From the NCBI RefSeq assembly GCF_014692675.1, contig NZ_JABFCZ010000003.1, positions 124,001-188,000 on the forward strand: DNA of 64,000 nt. Direction: 5' to 3'. The notes under the pieces are model-generated. The model saw only the letters and a list, made by a program, of their open reading frames with translations. It was not told the DNA's origin and did no database searches. This DNA is from Roseibium aggregatum. Lineage in GTDB: Bacteria; Pseudomonadota; Alphaproteobacteria; Rhizobiales; Stappiaceae. Shown here piece by piece: positions 1 through 64,000 of the stretch. Made by a program: the position numbers and the translations under genes. Numbering within the stretch: position 1 is the first letter of the stretch; each line of letters starts with the position of its first letter.

Positions 1-295
1 AAGCGGTCAGCGGATCGCGGTCGCCGGCGAGCCGGGCAAGGATGTTGTCGGGCGTATCCGGATGACGCGCCAGCAGACAGGCGATCCGGCGTCTGTCGCG
101 GTCGGGCGTAGTTGACAGAAGGTTTTCACTAAGCTCTTGAAAAACTGAGATTTCCTTGCGGTCGTGCTTTTCGATGCTGACAAAAAGTTCCACCGCGCTG
201 AGCAGCAGGCCGTCGCCTGCTGCCGGGGCAGGCCTGACGCGACTATGATCGGGAGAATGAGGCTCAGCCTCTAAAAGAAACGGCTCGTGTTTCAT
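1..295 (-). CDS. DUF2336 domain protein, N-terminal part (cut by window edge)
   Basis: The reverse strand is open from an ATG at 293-295 to the window edge, giving 98 residues of an incomplete protein. After a variable leader it reads LLSAVELFVSIEKHDR and then LLARHPDTPDNILARLAGD. This alternation of VELF and LAxHPDxP helices is typical of DUF2336, an alphaproteobacterial helical-repeat family without an established biochemical role. Two more DUF2336-type genes lie at 24467-25462 and 26935-28014. The family assignment rests on motif resemblance of the N-terminal part only, and the true length cannot be known here. Confidence 0.7.
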   Translation of the reverse strand, partial: MKHEPFLLEAEPHSPDHSRVRPAPAAGDGLLLSAVELFVSIEKHDRKEISVFQELSENLLSTTPDRDRRRIACLLARHPDTPDNILARLAGDRDPLTA

Positions 296-367
296 GGCAC
301 TCGTCTACGCACAACAAAATGACAAGTCGGCCTTCCGGCTCTGTTTCGGAAAATTAGAATGAAAGCG

Positions 368-383
368 TTAGCATCCTGTTAAC
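368..383 (+). promoter_or_regulatory. CtrA-like box (TTAG-N7-TTAAC)
   Basis: The sequence TTAG, seven bases, then TTAAC differs by one base from TTAA-N7-TTAAC, the site of the alphaproteobacterial cell-cycle regulator CtrA. It lies about 100 bases upstream of the small gene at 482 and 70 bases upstream of the start of the reverse-strand DUF2336 gene. A single match of this length can occur by chance, so this is a weak call. Confidence 0.25.
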
Positions 384-481
384 CCTGAGAAACTCCTAAT
401 TGATCCGTCAGGAGTAATGCGTCGCCCGTTTGACCCATGCCGGCTCCAGTAAACGCCGGCTCGGAACAGAAGGAGTAGACG

Positions 482-691
482 ATGGGCACCTTGTTGGATT
501 TTGCGTCCGCGCCGAGGCCCGCTTCGCGCGTTGGACCCCATCGAAACAGCGCCGGCTCGTCCAAGCCGGAACAGCGCGGGGAGGTCATCCTCTTTCCCGG
601 TGTGCGTTACGAGAGGTTGGCACTTGATCTGTCGGCGCGAATCGGGACCATCGGTCATAAGGCCGGACCTGCCGTTCCCGATCGCGATTAA
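482..691 (+). CDS. Small conserved-type hypothetical protein (69 aa)
   Basis: This 69-residue frame begins at an ATG preceded by AAGGAG with a six-base gap, an excellent ribosome binding site. The protein has no signal peptide or membrane segment. Its most distinctive part is RGEVILFPGVRYERL around residues 32-46, a pattern I associate with small uncharacterised proteins of Hyphomicrobiales. It stands alone between the divergent DUF2336 gene and the lipoprotein gene at 745. No function can be proposed. Confidence 0.7.
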   Translation: MGTLLDFASAPRPASRVGPHRNSAGSSKPEQRGEVILFPGVRYERLALDLSARIGTIGHKAGPAVPDRD

Positions 692-744
692 CGGATAACA
701 AGTCTCCGGCCGAGGCCATCTTCCTAAGGTGCGGAGACCGCCCG

Positions 745-1614
745 ATGGGCATGAAAAATATGGGCCAGGCGGGTTCTGCGCGCCTGAGGAAGCGGGAGCC
801 GGTACGGTCCGGTGTCACGCGCTGTGCCCATGTAGCGACCGCGCTCCTGTGTGCACTTGTTGCCGGCTGCTCCCGGCCGACCGGTGATTTCGACCGGGCC
901 CGGCCATCGGTCATCCACGACAGGGTTATGCCCGAGGCCGGTGAGCTTGCCGCACGCAATCGCGGCGACCCGGTCTCCAAGTTCAATTACACCAATGACG
1001 AAAAGCTGCTGCGCGACCGCGGCTGGACCCTGATCCGTCCGCCCTGGACGAAGGACTGGATCGGCGGCACCGTCGTGGAATTGTCCCGTACGCGCGTTCT
1101 GCCGGAGGTGGAGGGCCGTGTTCCGCCGGACCTCTATTACATCTTCCTGAGGTCCGACAAGTTCCAATCCAGCGATGCCCGCTACGACCGGATCATCGCC
1201 GACGCCCGGGGCGATACCAAGCTGGTCTGGCCGTTCTGCGAAGTCGCACTCAGGGTCACCGAGGCGGACAGGGAACGCATTCGCACCCTGGAGGCCAAGA
1301 GGCTGACGACCGAGGAGCTCTACACGGGCGCCAAGGCCCGAGTCTGGGAAAACCAGGTGATGATCAAGTGGGTCTCCCAGGCTCTTCGTTACCGGATCAA
1401 GGCCTACCGGACAGCGCTCGACAGCCTGGAAATCGAAACCCCGTCCGGCGACCGTCTCTGGCAGGTCAACACCGCCATCAAGAAGATGGAAACCGAGGTG
1501 ATCCTGGCCGAAAACGGCTGCCAGGTCGAAGACAGGTATGGTCTGGAAAAGAAGCCGAAAAGGTCCCGGATCTATAGCGGCTGGGGCACCGAACGTCCGC
1601 CGCCGGTGAAGTAG
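745..1614 (+). CDS. Putative lipoprotein, uncharacterised
   Basis: The 289-residue product has a basic N-terminus, a hydrophobic stretch and the lipobox LVAGC, with Cys42 as the likely lipidated residue. It should therefore be exported and anchored in the outer or inner membrane. The mature part is rich in charged residues, and its C-terminal third contains likely helices (RIKAYRTALDSLEIET). No enzyme motif is visible. GGAG lies nine bases before the ATG. The long leader before the hydrophobic stretch is unusual, but no later in-frame ATG before the lipobox has a better binding site. It converges with the DUF1254 gene, leaving a 3-base gap. I do not recognise the family. Confidence 0.75.
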   Translation: MGMKNMGQAGSARLRKREPVRSGVTRCAHVATALLCALVAGCSRPTGDFDRARPSVIHDRVMPEAGELAARNRGDPVSKFNYTNDEKLLRDRGWTLIRPPWTKDWIGGTVVELSRTRVLPEVEGRVPPDLYYIFLRSDKFQSSDARYDRIIADARGDTKLVWPFCEVALRVTEADRERIRTLEAKRLTTEELYTGAKARVWENQVMIKWVSQALRYRIKAYRTALDSLEIETPSGDRLWQVNTAIKKMETEVILAENGCQVEDRYGLEKKPKRSRIYSGWGTERPPPVK

Positions 1615-1617
1615 GAC

Positions 1618-2241
1618 CTAGCCCAGCGCTCCGCAGCTTGCCGCCTGCAGCGCCTTGCCGACCAGTTTCGCCTCGCTGGGATGGGGCACGTAGGCGCGCA
1701 ACAGGGCGAAGCCTTCCGTGTCTTCGGTTTCGATCACAATCAGTTCGTCCAGGTTTTCCGGCGGGTTCTCGCGCAGGATCGACAACTGCTCCGTGGTCAG
1801 CACCAGCATGGACAGGGTTTCGGAGCCGGCGGTGCGGTTGTTCAGGCTGTAGATGGTATCGCCCCTGGTGTTGAACAGACCCATCGACCAGAACGGAACC
1901 GGGATGCTGGCGGTGAACAGGACCGGGCCGTCGTCGAGCTGATAGCGGCATAGCGCGTGTTTCATCGCCGGGTCCAGGCCGGGCAGGGGCTCTGCCCCGG
2001 GAACAACGTCCGGCAGCAGGTTGAACGCGCGGTCCGGCCCGAACCGGGCCGCGTTGCTGTAGGCGCTGTGGGTGGCGTTTTGCGGGATCGTGAGCACCAC
2101 CAGAATGTGCACGATCGCGGCAAGCGACACGACCGCCAGAAGTCCGGCAATCAGGTTTCCCGAGCCGCTTCGGCGGCTGCGGCGCAAATCTGCGAAACGG
2201 GACAGGGCGCTTTTCGGCTTGCTCATGCGGGACAGGATCAT
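1618..2241 (-). CDS. DUF1254-type membrane protein
   Basis: This 207-residue protein has one transmembrane segment near residues 30-50 (IAGLLAVVSLAAIVHILVVLTI) followed by a globular, probably periplasmic region. The length and its pairing with the DUF1214 gene match the small DUF1254/DUF1214 pairs found beside class A penicillin-binding proteins in rhizobia. The biochemical role is unknown. I chose the ATG at 2241 because it overlaps the stop of the preceding gene as ATGA, indicating translational coupling, and has AGG upstream. A start at 2226 is possible. The open frame continues further upstream, but that part is a shadow of the DUF1214 gene. Confidence 0.7.
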   Translation of the reverse strand: MILSRMSKPKSALSRFADLRRSRRSGSGNLIAGLLAVVSLAAIVHILVVLTIPQNATHSAYSNAARFGPDRAFNLLPDVVPGAEPLPGLDPAMKHALCRYQLDDGPVLFTASIPVPFWSMGLFNTRGDTIYSLNNRTAGSETLSMLVLTTEQLSILRENPPENLDELIVIETEDTEGFALLRAYVPHPSEAKLVGKALQAASCGALG

Positions 2242-2912
2242 AGGCAGTCGATCCTGTCGATGGCGGGCATGGTAACGCCTTTCATCGCCGAGCCGGTCGA
2301 GACCGGAGCGTCGTAGAGCCTCAGATTGAATCGCAACCCGTGCGTGGTGAACGGGTCTTCGGCGAGCGGGAGCCAGTTGCCGGGCTGCGGCGTGGTGGAG
2401 GCGACGATCTCGAAACTTCCATCCGGATTGCGCAGCAGTTGCCGGCTGGTGAGATTGCTCCGCCCGGGCAGCGTTTCCACCAGCCGCCCGGAGCCATTGG
2501 TTGCCGTCAGTGTCCACAGCCGCGCGGTGGGCGTCTGGCCGTGAATTCGGTAACGGCACATGGGCTGCAGCGTATCTCCGCCGCTGTCCGTGCGGGCGAT
2601 CAGCTCCACGCCTTCCCCGGACGCGAGCGGGATTTTCGCGCCCCGGGTGTAGATGGCAACGGAATAGGGATCGGCTTCGGCCGTTCCGGCGTAAGGATAG
2701 GTCTCCCACGGACCGATCCTGACCGCCATCAGCGGGCGTTCCCGCTCAATGATGAAATAGGCGGACGATATCCCGATCAGCGAGCCGGAAAACAGGACCA
2801 GGGCAAGGATCGCCAGCGCTCTCAAGGGCCGCGGGCGTTGCGGCCTCAGGATCGGCGGCAGGTCCGTTTCGTACCAGTCCGCCTCGCCGAATTGCTTCAA
2901 GGGCGCTGTCAT
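2238..2912 (-). CDS. DUF1214 domain membrane protein
   Basis: The 224-residue product has one membrane segment near residues 31-55 and then a soluble domain with GPWETYPYAGTAEADPYSVA and GNWLPLAEDPFTTHGLRFNLRLYD, the latter typical of the DUF1214 fold. The family is found alone or paired with DUF1254 and has no defined reaction. The gene overlaps the upstream penicillin-binding-protein gene and the downstream DUF1254 gene by four bases each, so the three form a tightly coupled operon. By context a cell-envelope role is likely, but this is inference. Confidence 0.8.
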   Translation of the reverse strand: MTAPLKQFGEADWYETDLPPILRPQRPRPLRALAILALVLFSGSLIGISSAYFIIERERPLMAVRIGPWETYPYAGTAEADPYSVAIYTRGAKIPLASGEGVELIARTDSGGDTLQPMCRYRIHGQTPTARLWTLTATNGSGRLVETLPGRSNLTSRQLLRNPDGSFEIVASTTPQPGNWLPLAEDPFTTHGLRFNLRLYDAPVSTGSAMKGVTMPAIDRIDCL

Positions 2913-5161
2913 TGCACGGCCGCCACGCTGGTTGTCGGACGGGATGCCTTTTGCGGATCGGTTGCGGCTGCCACCGGTTTGAGCGCCTTCAGTTCCTTGC
3001 CGATATTTTCCAAAAGTTCCTGGGTCTCCCGGGTCAGCAGCCGCGGTTGGGCGCGTGTGTCTTCGTCCTCATTCGCCTTTGCGACCGGAATGCGTTTCAG
3101 GCTCTCGGCATCCACGCCGGGCATGGGCACAAGTTCGACATTCTCATGGGCATAGGCCATGAATTTTTGCCAGATCATGGCCGGCAGGCTGCCGCCGGTG
3201 ACCCGCCGCGTCGAAGAGAAGTCGTCATTGCCCATCCACACGGCGGCGGTGAAATTTCCCGTGTAGCCGACAAACCAGGCGTCCCGGTAGGCGGAGGTGG
3301 TGCCGGTCTTGCCTGCGGCCACGACACCGTCGATCCGCGCCCTGCGGCCGGTGCCGGCCTCAACCACGTTGACCAGGATCTCGTTCATCTCCGCAACCTT
3401 GTCCGCCGGCAGGACCCTCTTGGGCGGCGGCTCGTCGCGGGCATGGTCGTAGAGCACTTCGCCCTTCGTGTTCCTGATCTCCTCGATCGCATAGGGCGTC
3501 GCCTTGAAGCCGCCGTTGGCAAAATCCGAATAGGACCCCGCCATGTCGATCACCGAGACCTCGGACGATCCGATGGGCAGCGTCACCACATCTTCCAGTT
3601 CGTGGGTCAGTCCCATCTTGTAGGCGGTTTCGATGATCTTCTTGCGGCCGATGGCCTGGGCCAGGCGCACCGGGACAACGTTTATCGATTTGGTCAGCGC
3701 CAGTTTCAGGGTCACCGCGCCGCGATAGCTGCGGCCGTAGTTGCGCGGGCACCAGTTGCCGATACAAAGCGGAGCATCCGGCACGATACTGTCCTTGTCG
3801 TAGCCGTTCATGAAGGCGGTGATGTAAACGAAGGGCTTGAACGACGACCCGGGCTGTCGCAACGCGTAGACGGCCCGGTTGAACTGGCTTTCGCCATAGG
3901 AGCGCCCGCCGACCATGGCGACCACGGCACCGTCCGTCTGCATCGCGACCATGGCCGACTCGCCGACATCGCGGGCCTTGCCGTTTTCCCTGAGGATGGT
4001 TTCCACCGAAAGATCCGCCTGTTTCTGCAGGGCCGGATCAAGCGTGGTTCTGACAGTGACGATCCTGTCGCGCGCCAGGGCGGGATGGCTGCGTGCAAGC
4101 TTCTTCACCTCGTCCAGGGCCCAGTCGAGGAAATATTCCGGCAGCTGATCCTTGCTGCGGTCGACAGCGACGGCCGGATGGCGCCTGGCTCCGATCACCT
4201 GTCCTTCGGTCAGAAAGCCTGCCTGGACCATGTTGGTCAGAACCTCGTTGGCGCGGGCGCGCGCCGCCGGCAGATTGACGTGCGGCGCGTATTTCGCCGG
4301 CGCCTTGTAGAGGCCGGCCAGCATGGCGCTTTCGGCCAGCGTAAGTTCACGCACGTTCTTGTTAAAATAGAATTCCGACGCCGCCGCCACACCGAACACG
4401 CCACCGCCCATATAGGCCCGGTCGAGATAGAGCTTGAGGATTTCCTGCTTGGTGAGGTTCGCCTCCAGCCAGAGCGCCAGATAGGCTTCCTTGATCTTCC
4501 GGGCGAGTGTGCGTTCGTTGGATAGAAACAGGTTTTTGGCGAGCTGCTGTGTGATCGTGGACCCGCCCTGGACGACGCCGCCGGCCCGGGCGTTTTCCAC
4601 CATGGCGCGGAAGGTGCCCATGACGTCGATGCCGATATGGGAGAAAAAGCGCCGGTCCTCCGTGGCAAGCGTCGCCTTAATCAGGCTGTCGGGGATCTCG
4701 TCGAGCGGGACCGTATCGTTCAAGACGATGCCGCGCTTGCCGATTTCCTTGCCGAAGCGGTCGAGGAAGGTGACTGCGAAATCGTCTGTCGTGCGCCAGT
4801 CCGAATGACGGGTCGCCTCCATCGCCGGCTGGGCGAAGGCGAGCATGACCACCAGCCCGGCCAGACCGTAGGTGAGGCCGTCGCAGGCCAGTTCGTTGAG
4901 CATGCGCCAGATGCCGCGCGCGCGGAACCGGCGCAGGAAAACATCATACCGCTCATAGCCGCGGCGAAGCGTGGTCAGAAAGTGCCAGAGAAACGTGTCG
5001 ACCCAGGCGTCGGCCGACAGGAAAAACATCGAAAGCGACCGTCTCCGGGACGGCTTTGCCGGATCGGGCAGGCCATTCTCCGCACGCCGCTCGCCAGGGC
5101 GAACCTCCGGAGCCGGCGCTCCATGGGGCAGTTTTTTTCCGGACTTGTCGTCGCTCGCCAT
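2909..5161 (-). CDS. Class A penicillin-binding protein (PBP1A-like transglycosylase/transpeptidase)
   Basis: This 750-residue bifunctional enzyme polymerises lipid II and cross-links peptidoglycan in the periplasm. After a long cytoplasmic N-terminus and a membrane anchor at about residues 92-112, the glycosyltransferase 51 domain begins with ATEDRRFFSHIGID (about residue 167) and contains GGSTITQQLAKN. The transpeptidase domain has the active-site SxxK at Ser439-Lys442, SxN at Ser492-Asn494 and KTGT at Lys618. All catalytic motifs are present. The roughly 90-residue basic cytoplasmic extension is longer than in Escherichia coli PBP1A. It heads an operon with DUF1214 and DUF1254 genes that overlap it in series. 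Confidence 0.95.
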   Translation of the reverse strand: MASDDKSGKKLPHGAPAPEVRPGERRAENGLPDPAKPSRRRSLSMFFLSADAWVDTFLWHFLTTLRRGYERYDVFLRRFRARGIWRMLNELACDGLTYGLAGLVVMLAFAQPAMEATRHSDWRTTDDFAVTFLDRFGKEIGKRGIVLNDTVPLDEIPDSLIKATLATEDRRFFSHIGIDVMGTFRAMVENARAGGVVQGGSTITQQLAKNLFLSNERTLARKIKEAYLALWLEANLTKQEILKLYLDRAYMGGGVFGVAAASEFYFNKNVRELTLAESAMLAGLYKAPAKYAPHVNLPAARARANEVLTNMVQAGFLTEGQVIGARRHPAVAVDRSKDQLPEYFLDWALDEVKKLARSHPALARDRIVTVRTTLDPALQKQADLSVETILRENGKARDVGESAMVAMQTDGAVVAMVGGRSYGESQFNRAVYALRQPGSSFKPFVYITAFMNGYDKDSIVPDAPLCIGNWCPRNYGRSYRGAVTLKLALTKSINVVPVRLAQAIGRKKIIETAYKMGLTHELEDVVTLPIGSSEVSVIDMAGSYSDFANGGFKATPYAIEEIRNTKGEVLYDHARDEPPPKRVLPADKVAEMNEILVNVVEAGTGRRARIDGVVAAGKTGTTSAYRDAWFVGYTGNFTAAVWMGNDDFSSTRRVTGGSLPAMIWQKFMAYAHENVELVPMPGVDAESLKRIPVAKANEDEDTRAQPRLLTRETQELLENIGKELKALKPVAAATDPQKASRPTTSVAAVQ

Positions 5162-5250
5162 CGGATCCTGCTTGCTGGCGCTTTCAATTCGATGCTAGGT
5201 CGACCTGGGTCGCGCCCGAGATTTTACCGTAAAGGAACTAGAAACGGCAG

Positions 5251-5760
5251 ATGAAATCAATTGGCTTGCCGCAAAATCCCGAAGATCCGCCGTTCTGGCG
5301 GGTGAAGCGCCTGGACGAGATGAGTCCGGCGGAATGGGAATCACTGTGCGACGGCTGCGCCCGTTGCTGCCTGAACAAGCTGGAAGACTGGGACACGGGC
5401 GAGATCGTGTGGACCGATGTCGCCTGCGAGCTGCTCGATTGCGACACCTGCCGCTGCAAGGACTACGAAAACAGGGCCAAGACGGTTCCCGATTGCATTC
5501 AGCTCACGGTCGAGGAGGTGAATACCCTGACCTGGCTGCCGCCGACCTGCGCCTATCGCCTCGTGCGCGAGGGCAAGGACCTGTACTGGTGGCACCCGCT
5601 GGTTTCGGGCGATCCGGAGACGGTCCACGAAGCCGGCGTTTCCGTGCGCGGCCGCGCCGTCAGCGAAACCGGCATGCGCATCGAGGAATACGAGGACCAT
5701 GTCGTGACCTGGCCCGGCGAAGTGCCTGAGTCAGAAGAATTTCATCACGACAGTCGGTAA
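5251..5760 (+). CDS. YcgN family cysteine cluster protein
   Basis: The 169-residue cytoplasmic protein carries the cysteine pattern of the YcgN/UPF0260 family: CDGCARCC near residues 32-39, [14 protein letters not shown] near 58-71 and PDC further on. The conserved cysteines suggest a bound metal or iron-sulfur cluster, though the function of the family is not established. The ATG is taken with a weak purine-rich site upstream. It is transcribed away from the penicillin-binding-protein operon and appears monocistronic. The roughly 260 bases after it are AT-rich and contain no convincing gene. Confidence 0.9.
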
Positions 5761-6019
5761 TGGCTGTCCAACGTCACAACATACGCTCAGCCGAACAGCG
5801 TTCCGGCCAGCTTTATTGTAAGCACTGATGCGATATTGATATTTTTAACTAGTTTCGAGGTATTGCGCTTAAGAATTGAGATGTGCATATTCTTCTATCT
5901 TTGATAAATAAAATATGGATGTTTACATATAAGTGTTCAAGTTAAGCAATTTTAAATACGAATTTAGCTATCTTATCCCCTGCGTCATATTTGGCTGATT
6001 ATACGTCCCGAGGGCAAAT

Positions 6020-7531
6020 GTGACCGCTATGATTTTGGGGAAAGAAATGAAACTGGGTTCCATACTTCAAAGAGGTGCGGATGCCATCTGGGCGGCGCTG
6101 GGCAAATCGAGTGCGACAATCGAATTCAAACCGGACGGCACCATCCTTTCCGCCAACGAAAACTTCCTCAAGGTGATGGGATATGGCCTGGAGGAGATCC
6201 GGGGAAAAAAGCACAGTATGTTCGTCGATCCGGAATATACAGCCAGTCCCGAATATACCGCGTTTTGGGAGGCGTTGAGGCGGGGAGAGTATCAGTCCGC
6301 GGAATTCCGCCGTATCGCCAAGGGCGGGCGGGACGTCTGGATCCAGGGGTCTTACAATCCGGTACTCAACGCGGCCGGAAAAGTGGTCAAGGTGGTGAAG
6401 ATTGCGGTCGATACGACCGCCGAAAAGTTGCGTGAGGCCGAAATTCAGGGGCAGATCGACGCCATCAGCCGCTCTCAGGCTGTCATCGAGTTCGAACTCG
6501 ATGGCACGATCATTACCGCCAATGACAATTTCCTCTCCGCGCTTGGTTACCGTCTCGACGAGATCGAGGGGAAGCATCACCGCATCTTCATGGATCCGGC
6601 CGAAATATCCACGGCAGAATATGCGTCGTTCTGGGAGGAATTGCGCAACGGGAAATTCCAGTCCGGCGAATTCAAGCGCATCGGCAAGAATGGAGAGCCG
6701 GTCTGGATCCAGGCGACCTATAACCCGATCTTCGACATGAAGGGCAATCCCCGAAAGGTGGTCAAGTTCGCGATCGACATCACGAACCAGATGAAGGAAC
6801 GGCTGCGTCGCCGCAAGGTGCAGGAAGGCATCGATGCCGATCTCGCCTACATGGCGGACGCCGTTACGAAGACCAATGGTCAGGCGGCAAGCGCCTCCAG
6901 CGCGTCCACGCAGGCAGCCTCTAGCGTTCAGACCGTTGCGGCGGCCTCCGAGGAACTGGTTGCGTCGATCCAGGAAATCGGCCGCCAGGTGACGCAGGCG
7001 ATGAAGATCTCCGAAAGTGCGGTCGACAAGGCCGATAGCTCAAGCCGGATCATGTCGAGGCTTGCCGATGACTCCCAGAAGATCGGAGAGGTGATCGAAC
7101 TGATCGAAAGCATTGCCAATCAGACCAATCTGCTCGCCCTGAATGCCACCATCGAGGCCGCTCGTGCGGGCGAAGCCGGCAAGGGGTTCGCGGTGGTGGC
7201 GTCTGAGGTGAAAAGCCTCGCGTCCCAGACCAGCCGGGCGACCGAAGACATTCGGGGCCAGATCGAATCGGTGCAAAGTTCCACGACCCATTCGGAAGAG
7301 GCCATCGCCTCCATCCTGGAGATCATCCGCGAGCTGCGTGACATTTCCTCAGGCATCGCAAGCGCGGTCGAGGAACAGTCGACGGTAACCCAGGAGATTT
7401 CCGGCAATATGCAGATGGCGTCCCAAGGCGTGCAGTCCATCACGCAAAATCTGACGGAGATTTCCGGTTCCACAAACAGCGTCGAATTGGCCATGAACAA
7501 GGTGCGCGACGCGTCCAGAACACTCGTCTAG
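6020..7531 (+). CDS. Soluble methyl-accepting chemotaxis protein with two PAS domains
   Basis: The 503-residue protein has two consecutive PAS domains (about residues 30-155 and 156-260) that resemble each other closely ([16 protein letters not shown] versus [16 protein letters not shown]). A methyl-accepting signalling domain follows, with the conserved hairpin tip [20 protein letters not shown] see no transmembrane segment, so it should be cytoplasmic and sense a ligand or redox state through PAS. It would pass the signal to CheA/CheW. No che genes are near. The GTG at 6020 has AGGG five bases upstream; an ATG at 6047 is an alternative. A strong terminator follows directly. Confidence 0.9.
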
Positions 7532-7556
7532 TTCGGTCTGATCCGAAGCCGGATAC

Positions 7557-7596
7557 AAAAAACCGGACTGTCTCTTGAGGCAGTCCGGTTTTTTTG
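7557..7596 (+). terminator. Rho-independent terminator of the chemotaxis receptor gene
   Basis: The arms ACCGGACTG and CAGTCCGGT enclose a short loop and are followed by a run of seven T residues. The hairpin lies 25 bases after the stop of the receptor gene. It also has an A-run on its left, so it may act on both strands. Confidence 0.9.
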
Positions 7597-7617
7597 TGGT
7601 GTCAGGGAACAAGCCGG

Positions 7618-7839
7618 TTAGCCGGTCGTTTTGAACTGGGAGGGTGCCTTGCAGTAAACCTTCACGATTTCGCCGTCGTGAACGATGCCGGATGTGGCGG
7701 CGTACTGTTGTCCATGGACCATGCAATAAGACAGGGGGTACTGCCCCGGCGCCACCATCCAGTCGAGCGCCGTATCCCGATTGCAGTCCTGGACCGATAC
7801 GGATGCAAGGCACACGGCGACGTAGGCAGTGTACAGCAT
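7618..7839 (-). CDS. Small secreted-type protein with conserved-looking cysteines (73 aa)
   Basis: From the ATG at 7839 the product starts MLYTAYVAVCLASVSVQDC, a short hydrophobic export-like leader, followed by a compact domain with Cys residues at CNRD, YCMVHGQQ and VYCKAP. Similar very small cysteine proteins occur in marine Hyphomicrobiales, but I cannot name a family. AGGA lies about ten bases upstream. A longer start at 7869 is possible but its leader would cover a stable hairpin. It converges with the chemotaxis receptor gene across the terminator. Confidence 0.6.
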   Translation of the reverse strand: MLYTAYVAVCLASVSVQDCNRDTALDWMVAPGQYPLSYCMVHGQQYAATSGIVHDGEIVKVYCKAPSQFKTTG

Positions 7840-8212
7840 GTGGTCTGGTCCTGTTTTGTGGCACCGCATGGGAGGGTGCGGTGCACCACGAAATTGATTT
7901 TAAGAAAAAATGGCTGCGAGTCGATTCTGTTTCGATAAAAACAGAGAAAATAGTGGGAAAATCACGAATTTTTCGAAAACGTATTGTAAATAAACATGTT
8001 TTCAAAAAGAAGGACTATGGTAATTCTACGAAAGGCAGAATTTTTTATTTCAATCTGCGGTCGTGTCGGCAACCGGACGTGAAAATTTTCGTTGATGCTG
8101 ATGCATCCGCGGTCATGACACGGAATGATAGATTTCAGGCGTGACCCGTCCGCCTGTCCCATGCCCTGGCCTGGCAGTTGCCTGTGCGGTCTGAAGCAGG
8201 CAGACCGGTAGT
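7840..8212. other. Intergenic stretch, AT-rich, with one hairpin
   Basis: No convincing gene is seen in these 373 bases. On the reverse strand, just upstream of the 7839 start, arms GCACCGCA and TGCGGTGC (7862-7886) close an eight-base loop reading CCCTCCCA. The remainder to about 8110 is AT-rich and probably holds the promoter of the small gene. The last 70 bases are the downstream region of the glutamate-synthase-like gene, with a weak hairpin and no T-run. Confidence 0.5.
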
Positions 8213-9841
8213 TCAACTGTCGGCTTGCTTGATCTCCGACACCGTCTTGACCGGCTCGAAGCTTTCCGCCTGGGCCATCATCCAGTAGGTGGTGAAACCG
8301 GGAATATCCTCGTCGTCGAGCAACTGCCCCTCCCGCAACCAGGTCAGGGCGGCGCTGGCCGGCAGGACCTGGCGGTGGCCTTCCCGCAGATAAATGAATT
8401 CGGGCCGGAATTCCTTGGGGTGATGGAGCCCGGCAGCCGCGGTGAATTCGGCTACGGCCTTCAGCGTGTTGCGGTGGAAGTTGTAAACGCGCGTCGCCTT
8501 GTCAGGCACGACCAGCGCTTCCTGGCGCTTCTTGTCCTGGGTGGCGACCCCCGTCGGGCAGCGGTTGGTATGACAGCTCTGCGACTGGATGCAGCCGAGT
8601 GCGAACATGAACCCGCGGGCGCAGTTGACCCAGTCGGCGCCGAGCGACAGGGCGCCGGCAATGTCGAAGGCGCTGATCAGTTTCCCGCTCGCGCCGATCC
8701 TGATGTCGTCGCGCAATCCGGTGCCGACCAGCACATTGTGGACGAAGGTCAGGCCCTGGCGGAGCGGTGTGCCGAGCCGGTTTGTGAATTCCACCGGCGC
8801 CGCCCCGGTACCGCCCTCGGCCCCGTCGACCACGATGAAGTCCGGTTTGATGCCGGTCTTGAGCATGGCCTTGGCGATGGCCATGAATTCCCAGCGGTGG
8901 CCGAGGCAGAGCTTGAAGCCGACCGGCTTGCCGCCCGAAAGCTTTCTAAGCGTCGCGATGAAGTCCATCAGTTCCAGGGGCGTGGAAAAGGCCGAATGGC
9001 CTGCCGGCGAGATGCACTCCACACCGACCGGGATGCCGCGGGCCTCGGCGATTTCTTCCGTGACCTTCGCAGCCGGCAGGACGCCGCCGTGGCCGGGCTT
9101 CGCGCCCTGGCTGAGCTTGATCTCGATCATCTTGATCTGATCGCTTTTGGCCTGGGCTTCGAATTTTTCCGGGTCGAACGTGCCGTCATCGGCGCGGCAG
9201 CCGAAATATCCCGAACCCAGTTCCCAGATCAGGTCGCCGCCGCCCTGGCGGTGATAACGCGACACGCTTCCCTCTCCGGTGTCATGGGCAAATCCCCCCA
9301 TCCGGGCGCCGGTGTTGAGGGCAAGGATCGCGTTGGCCGACAGCGAGCCGAAGCTCATGGCGGAAATGTTGAACAGCGATGCCGAATAGGGCTGGGTGCA
9401 CTCCGGGCCGCCGATGGAGACCCGGTAGTCACTGTTGCCATTGTGACAGGGCGCCACGGAATGGTTTACCCAGGAATAGTCGACGTCATAGACGTCATAT
9501 TCGGTGCCGAAGGGGACATTCCCCTCGATATCCTTGGCCCGGTCATAAACCAGGGATCGCCTTTCGCGGGAAAACGGCGTGCCGTCCTGATTGCTTTCAA
9601 AGAAGTACTGGCGCATTTCCGGCCGGATCGCCTCGAACAGGAAACGGAAGTGCCCGGTGACCGGATAGTTGCGCAGGATCGAGTGGCGCTTCTGGATCAG
9701 GTCGTGGATGCCGACAACAGACAGCGACGCAAGGATCAGGAACGGCCACAAGAAATGCCAGCTCACCACGAGCATCAGGAAAAAGGAGACAGCGGCAAGA
9801 ACGAGGAGGCAGAGAAAGACGGCGTAGCGGGCTCGAAACAT
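8213..9841 (-). CDS. FMN-binding glutamate synthase family protein
   Basis: The 542-residue protein starts with two hydrophobic segments (about residues 5-50) and continues into an FMN-binding TIM barrel of the glutamate synthase large-subunit type. Visible motifs are ISAMSFGSLSANAILALN, KPGHGGVLPAAK, VVDGAEGGTGAAP and the cluster GCIQSQSCHTNRCPTGVATQ that binds a 3Fe-4S centre. There is no amidotransferase domain, so it is not a full GltB. Members of this stand-alone, membrane-associated group have no defined substrate. The ATG at 9841 has AGGA upstream; the open frame extends further but without a better start. Confidence 0.9.
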   Translation of the reverse strand: MFRARYAVFLCLLVLAAVSFFLMLVVSWHFLWPFLILASLSVVGIHDLIQKRHSILRNYPVTGHFRFLFEAIRPEMRQYFFESNQDGTPFSRERRSLVYDRAKDIEGNVPFGTEYDVYDVDYSWVNHSVAPCHNGNSDYRVSIGGPECTQPYSASLFNISAMSFGSLSANAILALNTGARMGGFAHDTGEGSVSRYHRQGGGDLIWELGSGYFGCRADDGTFDPEKFEAQAKSDQIKMIEIKLSQGAKPGHGGVLPAAKVTEEIAEARGIPVGVECISPAGHSAFSTPLELMDFIATLRKLSGGKPVGFKLCLGHRWEFMAIAKAMLKTGIKPDFIVVDGAEGGTGAAPVEFTNRLGTPLRQGLTFVHNVLVGTGLRDDIRIGASGKLISAFDIAGALSLGADWVNCARGFMFALGCIQSQSCHTNRCPTGVATQDKKRQEALVVPDKATRVYNFHRNTLKAVAEFTAAAGLHHPKEFRPEFIYLREGHRQVLPASAALTWLREGQLLDDEDIPGFTTYWMMAQAESFEPVKTVSEIKQADS

Positions 9842-10054
9842 TGCGATAGGGTCCTGGCAATCAGTCTTGCAGACGAATTTAGGGCATATTTCTTTCGAAA
9901 AGAGAAAGCGCAGGCTCAGGACGATCGAGGGCGTTTCGTCTGCCGGCATAGGCAGTCAGGTGTAGCGCGATTTACACGACCGGGGGCGGCCAATAGAACG
10001 AAAGGGGTTGGAACCCGTCCCTCTTACCGGCACCGCAAAGGCTTGAACGACACC

Positions 10055-10471
10055 ATGCAGACCGTATTCGCGCTTCAGACCCGGGGGGCAGGCCTCTACG
10101 AATTCACCGGCACCGTGGCCGGGTGGCTCGAGAGCGAAGGCGCACGCGATGGTCTGCTCACGTTGTTCGTCCGCCACACATCCTGTTCCCTGCTGATCCA
10201 GGAAAACGCCGACCCGGACGTGCAGCGCGATCTCAACGCTTTTCTGGAACGCCTGGTTCCGCCGGCGGGCGATCCGTCCATGAGCTATCTGGTCCACACG
10301 CTCGAAGGCCCGGACGACATGCCGGCCCATATCAAGGCGGCGCTCCTGCCGGTCTCGCTCTCCATCCCGGTCATGAACGGCCGGATGGCGCTCGGCACAT
10401 GGCAGGGCATTTATCTGTTCGAACACCGTGCCCGTCCGCACCAGAGACAGGTCGCTGCGCACTTTGCATGA
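10055..10471 (+). CDS. YjbQ family protein (UPF0047)
   Basis: The 138-residue cytoplasmic protein matches the YjbQ/UPF0047 family in length and motifs: LLTLFVRHTSCSLLIQENADP around residues 35-55 and LGTWQGIYLFEHR near the C-terminus. Family members are annotated as having secondary thiamine-phosphate synthase activity, but the physiological role is uncertain. The ATG at 10055 is preceded by a weak site. It is divergent from the glutamate-synthase-like gene. Confidence 0.9.
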   Translation: MQTVFALQTRGAGLYEFTGTVAGWLESEGARDGLLTLFVRHTSCSLLIQENADPDVQRDLNAFLERLVPPAGDPSMSYLVHTLEGPDDMPAHIKAALLPVSLSIPVMNGRMALGTWQGIYLFEHRARPHQRQVAAHFA

Positions 10472-10526
10472 GCGTTCAAGAGAGGTTCGCCTGCTGCCTG
10501 GATCTGCAGCCGACCGACTGGCGAAT

Positions 10527-10604
10527 TTAACGTTCGCTCGACGGTACAACCGGTGCGATGGCGGCAAAGGCGATGATGGCTGACGTGATGATGGTGCGGA
10601 ACAT
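10527..10604 (-). CDS. 25-aa hydrophobic small protein
   Basis: The reverse strand encodes MFRTIITSAIIAFAAIAPVV followed by PSSER and a TAA stop. It starts at an ATG preceded by ACGGAGGAG with an ideal gap, one of the best ribosome binding sites in the window. The product is a single hydrophobic helix after one arginine, so it is either a membrane micropeptide or a bare signal peptide whose body was lost. Three phased TTGATTCAA elements lie 113-163 bases upstream. No downstream gene follows on the same strand, so a leader-peptide role is unlikely. Confidence 0.55.
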   Translation of the reverse strand: MFRTIITSAIIAFAAIAPVVPSSER

Positions 10605-10716
10605 GGGTCTCTCCTCCGTTGTTGAAAGACCCTAGGCGAGATCCGGTTTGCCGGATGTGATGCCCATCACGCCTTTGCTTTTCGTTCCACCGGCGGCCCT
10701 GACCGCAAGGAATCGA

Positions 10717-10767
10717 TTGAATCAACGTCTGAACCACTTGAATCAATTTGCCAGCGCGTTGAATCAA
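10717..10767. repeat. Three TTGAATCAA near-palindromes at exact 21-bp spacing
   Basis: Identical nonamers TTGAATCAA start at 10717, 10738 and 10759, each 21 bases apart, which is two helical turns. Each is palindromic apart from its central base. They lie upstream of the 25-aa gene on the reverse strand and could be tandem operators. Alternatively, 21 bases is seven codons, so a leucine heptad in an unrecognised forward reading frame could create the same pattern. Confidence 0.6.
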
Positions 10768-10917
10768 TCTCTCAAGGAACGGGAAAAGAGGCGAAACATC
10801 AGACTGTTAGCCAAGGCATTTGAATCACCTTTCCATCGCTCTGACTCGGCGGCACTTGAAGAAATATCCGCTCGGAAATCTCGTCCGCCTGGCAGATGGA
10901 AAGCGGGGACTGTCGCA

Positions 10918-11030
10918 AGGTAAGCTTCGCGTAAGCTGCGGAGGGCATGGTGCAGTCAACACACCCGTTGTGTTGCTCATGCCTCCCAGGACTGATGCCG
11001 GGTTCTTCCAAAAGAGCCCGGCCTTTTTTT
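10918..11030 (+). ncRNA. Candidate structured small RNA ending in a terminator
   Basis: About 110 bases fold into consecutive hairpins: AGCTT/AAGCT at 10923-10937; an outer stem GGAGGGCATG/CATGCCTCC (10940-10986, one bulge) enclosing CAACACA/TGTGTTG; and a strong terminator at 10997-11030. No open frame with a binding site ends just before it. I could not identify a promoter, and the segment could be the 3' end of a longer transcript. Confidence 0.4.
10997..11030 (+). terminator. Rho-independent terminator
   Basis: The arms GCCGGGTTCTT and AAGAGCCCGGC (one wobble pair) close a four-base loop and are followed by C and seven T residues. No annotated forward gene ends here, which is the main reason to suspect a small RNA upstream. 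Confidence 0.85.
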
Positions 11031-11085
11031 GGTCCGGCATGGCATGTGCGGCCGCTGCCGGCCGCGTCCGGGTCAACGATGGAAT

Positions 11086-11126
11086 GAAAAGAAAAGGGAT
11101 AGGCGCTGCACTGGAGCGCCTATCCC
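11086..11126 (-). terminator. Terminator of the YdcH/DUF465 gene
   Basis: On the reverse strand the perfect 12-bp stem GGGATAGGCGCT/AGCGCCTATCCC with a seven-base loop is followed by TTTTCTTTTC. It lies about 70 bases downstream of the DUF465 stop. Confidence 0.85.
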
Positions 11127-11194
11127 GAAAAGAGTGGCCCGCGCCGTCGGACGGGGACGACGCGGGCTCCAACACCGGCCTGAAAAGGAGGGGC

Positions 11195-11449
11195 TCAGGA
11201 GCCGGTGCTCTCGCTCGCTGCCAACAGGGCCGCGATCTCGTCTTTCAGCTGAAGACGCTGTTTCTTCAAACCTTCCAGCGCTTCATCCGAAGCAGGTTCG
11301 ATCTCGGTCTCGATGCGGTGAATTTCGCGGTTCACACTGTGATAGTCTTCGGACAGTTTCGCGAAATGAGCATTGTTCATTTTCAATGCATGCAACGCAT
11401 CCGCCTGATCGGGAAATTCCTCATGCAGTTCGTGGGGAACGTGACTCAT
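11195..11449 (-). CDS. YdcH/DUF465 family small coiled-coil protein
   Basis: The 84-residue protein MSHVPHELHEEFPDQADALH matches the DUF465/YdcH family in length and in its pattern: an initial HEL..EFP, then two amphipathic helices (RIETEIEPASDEALEGLKKQ). The family forms small helical hairpins of unknown role, sometimes annotated as GTP-binding without support. The ATG at 11449 has GGAG nine bases upstream. The gene is monocistronic with a strong terminator. Confidence 0.85.
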   Translation of the reverse strand: MSHVPHELHEEFPDQADALHALKMNNAHFAKLSEDYHSVNREIHRIETEIEPASDEALEGLKKQRLQLKDEIAALLAASESTGS

Positions 11450-11620
11450 AAACGTTGTCTCCTTTTCGTGTTCCAACATGGCGATGCCGGTGGTGTACCA
11501 CCTTGAGGCAGATCAAAGAGCGGGTTTTCTTGAAGAAGTTTTTTATTGCAGGCCACCGGCGCGGATCATTTCCTGCGAGCTAAAGGCAGGTGTCGACGTG
11601 GATGGAAGTTGGGATTGGTC

Positions 11621-12871
11621 CTAAACCACGACCATCATTCGTTCCACGACCCACCAGGCGGACAGAAACGCGATGCCGGACAGCGCGCCGACCCGAAGGG
11701 GCCGGACCGCCGGTTCGGACAGTCTCGTTACCGCATAGACGATGCCGAGCGTCGTCGCCAGGATTGCGATCTGGCCGACTTCGATGCCGATGTTGAAGGA
11801 GGCAAGAGCCAGGATCAGGTCGGGCGCGTTTCGGCCGAGAATATCGCCGAGCACGAAGGAAAAGCCGAGGCCGTGCAGCAGGCCGATGGCGCCGAAGACC
11901 AGGATGGATCCGGACCGTCTCAACAGCGCGGCAACGGCCGCATAGAGCACCGAAGCGGCAATGGCCGCCTCCACCAGAGGAATGAACCAGGGCCAGGACG
12001 GTGTCAGGCCGAGGAAACTCGCAATCAGCGTCACCGAATGGCCGAGCGTGAAGGCGGTGACCAGCCAGATGAGCTTCCGGGTCGCTCCGACGCCCAACGC
12101 AAGCGCCACCACGAGAAATACATGGTCCAGGCCATCCAGGATGTGCAGCGTTCCCTGATGGATGAATTCAATGGCGGTGGCGAGGTGCGAGCCGTTGATT
12201 TCCACGCCGTCTTCGAGCTGGCCGGGTCTGGTGGAGGAAACCGGCGGGGAAATGCGGGCATCGACCAGATGATTTTCGATGGACACACCGGGCCCCGGGA
12301 TCAGCGGATCGTATCCTGCTTTCACGGTAACCGCTGCATCGGGCGCCGGGGCCTGCAGGGCGATCCTGAAATCGATCACGGCGGAGCCGAACTGCGGTTC
12401 CGCTTCGGTTCCGCTCGCCGCCAGAGCCGAGCGGGCGCTGTCGCCGGTGTTGAATTCGTCGTCCGGCATGCGTTCGCGTATCCGGAAGCCGGTCACCGTG
12501 GCCTTGAGATCCGCGCCCGACTGGGAAAACGCCAGGCTGCCGGCAAGGCGGTCCGAAAATGCCTGTGAGTCAGCTTCTATTCCTGCCAGATCAAGCCGGT
12601 AGCTGCCGCCGGTCGCCGTCGTCTCGTAGCTTAGATACGGCGAGTGAAGCGGCTCGTCCTGCGTCTGGGACCGGACTACCAGGTCGGAAAACACCAGCGG
12701 CGCCGGCGTGCGGATATAAGCGGCAAGCGCCCCGTCCTCTATGGTGAGCAGGATCGTGCGCAGCTTCGTCCCGTCGGAAAAATGCGCGCCGGCGTTACCG
12801 GTAACAGCGAGTACGCCCGCAAGGACAAGCAGGAAGATGTGAAGCGATTTCTGAAGGCGTCCGTGCAGCAC
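11621..12871 (-). CDS. HupE/UreJ family membrane protein
   Basis: The 416-residue protein has a signal peptide ending near AGAHFSDG, a roughly 200-residue extracytoplasmic domain and about six C-terminal membrane helices. The membrane part carries GTLHILDGLDHVFLVVALALG and AFTLGHSVTLIAS, the histidine/aspartate motifs of the HupE/UreJ family, linked to nickel or cobalt uptake. This is the long form with an N-terminal domain. No hydrogenase or urease genes are nearby, so the metal is not defined. It is divergent from the VOC gene across a 187-base promoter region. Confidence 0.85.
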   Translation of the reverse strand: MLHGRLQKSLHIFLLVLAGVLAVTGNAGAHFSDGTKLRTILLTIEDGALAAYIRTPAPLVFSDLVVRSQTQDEPLHSPYLSYETTATGGSYRLDLAGIEADSQAFSDRLAGSLAFSQSGADLKATVTGFRIRERMPDDEFNTGDSARSALAASGTEAEPQFGSAVIDFRIALQAPAPDAAVTVKAGYDPLIPGPGVSIENHLVDARISPPVSSTRPGQLEDGVEINGSHLATAIEFIHQGTLHILDGLDHVFLVVALALGVGATRKLIWLVTAFTLGHSVTLIASFLGLTPSWPWFIPLVEAAIAASVLYAAVAALLRRSGSILVFGAIGLLHGLGFSFVLGDILGRNAPDLILALASFNIGIEVGQIAILATTLGIVYAVTRLSEPAVRPLRVGALSGIAFLSAWWVVERMMVVV

Positions 12872-12987
12872 TGGATTTGGAACTCACTTGGAAAGGCAGA
12901 TAGGCAGTTCATCCGTCGCAAGGTGTCATTGTCGGTACGATATTGCCAGATCAATTCCTGTCGAACTTTTTTCGAACCTGCTGACGT

Positions 12988-13013
12988 CCTCCTGACAGAA
13001 AGCTGTCAGGAGG
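12988..13013. promoter_or_regulatory. Perfect 11-bp inverted repeat upstream of VOC-yafY
   Basis: CCTCCTGACAG, a four-base AAAG centre and CTGTCAGGAGG form a perfect dyad 46 bases before the VOC gene start and 117 bases before the divergent HupE start. With no T-run after it, it looks more like an operator, possibly for the WYL regulator encoded next, than a terminator. Confidence 0.45.
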
Positions 13014-13058
13014 GGGGCAGTATCTTCTCCTCGTCGTCATTCGAACGAGGGACTAACG

Positions 13059-13430
13059 ATGACTTTCAAACCCGATAATTTCACTGTCTGGATCGAATTG
13101 CCGGTCACCGATCTGGACAAGGCGATTACCTTCTATAACGATGTCTTCCAGACCGAGTTGATCAGGGAAGACATGGCCCCCAATCCGATCGCGATGTTTC
13201 CCACCGCCGACGGCAAGGGGAAGGCAGGGCACCTTTATCCCGGCAAGCCGCCGGCGAAGGGAACGGGCCCGACGGTCCATCTGACCTGTCCGGACGCCCT
13301 TGAAGCGACCATGGAGCGTTTCGTGAAGGCCGGTGGCGAAATCGTTTCCGACCCGATCACGATCCCGGCCGGCCGGTTTGCCTATGGCCTCGACCCCGAC
13401 GGCAACTCCGTCGGTCTGTTCCAGGTGTAA
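13059..13430 (+). CDS. VOC family (glyoxalase/bleomycin-resistance fold) protein
   Basis: The 123-residue protein opens with FTVWIELPVTDLDKAITFYNDVF and ends with AYGLDPDGNSVGLFQV, the paired beta-alpha-beta units of the vicinal oxygen chelate superfamily. A metal-dependent lyase, isomerase or dioxygenase, or a binding protein, is possible; the substrate cannot be told. GAGG precedes the ATG. The WYL regulator starts 10 bases after it, so the two are probably co-transcribed, a common pairing of YafY regulators with small VOC proteins. Confidence 0.85.
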   Translation: MTFKPDNFTVWIELPVTDLDKAITFYNDVFQTELIREDMAPNPIAMFPTADGKGKAGHLYPGKPPAKGTGPTVHLTCPDALEATMERFVKAGGEIVSDPITIPAGRFAYGLDPDGNSVGLFQV

Positions 13431-13440
13431 GGAAGTACTG

Positions 13441-14136
13441 ATGAGACGTGCCGACCGCCTGTTCCAGATCGTGCAGTATCTGCGTGGCGGCCGGCTCGTC
13501 CGCGCGAGGCAGCTTGCCGAATGGCTCGAGGTGTCCGAGCGGACTATTTATCGCGACATCGCCGATCTCCAGTCGTCCGGCGTGCCCATCGATGGCGAGG
13601 CCGGGGTCGGCTATATCCTGCGCGACGGCTACGACCTCCCGCCGCTGATGTTTTCCCGTGACGAGATCGTGGCCCTGGTCGCAGGCGCCCGGCTCATTCG
13701 CGCCTGGGGCGGGGCCGAAATGGCCCGGGCCGCGGAAGAGGCGCTGATCAAGATCGACGCAGTCCTGCCGGACAAGGCGCGCACCAGGAGCAACCAGGTC
13801 GAGGTTCATGCCTTCGCGCCGGAAATGACACCGGACGTGCGCGAACGGATCGACCGGCTGGAGGAAGCCGCCGATCTGCGCAAGCGCCTGTCGCTTTCTT
13901 ATCTCGATGCGAGCGAGGCGAAGACCGAACGAACGGTCCGGCCGCTCGGGCTGTGGTTCTGGGGCAAGGTCTGGACGCTGGTCGCCTGGTGCGAACTGCG
14001 TGAGGATTTCCGCATGTTCCGTCTCGATCGGATCGCCGGCATGACCGAGACCGGCGACACGTTCCGCGCAGAACCGGGCACGACCCTCAGGGACTTCTAC
14101 CGCAATATGGAAGAAACGGGCTACCGCAGGTCTTGA
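13441..14136 (+). CDS. YafY-type transcriptional regulator (HTH-WYL)
   Basis: The 231-residue DNA-binding protein has an N-terminal winged helix (MRRADRLFQIVQYLRGGRLVRARQLAEWLEVSERTIYRDI) and a C-terminal WYL ligand-sensing domain (RTVRPLGLWFWGKVWTLVAWCELREDFRMFRLDRI). It probably controls the VOC gene and itself, perhaps through the dyad at 12988-13013. Its last 16 bases overlap the convergent DUF1194 gene. The ATG at 13441 follows GGAAG. Confidence 0.9.
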   Translation: MRRADRLFQIVQYLRGGRLVRARQLAEWLEVSERTIYRDIADLQSSGVPIDGEAGVGYILRDGYDLPPLMFSRDEIVALVAGARLIRAWGGAEMARAAEEALIKIDAVLPDKARTRSNQVEVHAFAPEMTPDVRERIDRLEEAADLRKRLSLSYLDASEAKTERTVRPLGLWFWGKVWTLVAWCELREDFRMFRLDRIAGMTETGDTFRAEPGTTLRDFYRNMEETGYRRS

Positions 14137-14870
14137 ACACCCTTACGGGGCTGAAGTTCCGTGTAGTAGCTGGTGCCGACCTCCCGCAGGAGCTTGCGTT
14201 TCATCGCGCTGGCATAATCATCGAAATTGTTGGCCACCTCGACGAAGGAGCCGGGGCCGCGGATAACGCTGTGGCGGTAATAGGCGACCGGATCGGGTTT
14301 TGCGCCCTTGATGGCCAGCCCGTTGACGACGATTCCCTCGAAGGGAAAGGCATGATAGGCGCTGGCCGGTCCGAAACCTTCATTGTTGACCCCGTCGCCC
14401 GCCACATCGATGACCCGGCGCGCGCATTTCTCCGGGACCTTGTTCAGATGGATCGCGGCATATCCGAGCGCGTAGCCGAGGGCGGTCGGGAATTCGTTGA
14501 AGCTCCGTCCCGAACGGGCGAGCTTGGCCGCAGCCGCCTTCGCGCTTTCCTCTCCGTCGAGAAACGACCAGTCCACCTGCATGACCTGCTGATAGCGCCC
14601 GCTCCACTCGAAGCTGGAAAACCAGATGCCGCCGACGGACGAGATCGCGTCGACGACCTCCGGATCCTGCAGCGCATGGGCAAGTCCCTGAAGCTGAAGC
14701 GCGTGCTCGCGCGCATCCACGCTGGATGAGCCGTCCATGGCGATGATGAGGGCGAGCGGACAGGCAGACGCAGGCCCCTGCACCGTAACGGAAACAAGAC
14801 CGAGGACTGTCACCGGTGCAAGAACACGGCGGAGAAGCGTTCGTCGAAGACTGTTCCACGAGTGCGGCAT
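14121..14870 (-). CDS. DUF1194 (von Willebrand factor A-like) secreted protein
   Basis: The 249-residue protein has a signal peptide (to about residue 36) and then CPLALIIAMDGSSSVDAREH, a metal-ion-dependent adhesion motif of the DxSxS type, and VIDVAGDGVNNEG in the typical second strand. These mark the DUF1194 group of periplasmic VWA-like proteins. The family occurs widely in Hyphomicrobiales without assigned function. Its end overlaps the end of the WYL gene by 16 bases. Confidence 0.85.
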   Translation of the reverse strand: MPHSWNSLRRTLLRRVLAPVTVLGLVSVTVQGPASACPLALIIAMDGSSSVDAREHALQLQGLAHALQDPEVVDAISSVGGIWFSSFEWSGRYQQVMQVDWSFLDGEESAKAAAAKLARSGRSFNEFPTALGYALGYAAIHLNKVPEKCARRVIDVAGDGVNNEGFGPASAYHAFPFEGIVVNGLAIKGAKPDPVAYYRHSVIRGPGSFVEVANNFDDYASAMKRKLLREVGTSYYTELQPRKGVQDLR

Positions 14871-15135
14871 GAGGCGTTACGAAGCTCCTGTCTATGCGGT
14901 GTTTTCCGGTCCTGGCGTGTTTCCGCCCCTGGGCGCGGGGCCTGTCATAATTTCGGATAGGGAAGATTAGCGCTGTTTTGCCGGCGTCTGCAAACGGAGC
15001 GCGAAATTACGTTTGCACGCCGGATGAACCCTGTGTTCATGTTGCATTCAGTTGGCCCCGGCTAAAAAGAAGCCAACATTGCCGGTGAAGTCGTGTCGCC
15101 GGCGGACGCAAACCGCAAATGAAGGGATATGTCCC

Positions 15136-15390
15136 TTGAAACGTCTAGCCATCCTTCTGGTCCTGTTGCTCGCCGCAGCGGCGCCCGCCAATGCCCAGTG
15201 CCTGTCCCAGGCACAGGCACGCGAAGCCGTGGCGAGCGGAAAGGCCATGCCGCTCGGATCGGTCGCAGGGGCCGCGGGCGGCGAAATCGTCAAGGCCGAG
15301 CTCTGCCAGCAGGGCGGCGGCTATGTCTATCGCCTGTCCGTGAGAATAAACGGCCAGGTGGTGACCAAAACCGTGAACGCCAGCCGCTGA
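15136..15390 (+). CDS. Small secreted PepSY-like protein, FeuN-like by context
   Basis: From a TTG at 15136 (AGGG nine bases upstream) the product is 84 residues: a signal peptide MKRLAILLVLLLAAAAPANA and a small domain with EIVKAELCQQGGGYVYRLSV, resembling PepSY-type beta structure. It sits 95 bases before feuP. In Sinorhizobium a roughly 83-residue periplasmic protein, FeuN, encoded just before feuP restrains the FeuQ kinase. Size, export signal and position fit that role, though I cannot align the sequences here. The frame is open further upstream with no better site. Confidence 0.65.
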   Translation: MKRLAILLVLLLAAAAPANAQCLSQAQAREAVASGKAMPLGSVAGAAGGEIVKAELCQQGGGYVYRLSVRINGQVVTKTVNASR

Positions 15391-15485
15391 AGCGTGCCGC
15401 ACACTCTGTGGTCGGGATCACATTTTTCCCCCGGAACTCCGGCTAATGTGGTCCCGGTTCGAAATGTCTTGTGAGAAGAAACGTC

Positions 15486-16154
15486 ATGCGAATTCTTGTT
15501 GTCGAAGATGATGCCGACCTCAACCGCCAGCTGGTAACGGCGATGACGGAGGCCGGATATGCGGTCGATACCGCCTATGACGGCGAGGAAGGGCATTTCA
15601 TGGGCGATACCGAGCCCTATGACGCGGTCGTTCTCGACCTCGGCCTGCCCACGCTCGACGGCCTGTCGGTGCTGGAAAACTGGCGCCGGGACGGGCGGAC
15701 CATGCCGGTCCTTATCCTGACCGCGCGCGACCGCTGGTCCGACAAGGTCGCGGGTATCGATGCCGGTGCCGACGACTATGTCGCCAAGCCCTTTCACATG
15801 GAGGAAGTGCTTGCCCGCGTCCGCGCGCTCGTGCGCCGGGCCGCCGGTCATGCCTCCAACGAAATCACATGCGGGACGGTGCGTCTGGATCTGCGCGCCG
15901 GGCGCGTCACGGTGGACGGAACGCCGATCAAGCTGACGAGCCACGAATACCGGCTCCTGTCCTATCTGATGCACCACCAGGGCAAGGTGATCTCGCGCAC
16001 AGAGCTGACGGAGCATCTCTACGAGCAGGATTTCGACCGGGATTCCAACACCGTCGAGGTCTTCGTCGGGCGCCTGCGCAAGAAGATCGGATCGGACATG
16101 ATCGAAACCATCCGCGGTCTCGGCTACCGGCTGGGAGAGGCCGTTGACGGCTGA
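15486..16154 (+). CDS. feuP: OmpR-type response regulator FeuP
   Basis: The 222-residue regulator has a receiver domain with the acidic pocket EDD at residues 7-9, phosphoacceptor Asp51 (VVLDLGLP) and the conserved Lys in YVAKPF. A winged-helix output domain follows (LTSHEYRLLSYLMHHQGKVISRTELTEHLY). With the downstream kinase it matches FeuPQ, which in rhizobia regulates cyclic glucan export and other envelope functions. The kinase start overlaps its last codons. The gene name rests on the kinase partner, the small secreted neighbour and linkage to the ccm operon, as in rhizobia. Confidence 0.85.
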   Translation: MRILVVEDDADLNRQLVTAMTEAGYAVDTAYDGEEGHFMGDTEPYDAVVLDLGLPTLDGLSVLENWRRDGRTMPVLILTARDRWSDKVAGIDAGADDYVAKPFHMEEVLARVRALVRRAAGHASNEITCGTVRLDLRAGRVTVDGTPIKLTSHEYRLLSYLMHHQGKVISRTELTEHLYEQDFDRDSNTVEVFVGRLRKKIGSDMIETIRGLGYRLGEAVDG

Positions 16155-17550
16155 ACCGCAAGCCGAATCCCCTGCGAACGCGCCGGTCCGCCAGCGCTCC
16201 CTTGCCGGCCGGCTGGTGCTTGTTGCCGCGGTCTGGTCGACGCTTGCCCTCGTTATTGCCGGTTTCATTCTCGTCGGGCTTTACCGGGCCGCCGGGGAGC
16301 GTGCCTTCGACAGCCAGCTGGAAGTGCATCTGAACACGATCCTCGCCGAAATGGTTGCGCCCGATACGACCGGCGGCGCCACGCCCGGCGTGCAAAGGCC
16401 GGAAAATCTCCCCGAACCGCGCTTTTCCCTGCCCCTGTCCGGCTGGTACTGGACCGTCCGCAAGGCGGATTCGACCAATATCCTGTTCGCCTCGCCCTCG
16501 CTTGTCGGCGATCCGCTGGTCCTGCCGTCCATTGGCGACAAGGAAAGCCTGAGCGGTTTTGCGCAAGGACCCCGAAAGGAAGAGGTCCGCTTTCTGCAAA
16601 GCCGAATCACCATCGAGAATATTTCTTATGTGATTGCCGTGGCTGCCGAGACCGCCGGGTTCCGTGAGGAGGTCAGCCAGTTCGCGCGCCAGGTCGGCCT
16701 GACGCTGCTGGCCTTCGGTGCCGGGCTTGTCGGCGCGATTTTCCTGCAGGTGCGCGTGGGGCTCCGACCGCTGTCGCGGCTGCGGTCTTCCCTGTCCGCG
16801 GTGCGTATGGGCGATGCGGAAAGCATCGATGAAAACCTGCCGCGCGAAATCGCGCCGCTGGCGGTGGAACTCAATGCCCTGATCCTGTCGAACCGGGAGA
16901 TCGTGGAGCGTGCCCGTACACATGTCGGCAACCTGGCCCATGGCCTGAAAACGCCGCTATCGGTGATTGCCAACGAGGCGCGAGCCAACCCCGGACCGCT
17001 TGCCGACAAGGTCGGCGAACAGGCAGCCGTCATGTCGACCCAGATCCAGCATCATCTGGAGCGCGCGCGAATGGCGGCGCAGCGGCGGGTGATCGGCGTT
17101 TCCTGCGAGGTCGAACCTGTCCTGAGCCGCCTCGTGCGGGCGATGGACAAGATCTACCAGCGCCGCGGCATTGCGTTGCAATCGTCCGTGCCCGGCGGAA
17201 TCCGGTTCCGCGGCGAGCAGCAGGATCTGGAGGAAATGTCGGGCAATCTGATCGACAACGCCTGCAAGTGGGCATCCTCGCAGGTTTCGGTCACGGTTCG
17301 CCGGCTTCAGGAAGGCGGCTCGGCCCGGTCCCTGTTCGAGATTGTTGTCGAGGATGACGGCCCGGGTCTGAGCGAGGAGGAGCGCAAGGAGGCGGTCAAG
17401 CGCGGGCGCCGTCTGGACGAGACTGTCCCGGGAACGGGGCTCGGCCTGTCCATCGTGGCCGACCTGGCGGCTCTGTACGGCGGGCGGCTGGAGCTGGAAC
17501 GCGCCGGAATCGGAGGCCTGAAGACCCGTTTGGTACTTCCGGCCCTTTAA
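16144..17550 (+). CDS. feuQ: Sensor histidine kinase FeuQ
   Basis: The 468-residue membrane kinase has helices at about residues 23-45 and 180-200 flanking a periplasmic sensor region, then a HAMP-like linker. The phosphorylation site is His266 in VGNLAHGLKTPLSV, and the ATPase domain has NLIDNACKW, EDDGPGLS and GTGLGLSIV. The start is a TTG inside the last codons of feuP, with GAGAGG upstream, so translation is coupled. It should phosphorylate FeuP, possibly restrained by the small secreted protein encoded at 15136. Confidence 0.88.
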   Translation: MTAEPQAESPANAPVRQRSLAGRLVLVAAVWSTLALVIAGFILVGLYRAAGERAFDSQLEVHLNTILAEMVAPDTTGGATPGVQRPENLPEPRFSLPLSGWYWTVRKADSTNILFASPSLVGDPLVLPSIGDKESLSGFAQGPRKEEVRFLQSRITIENISYVIAVAAETAGFREEVSQFARQVGLTLLAFGAGLVGAIFLQVRVGLRPLSRLRSSLSAVRMGDAESIDENLPREIAPLAVELNALILSNREIVERARTHVGNLAHGLKTPLSVIANEARANPGPLADKVGEQAAVMSTQIQHHLERARMAAQRRVIGVSCEVEPVLSRLVRAMDKIYQRRGIALQSSVPGGIRFRGEQQDLEEMSGNLIDNACKWASSQVSVTVRRLQEGGSARSLFEIVVEDDGPGLSEEERKEAVKRGRRLDETVPGTGLGLSIVADLAALYGGRLELERAGIGGLKTRLVLPAL

Positions 17551-17703
17551 TTGAAACCCGCTCACGCCTATTTTAATTGAGGCGAAAGAAATATTGTGGC
17601 GAAGTTTTCCAGTTCTTGGCCAAGTTCAGCCATAAACATCGCCTAATTCAAGATCGCGGGCCGGGTGATTCGGCAAACCGGCCGTAGATCGACGGAGTGA
17701 TGC

Positions 17704-18147
17704 ATGCGCCTGCGCAACACATCGATACTCGTTCTTGTCCTGGCTGGCCTGACTGCCTGCAGCAGCACGCCTGGCACGGGAAGCCATGACCTTGGCTTCT
17801 GGGGCTCTTCCCTGGGCTCGCCGAATTCGGTCGGACGGAGCGAGGCAAGTGCTGCGATCGCGCTATTGCAGAGCAACGAGTTCGGCCAGTCGCTGGACCC
17901 CTCGGACCGCAGGGCCGCTGCCGAAGCCCAGCGGCGCGCACTGCGCGCCAATGGCGTCGGCGTGACGGTTTCCTGGGAGAATGACAAGACCGGCCGTAGC
18001 GGCCAGGTTCGCCCCGGTCCGGTCTATCAGGTCAACGATACCTCCTGCCGCGAATTTACCCATGAGATGACCCTCAACGGCTCCGTCATGACGGCGCGTG
18101 GCACCGCCTGCCAGGAGGAAGACGGCTCGTGGCGAACCCTGAGCTAA
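17704..18147 (+). CDS. RT0821/Lpp0805-type surface lipoprotein
   Basis: The 147-residue protein has a lipobox LTAC with Cys19, then a low-complexity Gly/Ser stretch. Its C-terminal domain (VSWENDKTGRSGQVRPGPVYQVNDTSCREFTHEM) resembles the RT0821/Lpp0805 group of outer-membrane lipoproteins. A structural or protective envelope role is likely. GGAG precedes the ATG. The gene appears monocistronic. Confidence 0.8.
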   Translation: MRLRNTSILVLVLAGLTACSSTPGTGSHDLGFWGSSLGSPNSVGRSEASAAIALLQSNEFGQSLDPSDRRAAAEAQRRALRANGVGVTVSWENDKTGRSGQVRPGPVYQVNDTSCREFTHEMTLNGSVMTARGTACQEEDGSWRTLS

Positions 18148-18356
18148 TCCGTTACGACAGCCTGGCTTTTTCGTAAAAATCGCTTGCATTTTTGGTAAAA
18201 CCGAACGGGCTGAACAGGGCGTTCCGTTAAGCTATTGCGCCAAAAGCAACTTTCAGCCCGACTTTGGGAAAGTGATAAGCATTCCTTCAACCATTGTTTA
18301 AGCGTTCTGCATTTAGGGTGCGATCTAATCGGAATCTTTCCGGCCGATCGCGGATC

Positions 18357-19832
18357 ATGACTGAAACGGAATTGCTGACAAACAAGATCACCACATACCT
18401 GCAGGGGCTAAGTCCGCAGGCGGTGGAAAATCTTGTCCGCAAACTGGAAAAATCCAGGGATTCCGGACTGAAAGATCCTCACCTCGAGCTGATTTTGGCC
18501 GCCTCCCTGAAGCTTCTGCGCAATCCGGACGATGCAGCCGCAGAGGTTTCGCGCGGCGGCATCCTTCGCCGTAACCAGGTTCAGCGGATGTTTTTCACGC
18601 CGCTGGAAGAGTTCCTGATCAACGAGAACCTTCCCAACCGCCAGGAAGGCCGGGTCTACCGGCCGAACCTGGATCGGGTCTGGCAATGGATCGGCCGGGA
18701 TGTGCTCCCCGGCGATGTCCGCCGGGTTCTGGAGGAGGCCGAGAAGGAAACGGTCAGCGAGGAACGGCTCGACAATTTCGTTCATGCCCTGCGCCGGCGG
18801 GCCGTCGACGCGGTCGGGTCCGCTCTTGAGCGCGTCGACCAGTCCGACAAGGATCGCCGCCGCCTGTCCATCGAGATGGGCGGTGAGCGCGGGATTGCGG
18901 ACCTGAAGGATATTCACAAGATTCTGGCCGCCGAACGCTGGCTGATGCCGTTCTTGAACATGGTTCCCGAAACCCTCAGCGAGAACCGCATCAAGGTCGA
19001 CACCGACGTGTTCAACCTGGTCGATAAATGCTCGGCGAAATATCCCGATCACATTTCGGTCGTCGCGGCCGCCCTTCTGGAACGGGCGGACACACCGTCC
19101 GCGCTTTGCACATTTGCCGGCCGGCTCGCCCGGACCAACGATCCGAAGCTGATCAGTTCCTCGCAATTTGCCCCTTTCGTCGACGTGGTCATGAGCGAGG
19201 CGGAACGGCTGAACGTTCTGGCGCTTGAGCACCGCAATCACAATCCGGATCCGGTCGCCTTTTCCCAGGCGCTGTCCGAATACCACAGCCTTGTGCGTGG
19301 CGTGGAACTGGACATGGACCTGTCGCAGACGGGCGACTGGCACAAGCGCCTGTCGGGAACCAAGCGCAATATTTCCGAAGTGGTGACCCGCGAACTGAAC
19401 AATGCCCACGGCGCCGTGCGCCGGGCGTTGCAGGTTCCCAAGTGGAGCAAGGACGGCACGCTCGATCAGGACAAGGTATCCATCGACGATGCGGTCCGGT
19501 CGTTGCGCGTGGTCGTCATGGTGCGAAACGCCTCGCAGACCTTTGCGGTCAACGATGTCGGCAAACGGACGCGCCAGGCGGTCGAGCAGACCCTGGAAAT
19601 CGTGACCCGGTCCCTGATTACGGATCTGGGCAAGACCGTCGGCAAGCAGAGAGAGGCCCATCTGTCCGCTGTCGATGTGGCGATCATGCTTTCCGAAATT
19701 TATTTCGGTGCGGATTATGCCGCACAGTTGCGCCGCAGCCGTCAGTCGGCACTGGCACGCATGCCGAAAGACGACGGTATGGCAAGCCTGCGCAAGCCGA
19801 GGCTCATCACCGCAGGCGGCGGAGCCCAATAG
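18357..19832 (+). CDS. Conserved-type hypothetical protein (491 aa)
   Basis: From the ATG at 18357 the product is a 491-residue soluble, mostly helical protein with no signal peptide, membrane helix or catalytic motif I can recognise. It contains many charged helices (LVRKLEKSRDSGLKD, RVLEEAEKETVSEERLDNF). The frame is open 63 bases further upstream, but I see no ribosome binding site there; the chosen start is also weak. It precedes the cytochrome c maturation operon by 90 bases and may be co-transcribed. I do not assign a function. Confidence 0.75.
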   Translation: MTETELLTNKITTYLQGLSPQAVENLVRKLEKSRDSGLKDPHLELILAASLKLLRNPDDAAAEVSRGGILRRNQVQRMFFTPLEEFLINENLPNRQEGRVYRPNLDRVWQWIGRDVLPGDVRRVLEEAEKETVSEERLDNFVHALRRRAVDAVGSALERVDQSDKDRRRLSIEMGGERGIADLKDIHKILAAERWLMPFLNMVPETLSENRIKVDTDVFNLVDKCSAKYPDHISVVAAALLERADTPSALCTFAGRLARTNDPKLISSSQFAPFVDVVMSEAERLNVLALEHRNHNPDPVAFSQALSEYHSLVRGVELDMDLSQTGDWHKRLSGTKRNISEVVTRELNNAHGAVRRALQVPKWSKDGTLDQDKVSIDDAVRSLRVVVMVRNASQTFAVNDVGKRTRQAVEQTLEIVTRSLITDLGKTVGKQREAHLSAVDVAIMLSEIYFGADYAAQLRRSRQSALARMPKDDGMASLRKPRLITAGGGAQ

Positions 19833-19922
19833 GTTCACTGGTAAGTTTGCGCCAGCCGCGACGGCAGGTCACATAACTGTGCGCTTGCCATTCTGCTCCG
19901 GCCAATGTCTATAGTGCTCCCC

Positions 19923-21374
19923 ATGACGCTTTGGATCCTAATCGCCGTGATGACGGCTGTCGCCGCTTTGTCCATCCTCGTGCCGATGTCGAGGAAACGG
20001 CCGCCGGAGGACGAGACTGTCGGGCAGACGGCCGATGAAGCCGTTTACCGCCAGCAACTTGACGAGGTCGAAAAAGACCTGGAACGCGGCCTGATCGATG
20101 ACGAGGCCGCGAATGCCGCGCGGACTGAAATTGCCCGCCGGTTGCTGGCTGCGCACGAGCGCGCGGAAAAGGCAGACGCCGCTCCGAAGGCCTCCTGGCC
20201 GCTGCGCTTCGGGCAGATCGTGGCCATTGCGGGTCTGCCGCTCGTCGCGCTCGGCGTTTATCTGTTCATCGGCTCGCCGGATCTTCCGGACCAGCCGCTT
20301 GCCGCCCGCATGTCAGCGCCGCCGCAGGACCAGTCGGTCGAAATGCTGGTGGCCCGTGTTGAAAAACACCTGGCTGAAAACCCCCAGGACGGCCAGGGCT
20401 GGGATGTGCTGGCGCCGGTCTACATGCGGCTCAACAAGCCCAGGGAAGCCGCGGGCGCCTATCAGCATGCCATCCGGCTGCTCGGCCCGAGCGTCCGGCG
20501 CATGACCGATTTGGGCGAAGCCCTGACCGTGGCCAATGACGGTATCGTTAGCGCCGATGCCCGAGGTGCGTTCGAGCAGGCCATAAAATTGGACAAAACC
20601 GCTGTTAAGCCGCGTTTCTTCATTGCTCTGGCGCTCGGCCAGGAAGGCAAGAAGGACGAAGCGATCGCCGCCTGGCAGGACCTGCTGAAGGATGCCGATC
20701 CGCGTGCGGCCTGGGTTCCGGTCGCACGGCAGAACCTGGCGGCTCTCGACGGCACGGTGCCGCCGATGGCCGAAAACCTGCCGGGCCCGAACCATGAGCA
20801 GATGGCCGCGGCCGCCGACATGAGCGCGGCGGACCGCAACCAGATGGTCGCCGGCATGGTGGGCCGGCTTGCCGAACGTCTCAATTCGCAAGGCGGCACA
20901 CCTGCGGAATGGGCTCGGCTGATACGGGCCTATACGGTGCTGGGCAAGAAGGACGAGGCGCAGGCTGCCTTGCAGAAGGCGTCGGCCGCATATGCCGGTG
21001 ATCCGGCCGCCATGGGGCAGATCGCGCAAATCGCGGGGCAGCTCGGCCTTGCAGCGCCTGAAGGCATGGCGCCGCCGATGGCTGAAAATCTGCCCGGGCC
21101 GAACCGCGAACAGATGGCCGCGGCCGCCGACATGAACGCGGCAGACCGCAACCAGATGATCGCGGGCATGGTGGGCAAGCTTGCCGATCGGCTCAATTCG
21201 GAGGGCGGCAGCCCTGCGGAATGGAGCCGGCTGATCCGGGCCTACACGGTGCTGGGCAAGAAGGATGAGGCACAGGCTGCCTTCAAACAGGCGTCGGCCG
21301 CATATGCCGATGATCCGGCTGCCCTCGGGCAGATCAAGGAAACTGCGGGGCAACTGGGGCTGAAAACGGAATAG
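19923..21374 (+). CDS. ccmI: Cytochrome c biogenesis protein CcmI (CycH)
   Basis: The 483-residue protein starts with a membrane helix (MTLWILIAVMTAVAALSILV), a cytoplasmic loop with the YRQQLDEVEKDLERGLID zipper typical of CcmI, and a second helix near residue 105. The rest is a periplasmic TPR region that holds apocytochrome c for haem ligation. It opens the ccmIEFH operon. The periplasmic part ends in two tandem copies of a roughly 104-residue unit (PPMAENLPGP... at 280 and 384), which makes the protein longer than many relatives. The ATG at 19923 fits the family start; an upstream ATG at 19905 is possible. Confidence 0.93.
   Translation: MTLWILIAVMTAVAALSILVPMSRKRPPEDETVGQTADEAVYRQQLDEVEKDLERGLIDDEAANAARTEIARRLLAAHERAEKADAAPKASWPLRFGQIVAIAGLPLVALGVYLFIGSPDLPDQPLAARMSAPPQDQSVEMLVARVEKHLAENPQDGQGWDVLAPVYMRLNKPREAAGAYQHAIRLLGPSVRRMTDLGEALTVANDGIVSADARGAFEQAIKLDKTAVKPRFFIALALGQEGKKDEAIAAWQDLLKDADPRAAWVPVARQNLAALDGTVPPMAENLPGPNHEQMAAAADMSAADRNQMVAGMVGRLAERLNSQGGTPAEWARLIRAYTVLGKKDEAQAALQKASAAYAGDPAAMGQIAQIAGQLGLAAPEGMAPPMAENLPGPNREQMAAAADMNAADRNQMIAGMVGKLADRLNSEGGSPAEWSRLIRAYTVLGKKDEAQAAFKQASAAYADDPAALGQIKETAGQLGLKTE
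20760..21371 (+). repeat. Tandem 312-bp duplication inside ccmI
   Basis: Two in-frame units of 312 bases each, starting at about 20760 and 21072, encode near-identical segments beginning PPMAENLPGPN and ending AGQLGL. By eye about four fifths of residues match, and the changes are scattered. The spacing was read from the two matching ATG codons at 20766 and 21078. Confidence 0.85.
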
Positions 21375-21447
21375 GCTTTAAGCCTTTGATGCTAGAGGGC
21401 CCTTGTCGCTGGGGGGGAGCGGCCGGGCTGGGACGGACGAACAGGAA

Positions 21448-21888
21448 ATGACGCGAAAACAACGACGCCTCACGCTGATCGGGATTGCCGGTGTGGTTCT
21501 GGCCGGCGCACTCGGATTGATCCTTTTTGCACTGAACGACCAGATCGTATTCTTCCAGTCGCCAACGGATATTGTTGAAAAGGGCGTCCCGCCCGGTCAG
21601 CGGATCCGTCTTGGCGGTCTGGTGGAAGACGGGTCCGTCGAGCGGTCCGGTGATGCCAATGTCCGCTTCAAGGTGACGGATACGGCCAACGCGGTTACGG
21701 TCACCTATACCGGGATCCTGCCGGATCTGTTCCGGGAAGGGCAGGGCGTTGTCACGGAAGGCACCGTGGGCCCCGACGGTGTATTCGTCGCCGACAGCGT
21801 TCTCGCCAAGCATGACGAGAATTACATGCCCAAGGAAGTGGCCGAGGCCCTGAAGAAGCAGGGCGTCTGGCAAGGCGCGCAAAATTAA
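21448..21888 (+). CDS. ccmE: Haem chaperone CcmE (CycJ)
   Basis: The 146-residue protein has an N-terminal membrane anchor (residues 8-27) and an OB-fold domain with [18 protein letters not shown]. The haem-attachment motif [10 protein letters not shown] has its histidine at about residue 121 and the following Tyr four residues on. It carries haem b covalently in the periplasm and hands it to the CcmF/H ligation complex. A purine-rich ACAGGAA precedes the ATG. It lies between ccmI and ccmF in the expected order. Confidence 0.95.
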
Positions 21889-21952
21889 TCTGGCGAATGA
21901 AAATCAGGCCTGCTGGCCTGGGTGAAAGTCCTTTCAGGACGCGGGAGAGCAC

Positions 21953-23944
21953 ATGATCGTAGAACTCGGACATTACGCCCTGGTACTGACCTTCGCGCTC
22001 GCGCTGGTGCAGTCGGTAGTGCCCGTCTGGGGCGCGCTGCGCGGTGACGACAGGCTGATGGCGATCGCGCCGCCGGTTTCCATCTTGATGTTTCTGTTGG
22101 TGCTGGTGTCTTTCGTCGCCCTGACGATTGCCTATGTGACATCCGATTTCTCGGTCGTGAACGTCTGGGAGAACTCTTACTCGGCCAAGCCGTTGCTCTA
22201 CAAGATCACCGGTGTCTGGGGCAATCACGAGGGTTCCGTCCTGCTCTGGGTGTTGATCCTGGTGTTCTTTGGCGGGCTTGTCGGCTATTTCGGCCGCAAC
22301 ATTCCGGCACCGCTGCGGGCAACCACCTTGAGCGTTCAGGCCTGGATCACCGCCGGCTTTACCCTGTTCATGCTGGCGACCTCCAATCCCTTCGCCCGTA
22401 TCGCCAATCCGCCGGTCGAGGGCAACGGCCTGAACCCGATCCTGCAGGACATCGGTCTGGCCGTCCATCCGCCGCTTCTATATGTCGGTTACGTGGGCTT
22501 TTCGATCACCTTTTCCTTCGCCGTCGCGGCCCTGATCCTCGGCCGTCTCGATGCGGCCTGGGCGCGGTGGGTCCGGCCATGGACGTTGCTTGCCTGGGTG
22601 TTCCTGACGCTCGGCATCGCCATGGGATCCTACTGGGCCTACTATGAGCTCGGCTGGGGTGGCTGGTGGTTCTGGGATCCGGTCGAGAACGCCTCCTTCA
22701 TGCCATGGCTTGCCGGGACCGCTCTTCTGCATTCCGCCATCGTCATGGAAAAGCGCGATGCCTTGAAGGTGTGGACGGTTCTTCTGGCGATCTTCACCTT
22801 CTCGCTGTCGCTGCTCGGCACCTTCCTGGTCCGCTCCGGCGTATTGACCTCGGTCCACGCCTTTGCGACCGACCCGGCGCGCGGCGTGTTCATCCTGGTG
22901 CTGTTGTGCCTGTTCATCGGCGGATCGCTGTCGCTTTACGCCTGGCGCGCGCCGGTACTGAAGCAGGGCGGTCTGTTTGCGCCGATCAGCCGCGAAGGCG
23001 CGCTGGTCTTCAACAACCTCTTCCTGACGGCAGCGGCGACCGCGGTGTTCGTCGGCACGCTTTATCCGTTGGCGCTCGATATCGTCACCGGTGACAAGAT
23101 TTCCGTCGGCGCGCCGTTCTTCAATCTGACCTTCGCGCCGCTGATGGTGCCGCTTCTGCTTGCCGTGCCTTTCGGTCCGGTCCTCGCCTGGAAGCGGGGC
23201 GACCTTCTGGCTGCCTGCCAGCGCCTCTACGCCGCCTTCGGCATTGCGATCCTCGCTGTCCTGTTCACGCTCTGGCTGTGGGGGGTGGAAAACGTCCTTG
23301 CCCCCCTCGGCGCCGGGCTCGCCGTGTGGATCATGGCCGGATCGGTGTCCGAGATCGTCACCCGCGTGAAGCTGTTCGAGATCGGCCCGTCCCGCGCCCT
23401 CAGCCGGCTGTGGGGACTTCCCGGCTCGGCCTGGGGCACCGCCGTCGCCCATTTCGGCGTCGGCATTACCGTGCTCGGCATCGTCACCGCGTCGGCGTTC
23501 CAGGAAGAACGCATCCAGACGATGCATCCCGGCGAGTCGGTCGAACTGCACCATTTCGAAGTCACTTTCGATGGATCGGCACCGCGTACCGGTCCCAACT
23601 ACACCGAGGACGTCGGCCATTTCACCGTTCGTAGCGGCGGCGTCGAGGTCGCGGCGATGGATCCGTCGAAACGGATCTATACGGCGCGGAAGATGCCGAC
23701 CACGGAATCGGCCATTCTGACCTCCGGCCTGTCGCAGCTTTATCTCTCCCTCGGAGAGGTTCACCAGGACGGCAGCATGGACGTGCGCGTCTATTACAAG
23801 CCGCTGGTGACCTTGATTTGGGGCGGCTGCCTGATCATGGCGTTCGGCGGGATGCTGTCGATTGCGGACCGCCGTTTGCGGGTGGGGGCGCCGAAACCGG
23901 CGGCCAGACGCAAAATGCCTTCAGCACCGGCGCCGGCGGAGTGA
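21953..23944 (+). CDS. ccmF: Haem lyase subunit CcmF (CycK)
   Basis: The 663-residue integral membrane protein has many helices and the tryptophan-rich haem-handling motif WGGWWFWDPVENASFMPWL at about residues 232-250. The flanking histidines typical of the family are in NHEGSVLLWVL and HPPLLYVGYVG. With CcmH and CcmI it ligates haem to apocytochrome c in the periplasm. The length is normal. It ends six bases before the ccmH start. Confidence 0.96.
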   Translation: MIVELGHYALVLTFALALVQSVVPVWGALRGDDRLMAIAPPVSILMFLLVLVSFVALTIAYVTSDFSVVNVWENSYSAKPLLYKITGVWGNHEGSVLLWVLILVFFGGLVGYFGRNIPAPLRATTLSVQAWITAGFTLFMLATSNPFARIANPPVEGNGLNPILQDIGLAVHPPLLYVGYVGFSITFSFAVAALILGRLDAAWARWVRPWTLLAWVFLTLGIAMGSYWAYYELGWGGWWFWDPVENASFMPWLAGTALLHSAIVMEKRDALKVWTVLLAIFTFSLSLLGTFLVRSGVLTSVHAFATDPARGVFILVLLCLFIGGSLSLYAWRAPVLKQGGLFAPISREGALVFNNLFLTAAATAVFVGTLYPLALDIVTGDKISVGAPFFNLTFAPLMVPLLLAVPFGPVLAWKRGDLLAACQRLYAAFGIAILAVLFTLWLWGVENVLAPLGAGLAVWIMAGSVSEIVTRVKLFEIGPSRALSRLWGLPGSAWGTAVAHFGVGITVLGIVTASAFQEERIQTMHPGESVELHHFEVTFDGSAPRTGPNYTEDVGHFTVRSGGVEVAAMDPSKRIYTARKMPTTESAILTSGLSQLYLSLGEVHQDGSMDVRVYYKPLVTLIWGGCLIMAFGGMLSIADRRLRVGAPKPAARRKMPSAPAPAE

Positions 23945-23949
23945 GCAAA

Positions 23950-24450
23950 ATGTCCCTGAGATCCCTGCCGACACAGGTCTTCGCCGGATTGTTGCTGATT
24001 GTCTCGTTCATCGGGCCCGCCCTGGCGGTGGCGCCTGACGAGGTTCTGGACGACCCGGCGCTTGAGGCCCGCGCGCGTGCGCTGTCGGCTCACCTCCGCT
24101 GTATGGTGTGTCAGAACCAGTCCATCGACGACAGCGATGCGCCGCTTGCCAAGGATCTCAGGATCCTGCTGCGCGAGCGTCTTGTGGCCGGTGACACGGA
24201 CGAACAGGTGGTTGACTATCTCGTCGACCGCTACGGCGAATTCGTGCTGCTGAAGCCGCGCTTCGCGCTTCACAATCTCATCCTCTGGGCGGCAGCACCC
24301 GTCGCGCTGATTGCCGGACTGATCGGGATATTCCTGGCTGTCAGGAGGCGCAAGGCCGCGTCCGGCACCCTTGCGTCCCAGCCCCTGAGCGAGGATGAAA
24401 AGGCGCGTCTCGACGCGCTTTTGAAAGACGGCAGCCCTGACAAGGTCTGA
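23950..24450 (+). CDS. ccmH: Cytochrome c maturation thiol protein CcmH (CycL)
   Basis: The 166-residue protein has a signal peptide, the redox motif RCMVCQNQSI at about residues 50-59, a three-helix domain, and a C-terminal membrane helix followed by a basic tail. It reduces the CXXCH cysteines of apocytochrome c for haem ligation. GGAG from the end of ccmF serves as its binding site. It is the last gene of the operon. The next gene converges on it, whereas in the rhizobial arrangement I know degP follows soon after. Confidence 0.94.
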   Translation: MSLRSLPTQVFAGLLLIVSFIGPALAVAPDEVLDDPALEARARALSAHLRCMVCQNQSIDDSDAPLAKDLRILLRERLVAGDTDEQVVDYLVDRYGEFVLLKPRFALHNLILWAAAPVALIAGLIGIFLAVRRRKAASGTLASQPLSEDEKARLDALLKDGSPDKV

Positions 24451-24466
24451 CCCCAGGAGGCGGACT

Positions 24467-25462
24467 CTAGGCGGCTTCGGCCTGCCGGTTTTGCAGCTTG
24501 AATTTCAGGAGGCCGAGCAGGCGCTTGGCGTCTGTCGGGTCGAGAACGTGGTAGTTCGTGACCCACTTGCTGCCCGTCGATTCGGGAAATTTCAGGTGAT
24601 TGCAGCGCGCCTTGCAGATCAGGGCATATTCGCCGTCCGGAATGCCGATGGCGCGGCACAGGGTGGCAATTCCCGTTGAATCGTAGCGGATCATCATGTT
24701 GATCACATGCGTGTGGTCCAGTCCCGAAGCGACGGACAGAAGAACCGTGACGTCATAGAGGTTCTTTTCGAACGCCAGTTGGGAAATCGCCTTGTTGAGC
24801 GTCACGTGCCCCTGGCGGATGCCGGCGATCCATTGGCGGACATCAATGCGCGCTTCCTTTTTCTCCAGCGGTTCACCGGCCATGATTTCTTCCGGGTCGC
24901 GGAACAGATCGTGGATCAGCTCCTCGTTGGACTTGCGCAGGTGACGGATCCGCTCGCCCATCTGTTTTGGCAGTTCCTTGATGACCTTTTCGAAATCCTC
25001 CAGGGACATGTCGGCCCCCAGATTGGCGGCCAGGGACTTCTTGACTTCCTTGCTGCCCCGCTCGACCAGCTTCTTCGAGACGCTGGCATCCAGCTGCTCC
25101 CTCTTGGAAAGCGCGAGCAGATGCCCCTGGCTCTGGGTCGAGGCGATCTGAATCAGGTGGGCGTCCTGCAGAGCCTTTGAACGCTCCAGAAACGGTTTGG
25201 CGATGGCCAGATTTTCCTGGGCCAGCTTGAAAGCCAGATTGGCCGAGGTAGCCTTTACATTCGACAGGCGTTCGGAGATCTTCTGCTTGTCATCCTCATC
25301 GAGGGTGTCGAAGACCCCTTCAAGAAGCTCGTTGAACGTGGCGATTTCTTCGGGCCGGTTCTTGTGTGCCCGTGCAGCAAAGAGTTCGGTCACATGGTCC
25401 ACGAGTTGACGGCGCTTCGTCGTGGAGCTGTCCTTTGCAAGTTCAATCAAAGCGTCGAGCAT
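24467..25462 (-). CDS. DUF2336 family protein, copy 1 of a local pair
   Basis: The 331-residue protein starts MLDALIELAKDSSTTKRRQL and is helical throughout, with the DUF2336-type repeats (LLALSKREQLDASVSKKLVERGSKEVKKSLAANLGA). No membrane segment or catalytic motif is seen. It is clearly paralogous to the gene at 26935-28014: both begin ML.(A/S)L..LAK(D/E)SS..KRR and share SKREHL/SKREQL and a Cys-containing KARC..L C-terminal segment. The function is unknown. The start site is weak (CTGACA before the ATG). Confidence 0.8.
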   Translation of the reverse strand: MLDALIELAKDSSTTKRRQLVDHVTELFAARAHKNRPEEIATFNELLEGVFDTLDEDDKQKISERLSNVKATSANLAFKLAQENLAIAKPFLERSKALQDAHLIQIASTQSQGHLLALSKREQLDASVSKKLVERGSKEVKKSLAANLGADMSLEDFEKVIKELPKQMGERIRHLRKSNEELIHDLFRDPEEIMAGEPLEKKEARIDVRQWIAGIRQGHVTLNKAISQLAFEKNLYDVTVLLSVASGLDHTHVINMMIRYDSTGIATLCRAIGIPDGEYALICKARCNHLKFPESTGSKWVTNYHVLDPTDAKRLLGLLKFKLQNRQAEAA

Positions 25463-25669
25463 TGTCAGGCCGTTCCGAGGTTTTGCTGATTATGTCTCGG
25501 AAAGTCTTCACATTCGCCTAATAAATAAAAATTCTAGCATGTTATTTGTTCGCTCTTGCGAATGTACAACTTCCCAAGCGTCATCAATTGTCGCCGGTTT
25601 CGTCGATTGCGCGATATGCTCCAAGAGAACGAAACCGGCCCCGATAAGGACCAGTCAGGAGAGGATCGA

Positions 25670-26902
25670 ATGTCCGGACGCGCGTTGAAGGTTGAATTCG
25701 AAGGCGCTCAAGGCGCCAGACTGGCGGCCCGCCTGGATCTGCCGGCCGGAAAAATCCGCGCATTCGCGCTCTTTGCCCACTGCTTCACCTGTTCCAAGGA
25801 TATTGCGGCTGCGCGCAACATCGCCGGGCCCCTGACGAAAGAAGCCATCGCCGTCCTGCGTTTCGACTTTACGGGGCTTGGCGGCAGTGGCGGAGATTTC
25901 GCCTCCACCGGGTTTTCCACCAACATGGAAGACCTGAAACGGGCAGCGGCCTATCTGAAGGACCATTTCGAGGCGCCGCAACTGCTGATCGGCCATTCCC
26001 TGGGCGGGGCCGCTGCGCTTTCGGTCGCTGCCGATCTGCCGGAGGTCCGGGCCGTTGCCACCATCGGTGCGCCCGGCGATGCCGCCCATGTCTTGAAGAG
26101 CTTCCATGGCGACCTGGAGACGATCCGCTACAACGGGCAGGGCACCATAGACCTTGCCGGAAGGAGCTTTAAGATCCGCAGGGAATTTCTGGACGAACTG
26201 GAAGAACATGCCCTGCACGAGAAGGTCAGGCATCTGAAGAAGGCGCTCCTGGTCCTGCATGCACCGCGTGACGAGGTCGTCGGCATCGACAATGCAACGG
26301 AGATCTTTGTCGCGGCCAGGCATCCGAAAAGCTTTGTCTCTCTGGACAACGCCGATCACCTGCTGTCGCGCCCGGAAGATGCGGCCTATGCCGCACGGGT
26401 GATCGCCGCCTGGGCGAGCGGCTATCTTGACCCGTCTGAAAAGCCGGAAACGGCTCCGGAAGCCGGACATGTGGAGGTTATGGAGACCGGGCTCGGGAAA
26501 TACCAGGCGATGATTGCCAGTGGAAAGCATCGTCTGATTGCCGACGAGCCGGAGGGGGTGGGGGGCCTGGATTCCGGCCCGTCACCCTACGACTACCTGT
26601 CGGCGGCGCTGGGCGCGTGCACCGTCATGACCCTGCGCATGTATGCCGACCACAAGAACCTGCCGGTGACGAAGATCTCGGCGACCGTACGGCACGGCAA
26701 GGTCCATGCGGCCGATTGCAAGGATTGCGGCGAGGACGTCAGGCAGAACGGCGGCCGGATCGACCGGTTCGAGCGCCGGATTGCCATCGAGGGCGACCTC
26801 GACGCGGCGACGCGCGCAAGACTGCTTGAAATTGCCGACAAATGCCCGGTTCACAAGACGCTGACGAGCGGAGCGGCCATCGTCACGAAGGCAAGTGGGT
26901 AA
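25670..26902 (+). CDS. Alpha/beta hydrolase-OsmC fusion protein
   Basis: The 410-residue cytoplasmic protein has two domains. Residues 1-260 form an alpha/beta hydrolase with nucleophile Ser110 in IGHSLGGAAA, an acid in APRDEVVG and a histidine in NADHLLSRPEDA. Residues 275-410 form an OsmC/Ohr-like domain with two redox cysteines in LGACTVMTLRM and ADKCPVHKTL, plus CKDC between them. Such fusions are known in bacteria and may act on peroxides or thioesters, but the substrate is not defined. CAGGAGAGG precedes the ATG. It is enclosed by two reverse-strand DUF2336 genes. Confidence 0.9.
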   Translation: MSGRALKVEFEGAQGARLAARLDLPAGKIRAFALFAHCFTCSKDIAAARNIAGPLTKEAIAVLRFDFTGLGGSGGDFASTGFSTNMEDLKRAAAYLKDHFEAPQLLIGHSLGGAAALSVAADLPEVRAVATIGAPGDAAHVLKSFHGDLETIRYNGQGTIDLAGRSFKIRREFLDELEEHALHEKVRHLKKALLVLHAPRDEVVGIDNATEIFVAARHPKSFVSLDNADHLLSRPEDAAYAARVIAAWASGYLDPSEKPETAPEAGHVEVMETGLGKYQAMIASGKHRLIADEPEGVGGLDSGPSPYDYLSAALGACTVMTLRMYADHKNLPVTKISATVRHGKVHAADCKDCGEDVRQNGGRIDRFERRIAIEGDLDAATRARLLEIADKCPVHKTLTSGAAIVTKASG

Positions 26903-26934
26903 TCGCCTCGAAGGCTCTTCGCCAGCCCTGTGCC

Positions 26935-28014
26935 TTACGCCGCTCTTTGCTCCAGGGCCTTCAGGCGGACCTTGACGAATCTTAGGACCCTCTGGGAATC
27001 CGCCTCCGTCAGAATGCGGTAGTCACTCAGCCATTTCTCCGAGACATTTGCAGGAAGACCGAGAAGCGAGCAGCGGGCCTTGCAGAAGGTGGAAAACTCC
27101 GTCTCGCCGATCTCCAGCGCCCTGCACAGGATTGCAATACCGTCGATTTCGGGCCGCAGGATCGCGTTTAAAACGTACTTCTGATCCAGATCGGCGAGTT
27201 CTGCCAGGAGATAGGACAGATCCAGTAGGCGGTTGGAGAGCGTGTGTTCGACAAATGCCTTGTCGAGTGTCTTTGTGCCTTTTCTGATTTCTCTTATCGA
27301 CCCCTTGGTGTCGATCCTGGTGTTCTTCCGCTCCAGCTTGCTTTTCGCGACCAGGTTGCCGGCTTCGTGAAACAGTTCCTCGGCGAGCTTCTCGTTGCTC
27401 ATGTAGAGGTGGCGCATCTTCTTGCCCTGTTCCTCGGGCAACTGGTCGATCAGACGGTCGAAATGTTCCGGCTTGAGATCGCTGCGGTCGATCATGCTTT
27501 CGCGCAGGGTCGGATCCTTCTCCGCGATCTTGACCAGGAATTTCGTTCCCCAGTCGGAGAGTTCGGCTCCAGGGTTGGCTGCCACTGACCTGCGGACCGG
27601 CTGCTCACCGCGCTCGATCAGCACATCGGTCAGGCGGGCTGCCAGGTGTTCCCGCTTGGAAATCGCCATAAGGTGCCCCTGGCCCTTGACCTTGGCGAAC
27701 TGCATCAGGTCATCCAGGGTCAGGACCGTGGAGTACTGCAGCATGTATTTGGAGATGACCAGGTCCTCGTTGGCCAGCTTCAGAACGAGTTCGCGCGGCG
27801 TCGTCGGTACTTCGCAAAGCTGTTCGGAGAGCTCTTCCTTGTCCTTGTCTTCCACGAGGTCGACGAGACGGTTCAGTACGCCGTTGAACAATGTGATTTC
27901 TTCACTGGAGTATTTTTCCGCACCCATGACGAAAAGGGATGCCATATGACCCATGAGCTCGCGACGCTTGTCGCTGCTGCTTTCTTTGGCGAGGTCAACA
28001 AGTGAAGTAAGCAT
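26935..28014 (-). CDS. DUF2336 family protein, copy 2 of a local pair
   Basis: The 359-residue helical protein starts MLTSLVDLAKESSSDKRREL and parallels the copy at 24467-25462 along its length, including LMAISKREHLAARLTDVLIERGEQPVRRSVAANPGAELS and a C-terminal FCKARCSLLGLP. It has no membrane segment. AGGATC precedes the ATG at 28014. The two copies, on the same strand, flank the hydrolase-OsmC gene, which suggests a local duplication followed by divergence. The role is unknown. Confidence 0.8.
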   Translation of the reverse strand: MLTSLVDLAKESSSDKRRELMGHMASLFVMGAEKYSSEEITLFNGVLNRLVDLVEDKDKEELSEQLCEVPTTPRELVLKLANEDLVISKYMLQYSTVLTLDDLMQFAKVKGQGHLMAISKREHLAARLTDVLIERGEQPVRRSVAANPGAELSDWGTKFLVKIAEKDPTLRESMIDRSDLKPEHFDRLIDQLPEEQGKKMRHLYMSNEKLAEELFHEAGNLVAKSKLERKNTRIDTKGSIREIRKGTKTLDKAFVEHTLSNRLLDLSYLLAELADLDQKYVLNAILRPEIDGIAILCRALEIGETEFSTFCKARCSLLGLPANVSEKWLSDYRILTEADSQRVLRFVKVRLKALEQRAA

Positions 28015-28264
28015 AGAGATCCTGCCCGGTTTTCCGATGCCTGATTATTAGAAAAATATCTTTAATTTGACCTAATGTAATGATCGAAAGGTCGTAGTAG
28101 TTTTGCATACGTTGTGATTTTTGGAAGAATTTATTGTAAAAAATGCGGATATTCAAAACGGTTATTTTGAATGCTGATGATCTTCTGGAAGCAGAAACGG
28201 ATATCTGGCAGGGCGACGTGTCTGCTTTGCTCTCCGTTGAAAGGAACCCCGAGGGAGAAGGATC

Positions 28265-28519
28265 ATGTCCGTCGCATCGGCAATTGAGATCATGAGCGGA
28301 TTTTCGCCAGGGCATTTGGCTGGATACCGGCAGTCGTCTCTCGATGGTATCGAAGCAGACGAAGCAGACGAAGCAGACGAAGCGGATGGAATGACCGATT
28401 GCCCTGAGATGCCGGCCGCTCATGACGATCTCCCGAATGCGCGCGACGAAAACGATATTGGATCATCCCGCAACCCGCGCGCTGAACCGGAAAAATCAGA
28501 TGACGAGCAATCGCGGTGA
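28265..28519 (+). CDS. Possible small acidic protein with EAD repeats
   Basis: This 84-residue frame begins at an ATG with GGGAGAAGGATC upstream, a very good site, but the sequence is low-complexity and rich in Asp, Glu and Pro. Four tandem nonamers at 28352-28387 encode EADEADEADEAD. No signal peptide or known domain is seen. It sits between the second DUF2336 gene and the GST-like gene. It could be real, or a chance frame across a microsatellite; the strong binding site is the main support. Confidence 0.35.
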   Translation: MSVASAIEIMSGFSPGHLAGYRQSSLDGIEADEADEADEADGMTDCPEMPAAHDDLPNARDENDIGSSRNPRAEPEKSDDEQSR

Positions 28520-28546
28520 TGTTCGCACTTGACGGACGGGGAGGCG

Positions 28547-29230
28547 ATGGCCGACATCGGGTCCATGTCCGCTTTGCCAGTTCTCTACTCCTTCCGCCGC
28601 TGCCCCTATGCCATGCGTGCACGCCTGGCGGTGCTTGCAAGTGCCACACCGGTGGAACTGCGCGAGATCGTGCTGCGCGACAAGGCGCCGGAATTCCTGG
28701 CCGCCTCTCCGTCTGCGACCGTGCCCTGCCTGGTCACCGGCGAAGGGGAGGTTGTCGACGAAAGCCTGGACATCATGCTGTGGGCGCTGCGGCGGCACGA
28801 CCCCGAACGCTGGCTGGCCCCCGATGCGGCCGCGCTTCAGGACATGCTGGCGCTGATCGGCGAGATCGACGGGCCTTTCAAGCTTCATCTCGATCGCTAC
28901 AAATACGACACCCGGTATCCCGACGCTGTCCGTGAACAGGAAAGAGCCGGTGCGTCCCGGTACCTGATGGCGTTGAATGACCGGCTTGCCGCCATGCCAT
29001 GGCTGTTCGGTTCGCGGCCGTCCCTGGCCGATTACGCCATCCTGCCCTTCGTCCGCCAGTTCGCCAATACGGACCGCGCCTGGTTCGATGAGCAGGACTG
29101 GCCGAACCTCCTGCGCCTGCTTCAGGACTTCGAGGCCTCCGACCGCTTCGCCGCCATCATGGTGAAATTCGAAAGATGGCAGGCCGGGGCCGTGCCGGCG
29201 GTTTTCGGCGGTCCGCCTGCCGGCGGGTGA
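28547..29230 (+). CDS. Glutathione S-transferase family protein
   Basis: The 227-residue protein has an N-terminal thioredoxin-like fold with FRRCPYAMRARLAV (a CPYA active site similar to glutaredoxin-2 types) and SATVPCLVTGEGEVVDESLDIM, followed by a helical C-terminal domain (WLFGSRPSLADYAILPFVRQF). It should bind glutathione, but the substrate is unknown. The start is uncertain: the ATG at 28547 has GGGGAGG very close by, and ATG at 28565 or TTG at 28529 are alternatives. Confidence 0.85.
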   Translation: MADIGSMSALPVLYSFRRCPYAMRARLAVLASATPVELREIVLRDKAPEFLAASPSATVPCLVTGEGEVVDESLDIMLWALRRHDPERWLAPDAAALQDMLALIGEIDGPFKLHLDRYKYDTRYPDAVREQERAGASRYLMALNDRLAAMPWLFGSRPSLADYAILPFVRQFANTDRAWFDEQDWPNLLRLLQDFEASDRFAAIMVKFERWQAGAVPAVFGGPPAGG

Positions 29231-29411
29231 AACGGCGCGCCGGAGCGGTTCCGATTGCATCGTCCACCGCTCGGCCAACCTTACGAAGGTTTAATCTTCC
29301 CGACAGACGCCTGTAAGGCAGGCATCCCTATCTTCAATCGTGACACGGCAGGGAGTTCCCCCGCGTACCTGCCGGCAATCTGATCCGTCAGTCACGAGAG
29401 GAAGAAGTAAG

Positions 29412-30962
29412 ATGCAAAAACAGTCCCCCGAAACCGGCAAGGTTATTTCCTGGCGTGCGCGCCGTGCCGGCCTGCTGGCAGGCGCCATGGCGCTCGGCGT
29501 TGCCGGCGTGCTCACCGCCCAGACCGCCATTCCGAACCAGGCAGCACTGGCCGATCCGGTCAAGGTCGAAAGCGCCGGTCCGGTCGACTTCACCAACGTC
29601 GTCAAGGCCGTTCAGCCTGCGGTTGTCAGCGTCCGCGTCAAGGAGGAAATCCAGCCGCAGATGATGGGCTTCAACGGTAACGGCAACAGCGGCAACTTCG
29701 ATGACTTCTTCAACAGCCTGCCGAAGGATTCGCCGCTGCGTCGTTTCTTCAAGGATTTCGGCGGCCAGGGACAGAGCGAAGGCAAAACGCCGCCGCGCAG
29801 GCATCAGTACGGTATGGCCCAGGGCTCCGGCTTCTTCATCACCGAAGACGGTTATCTGGTGACCAACCACCATGTGATCGACAATGGTACCGAATTCACG
29901 GTCATCGACAATGACGGCAAGGAATACAGCGCCAAGCTGGTCGGCGCCGACAAGCGCACCGACCTGGCGCTCCTGAAGGTCGATTCGGACCACAAGTTCA
30001 CCTATGTGAAGTTCGCCGACGACGCGCCGCAGGTGGGTGAGTGGGTCGTTGCCATCGGCAACCCGTTCGGCCTCGGCGGCAGTGTCACCGCAGGGATCGT
30101 CTCCGCCCGCGGCCGTGATATCGGCGCAGGCCCCTACGACGATTTCATCCAGATCGACGCGCCCGTGAACCGCGGCAACTCCGGCGGTCCGGCCTTCAAC
30201 ATGAAGGGTGAGGTGATCGGTGTGAACGCCGCCATCTTCTCGCCGTCGGGCGGCAACGTCGGGATCGCCTTCGCTATCCCTGCCTCCACGGCAAGCGGCG
30301 TCATCGCGGATCTTGAGCACGGCGGCAAGGTTGTCCGCGGCTGGCTCGGCGTACAGATCCAGCCGGTGACCGACGATATCGCCGAAAGCCTCGACCTGAA
30401 GGATACCCACGGTGCCCTGGTCGCCCAGGTTCAGGACGACAGCCCGGCGAAAGCGGCTGGCCTTCAGACCGGCGATACCATCCTGTCCGTTGACGGCAAG
30501 AGCATCAAGGATCCGCGCGAACTGTCCCGCGTGATCGCGGCCTACGATCCGGATACGGAAGTGAAGGTATCCCTGTGGCGTGACGGTCAGCAAAAGGATG
30601 TCGAGGTCAAGCTCGGCCGTCTGAGCGATACCGCCAGCGCCGACACCCCGGCGAGCCAGGTCGAGCCGTCCAAGGCGACCCTCGATGATCTGGGCCTTGC
30701 CCTGACGACCGCCAAGGAAGCCGGTATGGACGGTGACGGCGTGGTCATCGCCGACGTCAACCCGGACGGTCCGGCCGCCGACAAGCAGCTCAATCAGGGC
30801 GACCGGATCCTGGAAGTGGCGGGCCAGAAGGTCTCCACGCCTGAGGATGTGGTCGCGGCGATCGACGCAGCGAAGAAGGACGGCCGCAAGGCGGTTCTGT
30901 TCCGGGTGGAACGTGGCGACAACTCCCGCTTCGTGGCCCTGCCGATGAAGAAGGTCGGCTAA
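29412..30962 (+). CDS. degP: Periplasmic serine protease DegP/HtrA family
   Basis: The 516-residue protein has an export signal (to about residue 47), then a chymotrypsin-like domain with catalytic His154 (TNHHVID), Asp184 (RTDLALL) and Ser257 (RGNSGGP). Two PDZ domains follow (about 310-400 and 425-510). It degrades or refolds damaged envelope proteins. A purine-rich site (GAGGAAGAAG) precedes the ATG. In rhizobia the degP1 gene sits between the cytochrome maturation genes and a two-component pair as here, though here a block of five or six genes intervenes. Confidence 0.95.
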   Translation: MQKQSPETGKVISWRARRAGLLAGAMALGVAGVLTAQTAIPNQAALADPVKVESAGPVDFTNVVKAVQPAVVSVRVKEEIQPQMMGFNGNGNSGNFDDFFNSLPKDSPLRRFFKDFGGQGQSEGKTPPRRHQYGMAQGSGFFITEDGYLVTNHHVIDNGTEFTVIDNDGKEYSAKLVGADKRTDLALLKVDSDHKFTYVKFADDAPQVGEWVVAIGNPFGLGGSVTAGIVSARGRDIGAGPYDDFIQIDAPVNRGNSGGPAFNMKGEVIGVNAAIFSPSGGNVGIAFAIPASTASGVIADLEHGGKVVRGWLGVQIQPVTDDIAESLDLKDTHGALVAQVQDDSPAKAAGLQTGDTILSVDGKSIKDPRELSRVIAAYDPDTEVKVSLWRDGQQKDVEVKLGRLSDTASADTPASQVEPSKATLDDLGLALTTAKEAGMDGDGVVIADVNPDGPAADKQLNQGDRILEVAGQKVSTPEDVVAAIDAAKKDGRKAVLFRVERGDNSRFVALPMKKVG

Positions 30963-31034
30963 GCGAAGCAAGTACCCCGTTAGACACGGCCGGCTGATCC
31001 CCCTCTGCCCCCCGCAATCGGCCGTGTCGCACCA

Positions 31035-31072
31035 GCTGGCGGCAGCCCGGACCTTCCGGACTTGCCGCCAGC
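31035..31072 (+). terminator. Hairpin after degP, possible attenuator or weak terminator
   Basis: GCTGGCGGCA and TGCCGCCAGC pair perfectly, with a further CCGG/CCGG inside, 72 bases after the degP stop. The downstream bases (CGCGTCTTT) contain only a short T-run, so termination would be partial. Confidence 0.4.
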
Positions 31073-31100
31073 CGCGTCTTTGGCATTTGCCACTACTGCC

Positions 31101-31263
31101 TAGTCACCCGAATCTGAAGTTCGTCTCAATTCTCGGAATACTCTGAACGAACTTTAGATTCAAAAGGGTGACTAGCAAGCATATGTTTCTATTGTGGTTT
31201 TCTAATTTGAAATACGCTCTGACGGTTGTTGCTGAAATGAGGCGTATTTCAAATTAACCACAC
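31101..31263. repeat. 163-bp two-hairpin repeat element, copy 1
   Basis: This segment folds as two successive long hairpins. The first pairs TAGTCACCC with GGGTGACTA and continues GAATCTGAAGTTCGT with ACGAACTTTAGATTC. The second pairs TGTGGTT and AATTTGAAATACGC with GCGTATTTCAAATT and AACCACA around a TTCT bulge. A second copy of equal length lies at 39061-39223 in the same orientation, about 83 percent identical by my column count, with most differences in the loops. Copy 1 ends 28 bases before the start of the response regulator gene, so it lies in its leader if the promoter is further upstream. It encodes nothing. Confidence 0.88.
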
Positions 31264-31291
31264 TAGCGCCATTCTTCTGTAAAAGGAGGTC

Positions 31292-31978
31292 ATGTTGCGG
31301 ATTCTCATCATTGAAGACGATGCCGAGGCCTCGGCCTATCTGGCCAAGGGTCTGAAAGAGCTGGGTCACCTGGCGGATCAGGCCGCCGACGGCGAAGCCG
31401 GTCTCGAACTTGCCATGTCGAGCACCTACGACGTTCTGATCGTCGACCGGATGTTGCCCAAGCGCGACGGGCTGTCGGTGATCGAGACACTGCGCAAGGC
31501 CGGAAACCACACGCCGGTGCTGATCCTGTCGGCCCTTGGACAGGTCGACGACCGGGTCAAGGGGCTGAAAGCCGGCGGCGATGACTATCTGCCCAAGCCC
31601 TATGCCTTTACCGAGCTGCTGGCGCGCATCGAGGCCCTGTCCCGGCGCCCGAAGGCGGGTGCGGAAGTGGAGACGACCTATCAGGTGGGAGACCTCGTCC
31701 TCGACCGCCTGTCCCATACCTGCAGGCGCGGTGAAGAGGATATCCCGCTGCAGCCGCGGGAATTCCGCCTGCTGGAATATCTCATGCAGCATGCCGGCCA
31801 GGTGGTGACCCGCACCATGCTTTTGGAAAACGTCTGGGAATATCATTTCGATCCCCAGACCAACGTCATCGACGTGCACATCTCGCGGCTGAGAGGCAAG
31901 ATCGACAAGGGCTTCGACGTGCCGCTGCTGCATACCATCCGCGGTGCCGGGTACACGATCCGTGACGCGTCTAGCTAG
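31292..31978 (+). CDS. OmpR-type response regulator (ActJ-like by position)
   Basis: The 228-residue regulator has the acidic pocket EDD at residues 8-10, phosphoacceptor Asp52 (LIVDRMLP), the conserved Lys in LPKPYA and a winged-helix output domain (LQPREFRLLEYLMQHAGQVVTRTMLLENVW). AAAAGGAGGTC directly before the ATG is a near-perfect ribosome binding site. Between degP and glnE, with a kinase overlapping its end, it matches the ActJ position in Sinorhizobium, linked there to acid stress and degP control. The 163-bp repeat lies in its leader. Confidence 0.88.
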   Translation: MLRILIIEDDAEASAYLAKGLKELGHLADQAADGEAGLELAMSSTYDVLIVDRMLPKRDGLSVIETLRKAGNHTPVLILSALGQVDDRVKGLKAGGDDYLPKPYAFTELLARIEALSRRPKAGAEVETTYQVGDLVLDRLSHTCRRGEEDIPLQPREFRLLEYLMQHAGQVVTRTMLLENVWEYHFDPQTNVIDVHISRLRGKIDKGFDVPLLHTIRGAGYTIRDASS

Positions 31979-33416
31979 AATAATGCGCACGACAGCCTTC
32001 AAGCTGTCGCTGCTCTATATTGCGGTCTTCACCGGACTGTCCGGCTTTCTGCTGGTCTATATCTCGCGCAACACCAATCAGCTGATGGCGACCCAGGTCG
32101 TGCAGACCGTGGACGCGGAAATTTCCGGCCTGGCCGACGAATACGTCCGCGGCGGCGTCCGCGCCGTCGTGGAAAGCATCGACCGCCGGGCGCGCCGTCC
32201 GGACGCAAGCCTTTATCTCCTGACCGATTTCGCCGGCCTGACCATCGCCGGCAACATTGCCCGGCTGCCGACGGTTGTTCTGGATGAGACCGATGGCGAT
32301 ATCCGCCGGGTGAAATATGCCCGCGTGGAGCCCGGCGGCGAGGTTCAGCGCGAAGCGCTGGTGCGCACGTTCGAACTGCGCGGCGGTTACCGGCTGCTGG
32401 TCGGCCGCGATCTCGGCGAGCAGCAGCGTTTCTCCGGCCTTCTGGGCGAGGCGCTGCGCCTCTGGCTCGGCGTGGTCGTGGTCATGGCGGTGATCACCTG
32501 GCTTTTCGTCAGCCGCCGGGTGCTGAAACGCATCGACGGCATTGCCGCCACCAGCCAGACCATCATGCACGGCAACTTGTCCGGCCGCCTGCCGGTTGCC
32601 GGAAACGGCGACGAATTCGACCGGCTGGCAACCAATCTGAACGAGATGCTCGACCGCATCGAACTCCTGATGCAGGGCATGAAGGACGTCTCCGACAACA
32701 TCGCACATGACCTGAAGACCCCGCTGACCCGGCTGCGCACCCGCGTGGAAACCGCGCTGCGCGAGGCAAAGACGGATGAGGACTACCGCTCGGCCCTCGA
32801 TGCGACCCTGGAGGACAGCGACACCCTGATCCGCATCTTCGACGCGCTGTTGCGGATCGCCCGTGTCGAGGCGATGGCCCCGGAATCGGGCATGGACGAT
32901 GTCGATCTGAAGGCATTGGTCGAGGAAATGGCGGAGCTTTACGAACCCGTGGTGGAGGACGAGGGCGGGCGTCTGGAGGTTCAGGTCTCCGACGCCGTCA
33001 TGGCCCGCTGCAACCGGGAACTCGTCGCCCAGGCCCTCGTCAATCTGATCGAAAATGCGCTTAAATACGGCAAGCCCGCCGAGGGCGACCTCGTGATCTC
33101 CATCAAGGCCGAACGGCAGGAGGATCGTATTCTCCTCAACGTGTCGGACAACGGGTCCGGCATTCCGGCGGAAGATGCCGACCGGGTGCGCCGGCGGTTC
33201 GTGCGTCTCGACGCGAGCCGCAGCGCGCCGGGCTACGGTCTGGGCCTCAGCCTGGTCAATGCGGTTGCCCGCTTGCACGGCGGTTCGCTGGTCCTGCAGG
33301 ATGCGGAGCCGGGACTGTCGGCCGGCATCGATTTGAAATGGGCCGGAGAACCGGGGGATAAAAACGGGGGGGACAAGAACGCGCATGACGAGCAACCAGG
33401 AAGCCAGCCAGGCTGA
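31962..33416 (+). CDS. Sensor histidine kinase (ActK-like by position)
   Basis: From a GTG at 31962 the protein is 484 residues: membrane helices at about residues 9-32 and 165-185 flank a periplasmic domain, followed by HAMP. The phosphorylated His249 is in DNIAHDLKTPLTRLRTRVE, and the ATPase domain has NLIENALKYG, VSDNGSGI and GYGLGLSLV. It should phosphorylate the regulator encoded before it, whose end it overlaps by 17 bases. An ATG at 31983 is an alternative start. Its own end overlaps glnE by 32 bases. Confidence 0.88.
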   Translation: MTRLARIMRTTAFKLSLLYIAVFTGLSGFLLVYISRNTNQLMATQVVQTVDAEISGLADEYVRGGVRAVVESIDRRARRPDASLYLLTDFAGLTIAGNIARLPTVVLDETDGDIRRVKYARVEPGGEVQREALVRTFELRGGYRLLVGRDLGEQQRFSGLLGEALRLWLGVVVVMAVITWLFVSRRVLKRIDGIAATSQTIMHGNLSGRLPVAGNGDEFDRLATNLNEMLDRIELLMQGMKDVSDNIAHDLKTPLTRLRTRVETALREAKTDEDYRSALDATLEDSDTLIRIFDALLRIARVEAMAPESGMDDVDLKALVEEMAELYEPVVEDEGGRLEVQVSDAVMARCNRELVAQALVNLIENALKYGKPAEGDLVISIKAERQEDRILLNVSDNGSGIPAEDADRVRRRFVRLDASRSAPGYGLGLSLVNAVARLHGGSLVLQDAEPGLSAGIDLKWAGEPGDKNGGDKNAHDEQPGSQPG

Positions 33417-36393
33417 AGAGAATGCGGCGATCCTCTGCGACCGGTTGACGGTTATCCCCCGGGCGCTGGAGCCTGAGCGGGCCGGCCTGTTTCTGGATGA
33501 TCTTCTGGAGAAGGCCGACCGGAGCGAGGAGGCTGCCGGTCTGCGGGCGTTGCTGGACGCCCGTGACGACGTTCGCACCTGTATCCTCGGCATTTTCGCG
33601 AATTCCGCCTATCTGCGCGACCTGATGCTTGCCGATCCGGTGCGGCTGATCCGGATCCTGAACGATCCGCCGGAAGTGCGTATCGCCCGCCTGATCGAAG
33701 GCGCACGCACCGCTGCCGCGGAAACCGAAGCCGATCTGATGCGCGACCTGCGCCACCTGAAACACGACCTGGCCCTGACGCTCGGGATCGCCGACATCGG
33801 CGGCGCCATCGGCCTCGATCAGGTGACCGGCGCGCTTGCCGGGTTTGCCGATGCGGCGCTGACCGCCTGTATCCGCTTCTGCCTGACCGATCTCGCGGCA
33901 AAAGGCAAATTCGAGCCGAAAGACCCCGAACATCCGGAAGTGGACTCCGGTTTCATCGTTCTCGCCATGGGCAAGCATGGCGCCAACGAGCTGAATTACT
34001 CTTCCGATATCGACCTGATCGTTCTCTACGACCCTTACAAGGCGCCGATCGCCGGCAATGCGGAAGCGCCGGTGGAATTCGTGCGCCTGACCCGGCGGCT
34101 GGTGAAGATGATGCAGGACCGCACCGCCGATGGTTACATCTTCCGCACCGACCTGCGCCTGCGTCCCGACCCGGGCGCCACACCGCTTGCCATGTCGGTG
34201 CCGGCGGCCTTGTCCTATTACGAATCCCTCGGCCAGAACTGGGAGCGGGCGGCGCTGATCAAGGCGCGCCCCTGTGCCGGCGATATCCCCGCCGGCGAGG
34301 CGTTCCTGAAGGAGATCGTCCCCTTCATCTGGCGCAAGTATCTCGATTTCGCAGCCATTGCAGATGTGCAGTCGATCAAGCGCCAGATCCACATGCACAA
34401 GGGCCACGGCAAGATCGCCGTTGCCGGCCACAACGTGAAGCTCGGCCGCGGCGGCATCCGCGAAGTCGAATTCTTCGTCCAGACCCAGCAGCTCATTGCC
34501 GGCGGCCGCAATCCGGCGCTGCGCGGCCGGCGGACGCTCGACATGCTCGACGGTCTGCTGGAGGCCGGCTGGATCAAGGAGGACGCCCGCGACGAACTCA
34601 ACGAGGCCTATGTCTTCCTGCGCTCTGTCGAACACCGCATCCAGATGCTCAACGATGAGCAGACCCAGTTGCTGCCCAAGGACAACGAAGGCCTGACCAA
34701 GGTCGCCTTTCTGATGGGCTTTGAAACCCTAGGGGCGTTCGAGGAAGCTCTCTTAAAGCGGCTGCAGACCGTACAGGGCCACTATGCCGGCCTGTTCGAA
34801 GACGAACCGGAACTGGCCTCCAACCTGGGCAATCTGGTCTTTACCGGCGACGACCACGACCCGGACACGCTGGAGACGCTCTCACAGCTCGGCTACAAGC
34901 AGCCGTCGGAGGCGGCCAATATCATCAAGTCCTGGCATTTCGGCCGTTATCCGGCGACCCGCTCCACCAAGGCGCGCGAACGGCTGACCGAACTGCACCC
35001 GGTGCTGATCACGGCACTTGCGGAGACCGACAACGCGGATGCGGCGCTGAGGGCCTTCGACAGTTTTCTAGGGAAACTGCCGGCGGGCGTGCAGCTCTTT
35101 TCCCTGCTCAAGTCCAACCCGCAACTCCTGACCCTGCTTGCCACGGTGATGGGCTCCGCGCCGCGCCTGGCGGAAACCGTGTCGCGCCGGATCCATGTGC
35201 TCGACACGGTGCTCGATCCGGCCTTCTTCGGCGCCATGCCGAGTGTCGACGAATTCCGCGAAGGTCTGGACCGGACCCTGGCCCTGGCGCGTTACTACGA
35301 GGAGGCGCTCGACCGCGCGCGGATCTTCGCCCAGGAACAGCAGTTCCTGATCGGCCTCAGGCTCATCTCCGATACGCTGGGCGCCGATAAGGTCGGTTTC
35401 GCGCTGGCCCGCCTGGCCGAAGTCGTGGTCGACCGGGTGCTGGCCCGCGTCGTCGATCACGTCGCCGAAAGCCACGGTGTGGTGCCGGGTGGAAACCACG
35501 CGGTGCTTGCCATGGGCAAGCTCGGCGGCCGGGAAATGACCGCCGCCTCCGACCTCGACCTGATCCTGCTCTACGAGGCGCCGGCCGACGCCAAGCAGTC
35601 CGATGGCGGGCGCCCTCTGGCGATCTCGCAATATTACATCCGCCTGACCCAGCGGCTGGTGACGGCGCTGAGCGCCCCGACCGCCGAGGGCAGCCTCTAT
35701 GAGGTCGATTTCCGCCTGCGCCCCTCCGGCAACGCCGGTCCGCTCGCCACCAATCTGGACGGCTTCGTCGCCTATCAGAACAAGGAGGCCTGGACCTGGG
35801 AGCACATGGCGCTGACCCGCGCCCGGGTCATCAGCAGTTCATCCCAGGCCTTCGAGGACAAGATCGACACCCTCCTGCGCGAAACCCTGGCCACCAAGCG
35901 GGACAAGGCGAAACTCGCCGACGACGTCCGCTCCATGCGCGCCCGGATCGAAAAGGAAAAGGGCACAAAAGAGGTCTGGGACCTGAAGCAGGCAGCCGGC
36001 GGACTGGTCGATATCGAGTTCCTCGCCCAGTTCCTGCAACTGGCCCATGCCCATGACCATCCGGAAGTCCTGGCCCAGGGCACGGAAGACGCCCTTGAAA
36101 ACCTGCGTGCGGCGAAGCTCCTGGAACCGGGGGACGCCGACCTGCTCCTGCAGGCGCTCCGCCTCTATCACCGCCTGACCCAGGTGCTCCGGATGGCGCT
36201 GTCGGGCAAATTCACCGCCGCCGAGGCCCCGCGCGGCGTCATCGACCTCCTCACCCGCGCCGGCGGCGCCCCAAACCTCGCCCACCTCGAACTGGAACTC
36301 GCCGATATCCAGAAATCGGTCCGGGCGAAGTTCGAGGAGATCGTCGGCAAGGTGGAGATGGGGGAGGGGGCTGAAAAGGCGTCGGGGACCTGA
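33385..36393 (+). CDS. glnE: Bifunctional glutamine synthetase adenylyltransferase/adenylyl-removing enzyme GlnE
   Basis: The 1002-residue cytoplasmic enzyme attaches AMP to, or removes it from, glutamine synthetase in response to nitrogen state and PII. Two nucleotidyltransferase domains are visible: the N-terminal adenylyl-removing one with ELNYSSDIDLIVLYD (about residue 203) and the C-terminal adenylylating one with GGREMTAASDLDLILLYE (about residue 715). GlnD/PII-uridylyl-like helical domains follow each. Length and motifs are normal. It starts inside the kinase gene, an overlap typical of this locus. Confidence 0.96.
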   Translation: MTSNQEASQAEENAAILCDRLTVIPRALEPERAGLFLDDLLEKADRSEEAAGLRALLDARDDVRTCILGIFANSAYLRDLMLADPVRLIRILNDPPEVRIARLIEGARTAAAETEADLMRDLRHLKHDLALTLGIADIGGAIGLDQVTGALAGFADAALTACIRFCLTDLAAKGKFEPKDPEHPEVDSGFIVLAMGKHGANELNYSSDIDLIVLYDPYKAPIAGNAEAPVEFVRLTRRLVKMMQDRTADGYIFRTDLRLRPDPGATPLAMSVPAALSYYESLGQNWERAALIKARPCAGDIPAGEAFLKEIVPFIWRKYLDFAAIADVQSIKRQIHMHKGHGKIAVAGHNVKLGRGGIREVEFFVQTQQLIAGGRNPALRGRRTLDMLDGLLEAGWIKEDARDELNEAYVFLRSVEHRIQMLNDEQTQLLPKDNEGLTKVAFLMGFETLGAFEEALLKRLQTVQGHYAGLFEDEPELASNLGNLVFTGDDHDPDTLETLSQLGYKQPSEAANIIKSWHFGRYPATRSTKARERLTELHPVLITALAETDNADAALRAFDSFLGKLPAGVQLFSLLKSNPQLLTLLATVMGSAPRLAETVSRRIHVLDTVLDPAFFGAMPSVDEFREGLDRTLALARYYEEALDRARIFAQEQQFLIGLRLISDTLGADKVGFALARLAEVVVDRVLARVVDHVAESHGVVPGGNHAVLAMGKLGGREMTAASDLDLILLYEAPADAKQSDGGRPLAISQYYIRLTQRLVTALSAPTAEGSLYEVDFRLRPSGNAGPLATNLDGFVAYQNKEAWTWEHMALTRARVISSSSQAFEDKIDTLLRETLATKRDKAKLADDVRSMRARIEKEKGTKEVWDLKQAAGGLVDIEFLAQFLQLAHAHDHPEVLAQGTEDALENLRAAKLLEPGDADLLLQALRLYHRLTQVLRMALSGKFTAAEAPRGVIDLLTRAGGAPNLAHLELELADIQKSVRAKFEEIVGKVEMGEGAEKASGT

Positions 36394-36400
36394 GATCCAA

Positions 36401-36516
36401 TCACCCCGCCAGCCAGGCTTCCAGCTTCTTCCCGTCCGGCAGGCCGCCCGAGTGAACCAGCTTGCGGTCAATCGCTATGCCCGGGGTGGACATCACGCCG
36501 GCCATGGCGATGGCGC
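36401..36516 (-). pseudogene. Remnant of a thioredoxin-like (TM0996/MTH895 type) protein
   Basis: The reverse strand reads AIAMAGVMSTPGIAIDRKLV and then HSGGLPDGKKLEAWLAG before a TGA at 36401-36403. The VMSTPGIAID cis-proline strand and the final helix are the C-terminal part of small thioredoxin/glutaredoxin-like proteins. The N-terminal half with the CxxC site is missing: upstream the frame runs into the end of the kinase gene at 36517. No start codon with a binding site is present, so this is a broken gene squeezed between glnE and pleC. Confidence 0.6.
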
Positions 36517-38901
36517 TCAGAGCAGTTCCGCTTGCGCCGGAACGGAGGTGCTGGAGGCCGCCAGGGTGAAGCTGACGGTCGTGCCCTTGGAGACTTCGGA
36601 AGCAATCTCCAGTTCGCCACCGTGCAGCTCGATCAGCGAGCGGGCGATGGCGAGGCCGAGGCCGGAGCCCTTGTGGGACTTGGTGAACTGGTTTTCCACC
36701 TGGACGAACGGTTTGGCGAGGCGCTCGATGTCGGCTTCGGCAATGCCGATACCGGTGTCCTCGATGGTAAAGCGGATCCGTTCGTCGGTCTGTTCGGCGG
36801 TCAGCGCCACCATGCCGCTTTCCGGGGTGAACTTGACCGCGTTGGCGAGCAGGTTGAGCAGGATCTGCTTCAGCGCCCGGCGGTCGCCGCGAACCGTCAG
36901 GTCCTCTGCCACGTCGCAGCTGACCGTGATCGCCTTTTCGGCTGCGGCGGCGGTGATGATCCGGGCCGCATCGGCGGCTGCCTCGGCCGCATTGATATCC
37001 TCGGCGGCAATGGACATGCGTCCGGCCTCGATCTTCGACATATCGAGAATGTCATTGATCACATTGAGGAGATGCGTGCCGCTTTCGTGAATGTCGCGGC
37101 TGTATTCGGCGTAGCGCTCGCCGCCGAGCGGGCCGAACATTTCCTGGGTCATGATGTCGGAGAAGCCGATGATCGCGTTGAGCGGGGTTCGCAGTTCGTG
37201 CGAGATATTGGCCAGGAATTCCGACTTCGCCTTGTTGGCCTCTTCCGCCTTGGTCTTTTCGTGGGCGTATTTGTCGGCCAGTTCGACAAGCTGCTGCGCC
37301 TGGACTTCGAGCGTCTGCCGGGACTTGCGCAGGTCGGTGATCGTCGCCTTCAGCTTGCGCTCGCTGTCCATCAGCTTTTCTTCGTGGCGCTTGAGCGCGG
37401 TGATGTCGGTACCGACGGAAACGAAGCCGCCGTCCTTGGTGCGGCGCTCGGAAATCTGCAGCCAGCGGCCGTCATCGAGCTGGACCTCGTAGCTGCCGTC
37501 GGCCGTTCCGTCCCGCTGGCTGACGGTCATCGCCTGCGGCGCGATCTGGGTGTTGGCCGCGGCGCTCATCACGTCCTGATAGGGCGTGCCCGGCTTGATG
37601 ACGTTCGCCGGCAGGCCGTGCAGGGCCTGGTAATTGGAATTGCAGATCACCAGCTCGTTGCGGGCGTTCCACAAGACGAAGGCTTCGGAAATGGTCTCGA
37701 TGGCATCGCGCAGGCGCAGGTCCGCGGTGCGGCTCTGTTCGGCGAGTTCATGCTGCTCGGTGACGTCGATGCAGATGCCGATCAGGTGCGGTTCGCTGCG
37801 CCCCGGCTCGCGCTGGATTTCGCCGCGGGCGCGCAGCCACACCCAATTGCCGTCCTGATGGCGCATGCGGAACATCTGGTCGATCATGGTCTCGCCGCTC
37901 TGCAGCAGGTGCTCGGCCAGGGCCAGCAGATCGACGTCGTCCGGGTGGGCGATCGCGTTGACTTCGGAAAAGCTCAGGATGTCGTCCTTGGGCTCGCGCC
38001 CGAGCAACTCGTAAAGCGAGGCGGACCAGAACATCCGGCCGCGCGACAGGTCCCAGTCGAACAGGCCGCAGCGGCCGTGGGTCAGGGCGGTGTCGATCCG
38101 GCCCCTGGTCGCCGCATACATCTCGTCGGCCTGTTCGGCGCGGGTGGCCTGGGCGAAGAAGGCGTAGATCAGGACCAGTAGAACGGAGGCGGTGCCGACG
38201 AACAGCGTCACATTGGCCGACACGTCCGCATGCCAGTCGGCGTAGATGTCCTCTTCCGGCTGCAGCACGGCAATCATGCCGAGGCGGCCGTCCAGGTGAT
38301 GCACCGTGGCCATCGTGTCCTCGCCGACACCGCTTCTCAGGAGCGCGGCCTTCACGGTAAGCACGCCTGCGCGGGCGCCGAACACGGTGAGCGGCTGCGA
38401 CGCGCTGAAGATGTCGGTGATCTGCATCCCTTCGAGCATCGGCTGCAGCGGCGCGCTGGCGACGATGGTGCCGTCCTTGTCGGCGACGAGGATGGTGCGT
38501 CCGTTGCTGGTGGCCCCGGCCGGCAGGCTGTCGGCCAGCACGCGCTGCAGCGCCGAGCGGTAGCCGAGTTCGGGAAGGTTGGTTTCCTCGCTGGCCAGGT
38601 GAGAGGAGATCACGGTGGCGGTCAGGGCGATTTCGTCGCGTGCCTGACGTTCGGTCGCCTGATGGTCGTAATAGAGCTCAAGGCTCCGGTAGACCGCCAG
38701 GCTGGCGATGAAGACCAGGCAGAGGGCCGGGATCAGCCGGCGCATGAACGGTTCGGACCGCAGCAGGCGCTGATAGGTGGGTTCGGCGAGCAGGCGCAGG
38801 TGGCCGGTCAGCGATTTGCGGTCGCCGTTCTGGCCAAGAAGCTGTCCCCTGATTTGGGCAAGGCGTCGCATGGACGCGCTGCCGGCAAATGCCCGCGCCA
38901 T
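36517..38901 (-). CDS. pleC: PleC/PdhS-type PAS sensor histidine kinase
   Basis: The 794-residue protein has two membrane helices (about residues 54-72 and 228-250) around a periplasmic domain, then two PAS domains (about 270-390 and 405-510) and a coiled coil. The kinase core has His568 in FLANISHELRTPLNAIIGFSDIM. The sequence after the His (EMFGPLGGERYAEYSRDIHESGTHLLNVINDILDMSKIEAG) is characteristic of the DivJ/PleC/PdhS group controlling DivK and cell polarity. ATPase motifs LLANAVKF, DTGIGIAE and GSGLGLAI are intact. Position after glnE matches pleC of Sinorhizobium. The exact paralogue is inferred. Confidence 0.8.
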   Translation of the reverse strand: MARAFAGSASMRRLAQIRGQLLGQNGDRKSLTGHLRLLAEPTYQRLLRSEPFMRRLIPALCLVFIASLAVYRSLELYYDHQATERQARDEIALTATVISSHLASEETNLPELGYRSALQRVLADSLPAGATSNGRTILVADKDGTIVASAPLQPMLEGMQITDIFSASQPLTVFGARAGVLTVKAALLRSGVGEDTMATVHHLDGRLGMIAVLQPEEDIYADWHADVSANVTLFVGTASVLLVLIYAFFAQATRAEQADEMYAATRGRIDTALTHGRCGLFDWDLSRGRMFWSASLYELLGREPKDDILSFSEVNAIAHPDDVDLLALAEHLLQSGETMIDQMFRMRHQDGNWVWLRARGEIQREPGRSEPHLIGICIDVTEQHELAEQSRTADLRLRDAIETISEAFVLWNARNELVICNSNYQALHGLPANVIKPGTPYQDVMSAAANTQIAPQAMTVSQRDGTADGSYEVQLDDGRWLQISERRTKDGGFVSVGTDITALKRHEEKLMDSERKLKATITDLRKSRQTLEVQAQQLVELADKYAHEKTKAEEANKAKSEFLANISHELRTPLNAIIGFSDIMTQEMFGPLGGERYAEYSRDIHESGTHLLNVINDILDMSKIEAGRMSIAAEDINAAEAAADAARIITAAAAEKAITVSCDVAEDLTVRGDRRALKQILLNLLANAVKFTPESGMVALTAEQTDERIRFTIEDTGIGIAEADIERLAKPFVQVENQFTKSHKGSGLGLAIARSLIELHGGELEIASEVSKGTTVSFTLAASSTSVPAQAELL

Positions 38902-39016
38902 CGGAAAGGTGTCCCGAATGTTTGTGATTTCCCCGTTCAGGCGAATTCTGTCGCCCGAATCACTTTCATTTGAATCCAGCTTTCGGGATTTGTCCAGAGG
39001 CTTTGAAGAAAAAAAT

Positions 39017-39055
39017 GGTTAACGGATCAAGCAGTTGAACGGCTTTACGTTAACC
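39017..39055. promoter_or_regulatory. GTTAAC inverted pair upstream of pleC
   Basis: GGTTAACG and CGTTAACC form 8-base arms 23 bases apart, about 115-155 bases before the pleC start. On the reverse strand one arm reads TTAACCAT, a CtrA half-site form in Caulobacter. Alternatively this could be a weak hairpin ending transcripts, since four T residues follow on the plus strand. The call is tentative. Confidence 0.3.
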
Positions 39056-39060
39056 TTTTC

Positions 39061-39223
39061 CAGTCACCCGGATCTGAAGTTCGTCTTACTTCTCAGTTAG
39101 CTCAGAACGAACTTCAGATTCAAAGGTGTGACTGGCAAGTATATGCTTCTGGTGTGGTTTTCGAATTTGAAATACGCGCAGGCGGTTGCTGCAGAAACAA
39201 GGCGTATTTCAAATTCACCACAC
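39061..39223. repeat. 163-bp two-hairpin repeat element, copy 2
   Basis: This copy aligns without gaps to 31101-31263. Hairpin 1 pairs CAGTCACCC with GTGTGACTG and GGATCTGAAGTTCGT with ACGAACTTCAGATTC. Hairpin 2 pairs GGTGTGGT and GAATTTGAAATACGC with GCGTATTTCAAATTC and ACCACACC around a TTTC bulge. Compared with copy 1, at least two pairs changed on both sides (T-A to C-G at the base of hairpin 1, T-A to G-C in hairpin 2), and a G-T wobble became G-C. It lies 12 bases beyond the pepN stop and upstream of pleC. Confidence 0.88.
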
Positions 39224-39235
39224 CCGTATAGCCAA

Positions 39236-41881
39236 CTATTGCAGGCATCTGTCGGCGATATCCTGGCTGTCGCGGGACAGATTATCGGCCTCCGAGATGC
39301 GCAAAAGCGCCGCTTCCGCAAGGGCCGCACGTGCCGGTTCATAGGCGCGCCAGGAGCGGAAGCACGTCAAAAGCCGGGACGCCACCTGCGGATTGCGCGC
39401 GTCGAGCGTCAGCACATTGTCGGCGACGAAATCGAAGCCCTTGCCGTCGCTCCGGCCGAACTGGGTAGGGTTGCCCGTGGCAAAGGCGTGAATGAGGGAC
39501 CGGGCCCGGTTGGGGTTGGAAATGTCGTAAAGCGGGTCGGCGGTCAGCGCCTTGACCTTCTCCAGCCCGTCGGGGAGAGGGGCGGTGGCCTGAACCATGA
39601 ACCATTTGTCCATGGCAAGCGACATTTTCTCGTAGCGCTTGCGATAATCGCGCAGCGCCTCTTCCGCCCCGGCGAGCCCCTGATGGACCAGCACGGTCAG
39701 CGCCGCCAGCAGGTCCGTCATGTTGGTCGCGTCATGATAGCGCCGTTCGATGAGCGCTTCCGCCGTATCGGCTCCGCTCAGCGCATAATAGGACAGTGCC
39801 CGGTTGGCGAGAGCCCGCCGGCCCGCAGAGGCGGCATCCGGCGAAAACGCCGTTTCCCCTTCCGTTTCTTCTGCGAGCGTCAGGAACGTATCGGCATGGG
39901 CTCTGGCCACGGCTTCGCGCAGGGCGTTGCGGGCGCCGTGGATCGCGTCCGGATCCACGTCGCGGCCGATATCGCGGGCAATGTCGGCTTCGCCCGGAAG
40001 ATCGAGCACCTGCGCCTTGAAGGCAGGATCCAGTTCGCGGTCGGCGAGAATAGCGCCGAAAGCGGTCACCAGCGCCCCGTCCGCTTCCGGCTTGCGGCCG
40101 GCACGGATATCGGATGTCAGCTGGATCAGGTCGCGGCTGGCGAGCGACTGGACCGCCTGCCAGCGGTTGAACGGATCGCTGTCGTGGCTCGCCTGGAACA
40201 GGAGGTCGTCGGTGGTCTGGTGGAACTCGAGGCGAACCGGTGCGGAAAACCCGCGCAGCAGGGAGACCACCGGCCGGTTCGGGACGTCCGAGAAGGTCAC
40301 CTTCTGGGTTCCCTCTTCGAGCACCAGAACGTCGTCCTGCACCTTCGCGCCGGTGACCCGGCCAAGGGGCATGTCGGAGCCGTTCGGGCCGATCAGGCCG
40401 AAGCGGATCGGAATGACCGACGGATCGGCCTTGTCCTGGCCCGGCAGCGGCGGGATCGCCTGGGAGAGTTCGAGCGTCAGCTCGCGCGCCGTCTTGTCGT
40501 AATGGCTCTTGACCTCGACATGCGGCGTGCCCGCCTGGTCGTACCAGCGGGCGAACTGGCCGAGATCCGTCGCCGTTGCTTCCGAAAAGCAGGTCAGGAA
40601 GGCCTCGATGGTGGTCGCCTCGCCGTCGTGACGCTGGAAATAGAGATCGATGCCGGCGCGAAAGCCGTCGTCACCGAGCAGCGTTTTCAGCATGCGCACG
40701 ACTTCCGCGCCCTTTTCGTAGACGGTCGCCGTGTAGAAGTTGTTGATCTCCCGGTAGCTCTGCGGGCGGACCGGGTGGGCGAGCGGTCCGGCGTCCTCGG
40801 GGAACTGATGGGATTTCAGGAGCCTGATGTCGCCAATGCGCTTCACCGGCCGGGAGCGCTGGTCGGAGGAGAATTCCTGGTCGCGGAAGACGGTCAGGCC
40901 TTCCTTCAGGCACAACTGGAACCAGTCGCGGCAGGTGATGCGGTTGCCGGTCCAGTTGTGGAAGTATTCGTGGGCGATCACGGCCTCGATATTGGCGTAG
41001 TCCTGATCGGTCGCGGTCTGCGGATCGGCCAGCACGTACTTGTCGTTGAAGACATTGAGGCCCTTGTTCTCCATCGCGCCCATGTTGAAGTCGGAGACGG
41101 CGACGATGTTGAACACGTCGAGATCGTATTCGCAGCCGAACACCTCCTCGTCCCATTTCATGGAGCGCTTGAGGGAATCCATCGCCCAACCGCACCACGG
41201 CTCGCGACCGTGTTCGACATAGATCTTCAGGTCGACCTTCCGGCCCGAGCACGTGGTGAACGTGTCGGCCACATGGCCGAGATCGCCGGCGACCAGCGCA
41301 AACAGATAGGAGGGCTTGGGGAACGGGTCGTGCCAGACCGCAAAATGCCGGTCGGTGCCTTCGATGTCGCCGGCCGCCACCGGGTTGCCGTTGCCGAGCA
41401 GGACCGGGGCTTCCGACTTCCGCGCCTCGATCCGGGTGGTATAGACGGCAAGCACGTCCGGGCGGTCGAGGAAATAGGTGATCCGGCGGAAGCCTTCCGC
41501 CTCGCACTGGGTGCAATAGGTGCCGGACGAGCGGTAAAGCCCCATCAGCTCGGTATTGGCATCCGGATCGATGGTGGTGCGGATTTCCAGTTCGAACGGG
41601 TTTTCCGGCGGTTTTCTGATTTCCAGCCGGTCCGGCGTCGCCGTATAGGCGTCGTCGCTTAAGGGGAAGCCGTCAAGCGCCAGGCCTGCAAGCGCCAGCC
41701 CGTCACCGTCCAGCACCAGCGGGGTGCCGGGGGTTGTGCCTTCCTGGCGGCGTACGGACAGCCGGGCCGTGACCGTCGTTGCCTTGGGGGCAAGGCGGAA
41801 GTTGAGGTCGACCTTGTCGATCAGGTAGGGCGCGGGTGTGTAGTCGTCCAGGCGAATGACTGGGGCCGCTTCCGGGCGCAT
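39236..41881 (-). CDS. pepN: Aminopeptidase N
   Basis: The 881-residue M1 zinc metallopeptidase removes N-terminal residues from peptides in the cytoplasm. It has the substrate-recognition motif GAMENKGLNVFND (about residue 265) and the zinc site HEYFH at His304-His308, with the third ligand Glu about 18 residues later (KEGLTVFRDQEF). C-terminal alpha and beta domains complete the normal E. coli PepN length. CAGGAG lies seven bases before the ATG at 41881. The upstream open frame is a shadow. It is co-directional with the alpha/beta hydrolase gene. Confidence 0.95.
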   Translation of the reverse strand: MRPEAAPVIRLDDYTPAPYLIDKVDLNFRLAPKATTVTARLSVRRQEGTTPGTPLVLDGDGLALAGLALDGFPLSDDAYTATPDRLEIRKPPENPFELEIRTTIDPDANTELMGLYRSSGTYCTQCEAEGFRRITYFLDRPDVLAVYTTRIEARKSEAPVLLGNGNPVAAGDIEGTDRHFAVWHDPFPKPSYLFALVAGDLGHVADTFTTCSGRKVDLKIYVEHGREPWCGWAMDSLKRSMKWDEEVFGCEYDLDVFNIVAVSDFNMGAMENKGLNVFNDKYVLADPQTATDQDYANIEAVIAHEYFHNWTGNRITCRDWFQLCLKEGLTVFRDQEFSSDQRSRPVKRIGDIRLLKSHQFPEDAGPLAHPVRPQSYREINNFYTATVYEKGAEVVRMLKTLLGDDGFRAGIDLYFQRHDGEATTIEAFLTCFSEATATDLGQFARWYDQAGTPHVEVKSHYDKTARELTLELSQAIPPLPGQDKADPSVIPIRFGLIGPNGSDMPLGRVTGAKVQDDVLVLEEGTQKVTFSDVPNRPVVSLLRGFSAPVRLEFHQTTDDLLFQASHDSDPFNRWQAVQSLASRDLIQLTSDIRAGRKPEADGALVTAFGAILADRELDPAFKAQVLDLPGEADIARDIGRDVDPDAIHGARNALREAVARAHADTFLTLAEETEGETAFSPDAASAGRRALANRALSYYALSGADTAEALIERRYHDATNMTDLLAALTVLVHQGLAGAEEALRDYRKRYEKMSLAMDKWFMVQATAPLPDGLEKVKALTADPLYDISNPNRARSLIHAFATGNPTQFGRSDGKGFDFVADNVLTLDARNPQVASRLLTCFRSWRAYEPARAALAEAALLRISEADNLSRDSQDIADRCLQ

Positions 41882-41931
41882 GGGAATCTCCTGATCGGAT
41901 GAGGACAACAGAAACTGGGATACGGAGGGAC

Positions 41932-42777
41932 TTAGGCGACGCCCGGCGATGCGGCAAGGGCAAGAGCGCATAATACGGTCACCAATTCGCTTTGCGGATC
42001 GGCGAGCGGGTTGAGCACCGTGAAGTGGTCGGCGCCTTCCTGGATGTTCAAAGTGCCTGCAAGATCCGGTCCGGTCCAGGTGTCGACCAGCATCCGGCTC
42101 TGGCGCAGGAACTCGCCCGATTCGCTGCCGCCGACAACGGCGCAGAAGTGCCCGCTTTTCGGCTGCGGCCACAGGATCGGCGAGGCGTCCCGGGCCGTCT
42201 CCGCCGTCATTCCGATCGCCTTGTTGATGCTCGTTTCCACGAGCGGCTCCAGTTCGAACACGCCGGAAATGGGCATGGCGGCGGCAACGAGATCTGCGGG
42301 CAGACCGCGTTCGGTCCAGTCCGTTGCCATCAGGGCCGCCGTCAGGTGACCGCCGGCGGAGTGGCCGTAGACGAGAAGCGGCTTGCCGAAGGTATTGTAA
42401 AGATGGTCCGCAAGGTCCTGCATTTCCGCGATGATGTCGGTGACGGCGACCGCCGGACACAGGCTGTAATTGGCGGCGGCAACGTCGAACCCGTGGGCAT
42501 TCAGGCCCCGGGCCATATGGGAGAACGCGCTCTTGTCGAGAGATTGCCAGTAGCCGCCGTGGATAAACAGGGCAAGCAGGGGCTGCCTGGGTTCTGAGGA
42601 CGCGGGAAAAAGATCGTAGGTGTTGCGCGGCGCCGGCCCGTAGGGCTGGTCGAAAACAGCGTTTTCCTGTCCTTCCCGATAGGTCTCGGCGTCTTCCTGC
42701 CAGGCTTCGAAGATGGCCGGATGTTCGGGAACCCGCGCCCTGTTGTTATATTCCACTTCCATGTCGATCGTGGTCAT
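41932..42777 (-). CDS. Alpha/beta hydrolase (kynurenine formamidase/esterase-like)
   Basis: The 281-residue protein contains FIHGGYWQSLDKSAFSHMA, the oxyanion motif HGGYW seen in kynurenine formamidase-like and related esterases. The nucleophile is in VYGHSAGGHLTAAL and the late histidine in EGADHFTVLNPLAD. The reaction is probably hydrolysis of an ester or amide of a small metabolite; no kynurenine pathway gene is nearby to specify it. GGGGAGG precedes the ATG at 42777. A longer frame exists without a better site. It lies 50 bases upstream of pepN. Confidence 0.85.
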   Translation of the reverse strand: MTTIDMEVEYNNRARVPEHPAIFEAWQEDAETYREGQENAVFDQPYGPAPRNTYDLFPASSEPRQPLLALFIHGGYWQSLDKSAFSHMARGLNAHGFDVAAANYSLCPAVAVTDIIAEMQDLADHLYNTFGKPLLVYGHSAGGHLTAALMATDWTERGLPADLVAAAMPISGVFELEPLVETSINKAIGMTAETARDASPILWPQPKSGHFCAVVGGSESGEFLRQSRMLVDTWTGPDLAGTLNIQEGADHFTVLNPLADPQSELVTVLCALALAASPGVA

Positions 42778-43015
42778 TCCGTTCCTCCCCAGAAGCCGGC
42801 CTGAAGCCGGAATCCTCTTCAAACATCACCGGCGCGATCTGGCAAGCCGGAAGCGGTTCCAATGTGCGGGGAACGGCGCTGCGGCCGGATGCGGGTTTTG
42901 CCGGAAAACAGCGCGCGAAAATGTGATCGCTGCAAGAAATCACGCTTCTTTAAACGTTGTTGATGAGCCCTAGATTCAGAAATCCGTTATCACCTTCCGT
43001 AGGGGGATTTAAAGC

Positions 43016-43318
43016 ATGGTTTCCTTCAATCGTATTGTTCTGACCGCTGGTTCGGTCCTGATGCTGGGCAGTGTCGCTGCCGAAGCCCGTCCCAGTCTCT
43101 ACACCATGTCCTGTGCCCAGGCGCAGGCATTTGTCCAGAGGCAGGGCAGTGTGGTCGCCAACACCGGTCCCATGACCTATGAGAAGTTCGTTTCAAACGG
43201 AAAATACTGCGACCGGACCCAGAGAGCCGTTTCGGCGCATATCCAGACCCGCGACAATGCGCAGTGCCGGATCGATTACAAATGCGCAGGTCTGCCGCGG
43301 GACACGAGAGGACGTTAA
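43016..43318 (+). CDS. Small secreted four-cysteine protein, paralogue 1 of 4
   Basis: The 100-residue product has a signal peptide ending VAAEARPS and a mature domain RPSLYTMSCAQAQAFVQRQG, VVANTGPMTYEKFV, YCDRTQ and a C-terminal CRIDYKC. Four cysteines (in MSC, YCD, QC and KC) are shared by all four tandem paralogues, so two disulfides in the periplasm or outside are likely. I know no named family. The ATG follows a purine-rich GGGGGATTTAAAGC. The mature start, SLYTM.C.QA, is the family hallmark. Confidence 0.8.
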   Translation: MVSFNRIVLTAGSVLMLGSVAAEARPSLYTMSCAQAQAFVQRQGSVVANTGPMTYEKFVSNGKYCDRTQRAVSAHIQTRDNAQCRIDYKCAGLPRDTRGR

Positions 43319-43350
43319 GGCCACGAAAAGGCACATGGAAGAAGAAACCC

Positions 43351-43653
43351 ATGCAATCGGCGACCACAACCGTGACCGTTGCGGTGCTGGCGATGCTGGC
43401 GGCGTCTCCGGCCAGCGCCCGTCCAAGCGTCTATACGATGACCTGCGCCCAGGCGCAGGCCTTCGTCAAGCAGCGCGCCGCGGTCGTGGCCAACACCGGC
43501 CCGCAGACGTTTCAGCGGTTCGTTACCGATCAGCGCGGCTGCGACCGGCAGCAGGTGGCGTGGCCGGCCTACGACAGAACCCGTGACAATCCGCAATGCC
43601 TGATCGGAATGAAATGCATCGACGCGCCAGAGGCCATCGGTGATCCGCGCTAG
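43351..43653 (+). CDS. Small secreted four-cysteine protein, paralogue 2 of 4
   Basis: The 100-residue product has a signal peptide (MQSATTTVTVAVLAMLAASPASA) and mature domain RPSVYTMTCAQAQAFVKQRA, VVANTGPQTFQRFV, GCDRQQ, PQCLIGMKC. It has the same four cysteine positions and spacing as its neighbours, but a YCDR to GCDR change. The start at 43351 has GAAGAAG upstream; the frame is open further but without an export signal. It follows paralogue 1 by 32 bases. Confidence 0.8.
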   Translation: MQSATTTVTVAVLAMLAASPASARPSVYTMTCAQAQAFVKQRAAVVANTGPQTFQRFVTDQRGCDRQQVAWPAYDRTRDNPQCLIGMKCIDAPEAIGDPR

Positions 43654-43720
43654 GATTTTTTGTAAGATAACGACGCTGCCGTCGCATCCGGCGGCAAGCG
43701 TATCGAAAGGGAGAGTGTTC

Positions 43721-44014
43721 ATGCGATCGATAGCCGGCACCGTGATCATCGCGGGCCTGACCGTTCTGGGTGCGAGCGCCGCGCAGGCCCGTCCGAGCCT
43801 CTACACCATGACCTGTTCCGAGGCCAAGGCCTTCATCAAGAGCAAGGGAGCGGTCGTCGCCAACACGGGGCCGCAGACCTCCGCCCGGATCGTGGCGAAC
43901 GCCAGTTATTGCGACCGCATGCAGATCATAAAGGCCTTCGTCGGCAAAACCACGGACAATCCGCAGTGCCAGATCGGCTTCCGCTGTGCAAACGATCAGA
44001 TGAGTGTGGAATGA
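43721..44014 (+). CDS. Small secreted four-cysteine protein, paralogue 3 of 4
   Basis: The 97-residue product has a signal peptide MRSIAGTVIIAGLTVLGASA and mature domain RPSLYTMTCSEAKAFIKSKG, VVANTGPQTSARIV, YCDRMQ, TTDNPQCQIGFRC. GAAAGGGAGAG precedes the ATG. Its leader and first 20 mature residues are nearly identical to those of paralogue 4, so these two are the most recent duplication in the array. Confidence 0.8.
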   Translation: MRSIAGTVIIAGLTVLGASAAQARPSLYTMTCSEAKAFIKSKGAVVANTGPQTSARIVANASYCDRMQIIKAFVGKTTDNPQCQIGFRCANDQMSVE

Positions 44015-44072
44015 CGTCTGTTCAGGCCTTTTTCCGATGAATGGACGATCGGGAACGAAAGGGAGGCCGTCC

Positions 44073-44366
44073 GTGCAAACGACAGTTGCATCGGTGATCG
44101 TCGCGGGCCTGACCGTTTTGGGCGCGAGCGCCGCCCAGGCCCGTCCGGGGCTCTACGCCATGACCTGCTCCCAGGCCCAGGCCTTCGTCAAGAGCAAAGG
44201 CACGGTCGTCGTCGACACCGCTCCGAATGTCACTGTGCGGGCCGTTGCCAATGCAGGCTATTGCGACCGATTGCAGAAGACGAAACCGCTCTTCGGCAAA
44301 ACCACCGACAATCCGCAATGCCGGATCGGCCTCCGCTGCGCCACGGAAACGATGAGTGCGGAATGA
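44073..44366 (+). CDS. Small secreted four-cysteine protein, paralogue 4 of 4
   Basis: The 97-residue product starts at a GTG with GGGAGG seven bases upstream and reads (M)QTTVASVIVAGLTVLGASA, then RPGLYAMTCSQAQAFVKSKG, VVDTAPNVTVRAV, YCDRLQ, TTDNPQCRIGLRC. The four cysteines are kept, but the VANTGP core has become VDTAP, the most divergent of the set there. It ends the array; a methyltransferase gene starts about 110 bases later. Confidence 0.78.
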   Translation: MQTTVASVIVAGLTVLGASAAQARPGLYAMTCSQAQAFVKSKGTVVVDTAPNVTVRAVANAGYCDRLQKTKPLFGKTTDNPQCRIGLRCATETMSAE

Positions 44367-44475
44367 AGGCCTTCTCCCGGCCGGATTGCCTGCGAACTTT
44401 GACGCGGCTTCCCTGCCGGGCTATGAGACTTCCCTCACCGAATTGCAGACCTGAGCGAACAGCAGGGATATCTCC

Positions 44476-44967
44476 ATGAGCCGCCTCGACAGCTTCATCC
44501 GCCGTCTGAAAGCCCAGAAAGCCCTGCTTGAGGACATCGCAGGGCGCCTCGGCGATCTGGAGGGGCCGGTTCTGGAGCTCGGCCTCGGCAACGGCCGGAC
44601 CTATGACCACCTGCGCGAAATTCTGCCCGATCGGGAGATCTTCGTGTTCGACCGGGACCTGAACTGTCACCCGAGCTGCATTCCCGATGCAGACCACATG
44701 ATTTTCGGCGAAATCCACGACACGCTCGCCTTCTGCGGACCGCGCATCGGCTCCCAGGCGGCCCTCATCCATGCGGATATCGGCTCCGGCGATCCGACCA
44801 CCGATCTCGCCACGTCCTCATGGCTGTCGCCGCTGGTCAGTATCCACACCAGGGCCGGCGGTTACGTGCTGTCCGGCCTTGCGCTGGACCTGAAGGACTT
44901 TAAAGAGCTGGACCTGCCCGAGGGCATCCGCCCCGGACGCTATCACATCTATCGCAAGGTCGACTGA
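44476..44967 (+). CDS. Class I SAM-dependent methyltransferase-like protein
   Basis: The 163-residue protein has the SAM-binding motif I PVLELGLGNGRTYDHLRE, an acidic end of strand 2 (IFVFDRDLNCHP) and AALIHADIGSGDP, typical of small class I methyltransferases. It is shorter than most of that fold, and the substrate is unknown. A site AGCAGGGATA precedes the ATG. It lies after the four-cysteine array and 38 bases before the CoA-transferase gene, and may share its transcript. Confidence 0.82.
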   Translation: MSRLDSFIRRLKAQKALLEDIAGRLGDLEGPVLELGLGNGRTYDHLREILPDREIFVFDRDLNCHPSCIPDADHMIFGEIHDTLAFCGPRIGSQAALIHADIGSGDPTTDLATSSWLSPLVSIHTRAGGYVLSGLALDLKDFKELDLPEGIRPGRYHIYRKVD

Positions 44968-45005
44968 CAGGCGTCGGTCGTCCTTCCTTTTCAGGAGAAT
45001 ACCCC

Positions 45006-46178
45006 ATGGCAGCCCCGCTTCACGGCGTGAAGGTCGTCGAATTCGCCCGCATACTGGCGGGCCCCTGGATCGGCCAGACCCTGGCCGACCTCGGCGCCGA
45101 TGTCATCAAGGTGGAGGCGCCGCAGGGCGACGACACCCGCGGCTGGGGCCCGCCCTTCGTGGAGGGCGAGAACGGTGAGCAGCTCGATGCCGCCTATTTC
45201 CATTCCTGCAACCGGGGCAAGCGCTCGATCACCGTCGATTTCCGCACCGAGGAAGGCCAGCGGGTCGCCCGCAAGCTGGTTGAGGGCGCCGACATCCTGA
45301 TCGAGAACTTCAAGGTCGGCGGGTTGGCCAAATACGGCCTCGATTACGACAGCCTCAAGCAAGTCAATCCGCGCCTGATCTACTGTTCCGTCACCGGCTT
45401 CGGCCAGGACGGTCCCTATGCGCACCGGGCCGGCTACGATTTCATGATCCAGGGCATGGGCGGCATCATGGACCTGACCGGGGATCCGGACGGCGAGCCG
45501 CAGAAGATCGGCGTCGCCTTCGCCGACATCTTCACCGGCCTTTACGGCGTGATCGGCATCATGGCGGCCTTGAGGCGGCGCGATGAGACGGGGACGGGCG
45601 AGCATATCGACATGGCCCTGCTCGACAGCCTCACCGGCGTGCTCGCGAACCAGGCGCTCAACTATTTCGTCTCCGGCAAATCGCCGAAACGCCTCGGCAA
45701 CGCCCACCCCAACATCGTGCCTTATCAGGTCTTCGCCGTCAGCGACGGCCACATGATCCTCGCCGTGGGCAATGACGGCCAGTTCAAAAAGCTCTGCGCC
45801 ATTTTAGGGCGGCCGGAACTGGCAGAAAACCCGGCCTACGCCACCAACGCCGCCCGCGTCGCCAACCGCGCGGATCTGGTGCCGATCCTGGAAGCCGAAA
45901 TCGCCAAATATACCCGCGACGACTTCCTGAAGGCGCTGGAGGAAAAGGGCGTCCCCGCCGGCCCGATCAACTCCGTCGCCGACGTCTTCGCCGACCCGCA
46001 GGTCAACCACCGCCACATGAAGGTCGACCTGCCCGCCACCGGCGTCAAGGGCGGCACCATCCCCTCGGTCCGCACCCCTATCACCTTCTCCGACAGCGAG
46101 CTTGTGCTGGAGCACGCGGCCCCCTCGCTGGGCGAGCATACGGCGGAGATCTTGAGGGAAATCGGGGAGGGGGAGTGA
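45006..46178 (+). CDS. CaiB/BaiF family (class III) CoA-transferase
   Basis: The 390-residue enzyme moves CoA between acyl thioesters through an aspartyl-CoA intermediate. Motifs are ARILAGPWIGQTLADLGADVIKVE at the N-terminus, NRGKRSITVDFRTEEG, and RAGYDFMIQGMGGIMDLTG with the conserved Asp of YDFM as probable nucleophile. CAGGAG precedes the ATG. No acyl-CoA dehydrogenase or ligase is adjacent, so the acid cannot be named. Confidence 0.92.
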   Translation: MAAPLHGVKVVEFARILAGPWIGQTLADLGADVIKVEAPQGDDTRGWGPPFVEGENGEQLDAAYFHSCNRGKRSITVDFRTEEGQRVARKLVEGADILIENFKVGGLAKYGLDYDSLKQVNPRLIYCSVTGFGQDGPYAHRAGYDFMIQGMGGIMDLTGDPDGEPQKIGVAFADIFTGLYGVIGIMAALRRRDETGTGEHIDMALLDSLTGVLANQALNYFVSGKSPKRLGNAHPNIVPYQVFAVSDGHMILAVGNDGQFKKLCAILGRPELAENPAYATNAARVANRADLVPILEAEIAKYTRDDFLKALEEKGVPAGPINSVADVFADPQVNHRHMKVDLPATGVKGGTIPSVRTPITFSDSELVLEHAAPSLGEHTAEILREIGEGE

Positions 46179-46422
46179 TTGAGTTTCCGGTTTTTCGCAC
46201 AGGGACCTTTTATGGAAAATGGCTAAGCTCTGGGAATTAAATAGGTCGTTCGTTATAAATACAGCGAATGTCTGGTTTGAGCCCAAAGTGCACTGTGAAC
46301 GCCATCCCAAAACATCAGTTTTTAAGCCCAAATCAGCGAGATCTCCTGACTTTCAATGAATTTTGAAGCCGCGTATCTTGGGCAAGTGAAAAGATGGAAA
46401 CTCTATTAGCGACGAGAAACCA

Positions 46423-46737
46423 ATGGCGATACCAAGAAAAGGAAGTCGCAAGATTACCGTTGAGGGCGAAGACTATCGTTGGTTGGTGAGGAGAAAGGCG
46501 ACCATTTCTCAAACGGATTATGGGTCCGGCAAAATTCACGTTGCGATTGAACACGCTACGGAAAAAGGCGCTACGCTCCACATTGAATCCGGCCGCCACC
46601 CCCACCCCAAAGACTGGGGCACGCTTTCTGTTGAGCCCGTCACACCTTCCGATATCGCACGTTGGATTTCAGTGGCGATCCAGCAGGGATGGGAGCCAAA
46701 GAACGCAGGCCCAACGTTCAGAATTGACGAGAAATGA
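46423..46737 (+). CDS. Small hypothetical protein in a lower-GC patch (104 aa)
   Basis: The 104-residue protein MAIPRKGSRKITVEGEDYRW is soluble, basic at its start and has a conserved-looking ending RWISVAIQQGWEPKNAGPTF. Proteins of this length and pattern are scattered among unrelated bacteria without function. GC content and codon use across 46195-46930 look lower than in the neighbours, suggesting recent acquisition. The ribosome binding site is weak. No mobility gene accompanies it. Confidence 0.6.
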   Translation: MAIPRKGSRKITVEGEDYRWLVRRKATISQTDYGSGKIHVAIEHATEKGATLHIESGRHPHPKDWGTLSVEPVTPSDIARWISVAIQQGWEPKNAGPTFRIDEK

Positions 46738-46928
46738 TCCCGTAGGCTCTGAAATGCTCGAACCAAGCTAATTTTGTCAGTGCGGACCAACCGAGCAAGA
46801 AGGTCTGTTTTGTCCGCGTCACGGCTAATCGTGCATGGAAAATCGGAGATTCGCTTTGCTCCTACTCGTAGGATTTGCATAACCTGCAATATGTAAATTC
46901 ATTTCGTGCAAAACGGGTTGAATTTTCA

Positions 46929-46962
46929 GCGTCCGCAAGGTGGATTCGAACCGGCGACGTTA
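46929..46962 (-). other. tRNA 3'-end-like fragment
   Basis: The reverse strand contains GGTTCGAATCC, the internal B box of tRNA genes, followed by ACCTTGCGGACGC, which resembles an acceptor 3' strand. The T-stem does not close properly, and no 5' half is found upstream, where the DUF6969-like gene ends four bases away. It is therefore not a functional tRNA but could be a remnant or an old attachment site. Confidence 0.3.
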
Positions 46963-46965
46963 TTC

Positions 46966-47715
46966 CTATACCCCCAACGCCCCCTCAATCGCCTCGATCT
47001 GCTTCACCGTATCGACGAACACCTCGCTGGTGTTCTGCAACGCCCTGTCCTCGAGCACCTCCGAGCCCGGATGCTCCTGCACGAAGGCCTCCAGCGTGGC
47101 GTCGCGGGCTCTTAGAAGCGCTTCCAGTTGCGGGCGGTAGAGGGGGACGAGATTCGTGAGCCATCGGTTCACCGCGCGGCTGGGCTTCTCGACCTCAATG
47201 GCAAAATGATCGAGCAGGGGGATTACATCCTCGGCCCGGTAAAGCGTCTCGTTGGTGACCCAGCGGTTGGTGGTGAAGAGCCGGATCATCCGGCCCTGAT
47301 TGTCGACACTGATCGCGCCGATATGGGCGAAGCGGGCGGCCGGGTCTTCGGGGACGACGGCGCCGGGCAGCCGCCAGGGTTCCAGGTCGGGCGCGATTGC
47401 CGCCGGGCGCACGAACAGGTGGAAGTGGCCGTTCTCGCCGGCGGCCATCTCGTCGGCCACATGGGCGTGATAGAAATAGTGGCTGTGGTTCTTAAGGTCG
47501 AACAGGTCGCCCTTCGGATACCGCTCCCAGATCAGGAAGTCGCCCTGGTCGCGCAGCACGTCCATGACAACGCTTGAGCCGGTTTGTGCAAGTTCCCGTT
47601 CGCACTCAAGCACCGCCGCCGCCGCATCGTGCATGGCTTCCAGCTTGTCCTCGGGAAGGCCGGAGAGATCCGCCGGGAAGGGCAGTTTCGGGGCTTTGGT
47701 TTTCGTCTCGCTCAT
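46966..47715 (-). CDS. DUF6969-like uncharacterised protein
   Basis: The 249-residue soluble protein contains NHSHYFYHAHVADEMAAGENGHFHLFVRP, a histidine-rich segment, and HIGAISVDNQGRMIRLFTTNRWVTNETL. I believe these match the DUF6969 family, but from memory only. The histidine cluster could bind a metal. No membrane segment or signal is present. It seems monocistronic, ending beside the tRNA-like fragment. Confidence 0.75.
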   Translation of the reverse strand: MSETKTKAPKLPFPADLSGLPEDKLEAMHDAAAAVLECERELAQTGSSVVMDVLRDQGDFLIWERYPKGDLFDLKNHSHYFYHAHVADEMAAGENGHFHLFVRPAAIAPDLEPWRLPGAVVPEDPAARFAHIGAISVDNQGRMIRLFTTNRWVTNETLYRAEDVIPLLDHFAIEVEKPSRAVNRWLTNLVPLYRPQLEALLRARDATLEAFVQEHPGSEVLEDRALQNTSEVFVDTVKQIEAIEGALGV

Positions 47716-47815
47716 CGGTTCGATCCTTAGCGATAGCTGGTAGGTCTCGTTCGTCCGGCCACGTCGGCATTTGCCGGTATCTCTAAATTCTCCATCGTCA
47801 TGCCACGGCTCGACC

Positions 47816-48052
47816 CACTGTTGTCTGGTTTAGGTTGGGGTGGTAGTTAAACAAAACAATCACCTCTCCGCCTTGTCATCCCAGCGAAGGCTGGGATCCA
47901 GTAAACACAAAGGTTTGCGGCCCTAACCGACACCGGGGTTACTGGATCCCGGCCTTGTCGCTTTGCGCCAAACCGGGATGACAACCGAGTGGGAAACCCG
48001 TGTCCCCAAGCGCAGCAGGCGGTAGCCCGCAATTTTAAACCGGACACCAGTG
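47816..48052. mobile_element. Non-coding MITE-like element A inserted in a REP hairpin
   Basis: The 237-bp element begins CACTGTTGTCTGGTTTA and ends with the inverted TAAACCGGACACCAGTG (15 of 17 bases match). It is flanked by a perfect 9-bp direct repeat GGCTCGACC (47807-47815 and 48053-48061). Removing the element and one repeat restores a hairpin ATGCCA-loop-TGGCAT, a REP-like palindrome, so it inserted into a REP loop. Inside lie two inverted arms TTGTCATCCC...GGATCCAGTAA (47873-47904 and 47939-47983), themselves REP-like. It has no gene, so mobility would depend on a transposase elsewhere; 9-bp duplications occur in IS4/Tn5-type elements. Confidence 0.8.
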
Positions 48053-48141
48053 GGCTCGACCATGGCATCCATGCCGCTTCCTCGCCATATCCTGAGGCTT
48101 TCTTTCTGGCACTGTCACGGCATGGATTACCCGGTCAAACC

Positions 48142-48420
48142 CACTGCTGTCCGGCTTAATGTTGGACTTCTCATATATCTCATTTGAAAGATTGGGGAAT
48201 TTCAGATCATTCCGCTTAGAGACACGCGATGGACGTCCCGCTTGTCATTCCGGTTTGACGCGGCAGCGGCAAGACCGGGATCCAGTACTCCGTGTGGCCT
48301 GCGAGTGGAAAAGATAGCAAATTCAATAGATTAATGGATCCCTGTCTGCGCAGGGATGACAACAAACTCTCCGATTAGGCGGATCGCCCTATTCGGGCAA
48401 ATTTAAACCGGACAGCAGTG
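48142..48420. mobile_element. Non-coding MITE-like element B inserted in a second REP hairpin
   Basis: The 279-bp element begins CACTGCTGTCCGGCTTA and ends TAAACCGGACAGCAGTG (16 of 17 match as inverted ends). Flanking repeats are GGTCAAACC (48133-48141) and GGTCAAGCC (48421-48429), one mismatch. Joining the flanks restores ATTACC-loop-GGTAAT, a REP hairpin whose loop is the duplicated site. Its ends are the same type as element A, only 90 bases away. Internal REP-like arms are at 48241-48288 and 48333-48363, in the opposite order (long arm first) from element A. It is non-coding. Confidence 0.8.
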
Positions 48421-48515
48421 GGTCAAGCCCGGTAATGACGGAGGTGGAGGAAGAGCGTTGCTTTGCATTGTGCGCTCCCGCCCTTGGCAAACGATGTCTA
48501 TCCCGAAACGAAATC

Positions 48516-48538
48516 GGGGCCGGCTTTTGGCCGGCCCC
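48516..48538 (-). terminator. GC-rich hairpin after the DUF442 gene
   Basis: GGGGCCGGC and GCCGGCCCC pair perfectly around a short TTTTG loop, 28 bases beyond the DUF442 stop. On the reverse strand the following bases are GATTTCGTTTC, a broken T-run, so it is a plausible but imperfect terminator. Confidence 0.55.
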
Positions 48539-48565
48539 GTTGTCATGTCTTGCCTCGGCCGGCGG

Positions 48566-49306
48566 TCAGGCCGGCGGCATGCCGAGCATCTTGCGCACGG
48601 CCGGCTCGCGGCTCTTCAGACCGACGGTCCGGCCTTCCTCGATGGCAATTTCGTTCGGCACGCCCTTGGAAGCACGATAGAGCGCCCACATGGCGCCGAC
48701 GCGGTTGGAGGATTCGCAATGCAGCAGGATCGGATAGTTGTTCGGATCCTCGGCAACCTTGGCGAATTCGGCGACCTGCTCGCTGGTCGGCGCCTTGGTG
48801 GACACGGCGATGTTGACGTAGGTCATGCCCGCCTTCTGGACCAGCGCCCCTTCTGTGGTCGCGCCCTGTTCGGCGGTGTTGAGGTTGACCACCGTCTTGA
48901 AGCCGAGCGTGGCCAGGGTGTCGATGCCGGTCGGGTCGACGTTGCCGCCGGTGCCGATGAACGGCGTCGCGCGCAGATAGTTGACGACGATGTTCGGCAT
49001 CATGTTGCCGTAAGGCGCTTCCTTGGCCTTGCTGGCGACGTCGTAAAGGCCGGTCGCCATGGGGGCATCGGACTTTGCGGCGGGTGCCGCGGCCGGCGCG
49101 CACGGATTGGCGGCAGGCGAGGCCGCCGGGGCGCACGGGTTGACCGGACCGGCTGCCGGCGCACACGGATTGACCGGGCCTGCGGCCGGAGCGCAGGGGT
49201 TGGTCGCCTGGGCAAACGCGGCGGACGGGACAGCGGCGCCGACGGCAATGGCCGTGACCGGCATGATGGCGGCGCTCAGCAGGCTCTTGCGGATTTTCTT
49301 TTTCAT
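48566..49306 (-). CDS. Secreted DUF442 phosphatase-like protein with NPCAP repeats
   Basis: The 246-residue protein has a signal peptide to about residue 33, then four copies of NPCAPAA (starting at residues 36, 46, 56 and 67), and a DUF442/beta-lactamase-hydrolase-like phosphatase fold with HCESSNR (His196-Cys197-Arg202), the CX4R loop of this family. DUF442 proteins go with sulfide oxidation in other bacteria (Blh). Here it precedes no other reverse-strand gene and follows two YeeE/YedE permease genes, opposite a sulfide:quinone oxidoreductase-like gene. The Cys-Pro repeats are unusual for the family. Confidence 0.85.
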   Translation of the reverse strand: MKKKIRKSLLSAAIMPVTAIAVGAAVPSAAFAQATNPCAPAAGPVNPCAPAAGPVNPCAPAASPAANPCAPAAAPAAKSDAPMATGLYDVASKAKEAPYGNMMPNIVVNYLRATPFIGTGGNVDPTGIDTLATLGFKTVVNLNTAEQGATTEGALVQKAGMTYVNIAVSTKAPTSEQVAEFAKVAEDPNNYPILLHCESSNRVGAMWALYRASKGVPNEIAIEEGRTVGLKSREPAVRKMLGMPPA

Positions 49307-49320
49307 GGGTCGTTTCCTCG

Positions 49321-49974
49321 TTAGGCCTTCAGGGCATATGTGGGGTGCGAGGCAGACGTCTCATCGCTGCTCCCGGCTTCGGGCGCGCAGACGTCCTTGG
49401 CGGTGAAGGGGCCGCCGCGGGCGCGTTCAAGCCTGGAACCGAGAACGAAACCGCCCATCGCGATGACGATCAGCGCAGCCAGGATCAGCCATTCCGGCAG
49501 ACCCAGAAGGTCCGGCAGCCTCTGGGCGTCCGGACCCTTGGCCGCGAAATAGAAGCTGGTCAGCGGATCGAACAGATAGGCGAACAGGGTCGTGCCGGCG
49601 ATCATGCCGACGACGAACACCACCGCATCGAAGCGGCCCGAGGCGACACCGACGACCGAGGTGCCCGGGCAATAGCCGCCAAGGGCAAAGCCCGCGCCGA
49701 TCAGGATGCCGCCGGCGGCGACCGCCCAGAAGAACAGGGTCGGGATGAACACCGCATTGTCGGCGATCACGCCGCCGAGCCGGAGCAGATAAAGACCCAC
49801 GGCGGTCACCAGAACCGCGGTGAACATCACCTTGAACACGGCGAAGTCCTTCAGCGAAAACTGGCCGGTCAGCTTGCGCGGGCTGCCGAAGCCGGCGGCT
49901 TCAAGCACATAGCCGAACAGGATGCCCGACAGGAGACCTCCGGCGATACCGCCATCGTAAAACGGAATGCTCAT
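49321..49974 (-). CDS. YeeE/YedE family permease, subunit 2
   Basis: The 217-residue membrane protein has about four or five helices and the conserved GGYCPGTSVVG with the cysteine typical of YeeE/YedE (DUF395) sulfur transporters. It probably brings thiosulfate, sulfite or a sulfane compound across the inner membrane together with the subunit encoded before it. The ATG at 49974 overlaps the preceding stop as ATGA. The open frame upstream is a shadow of that gene. It ends 14 bases before the DUF442 start. Confidence 0.88.
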   Translation of the reverse strand: MSIPFYDGGIAGGLLSGILFGYVLEAAGFGSPRKLTGQFSLKDFAVFKVMFTAVLVTAVGLYLLRLGGVIADNAVFIPTLFFWAVAAGGILIGAGFALGGYCPGTSVVGVASGRFDAVVFVVGMIAGTTLFAYLFDPLTSFYFAAKGPDAQRLPDLLGLPEWLILAALIVIAMGGFVLGSRLERARGGPFTAKDVCAPEAGSSDETSASHPTYALKA

Positions 49975-50486
49975 TGCCAGACCCTCCGTGCAAGCATGCT
50001 GACGACGAAGCCGGCGATGAAGAAGCCGGCCAGGAAGACGAAACCGGCAACCGCCAGGGTGGCGCCGCCGGACAGGCCGATGCCGCTGGTGCAGCCGCGC
50101 GCCAGGCGCGCGCCGAAGCCGACGAGGGCACCGCCGATGAAGGCGTAGACGAGGCGCTGGCCGCGCGAAGTCTGCGGACCGCGCTCGACCTGGACGCTGG
50201 AGCGGCCGGCGCTGCGGGCGCCCACATAGGCGCCGATCAGCACGCCGATGACTTCCCAGGTGATCCAGGAGGCAAGCGGGGCGCCTGCCTTGATGAAGGG
50301 GCCGAAATAGGTATTGGAAGCGGTTGCGGCGGGCGCGAGCCATTCGCTGATCTGGGCGGCAAGCCGGGTGATGAAGCCCGAGGCGCCGAGGCCGTGGCCT
50401 GTGATCAGAAAGGTGGCCAGCAAGGCGATTCCCAGCGCAAATCCCGCGACCAGAGGCGGCCAGAACGGGCGTGGACTTGTGGTCAT
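49971..50486 (-). CDS. YeeE/YedE family permease, subunit 1
   Basis: The 171-residue membrane protein has about four helices and the motif LARGCTSGIGLSGGATLAVAGF, containing the conserved cysteine of YeeE/YedE transporters. Split permeases of two half-size subunits are usual for this group. GGGAGAAG precedes the ATG at 50486. It is the first gene of a three-gene sulfur operon, read from the intergenic region shared with the divergent oxidoreductase gene. Confidence 0.88.
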   Translation of the reverse strand: MTTSPRPFWPPLVAGFALGIALLATFLITGHGLGASGFITRLAAQISEWLAPAATASNTYFGPFIKAGAPLASWITWEVIGVLIGAYVGARSAGRSSVQVERGPQTSRGQRLVYAFIGGALVGFGARLARGCTSGIGLSGGATLAVAGFVFLAGFFIAGFVVSMLARRVWQ

Positions 50487-50652
50487 GGGCGTTCTTCTCC
50501 CTGAAGAAGTTTCATTACATTCGAATTTTGCAATATACAACGTCGAGCCTCGGGATCAATCGGTTTGATCCCGGATCCCGGCCGGAGCGCATCTCCGGTT
50601 TGACGAAGGATCCGCAGCGCATACCGGAAGCTACTTAGTTGGTATTTGCCTG

Positions 50653-50684
50653 ATATTTCATTATATACAAATATATGAATATAT
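50653..50684. promoter_or_regulatory. AT-rich imperfect dyad between sulfur operons
   Basis: The divergent spacer 50487-50862 has no gene. In it the segment ATATTTCATTATAT-ACAA-ATATATGAATATAT is an imperfect dyad with 10 of 14 positions symmetrical, in a very AT-rich stretch. ArsR-type sulfur sensors (BigR/SqrR) bind AT-rich dyads before equivalent operons in other alphaproteobacteria, so it may be their operator. No such regulator gene is in the window. Confidence 0.4.
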
Positions 50685-50862
50685 TCCCGCCGGCTTTGAG
50701 TTATCGCAAAGACACAACTTAACGGCGGGTAATATTATTACCGATGCTTTGGGCTGCGGCCTACGGACCGCTGAAGCAGCCGCCGGGCAAATGTACAACG
50801 ACCTGATCGCCGGTCCAGAGGAGGGCCGGGCGGTTCAGGGAGGTCTGAGGAGGAAATACCTG

Positions 50863-52140
50863 ATGGCTCATATCGTCATTCTCGGTGGCGGCGTCGCCGG
50901 CGTTTCGGCGGCCTACGAAGTGCGCGAGGCGCTGGGCAAGGCCCACAAGGTGACCGTCGTTTCCAAGGCGCCGTATTTTCAGTTCACCCCGTCGAACCCG
51001 TGGGTGGCGGTCAAGTGGCGCACCAAGGACGACATCACCGTCGATCTGGCCAGCACCCTGCCGCGCCATGGCGTCGACTTCGTCCATGCGTCGGCGGAAA
51101 AGGTTCTGCCGGAGGAAAACAAGGTCGAACTGTCGACCGGCGGGCCGATCGAATACGATTACCTCATCATCGCAACGGGACCGGAACTCGCCTTTGACGA
51201 GATCGAGGGACTTGGCCCTGAGGGCTTCACGTCTTCGGTCTGCGACGTCGAGCATGCGGTCAAGGGCGCTTCCAAATGGGAGGACTTCTGCGCAAATCCG
51301 GCGCCGATCGTGGTCGGCGCGGTGCAGGGCGCGTCCTGCTACGGCCCGGCTTATGAATTCGCCATGATCATGGACACCGACCTGCGCAAGCGCAAGATCC
51401 GCGACAAGGTGCCGATGACCTTCGTCACCGCCGAGCCTTATGTCGGCCATCTGGGCCTGGGCGGGGTCGGCGACACCAAGGGTCTGCTCGAAAGCGAGAT
51501 GCGCGAGCGTCACATCCGCTGGATCACCAACGCCAAGGTGGACAAGGTCGAGGACGGCAAGATGACCGTCTCCGAGCATGACGAGGACGGCAAGGTCAAG
51601 AAGGCGCACGAACTGCCGTTCGGCTATTCCATGATGCTGCCGGCCTTCCGCGGCATTCCGGCGGTGCGCGATGTCGAGGGCCTGGTCAATCCGCGCGGCT
51701 TCGTCATCGTCGACAAGCACCAGCGCAATCCGAAATACCCGAATGTCTTCGGCGCAGGCGTGTGCATCGCCATCGCCCCGCTGGAGGCGACGCCGGTCCC
51801 GGTCGGCGTGCCGAAAACCGGCTACATGATCGAGAGCATGGTGACGGCGATCGCCCAGAACCTGAAGGAGATCGTCGCCGGCAAGGACCCGACCCACGAA
51901 GGCACCTGGAACGCCATCTGCCTGGCCGACTTCGGCGACGGCGGCGTGGTCTTCATCGCCGAGCCGCAGAACCCGCCGCGCAACGTCAACTGGTCGTCGA
52001 GCGGCAAATGGGTGCATCTGGCCAAGATCGCCTTCGAGAAGTATTTCCTGCGCAAGATCCGCAAGGGCACCACGGAGCCCTATTACGAGAAGATCGTGAT
52101 GCAGACGCTCAACATCGGCGGCAAGCTCAAGTCCAAGTAG
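50863..52140 (+). CDS. Sulfide:quinone oxidoreductase-like flavoprotein
   Basis: The 425-residue protein starts with the FAD-binding GGGVAGVSAAYEVRE, has a second nucleotide motif region and redox cysteines at about residues 159 (GASCYGP) and 301 (AGVCIAIAP), with another at about 127 (SSVCDVEHA). The C-terminal region is amphipathic, consistent with membrane attachment. It should oxidise sulfide to sulfane sulfur and pass electrons to quinone. GAGGAGG precedes the ATG at 50863. It is divergent from the YeeE/YedE-DUF442 genes, which would handle the products. A flavocytochrome c sulfide dehydrogenase subunit is the alternative. Confidence 0.87.
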   Translation: MAHIVILGGGVAGVSAAYEVREALGKAHKVTVVSKAPYFQFTPSNPWVAVKWRTKDDITVDLASTLPRHGVDFVHASAEKVLPEENKVELSTGGPIEYDYLIIATGPELAFDEIEGLGPEGFTSSVCDVEHAVKGASKWEDFCANPAPIVVGAVQGASCYGPAYEFAMIMDTDLRKRKIRDKVPMTFVTAEPYVGHLGLGGVGDTKGLLESEMRERHIRWITNAKVDKVEDGKMTVSEHDEDGKVKKAHELPFGYSMMLPAFRGIPAVRDVEGLVNPRGFVIVDKHQRNPKYPNVFGAGVCIAIAPLEATPVPVGVPKTGYMIESMVTAIAQNLKEIVAGKDPTHEGTWNAICLADFGDGGVVFIAEPQNPPRNVNWSSSGKWVHLAKIAFEKYFLRKIRKGTTEPYYEKIVMQTLNIGGKLKSK

Positions 52141-52153
52141 CCGCTGGACAATC

Positions 52154-52177
52154 GCCGAAGGCAGTTATGCCTTCGGC
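52154..52177. terminator. Hairpin between convergent genes
   Basis: GCCGAAGGC and GCCTTCGGC form a perfect 9-bp stem with a six-base loop, 13 bases after the oxidoreductase stop and including the tag stop codon. There is no T-run on either side, so it is a weak bidirectional terminator at best. Confidence 0.35.
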
Positions 52178-52776
52178 CGCTCAAACGCTGTCCGCGCCGC
52201 CTCGACCTCGGCGCGGACGGCGCATCCTTCCGCATGGTCGTTGATCAGCCCCATGGCCTGCATGAAGGCATAGACCGTGGTCGGGCCGACGAATTTCCAG
52301 CCGCGTTTCTTCAGGTCTTTCGACAACGCAACCGAGGTTGCCGAGGTGGATGCCGTCTGCGGTGTACCGGGATCGGCGGGATCGGGTTCATGGCGCCAGA
52401 TATAGGCGGCGAGTGAGCCCTCTTGCGCGATCAGCTCCTGCGCCCGTCTGGCATTGTTGATCACCGCCTCGATCTTGCCGCGGTGGCGGATGATGCCCGC
52501 ATCCTGCAACAGCCGGGCGATATCGGCCTCGTCGAATTGGGCGACATGATCGAAATCGAACCCGTGGAAGGCTTTGCGGAAGTTCTCCCGCTTGGCGAGG
52601 ATGGTGCGCCAGCTCAGGCCCGACTGGAAACTTTCCAGCGACAGCTTTTCGAACAGGCGCCGGTCGTCGGAGACTGGAAAACCCCATTCCCGGTCGTGAT
52701 AGGCGAAGAATTCCGGCGCTGCGGCGCACCAGCGGCAACGCGGGCGCCCGTCCGGGCCCGGTATGGTCGTGTTCAT
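52165..52776 (-). CDS. tag: DNA-3-methyladenine glycosylase I
   Basis: The 203-residue enzyme excises 3-methyladenine from alkylated DNA. It begins with zinc ligands in CRWCAAAPEFFAYHDREWGFPV and ends with the matching pair in NDHAEGCAV (His-x3-Cys), as in E. coli Tag. The middle has SFQSGLSWRTILAKRENFRKAF and GIIRHRGKIEAVINNA of the helix-hairpin-helix fold. The length is normal. It converges with the sulfide oxidoreductase gene. Confidence 0.95.
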   Translation of the reverse strand: MNTTIPGPDGRPRCRWCAAAPEFFAYHDREWGFPVSDDRRLFEKLSLESFQSGLSWRTILAKRENFRKAFHGFDFDHVAQFDEADIARLLQDAGIIRHRGKIEAVINNARRAQELIAQEGSLAAYIWRHEPDPADPGTPQTASTSATSVALSKDLKKRGWKFVGPTTVYAFMQAMGLINDHAEGCAVRAEVEAARTAFERPKA

Positions 52777-52841
52777 CTCGGCGTCGCTCCTGATAGGGCT
52801 ACTAAATCACGCATTTTCGCTCTCCTGGCCGTTTGATCGAT

Positions 52842-52953
52842 GCGAGTGGATTGCCCGGACTTCGCCGTGCAATGACACGGGGGAAGTGGCAAGGCTCGCC
52901 CACACACACTGCGTCATCACGCGGCGAAGTCCGGGTGATCCAATCCACCTCGC
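52842..52953. repeat. REP pair (inverted, BIME-like)
   Basis: Two long arms, GTGGATTGCCCGGACTTCGC (from 52845) and the inverted GCGAAGTCCGGG...ATCCAATCCAC (52924-52949), flank a 37-base centre between the tag and YciI genes. The unit resembles the REP family GTCATTGCCxGGCTTGACC of alphaproteobacteria. It is non-coding and probably marks the end of both transcripts. Confidence 0.65.
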
Positions 52954-53058
52954 CACATTTTCGGAAGGCCGGGACGGTTCCCATCCCGATCGACCCGGTT
53001 CGGCTGGAGTGGAAATGAAAGGTGTGAATGTCGTTCCTGAAAGGGAGAGGGAAGGGCG

Positions 53059-53346
53059 TCAGCTCAGAAGAAAGGCCAAGCGGTCGTCGGCCTTGGAGGC
53101 CGCCATGTCGAGGATTTCCGCGGTCACCACATTCTCGGCGACAAACGGGTCCTCCCCGACGCGGGTCTCGATCTCCTCAAGCGTTCCCCCGCCCGCCAGA
53201 ATACCGCCGCCGACGCCGGGTTGGAGCGTGCCGGCCAGCAGGAACACGCCGTCATCGAAACCGCGCTGAAGCCAGGCCCTGTGGCCGTCCATGAAGTCGC
53301 CGGCCCGGGCCTTGTTGTCCGAAAATCTGAGCAGCACGATAAACAT
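53059..53346 (-). CDS. YciI family protein
   Basis: The 95-residue protein MFIVLLRFSDNKARAGDFMD has the ferredoxin-like YciI pattern, with a conserved His in GHRAWLQRG and an Asp-containing VFLLAGTLQPG segment. YciI proteins may be small enzymes or binding modules, and the substrate is unknown. GGGAGG precedes the ATG at 53346. It lies 20 bases after the TetR gene on the same strand, so TetR probably regulates it. The longer open frame upstream is a shadow. Confidence 0.85.
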   Translation of the reverse strand: MFIVLLRFSDNKARAGDFMDGHRAWLQRGFDDGVFLLAGTLQPGVGGGILAGGGTLEEIETRVGEDPFVAENVVTAEILDMAASKADDRLAFLLS

Positions 53347-53366
53347 GCCGTTTCCTCCCTTTAAGG

Positions 53367-53942
53367 CTAGTGTTCTGTTGAAATCACGCCGTCCAGCCAG
53401 GCGCACATCTTGTCGACTTCTGACGTGACGAAGGCCTCGTCGTGAAAGGCATTGGCGAGCGTGGCCGCACCCTGGCTGCGGGAAAGCAGATGCATCGCCA
53501 GCTGATCGGCGTCCGCTTTCCGGCCGAGGGCGGTGAACTGTTCGGCGAGCCACTCCCGGAACAGGGTGAACAGTCTGCCGGCATCGGACTGGGCCGGATG
53601 TCCGAGCTTGGCCAGCTCGCCGGTCAGTGTGCCGACCGGACAGCCGTAGGCCATGATTTTCGACTGGTTGGTGATCAGGATCTTGATGAAGCACGTGATA
53701 CGCTCGGCAGGCGTGGCGCCGTCGGCTTCCCACTGGTCGAGCATCGCCCGTGTGTTCTTGAGACGCTGCGCGATCACCGCATCCAGGATCTCGTCCTTGG
53801 TCTTGAAATGATAGTAGAAATTGCCGCGCGAGATTTTGACCGCGCCGGCGATGTCGGAAAACGACGTGTGCTCGTAGCCCTGCCGGTAGAACAGCTGATC
53901 GGCCGCCTCGACGATCTGCTCGCGCGTTTTCTGACTGCTCAT
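53367..53942 (-). CDS. TetR/AcrR family transcriptional regulator
   Basis: The 191-residue repressor has an N-terminal helix-turn-helix (REQIVEAADQLFYRQGYEHTSFSDIAGAVKISRGNFYYHFKTKDEIL) and a C-terminal ligand domain containing MAYGCPVGTLTGELAK, typical of a subgroup that represses an adjacent operon. Two operator-like dyads lie 74-114 bases upstream of its ATG. It is followed by the YciI gene. The inducing ligand is not known. Confidence 0.92.
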   Translation of the reverse strand: MSSQKTREQIVEAADQLFYRQGYEHTSFSDIAGAVKISRGNFYYHFKTKDEILDAVIAQRLKNTRAMLDQWEADGATPAERITCFIKILITNQSKIMAYGCPVGTLTGELAKLGHPAQSDAGRLFTLFREWLAEQFTALGRKADADQLAMHLLSRSQGAATLANAFHDEAFVTSEVDKMCAWLDGVISTEH

Positions 53943-54015
53943 GATCTTCGTTGCCTGCTGATCGATTTACGGCCGGACCCGCGTCACATGCCATGGGGTG
54001 AAAGATTGAACCTTA

Positions 54016-54055
54016 TAGGACAATCGTCCTAAAAGAGATTGGGACAAGCGTCCTA
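54016..54055. promoter_or_regulatory. Paired TetR operators
   Basis: TAGGACAATCGTCCTA at 54016-54031 is a palindrome with six-base arms, and TGGGACAAGCGTCCTA at 54040-54055 repeats it with one mismatch. Their starts are 24 bases apart. They lie upstream of the TetR gene, so autoregulation is the simple reading. Confidence 0.75.
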
Positions 54056-54367
54056 ATCTGTCAAGACCCGAAAAATCCGTGGATTTGAAAGCTGAGCGGA
54101 CCGTCATGGCGGTCTCAATGCCTCGGCCGGCAGCCCGGAAACGTCAATTCCTGATGCGAACTGGCCTCGGGCCGGGCAGAGGAAAATTCACTTTGCGGCC
54201 CGCTCGTTTCCGCCGGGATTTGCGCCGCCAGCCCGTGATTGCCATATTTCAATGCAAGACAGTCCGGATTCGGACTGCGGCCTGCCTTGCCGTACCGGCG
54301 TTCGCAAGCAGGGGCAGGGGGAGCCGGCGTGATGTATGATGTCGCGACTGAGTGAAAGAGAAACGGC
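54056..54367. other. Intergenic stretch before the cyclase gene
   Basis: No convincing gene is present in these 312 bases. A perfect dyad CAGTCCG-GATT-CGGACTG at 54260-54277, about 90 bases before the cyclase start, may be regulatory. The open frame 54079-54339 has no binding site and a biased composition, so I do not call it. Confidence 0.45.
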
Positions 54368-56251
54368 ATGGTCAAGCTTCCGAAGTCACGACGCCATTTC
54401 AGGATGCCGCTCACCCGTATCGTCGGGCTTGGGTTCGGCGCCTTCGTGGCGATCGTCCTGGCGCTTGTGCTGGTCATGTCGGTCTCGGCGAATTTCAAGA
54501 ACACGTTCTCGCTTCTCAACGACAAGGCGATCCTGATCACCCGGTCGATGGAAAACCAGGTCCGCCGGTATCTGGATGCGGTGGAACGGGCGGTCATCGC
54601 CATCAAGCCCTATTTCGACAATGGCTCGCTCGGGTTCGACAAGATTGACGAGGCTCTGGAAAACCTGTCTGTCGCCTTGTCGTCAAACCCGGTTCTGACA
54701 GTTCTGGTCGTTACCGATCTCAATGGCGAAAGGTACGGCGTTTACAAGGCGCCCAACGGTAAAATCTGGCCATTCACGCGCGATAACCCGACCAGCGGTT
54801 ATGAAATGTATGTCCTGCCGGAACTGGACAAGGACAGCGGACCGGTCTGGGGACCGCTTATTTCCAATAAGTTCGGGCAGTTTGCCAATGTGTCTGTCCC
54901 GCTCGTCCGCGACGGGGCCAAGATCGGGACGCTGACGGCGGCGAGTTCACTGGCGGAACTGGGGCTCAGCATCCAAAATCTGGATGAGGGCGCGGATACC
55001 ACCAACTTCATCATCGCCAACGGCGATGAAGTCGTGGTTCATTCCGACATGACCGGCTTCCAGACCGGAGAAAAACCGGCCGTCGAACTCCCGGCAAAAA
55101 GAGACGCGCTCGGCGATCCGGTTCTGGCCACGAATGCCAAAACCGAGGCCATGACGACCTTTCAGAAGGCGGCCAAATTCGGCATTGACGTCGCGAGCGT
55201 CGACGCGGAGGGCGAAGAGTTCATCATGCTCAGCGTCTCGGTGCCCGGCTACAGCGATCAGCCATGGATCGTCGGCGAATACATCCGCAACACCTCGATT
55301 TCGCGCGAGGTCCGCCGTCTGGCCGGGTCCGCATTCGTCGGTTTTGCAGCGCTTGTCGTCTCCGTGCTTGTTGCCGTCTGGCTGGGCAAGCGGGTCGCCC
55401 GTCCGCTGAAGGCGCTGGCGGAGCAGTCGGAAAAGGTGGGCAACCTGTCCTTGTCCGATGTGGAGCCGCTGCCGCGCAGCCGGGTGAGCGAACTCGATCA
55501 GGTGGCGCAGGCCTTCAATTCCATGGTGGAAGGCTTGCGCGCCATGAACACCTATGTGCCGCGGTCCCTGTTCATCAAACTGATGCGTCTGGGCGGCAGT
55601 TCGGCGGCCAATGCCCGTGAGGCGGAACTGACGATCCTGTTCACCGACATCGTCAGTTTCACATCCCTGTCGCAGAATATGAGCGCGGCGGAAACCGCGC
55701 GTCACCTCAATGAACATTTCGCCATTCTGGTGGCGGCCGTGGAGGCCGAAGGCGGGACCGTCGACAAGTTCGTCGGCGACGGCATGCTTGCGTTCTGGGG
55801 TGCGCCGGACGAACGGCCCGACCACGCCGAAGCCGCGGTGAGGAGTGCGCGGCATATCGCCAGGGCGCTCCATGCCGCAAACCTTGTCGCGTCCCAGCAC
55901 GGCGGTCCGCAATTCCATGTGCGCATCGGCATTCATACCGGCCCGGCCGTGGTCGGCAATGTCGGCGCGCTCGACCGGTGGAACTACACCGTTGTCGGCG
56001 ATACCGTGAATATTACCGACCGCCTGCAGTCGCTCGGCCGCGAAATCGGTTCGGAAGAGGAGATCGTGATCCTCGCAAGTGCCGAGACCGTGGCCCGTCT
56101 TCCTCATGAAACGGACAAGACGGCGGTCGGTTCGGTCAGTCTGCGCGGCCGCACCGGCGCCCTTGATGTGTGGAAACTGGATCCCTTCGCAACTCCCGAA
56201 CATGCACGGGGTACGGATCTGGAAAGCGCGTCGACTTCGGCGGCGGAATAG
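54368..56251 (+). CDS. Membrane adenylate/guanylate cyclase with extracytoplasmic sensor
   Basis: The 627-residue protein has a membrane helix at about 18-40, a roughly 270-residue extracytoplasmic sensor (Cache-like), a second helix near 318-340, HAMP, and a class III cyclase domain from about residue 410. Metal-binding aspartates are in LFTDIVSFTSLSQ and KFVGDGMLAFWGAP, with VVGDTVNITDRLQ later. The Lys in VDKFVGD and the Thr-containing NYTVVGDTVN favour ATP, hence cAMP. The ligand is unknown. GAAAGAGAA precedes the ATG. It is monocistronic. Confidence 0.9.
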   Translation: MVKLPKSRRHFRMPLTRIVGLGFGAFVAIVLALVLVMSVSANFKNTFSLLNDKAILITRSMENQVRRYLDAVERAVIAIKPYFDNGSLGFDKIDEALENLSVALSSNPVLTVLVVTDLNGERYGVYKAPNGKIWPFTRDNPTSGYEMYVLPELDKDSGPVWGPLISNKFGQFANVSVPLVRDGAKIGTLTAASSLAELGLSIQNLDEGADTTNFIIANGDEVVVHSDMTGFQTGEKPAVELPAKRDALGDPVLATNAKTEAMTTFQKAAKFGIDVASVDAEGEEFIMLSVSVPGYSDQPWIVGEYIRNTSISREVRRLAGSAFVGFAALVVSVLVAVWLGKRVARPLKALAEQSEKVGNLSLSDVEPLPRSRVSELDQVAQAFNSMVEGLRAMNTYVPRSLFIKLMRLGGSSAANAREAELTILFTDIVSFTSLSQNMSAAETARHLNEHFAILVAAVEAEGGTVDKFVGDGMLAFWGAPDERPDHAEAAVRSARHIARALHAANLVASQHGGPQFHVRIGIHTGPAVVGNVGALDRWNYTVVGDTVNITDRLQSLGREIGSEEEIVILASAETVARLPHETDKTAVGSVSLRGRTGALDVWKLDPFATPEHARGTDLESASTSAAE

Positions 56252-56427
56252 TCCCCATACGGATAGGACCGGACTTTTCGCCGTCGCCAAACTGTGATCT
56301 TCATCACATAAAGCCGATTTGCGCGACAGCCATTGCTAAGCAATTGGAAAATGTGGTTGTCTTTTTTCGCGGGCAAAGGCTTAGTGACGGCATGCCAATC
56401 CAAGGCAGGGCCGGGAGGGATGTGAAA

Positions 56428-58311
56428 GTGGATGTTCTGTCGATCGATGGTTTGACGGTCGATTTCAAGACAGCCGAAGGACGTGTCCGGGCTGTCGATA
56501 ATGTCTCCTTTACCGTCCCCCAGAACAGAACGGTTGCCCTTGTCGGCGAATCCGGATCGGGCAAGACCGTTATTTCCCAGACCGTGATGGGGCTGTTGCC
56601 GGCCTCGGCCGAAATCGTCTCCGGGAAGGTGCTCCTGGCCGATCCGGCCAAGGACATTCCGCCGGTCGATATTGCCGGGCTTGACCGCAAGGGTCCGCAG
56701 ATGCGCCAGCTGCGGGGCAACAATGTCGCCATCATCTTCCAGGAGCCGATGACCTCCCTGTCGCCGTTGCACACCATCGGCGACCAGATCGGCGAGGCCG
56801 CGCTCCTGCACCGGAACGTGGACGCCCAGCAGGCCAGGGAACTGACCCGCGAAATGCTGCGTCTGGTCCATTTCCCCGAACCGGACCGCGCGCTGGACTC
56901 CTTTCCCTTCGAGCTCTCCGGTGGCCTGCGCCAGCGCGCCATGATCGCCATGGCCATGATCTGCCGGCCGGCGCTCCTGATCGCGGACGAGCCGACAACG
57001 GCCCTCGACGTGACGATCCAGGCGGAAATCCTCAAACTGATCAAGGATGTCCAGGCCGAACTGCAGATGTCGGTCCTGATGGTCACGCACGATTTCGGCG
57101 TGGTCGCCAACATGGCCGACGAAGTCGTGGTGATCTACCACGGCCGGATCATGGAAAAAGGCACGGCCGAGCAGCTCTTTACCAATCCGCGCCACGACTA
57201 TCTGAAAGCGCTTCTGAATGCGGTCCCGAGCTTTCACATGGACAAGAACGAGCGGCTGGTGCCGATCCGTCCGATCGAGGTCAAGGCGGAGGATCTGAAA
57301 AAGAGCGGCGTCGAATGCAAGGTCGAGCCGGGTGCGCCGCTTGTCGAAATGCGTGATGTGACCAAGCGCTTCACCTTGCGAAAGGGCGGAATTCTCGGAA
57401 CCCGCCCGAAGACCATGACAGCGCTCGATAGCATCAATCTCACGATCCGCCGCGGCGAGTGCCTGGGGCTGGTGGGTGAATCCGGCTCCGGCAAGACGAC
57501 GGCCGCCAAGGCGATCCTGCGCGCCATCGATATCGACGACGGTGAAATTCTGTATAACCGCGGGGAAGGCCTGAAGGACGTCGCCCATCTGTCCGGCGCG
57601 GATCTGATGGACTACAGGCGCCGCGTCCAGTTCATCTTCCAGGATCCGTTTTCCTCGCTCAATCCGCGCATGACGGTCAACGATATCCTGAGCGAACCCT
57701 TGCAGATCCACGACGTCGGAACGCCGGATGAGCAGGCGGAACGGGTGCGCAGCCTGATGAGCCTGGTCGGCCTCGACCCGCGGTTCCTGCGCCGCTATCC
57801 GCATTCCTTTTCCGGCGGTCAGCGCCAGAGGATCGGCATTGCCCGCGCGCTGGCGCTCAACCCGGAATTCATCCTGTGCGACGAGCCGACATCGGCGCTC
57901 GACGTTTCGGTGCAGGCCCAGATCCTCAATCTGTTGCAGGACCTGAAACGGGACCTGAACCTCACCTACCTGTTCGTCAGTCACAACCTGGCCGTCGTCG
58001 ATTATATCGCCGACCGGATCGCGGTCATGTGCCGTGGCCGGATCGTGGAAGTCGGCGCCACGCGTGAAGTGGTGTCGAACCCGCTTCATCCCTACACAAA
58101 GGCATTGCTGTCGGCAGTGCCGGAGCCGGATTTATCCGCGCCTCTCGATTTCGCCGCGCTGGGCGACAAACGGGCATCCGAGCCCGCTGCCTGGCCGGAA
58201 CCGTTCCGGCTGGTGGACGGTATGGTGCCCGCGCTGGTGGAAATGGAAAAAGAACACTTTGTCTGCGCACCCGGCCTGGAAACCGGTGCGATCAGGGGGA
58301 CTGCAGCATGA
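56428..58311 (+). CDS. Peptide-type ABC transporter, fused ATP-binding protein
   Basis: The 627-residue protein joins two ATPase modules, each with Walker A GESGSGKT (about residues 40 and 350), signatures LSGGLRQRAMIAMA and FSGGQRQRIGIARA, and Walker B LLIADEPTTALD and FILCDEPTSALD. The arrangement is that of YejF or fused DppD-DppF, driving import of peptides or opine-like solutes. The GTG at 56428 has GGGAGGG nine bases upstream; a GTG six bases earlier is possible. It starts a four-gene operon, and its stop overlaps the binding-protein start. Confidence 0.92.
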   Translation: MDVLSIDGLTVDFKTAEGRVRAVDNVSFTVPQNRTVALVGESGSGKTVISQTVMGLLPASAEIVSGKVLLADPAKDIPPVDIAGLDRKGPQMRQLRGNNVAIIFQEPMTSLSPLHTIGDQIGEAALLHRNVDAQQARELTREMLRLVHFPEPDRALDSFPFELSGGLRQRAMIAMAMICRPALLIADEPTTALDVTIQAEILKLIKDVQAELQMSVLMVTHDFGVVANMADEVVVIYHGRIMEKGTAEQLFTNPRHDYLKALLNAVPSFHMDKNERLVPIRPIEVKAEDLKKSGVECKVEPGAPLVEMRDVTKRFTLRKGGILGTRPKTMTALDSINLTIRRGECLGLVGESGSGKTTAAKAILRAIDIDDGEILYNRGEGLKDVAHLSGADLMDYRRRVQFIFQDPFSSLNPRMTVNDILSEPLQIHDVGTPDEQAERVRSLMSLVGLDPRFLRRYPHSFSGGQRQRIGIARALALNPEFILCDEPTSALDVSVQAQILNLLQDLKRDLNLTYLFVSHNLAVVDYIADRIAVMCRGRIVEVGATREVVSNPLHPYTKALLSAVPEPDLSAPLDFAALGDKRASEPAAWPEPFRLVDGMVPALVEMEKEHFVCAPGLETGAIRGTAA

Positions 58312-60209
58312 TATCGTTGAAATGTCGGAGCTGGAGCGTCTTTGGCGCAGTGGCTCTGGTGGCGGCATCACTGGCCGCCGCGCCTGTCAAGGCACTCGAC
58401 TACAAGGAAATACCCGGCCTTGAATCGAACCTGCCGCCGACGGCGGAACGCCTGCCCGCGGAGCCGCTTGTCGTCGATCTTGAAGCCAAGGGCCGGGCGA
58501 CCGGAAAGAACGGCGGGACGCTTCATACCCTGATCGGACGCTCCAAGGATGTCCGCCTGATCAACGTGTGGGGTTACGCGCGCCTGGTCGGTTACAACGA
58601 GGCGCTCGACCTCGTGCCGGATATTCTTGAAAGCGTCGATGTCGAAGACGGACGCATCTTCACCCTGCACACCCGCAAGGGCCACAAATGGTCGGACGGC
58701 GAACCGTTCGGCGCGGAGGATTTCCGTTACTTCTACGAGGACATCGCCCTCAACAAGGAGCTGACGCCGTCCGGCCTGCCGCCGTTCCTGCTCGCCAACG
58801 GCAAGCCGCCGAAATTCGAGGTTCTGGACGAAACGACGGTTCGGTACACATGGGAAGACCCGAACCCGCTGTTCCTGCCGGAACTCGCAAAGGCGCGTCC
58901 GCCGTTCATCTATCGTCCGGCGCATTACCTGAAGAAGTTCCACGAAAAATACGGCGATCCCGCTTTCATCGAGGCCGAAGCCGCCAAGACCAAGGCCCGC
59001 GGCTGGGCGCCGCTGCACAATAAAATGGACGACATGTACAACGCGCGGAACCCGGATCTGCCGACGCTGCAGCCGTGGATGCTTGCGCCCGGCGACAGCG
59101 ACCGCAGGTTCACCCTGGTCCGCAACCCTTATTATCACCGGGTCGACAGCACGGGTCAGCAGCTTCCCTATATCGACAAGGTCGTCATGACCGTTGCCGA
59201 CGGCAAGCTGATCGCGGCCAAGACCCAGGCCGGCGAGAGCAACCTGCAGGCCAGAAACCTGAGCTTCTCCGACATTACGGTTCTCAAGCAGGGCGAGGCG
59301 CAGCAGCATTATACGACGGCGCTCTGGCCCAATTCGAAGGGGTCGGAAATTTCGATCCTGCCGAACCTGACCGTCAAGGATCCCGTCTGGCGCGAGCTTC
59401 TCAGGGACACCCGGTTCCGCCACGCCTTGTCGCTCGGCGTCGACCGGACCCTGATAAACCGCACGCTCTTCTTCGGCCTCGGCAAGGAAGGCAACGACAC
59501 CGTCCTGAGCCAAAGCCCGCTTTATGAGGACGAATATCGGACCGAATGGGCGAATTACGATCCGGAGCAGGCGAATGCGCTGCTGGATGAAATCGGACTT
59601 ACCAAACGCGACGGCAGCGGGACACGCCTGTTGCCCGACGGCCGTCCGCTTGAAATCATCCTGGAAACCTCCGGCGAACGGCAGGTCGAGGAGGATGCGC
59701 TGGAACTTGTCGGTGAGAACTGGAAGGATCTCGGCATCAAGCTGTTCGTCAAGCCGAGCCAGCGCGACAATCTGCGCGAGCGGGCGATTTCCGGCGATCT
59801 GGTCATGTCGGTCTGGACCGGGTTCGAAAACGGCATTCCGACGTCCGAGATGCCGCCGTCCGACTATGCGCCGACCCGCGGTGACGATCTGTCGTGGTTC
59901 GCCTGGGGCGACTACTACGAAACCGCAGGAAAGGGCGGCGAAAAGCCGGACTGGAAGCCTGCGGCGCGCCTGATGGAACTCTACGAGTCCTGGCTCAAGT
60001 CGACCTCCAAGGAGGAGCGGACGGAGATCTGGGAAGAAATGCTGCAGATCCACGCAGATGAGACCATCCACATCGGTCTGGTCTCGGAAGTCCCGCAACC
60101 GGTCGTCATCAACGGTGTGCAGAATGTGCCCCTGACGGCAATCTACGGCTGGGATCCGGGCGCACAGTTCGGCATGCACCGGATGGACGAGTTCTTCATG
60201 GCCGATTGA
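58308..60209 (+). CDS. ABC transporter substrate-binding protein (SBP family 5)
   Basis: The 633-residue periplasmic protein has a signal peptide ending APVKALDYKEIP and the family 5 pattern: FTLHTRKGHKWSDGEPFGAEDFRYFYEDI, LVRNPYYHRVDSTGQQLPYIDKVV and DTRFRHALSLGVDRTLINRTLF. It captures a solute, probably an oligopeptide or modified sugar, for the two permeases downstream. It is longer than DppA (about 535), as in YejA-type proteins. The ATG overlaps the preceding stop as ATGA. Confidence 0.92.
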   Translation: MISLKCRSWSVFGAVALVAASLAAAPVKALDYKEIPGLESNLPPTAERLPAEPLVVDLEAKGRATGKNGGTLHTLIGRSKDVRLINVWGYARLVGYNEALDLVPDILESVDVEDGRIFTLHTRKGHKWSDGEPFGAEDFRYFYEDIALNKELTPSGLPPFLLANGKPPKFEVLDETTVRYTWEDPNPLFLPELAKARPPFIYRPAHYLKKFHEKYGDPAFIEAEAAKTKARGWAPLHNKMDDMYNARNPDLPTLQPWMLAPGDSDRRFTLVRNPYYHRVDSTGQQLPYIDKVVMTVADGKLIAAKTQAGESNLQARNLSFSDITVLKQGEAQQHYTTALWPNSKGSEISILPNLTVKDPVWRELLRDTRFRHALSLGVDRTLINRTLFFGLGKEGNDTVLSQSPLYEDEYRTEWANYDPEQANALLDEIGLTKRDGSGTRLLPDGRPLEIILETSGERQVEEDALELVGENWKDLGIKLFVKPSQRDNLRERAISGDLVMSVWTGFENGIPTSEMPPSDYAPTRGDDLSWFAWGDYYETAGKGGEKPDWKPAARLMELYESWLKSTSKEERTEIWEEMLQIHADETIHIGLVSEVPQPVVINGVQNVPLTAIYGWDPGAQFGMHRMDEFFMAD

Positions 60210-60301
60210 GGCCCGCTGAAGCCAGGAGATCGATCAGGGTCCGGCCCGCCGGGCCCTGGTTGGAATGAGGAAGGCGCACGGGGGCGCCGGGGGCAGTCTT
60301 T

Positions 60302-61327
60302 ATGATCTATTACATAGTGCGCCGGATCGTGACCATGATACCGACGCTGTTTGTAATCAGCTTTTTGATTTTCTTTATCATTGAACTTCCTGCCGGGGAT
60401 TACATCTCCAACCAGGTCGCCGCCCTGAAGTCGTCCGGGGAATCCGCTTCGATTGCCAAGCTGGAGTTCATGCGCAAGGAATTCGCGCTCGACCGTCCCT
60501 TCTTCGAACGTTACCTGATCTGGGTCGGGCTCTGGTCCGGACCCCATGGTTTCGACGGACTGCTGCAGGGCAACTGGGGCTGGTCGTTCGAATTCGCCAA
60601 ACCGGTCGAGGAGGTGATAGGCCCGACCTTGCCGCTGACCGTCATCTTGAACTTCGCCACGATCCTGTTCGTTTATGTGGTGTCGTTCCCGATCGGCATC
60701 TATTCGGCGACCCGGCAATATTCCTGGGGCGACTACGGCTTCACCTTCCTGGGCTACATCGGGCTCGCCACGCCGAATTTCCTGCTCGGCCTGATCATGC
60801 TCTACCTGTTTAATATATGGTTCGGCCTGTCGGTCGGCGGCCTGATGGCGCCGGAATATATCGACCAGCCCTGGAGTGTGGCCAAGGGACTATCGGTTCT
60901 GGCGCACCTGATCGTGCCGACCGTCGTGATCGGCACCTCCGGAACGGCGGGCATGATCCGGCGCCTGCGCGCCAACCTGCTCGACGAACTCCACAAGCAA
61001 TACGTGACGACCGGCCGGGCGAAGGGGCTGAAGGAAGGCCGGCTCCTGGTCAAGTATCCGCTCAGGATGGCGCTGAACCCGTTTATCGCGGATATCGGCA
61101 ACCTGATCCCGTCCCTGGTCTCCGGCTCGGTCATCGTGTCCGTGGTTTTGAACCTGCCGACCGTCGGTCCGGTGCTTCTGTCCGCCCTGCAGTCGCAGGA
61201 TCAGTACCTGGCGGGGTTCATCCTGCTGTTCGTCGCCGTTCTGACCCTGATGGGCATGCTGGTCTCCGATCTGCTGCTTGCGGTGCTTGATCCCCGAATC
61301 CGTCTCGGGGGGAGGGCCGCGTCATGA
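60302..61327 (+). CDS. ABC transporter permease, DppB/YejB type
   Basis: The 341-residue inner-membrane protein has about six helices, starting MIYYIVRRIVTMIPTLFVIS, a hallmark of DppB-type permeases. A cytoplasmic loop (TGRAKGLKEGRLLVKYPLRMALNP) contacts the ATPase. The ribosome binding site is G-rich but not canonical. It lies 92 bases after the binding-protein gene and overlaps the next permease gene as ATGA. Confidence 0.92.
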   Translation: MIYYIVRRIVTMIPTLFVISFLIFFIIELPAGDYISNQVAALKSSGESASIAKLEFMRKEFALDRPFFERYLIWVGLWSGPHGFDGLLQGNWGWSFEFAKPVEEVIGPTLPLTVILNFATILFVYVVSFPIGIYSATRQYSWGDYGFTFLGYIGLATPNFLLGLIMLYLFNIWFGLSVGGLMAPEYIDQPWSVAKGLSVLAHLIVPTVVIGTSGTAGMIRRLRANLLDELHKQYVTTGRAKGLKEGRLLVKYPLRMALNPFIADIGNLIPSLVSGSVIVSVVLNLPTVGPVLLSALQSQDQYLAGFILLFVAVLTLMGMLVSDLLLAVLDPRIRLGGRAAS

Positions 61328-62499
61328 CCGGAACCCGCATGGAAAACGAAAATACGGTCGAGCACTACGTCGACCCGGCGCCGTTCAATCCGGCAACGAC
61401 CGAAGCGCTGACGCCCGAGCAGGAACGCTACTACCAGGCGTCCCAGTGGAAGATCATGTGGTGGAAATTCAAGCGCCACAAGATCGCCGTCTGGTCCGGC
61501 GTCGTGCTGATCCTGTTCTATCTCTGCGTGCCGTTTGCCGAAGTCATCGCGCCCTACACGCCGAACACCCGCGACAGCCAGCATCTTTATGCGCCGCCCC
61601 AGCCCTTGCACCTGTTCCATGAGGGCAAGTTCGTCGGCCCCTTCGTCTACGGCATGAAATCCGAGATCGACATGACCGTGATGAAGTGGGTGTTTACGCC
61701 CGATCCCGCCAAGGTTCAGCCGATCCGCTTCTTCTGCCGGGGCGACGATTACATGTTCTGGGGCCTGTTCAAGGCAGACTTCCACCTGTTCTGTCCGGCC
61801 AAAGGCGGAACCCTGTTCCTGGCCGGCACCGACCGGCTGGGCAGGGACCAGCTTTCGGGCCTGATCTACGGCGCGCGCCTGTCGCTCACCGTCGGTCTGG
61901 TCGGCGTGGCGATCTCCATTGTGCTGGGCCTGTTCTTCGGCGGGATCGCCGGCTATTTCGGCGGCATTCTGGACAGCGCGATCCAGCGTCTCATCGAGAT
62001 CATGCGCTCCCTGCCGGAACTGCCCTTGTGGATGGCGCTGTCGGCCGCCCTGCCGGTGACCTGGAGCCCGGTCTGGATCTATTTCGGCCTGACCATCATC
62101 CTGGGCCTGCTCGACTGGCCGGGCCTTGCCCGCGCGGTGCGTTCCAAGCTGCTTTCCCTGCGCGAGGAGGAATATGCCAAAGCCGCGGTCCTGATGGGGG
62201 CAAAGCCCGGGCGCGTGATCGGACGCCACCTGCTGCCCGGTTTCACCAGCCACATCATCGCCTCCGCGACCCTGTCGATTCCCTCCATGATCCTCGGGGA
62301 AACGGCGCTGTCGTTCCTGAACCTGGGGCTCAGGCGGCCGTCCGTCTCCTGGGGTGTCCTGCTCAACGAGGCGCAGAACATCTCGGTCGTCACCGTCTAT
62401 CCGTGGCTGATGGCGCCGGTCATTCCGATCATCATCGTCGTGCTCGCCTTCAATTTCCTCGGCGACGGTTTGCGCGACGCGGCAGATCCCTATAAGTGA
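61324..62499 (+). CDS. ABC transporter permease, DppC/YejE type
   Basis: The 391-residue permease has a long N-terminus before its first helix (KIAVWSGVVLILFYLCVPFAEVI) and an extracytoplasmic insertion of about 110 residues. The transport core has GTDRLGRDQLSGLIYGARLSL and the EAA-type loop EEEYAKAAVLMGAKPGRVIGRHLLPG. With the first permease it forms the channel. The insertion is longer than in DppC but usual in this group. It ends the operon; a methyltransferase gene follows 68 bases later. Confidence 0.92.
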   Translation: MTGTRMENENTVEHYVDPAPFNPATTEALTPEQERYYQASQWKIMWWKFKRHKIAVWSGVVLILFYLCVPFAEVIAPYTPNTRDSQHLYAPPQPLHLFHEGKFVGPFVYGMKSEIDMTVMKWVFTPDPAKVQPIRFFCRGDDYMFWGLFKADFHLFCPAKGGTLFLAGTDRLGRDQLSGLIYGARLSLTVGLVGVAISIVLGLFFGGIAGYFGGILDSAIQRLIEIMRSLPELPLWMALSAALPVTWSPVWIYFGLTIILGLLDWPGLARAVRSKLLSLREEEYAKAAVLMGAKPGRVIGRHLLPGFTSHIIASATLSIPSMILGETALSFLNLGLRRPSVSWGVLLNEAQNISVVTVYPWLMAPVIPIIIVVLAFNFLGDGLRDAADPYK

Positions 62500-62567
62500 T
62501 CGTCTGACACCTTGACCGCACCCGGACAGGCTTCTGGCTGCCGGGCGCCATGAGAACCGGAGAAACC

Positions 62568-63161
62568 ATGTCGAAGAATGCGAGTACCGCCGAAGGTTGG
62601 GACGAGGAATACGAAGCAGGCCGCTGGGCCTTTCTGCGCTCTCTTCCCGAAAGCGGCCGCTACGGCATCATCGGCATGTGGCTGAGCCTGACAGATACGT
62701 TGTCCGACGTGCTTGATATCGGCTGCGGCGAGGGACTGCTCTACGAACGCCTCGCGCCCATGGGGCTCAAGCGCTACGTCGGCATGGACCTGGCGCCGGC
62801 TGCCCTTGAAATCGCCAATGTCGACCCGAAGATCGCCGCCCTTCGCGCCGGCGACATGCACAGCTTCGAGCCGGAGCCGGGCGAGACCTTCTCGGCTATC
62901 GTCTTCAACGAGGTCCTGCATTTCGCCGAGGATCCGGGCGCGGTTGTTGCCCGCTACGTGCCGTTCCTGAAGGAAGACGGCGTCATCGCGCTTTCCATGT
63001 ATTCGCCCAAGCGCCCTGAAAGCGGCGCCAACAAGCTGATTGCCCGGCTGTGGGAAGCGACCGACGATACGACGAAGTGGGACGTCCTCGACGATTACCG
63101 CCTCGTCTCCGACAAGAAGGGCGTCACCTGGCGCATGCGGCTGGTCAAGCCGGTTCGCTGA
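62568..63161 (+). CDS. SAM-dependent methyltransferase (class I)
   Basis: The 197-residue protein has SAM motif I VLDIGCGEGLLYERL, YVGMDLAPAALEIA and IVFNEVLHFAEDPGAVV, clear marks of a class I methyltransferase of the Methyltransf_11/23 type. GGAG lies before the ATG at 62568. It follows the ABC transporter closely and ends with a terminator, so it may be the last gene of that operon and act on the imported solute, an inference from position only. Confidence 0.9.
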   Translation: MSKNASTAEGWDEEYEAGRWAFLRSLPESGRYGIIGMWLSLTDTLSDVLDIGCGEGLLYERLAPMGLKRYVGMDLAPAALEIANVDPKIAALRAGDMHSFEPEPGETFSAIVFNEVLHFAEDPGAVVARYVPFLKEDGVIALSMYSPKRPESGANKLIARLWEATDDTTKWDVLDDYRLVSDKKGVTWRMRLVKPVR

Positions 63162-63201
63162 CGCTCCCTGAGCGGTCTGAATACGATGGAAATCCGATGG
63201 G

Positions 63202-63232
63202 GAAGGGGCGCACTGCGCCCCTTCGTTTTGTT
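63202..63232 (+). terminator. Terminator of the transporter/methyltransferase transcript
   Basis: GAAGGGGCGC and GCGCCCCTTC form a perfect 10-bp stem with a three-base loop, followed by GTTTTGTTCG. It lies 40 bases after the methyltransferase stop and may also serve the convergent DUF1330 gene. Confidence 0.75.
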
Positions 63233-63245
63233 CGTGCTGCCGGGA

Positions 63246-63533
63246 TCAGTTCGGCAGAACAATGATGGTGGACCGGCCGCCCGCATTGCGCAGGGCATGG
63301 ATCTCGGCCAGGGCCGGATCCTGACGCCATCCTTTCGCAGCTTCCACACTCGGAAAGCTCAAGAGGGCCGTCATGTCCGGCACGTCGCCGGCCGCTTCCA
63401 GAACGACGGGCTGCGGATCGCCGGCCAGCACCTTGCCACCGTGCCGGGCAAGGGCCTCTGCGGCGGCTTCCCGGTATTTTGCAAGGGTTTCCCGGTCGGT
63501 GACTGTAATCATGGCAAGAGCCTGGACACTCAT
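63246..63533 (-). CDS. DUF1330 family protein
   Basis: The 95-residue protein MSVQALAMITVTDRETLAKY shows the DUF1330 dimeric alpha-beta barrel pattern: YREAAAEALARHGGKVLAG, LLSFPSVEAAKGWRQDPA and an ending with R and I/V-rich strand. The function of the family is unknown. AGGAGG precedes the ATG at 63533. It is divergent from the LysR regulator, which likely controls it. Confidence 0.9.
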   Translation of the reverse strand: MSVQALAMITVTDRETLAKYREAAAEALARHGGKVLAGDPQPVVLEAAGDVPDMTALLSFPSVEAAKGWRQDPALAEIHALRNAGGRSTIIVLPN

Positions 63534-63611
63534 GGAATTTCCTCCTGTTTGAGAGAGAGGAAACATAGGCGCGTGTGTCGATGATAAAAATTCCACAAAT
63601 ATGGAAGCATC

Positions 63612-63629
63612 CTGTGCAATAATGCACAG
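63612..63629. promoter_or_regulatory. Palindrome at the LysR start
   Basis: CTGTGCA-ATAA-TGCACAG has perfect seven-base arms and ends two bases before the LysR ATG, within the 98-base divergent spacer. Its position suggests autorepression by the LysR protein, though typical LysR boxes (T-N11-A) usually lie further upstream. Confidence 0.5.
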
Positions 63630-63631
63630 CC

Positions 63632-64000
63632 ATGGAGAACTGGGACGATCTGAAATTCGTACTGGCCGTTGCCAGGGCCGGCGGACTGTCGGGCGCTGCC
63701 AGGAAACTGGGCGTCAATCACTCCACCGTTTCCAGACGTCTGTCGGCTCTGGAGACCGCACTCGGCACACGGCTCTTCGAGCGTCTGCCGCTTGGACTGG
63801 TAACGACGGCCGCCGGCACGGAGGCGGTCGAGGCCGCCAAAAAAATCGAGACGGAACTTCTGGCGCTCGATACCCGCATCACCGCCCAGGATGCCGACCT
63901 GGAAGGCCCGTTGCGGGTGACTGCGGCCCAGCTCATATTCCAGGTTCAACTGGCGGAAATCGTCGCCCGCTTTGCGGAACGCCATCCGCAGATCGAGCTG
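63632..64000 (+). CDS. LysR family transcriptional regulator, N-terminal part (cut by window edge)
   Basis: The 123 residues visible contain the LysR winged helix: MENWDDLKFVLAVARAGGLS, GAARKLGVNHSTVSRRLSALETALGTRLFER, and the start of the effector domain. It is transcribed away from DUF1330 and probably controls it. The ATG at 63632 has no clear ribosome binding site, only the palindrome, so the message may be leaderless or start further on. The gene continues past the window. Confidence 0.9.
   Translation, partial: MENWDDLKFVLAVARAGGLSGAARKLGVNHSTVSRRLSALETALGTRLFERLPLGLVTTAAGTEAVEAAKKIETELLALDTRITAQDADLEGPLRVTAAQLIFQVQLAEIVARFAERHPQIEL

Follow-up and report, generated by a model that had tools for sequence, protein, structure and literature searches.

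A double-hairpin repeat in Roseibium aggregatum as a probable IS630-family MITE, with paired stem changes that point to hairpin mutation in DNA

A 163-bp double-hairpin sequence occurs twice in the 64,000-nucleotide stretch of Roseibium aggregatum DNA analysed here (the window), and is very probably (about 0.88) an IS630-family (Tc1/mariner) MITE whose layout resembles that of the CcrM-associated intergenic repeats (CIR; Chen & Shapiro 2003, as reviewed in PMC2229807) and in which the paired stem changes derive largely from templating of one arm by the other. The first-pass annotation had reported two gap-free 163-bp copies with two hairpins each, and had proposed either an RNA control element selected for its fold or, alternatively, a mobile repeat family. 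The coordinates, alignment and folds were confirmed, with 27 differences between 31101-31263 and 39061-39223, or 29 over 167 columns when the CTAG on both sides is included. The source genome holds only these two copies, both of which lie in the window. The features, with the neighbouring genes for orientation, are as follows.

31101..31102, no strand: left target-site duplication TA (of C-TA-G) of copy 1, from the empty site in the congener G018 and flank counts
31103..31263, + strand: copy 1 of the probable MITE, 161-bp element body; 163 bp (161 + 2) missing in G018; dispersed family
31100..31175, + strand: hairpin 1 of copy 1, outer stem of 10 bp including CTA, inner stem of ~15 bp
31176..31188, + strand: 13-nt linker CAAGCATATGTTT of copy 1, between two internal CTAG/CTAT sites
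31189..31266, + strand: hairpin 2 of copy 1, mirror layout, 4-nt bulge TTTC on the 5' arm
31264..31265, no strand: right target-site duplication TA of copy 1, from flank counts and the G018 empty site
39063..39223, + strand: copy 2 of the probable MITE, 161-bp body, 84% identity with copy 1; exact empty site in G018
39060..39135, 39136..39148 and 39149..39226, + strand: hairpin 1, linker and hairpin 2 of copy 2
39061..39062, no strand: left target duplication of copy 2, CA; same CA in the G018 empty site
39224..39225, no strand: right target duplication of copy 2, now CC, from the G018 comparison
29340..30962, + strand: Do-family serine endopeptidase (DegP-like) upstream of copy 1, neighbour only (TIGR02037, 459.6 bits)
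31292..31978, + strand: response regulator, neighbour only (PF00072 and PF00486)
39236..42460, - strand: pepN ORF, neighbour only (TIGR02414, 1204.7 bits), its 3' end ~10 bp past copy 2

In copy 1 the left terminal inverted repeat (TIR) is the 5' arm of hairpin 1, the first 21 bases of which are the IS630 terminus, and the right TIR is the 3' arm of hairpin 2; hairpin 1 carries a 4-nt bulge (AAAA) on its 3' arm. Each hairpin of both copies is bounded by CTAG or a near variant. The two copies have fold energies of -72.8 and -74.9 kcal/mol (z -10.3 and -9.8), and 0/200 shuffles folded as well.

Empty sites, IS630 termini and dispersal

Insertion is recorded most directly in G018, in which flanks ~85-92% identical to those of the source genome enclose two empty sites, with exactly 163 bp missing at each. 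The empty site of copy 1 reads ACTACTGCC-TG-TTGCAATTC, a single target copy that has mutated to TG; the few bases just to the right of copy 1 differ from G018, but the lengths match exactly. The empty site of copy 2 reads CTTTTC-CA-GTAAAGCC. The genes beside the insertion sites are intact in G018, where the sequence upstream of the response regulator is conserved without the element, and in other congeners matches at this locus begin only after the element. Across the family, TA is found on both sides of 54/91 full-length copies, usually within CTAG, and CTAG on both sides of 39/84 aligned copies. Because the outer bases are unequal in some copies (TTAG...CTAG, CTAG...CTAT), the duplicated part is TA alone. 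ISY100, an IS630-family element, inserts at TA and duplicates it in vitro (PMC2170065), and the same paper cites published work in which IS630 prefers TA within CTAG. The present element shares the TA duplication, the terminal repeats and the CTAG target preference (of IS630) with these elements; it differs from them in that they are autonomous and their ends are not embedded in such hairpins.

The first 21 bp of the element, with the end motif GTCACCYGAATCTGAAGTTCG, are identical to the termini of 1.15-kb IS630 elements of Rhizobium, Mesorhizobium, Novosphingobium, Sphingorhabdus and others, which have their termini inside CTAG and encode an IS630-family transposase (NF033545, 284 bits; PF13358). 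An entire element of this kind is present in one Roseibium genome (G030), with a transposase 85% identical and CTA|GTCACC at both ends. The right terminus (GTGTGG...) was found on no autonomous element, the right end being only loosely matched. Neither the source genome nor G065, which has the most copies, contains an IS630 transposase close to the family, and a search for the cognate enzyme in the copy-rich G065 and G068 gave only weak IS630-like matches under the cut-off. Mobilisation in trans is thus inferred, with the enzyme taken from other genomes. The 161-bp body is too short to encode a transposase and the copies are dispersed, which places the element among MITEs; a literature search for an IS630 MITE in Stappiaceae gave no match.

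On these grounds, an IS630-type transposase supplied in trans would recognise the outer terminal repeats, GTCACCYGAATCTGAAGTTCG and GTGTGGTGAATTTGAAATWCG, and would insert the unit into the TA of CTAG with duplication of the TA. Each inner hairpin arm repeats the same terminus in inverted orientation, with 3-4 additional bases 7 bp from the end; these probably prevent cleavage at the inner CTAG ends, and the pair would therefore move as a unit. On this reading the window copies are old one-off insertions in a genome that has no matching transposase.

The mirror orientation of the hairpins and the CTAG at both ends, which looks like a 4-bp YTAG duplication, could also be read as those of a REP/BIME-type repeat that depends on a RAYT (Y1) transposase, or of an IS701-type element duplicating YTAG. 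This is exceedingly improbable, as the net insertion and the termini fit 161 + 2. Both candidates were rejected, RAYT/REP because the termini belong to IS630 elements, and the IS701-type duplication for the same reason and because the outer C/G is not duplicated (TTAG...CTAG).

A mobile repeat family, the alternative offered by the first-pass annotation, is thus borne out by the empty G018 sites and by copies dispersed well beyond the window. Among 61 related genomes searched, 33 gave matches at E<=1; dozens of matches had E<1e-10 and many copies were full length. The 21-bp end motif was found in 17/45 congeners (37 sites in G065, 26 in G068), and copies are present also in Stappia, Hongsoonwoonella and Martelella. 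Copies, including copy 2, sit in unrelated contexts and avoid ORFs, with 26/72 insertion points inside a dominant ORF compared with 81% of random points. Derivatives of ~70 bp with a single hairpin, in which the left arm is joined to the right arm, are also dispersed. The outer TIRs are better conserved (entropy 0.28 and 0.36 bits) than the inner arms (0.44 and 0.40) and the loops (1.00 and 1.14). GANTC, the CcrM site, occupies stem positions 11-15 of the left arm in 67/84 copies and positions 58-62, in the right arm, in 62/84, and occurs in few places elsewhere. In R. sediminicola (L234 in G065) head-to-tail tandem copies have one CTAG in common, an arrangement that reads as insertion into the CTAG ending an older copy.

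Other repeats were also seen in the window. The stretch at 48126-48436 belongs to a second repeat family of ~311 bp with 39-bp inverted ends, which gave 15 matches in the source genome and as many as 43 in one congener; an internal stretch of ~120 bp occurs alone too, and the whole is probably another MITE family. At 43085-44355 a 108-nt unit occurs four times as spaced direct copies that are 70-73% alike, two of them in 300-nt repeats, with a spacing of 332-370 bp and overlying ORFs that gave no Pfam match. At 52844-52945, arms of 46 nt around a 10-nt loop form an inverted repeat, again under an ORF with no Pfam match, and two 300-nt direct repeats, 84% alike, lie within a TPR-protein gene at 20735-21346.

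Paired stem changes and their origin

Eight stem pairs differ between the window copies, three of them by Watson-Crick double changes (pairs 2-75 TA/CG, 92-165 AT/GC and 104-157 TA/GC) and one by a change from GT to GC. The TA/CG, TA/GC and GT-to-GC changes described in the first-pass annotation are therefore present, but the one that deviates from the family consensus, both in pair 104-157 and in the GT pair, is copy 1 rather than copy 2. In pairs 2-75 and 92-165 one partner lies within the duplicated target site, i.e. outside the transposable element. In the family at large (84 copies), 94.1% of cells are paired and 132 are double-change cells, compared with 32.5 in shuffles. In 42 sister pairs, 40 compensated changes were counted where ~11 were expected, alongside 250 one-sided changes; as one-sided stem changes outnumber compensated ones by about 6:1 in sister copies, correction is occasional. 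When copies on R. aggregatum and Labrenzia plasmids were compared within species, only single-site differences and no compensated pair were found.

The earlier reading of paired change as the mark of a selected fold stands only in part: the covariation is real, whereas some of it lies in host target DNA and the arms are rewritten by mutation. The very stable fold, the strong covariation and the position of copy 1, which ends 28 bp before the start of the response regulator, would all suit an RNA, either a 5' leader or a small RNA, whose structure is under selection and which happens also to be repeated. This is nevertheless very improbable. The site is empty in the nearest relative, G018, with the gene and its ribosome-binding site otherwise the same; the copies elsewhere share no context; and co-change extends to target DNA outside the element. 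Mismatches in 56 representatives comprise 91 G·T and 88 A·C, and with the two so nearly equal the tolerance of G-U that a selected RNA should display is seen on neither strand. An Rfam search of the region returned no family over threshold, with only a chance mir-4637 match below it, and a scan of 30940-31300 found no promoter-like or terminator-like site. The proposal of a selected 5' leader control element is accordingly not supported. The position of copy 1 upstream of the response regulator is an insertion accident: the ribosome-binding site AAAGGAGG is intact just upstream of the gene, and nothing found suggests a dedicated control role for either window copy. The insertion adds 163 bp to the 5' region of the gene, and any effect on expression would probably be incidental.

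The matching stem changes are better explained by mutation of a DNA hairpin than by selected RNA structure. When a DNA hairpin is replicated or repaired, one of its arms can serve as the template for the other (template switching), which could account for most of the paired changes. Template switching between inverted repeats is stated to leave homogenised arms and an inverted spacer as its footprints (PMC8604942; PMC8794818). In the outer three pairs of hairpin 1, which include target-site bases outside the element, there are 17 compensated cells compared with 5.1 in shuffles. At one orthologous site, CTAG/CTAG and TTGG/CCAA occur as alternative paired states, flank and arm having changed together (L049 compared with L046 and L051). 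Among the 84 copies, the only indels of at least 3 nt are exact removals of a bulge (L039, L154, L160, L164 and L135) or its fill-in with the exact complement (L049), and in the bulge-less L160 the hairpin-2 loop is inverted (0.96 in inverted orientation compared with 0.62 in direct). Hairpin-templated correction, which is not proven, is supported by the host-flank co-change, the exact loss and fill-in of bulges and the loop inversion. Separately, the hairpin-1 loop appears inverted between two copies of another genome (L307 and L316 in G428), the second such loop inversion mediated by a hairpin.

Ordinary compensatory selection after insertion, with no templated correction, would also produce the excess of compensated double changes found in the sister pairs. 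It remains a contender but a rather doubtful one, since wobble intermediates are not preferred, and the bulge events, the inverted loop and the joint change of flank and arm fit templating better. The transition/transversion spectrum did not separate one-event from two-event compensation (p 0.11). Templating and selection may operate side by side, with selection for arm pairing in mobile lineages. Pure homogenisation would erase the bulges, which persist in all types, so some selection on the layout is likely.

A recurrent architecture and its known relatives

The same architecture recurs, with different stem sequences, in at least six alphaproteobacterial families. Two hairpins, each with a bulge of 3-4 nt in its inner arm, are separated by a 13-nt linker that lies between CTAGs, and the whole spans ~167 bp (mostly 165-171); total length, hairpin sizes, the side and position of the bulges and linker length are kept across types, whereas the stems differ greatly. 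Searching with the linker pattern turned up elements in further families of the order and in two alphaproteobacterial families outside it; among 12 named genomes the pattern was found only in Brucella cytisi (G434), which has ~10 double-hairpin copies. The Brucella cytisi genome also gave 33 IS630-family transposase matches, several of them split across two frames. In G428, a terminus near that of the genome's own elements (GTGTTCCGTCGCAAACATTTGA compared with GTGTTCCGGCGCTGACATTTGA) adjoins an IS630-type N-terminal ORF, and this terminus suggests that each element type may follow its own IS630 transposon. A type-D double-hairpin element is present alongside type A in Roseibium (L086, 2900-3300, in G018), so that two types occur in one genome.

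This constancy of length, bulge position and linker between CTAGs in spite of little stem similarity, together with the GANTC sites in both arms, could mean that the folded DNA itself (two bulged cruciforms and a linker) is both selected and recognised, with the transposase or a host protein (for example CcrM or IHF) binding it during transposition. Such a role is unlikely: related IS630 elements move without hairpins of this kind, the ISY100 transposase alone is sufficient in vitro (PMC2170065), GANTC, which type B elements lack, belongs to the IS630 terminus, and the single-hairpin derivatives have dispersed too. More tentatively, and somewhat against the odds as we judge them, all types could form one ancient double-hairpin superfamily (possibly including CIR), in which a functional folded layout is kept as a chassis while the stems are rewritten for changing IS630 transposases and template switching maintains their pairing.

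The first-pass annotation knew of no described family with a double-hairpin layout, but CIR, known from Caulobacter and Brucella, is one. Like the present element, CIR are alphaproteobacterial and intergenic, with two independent long hairpin arms and a linker, TA termini and a conserved GANTC, as far as PMC2229807 describes them. They differ in length (~110 bp compared with 161 bp here, by published description only) and in the place of GANTC, which is at the terminal loop in CIR and in the stem here. Given these two differences, and a comparison made by description, the present element is not filed as CIR. The mechanism of CIR mobility is reported there as unknown, whereas the present element is tied to IS630; this link of a CIR-like layout to IS630 is the new part. 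RUP of Streptococcus pneumoniae, a MITE of IS630-Spn1, resembles it in being non-autonomous, in its IS630-matching terminal repeats and TA target and in its similar size class (107 bp), but belongs to the repeats in which the two ends pair into a stem-loop, without a linker or double hairpin (PMC2229807). In mechanism, the present element would work like RUP. The Bru-RS1 and Bru-RS2 repeats of Brucella are likewise palindromic and intergenic, and reportedly form a hot spot for IS711 (target YTAR), the present elements being rich in CTAG; Bru-RS are reported as shorter, at 103-105 bp, in a comparison made by description.

For RNA discovery these elements carry a caution, in that covariation far above that of shuffles arose in mobile DNA hairpins partly by mutation, even linking host flank to element. 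RNA selection can be separated from hairpin mutation in a simple way, by the balance between G·T and A·C together with bulge events and inverted loops. For the alphaproteobacteria themselves, the association with IS630 offers a testable answer to how CIR-like double-hairpin repeats move, a question that a review (PMC2229807) listed as unresolved.
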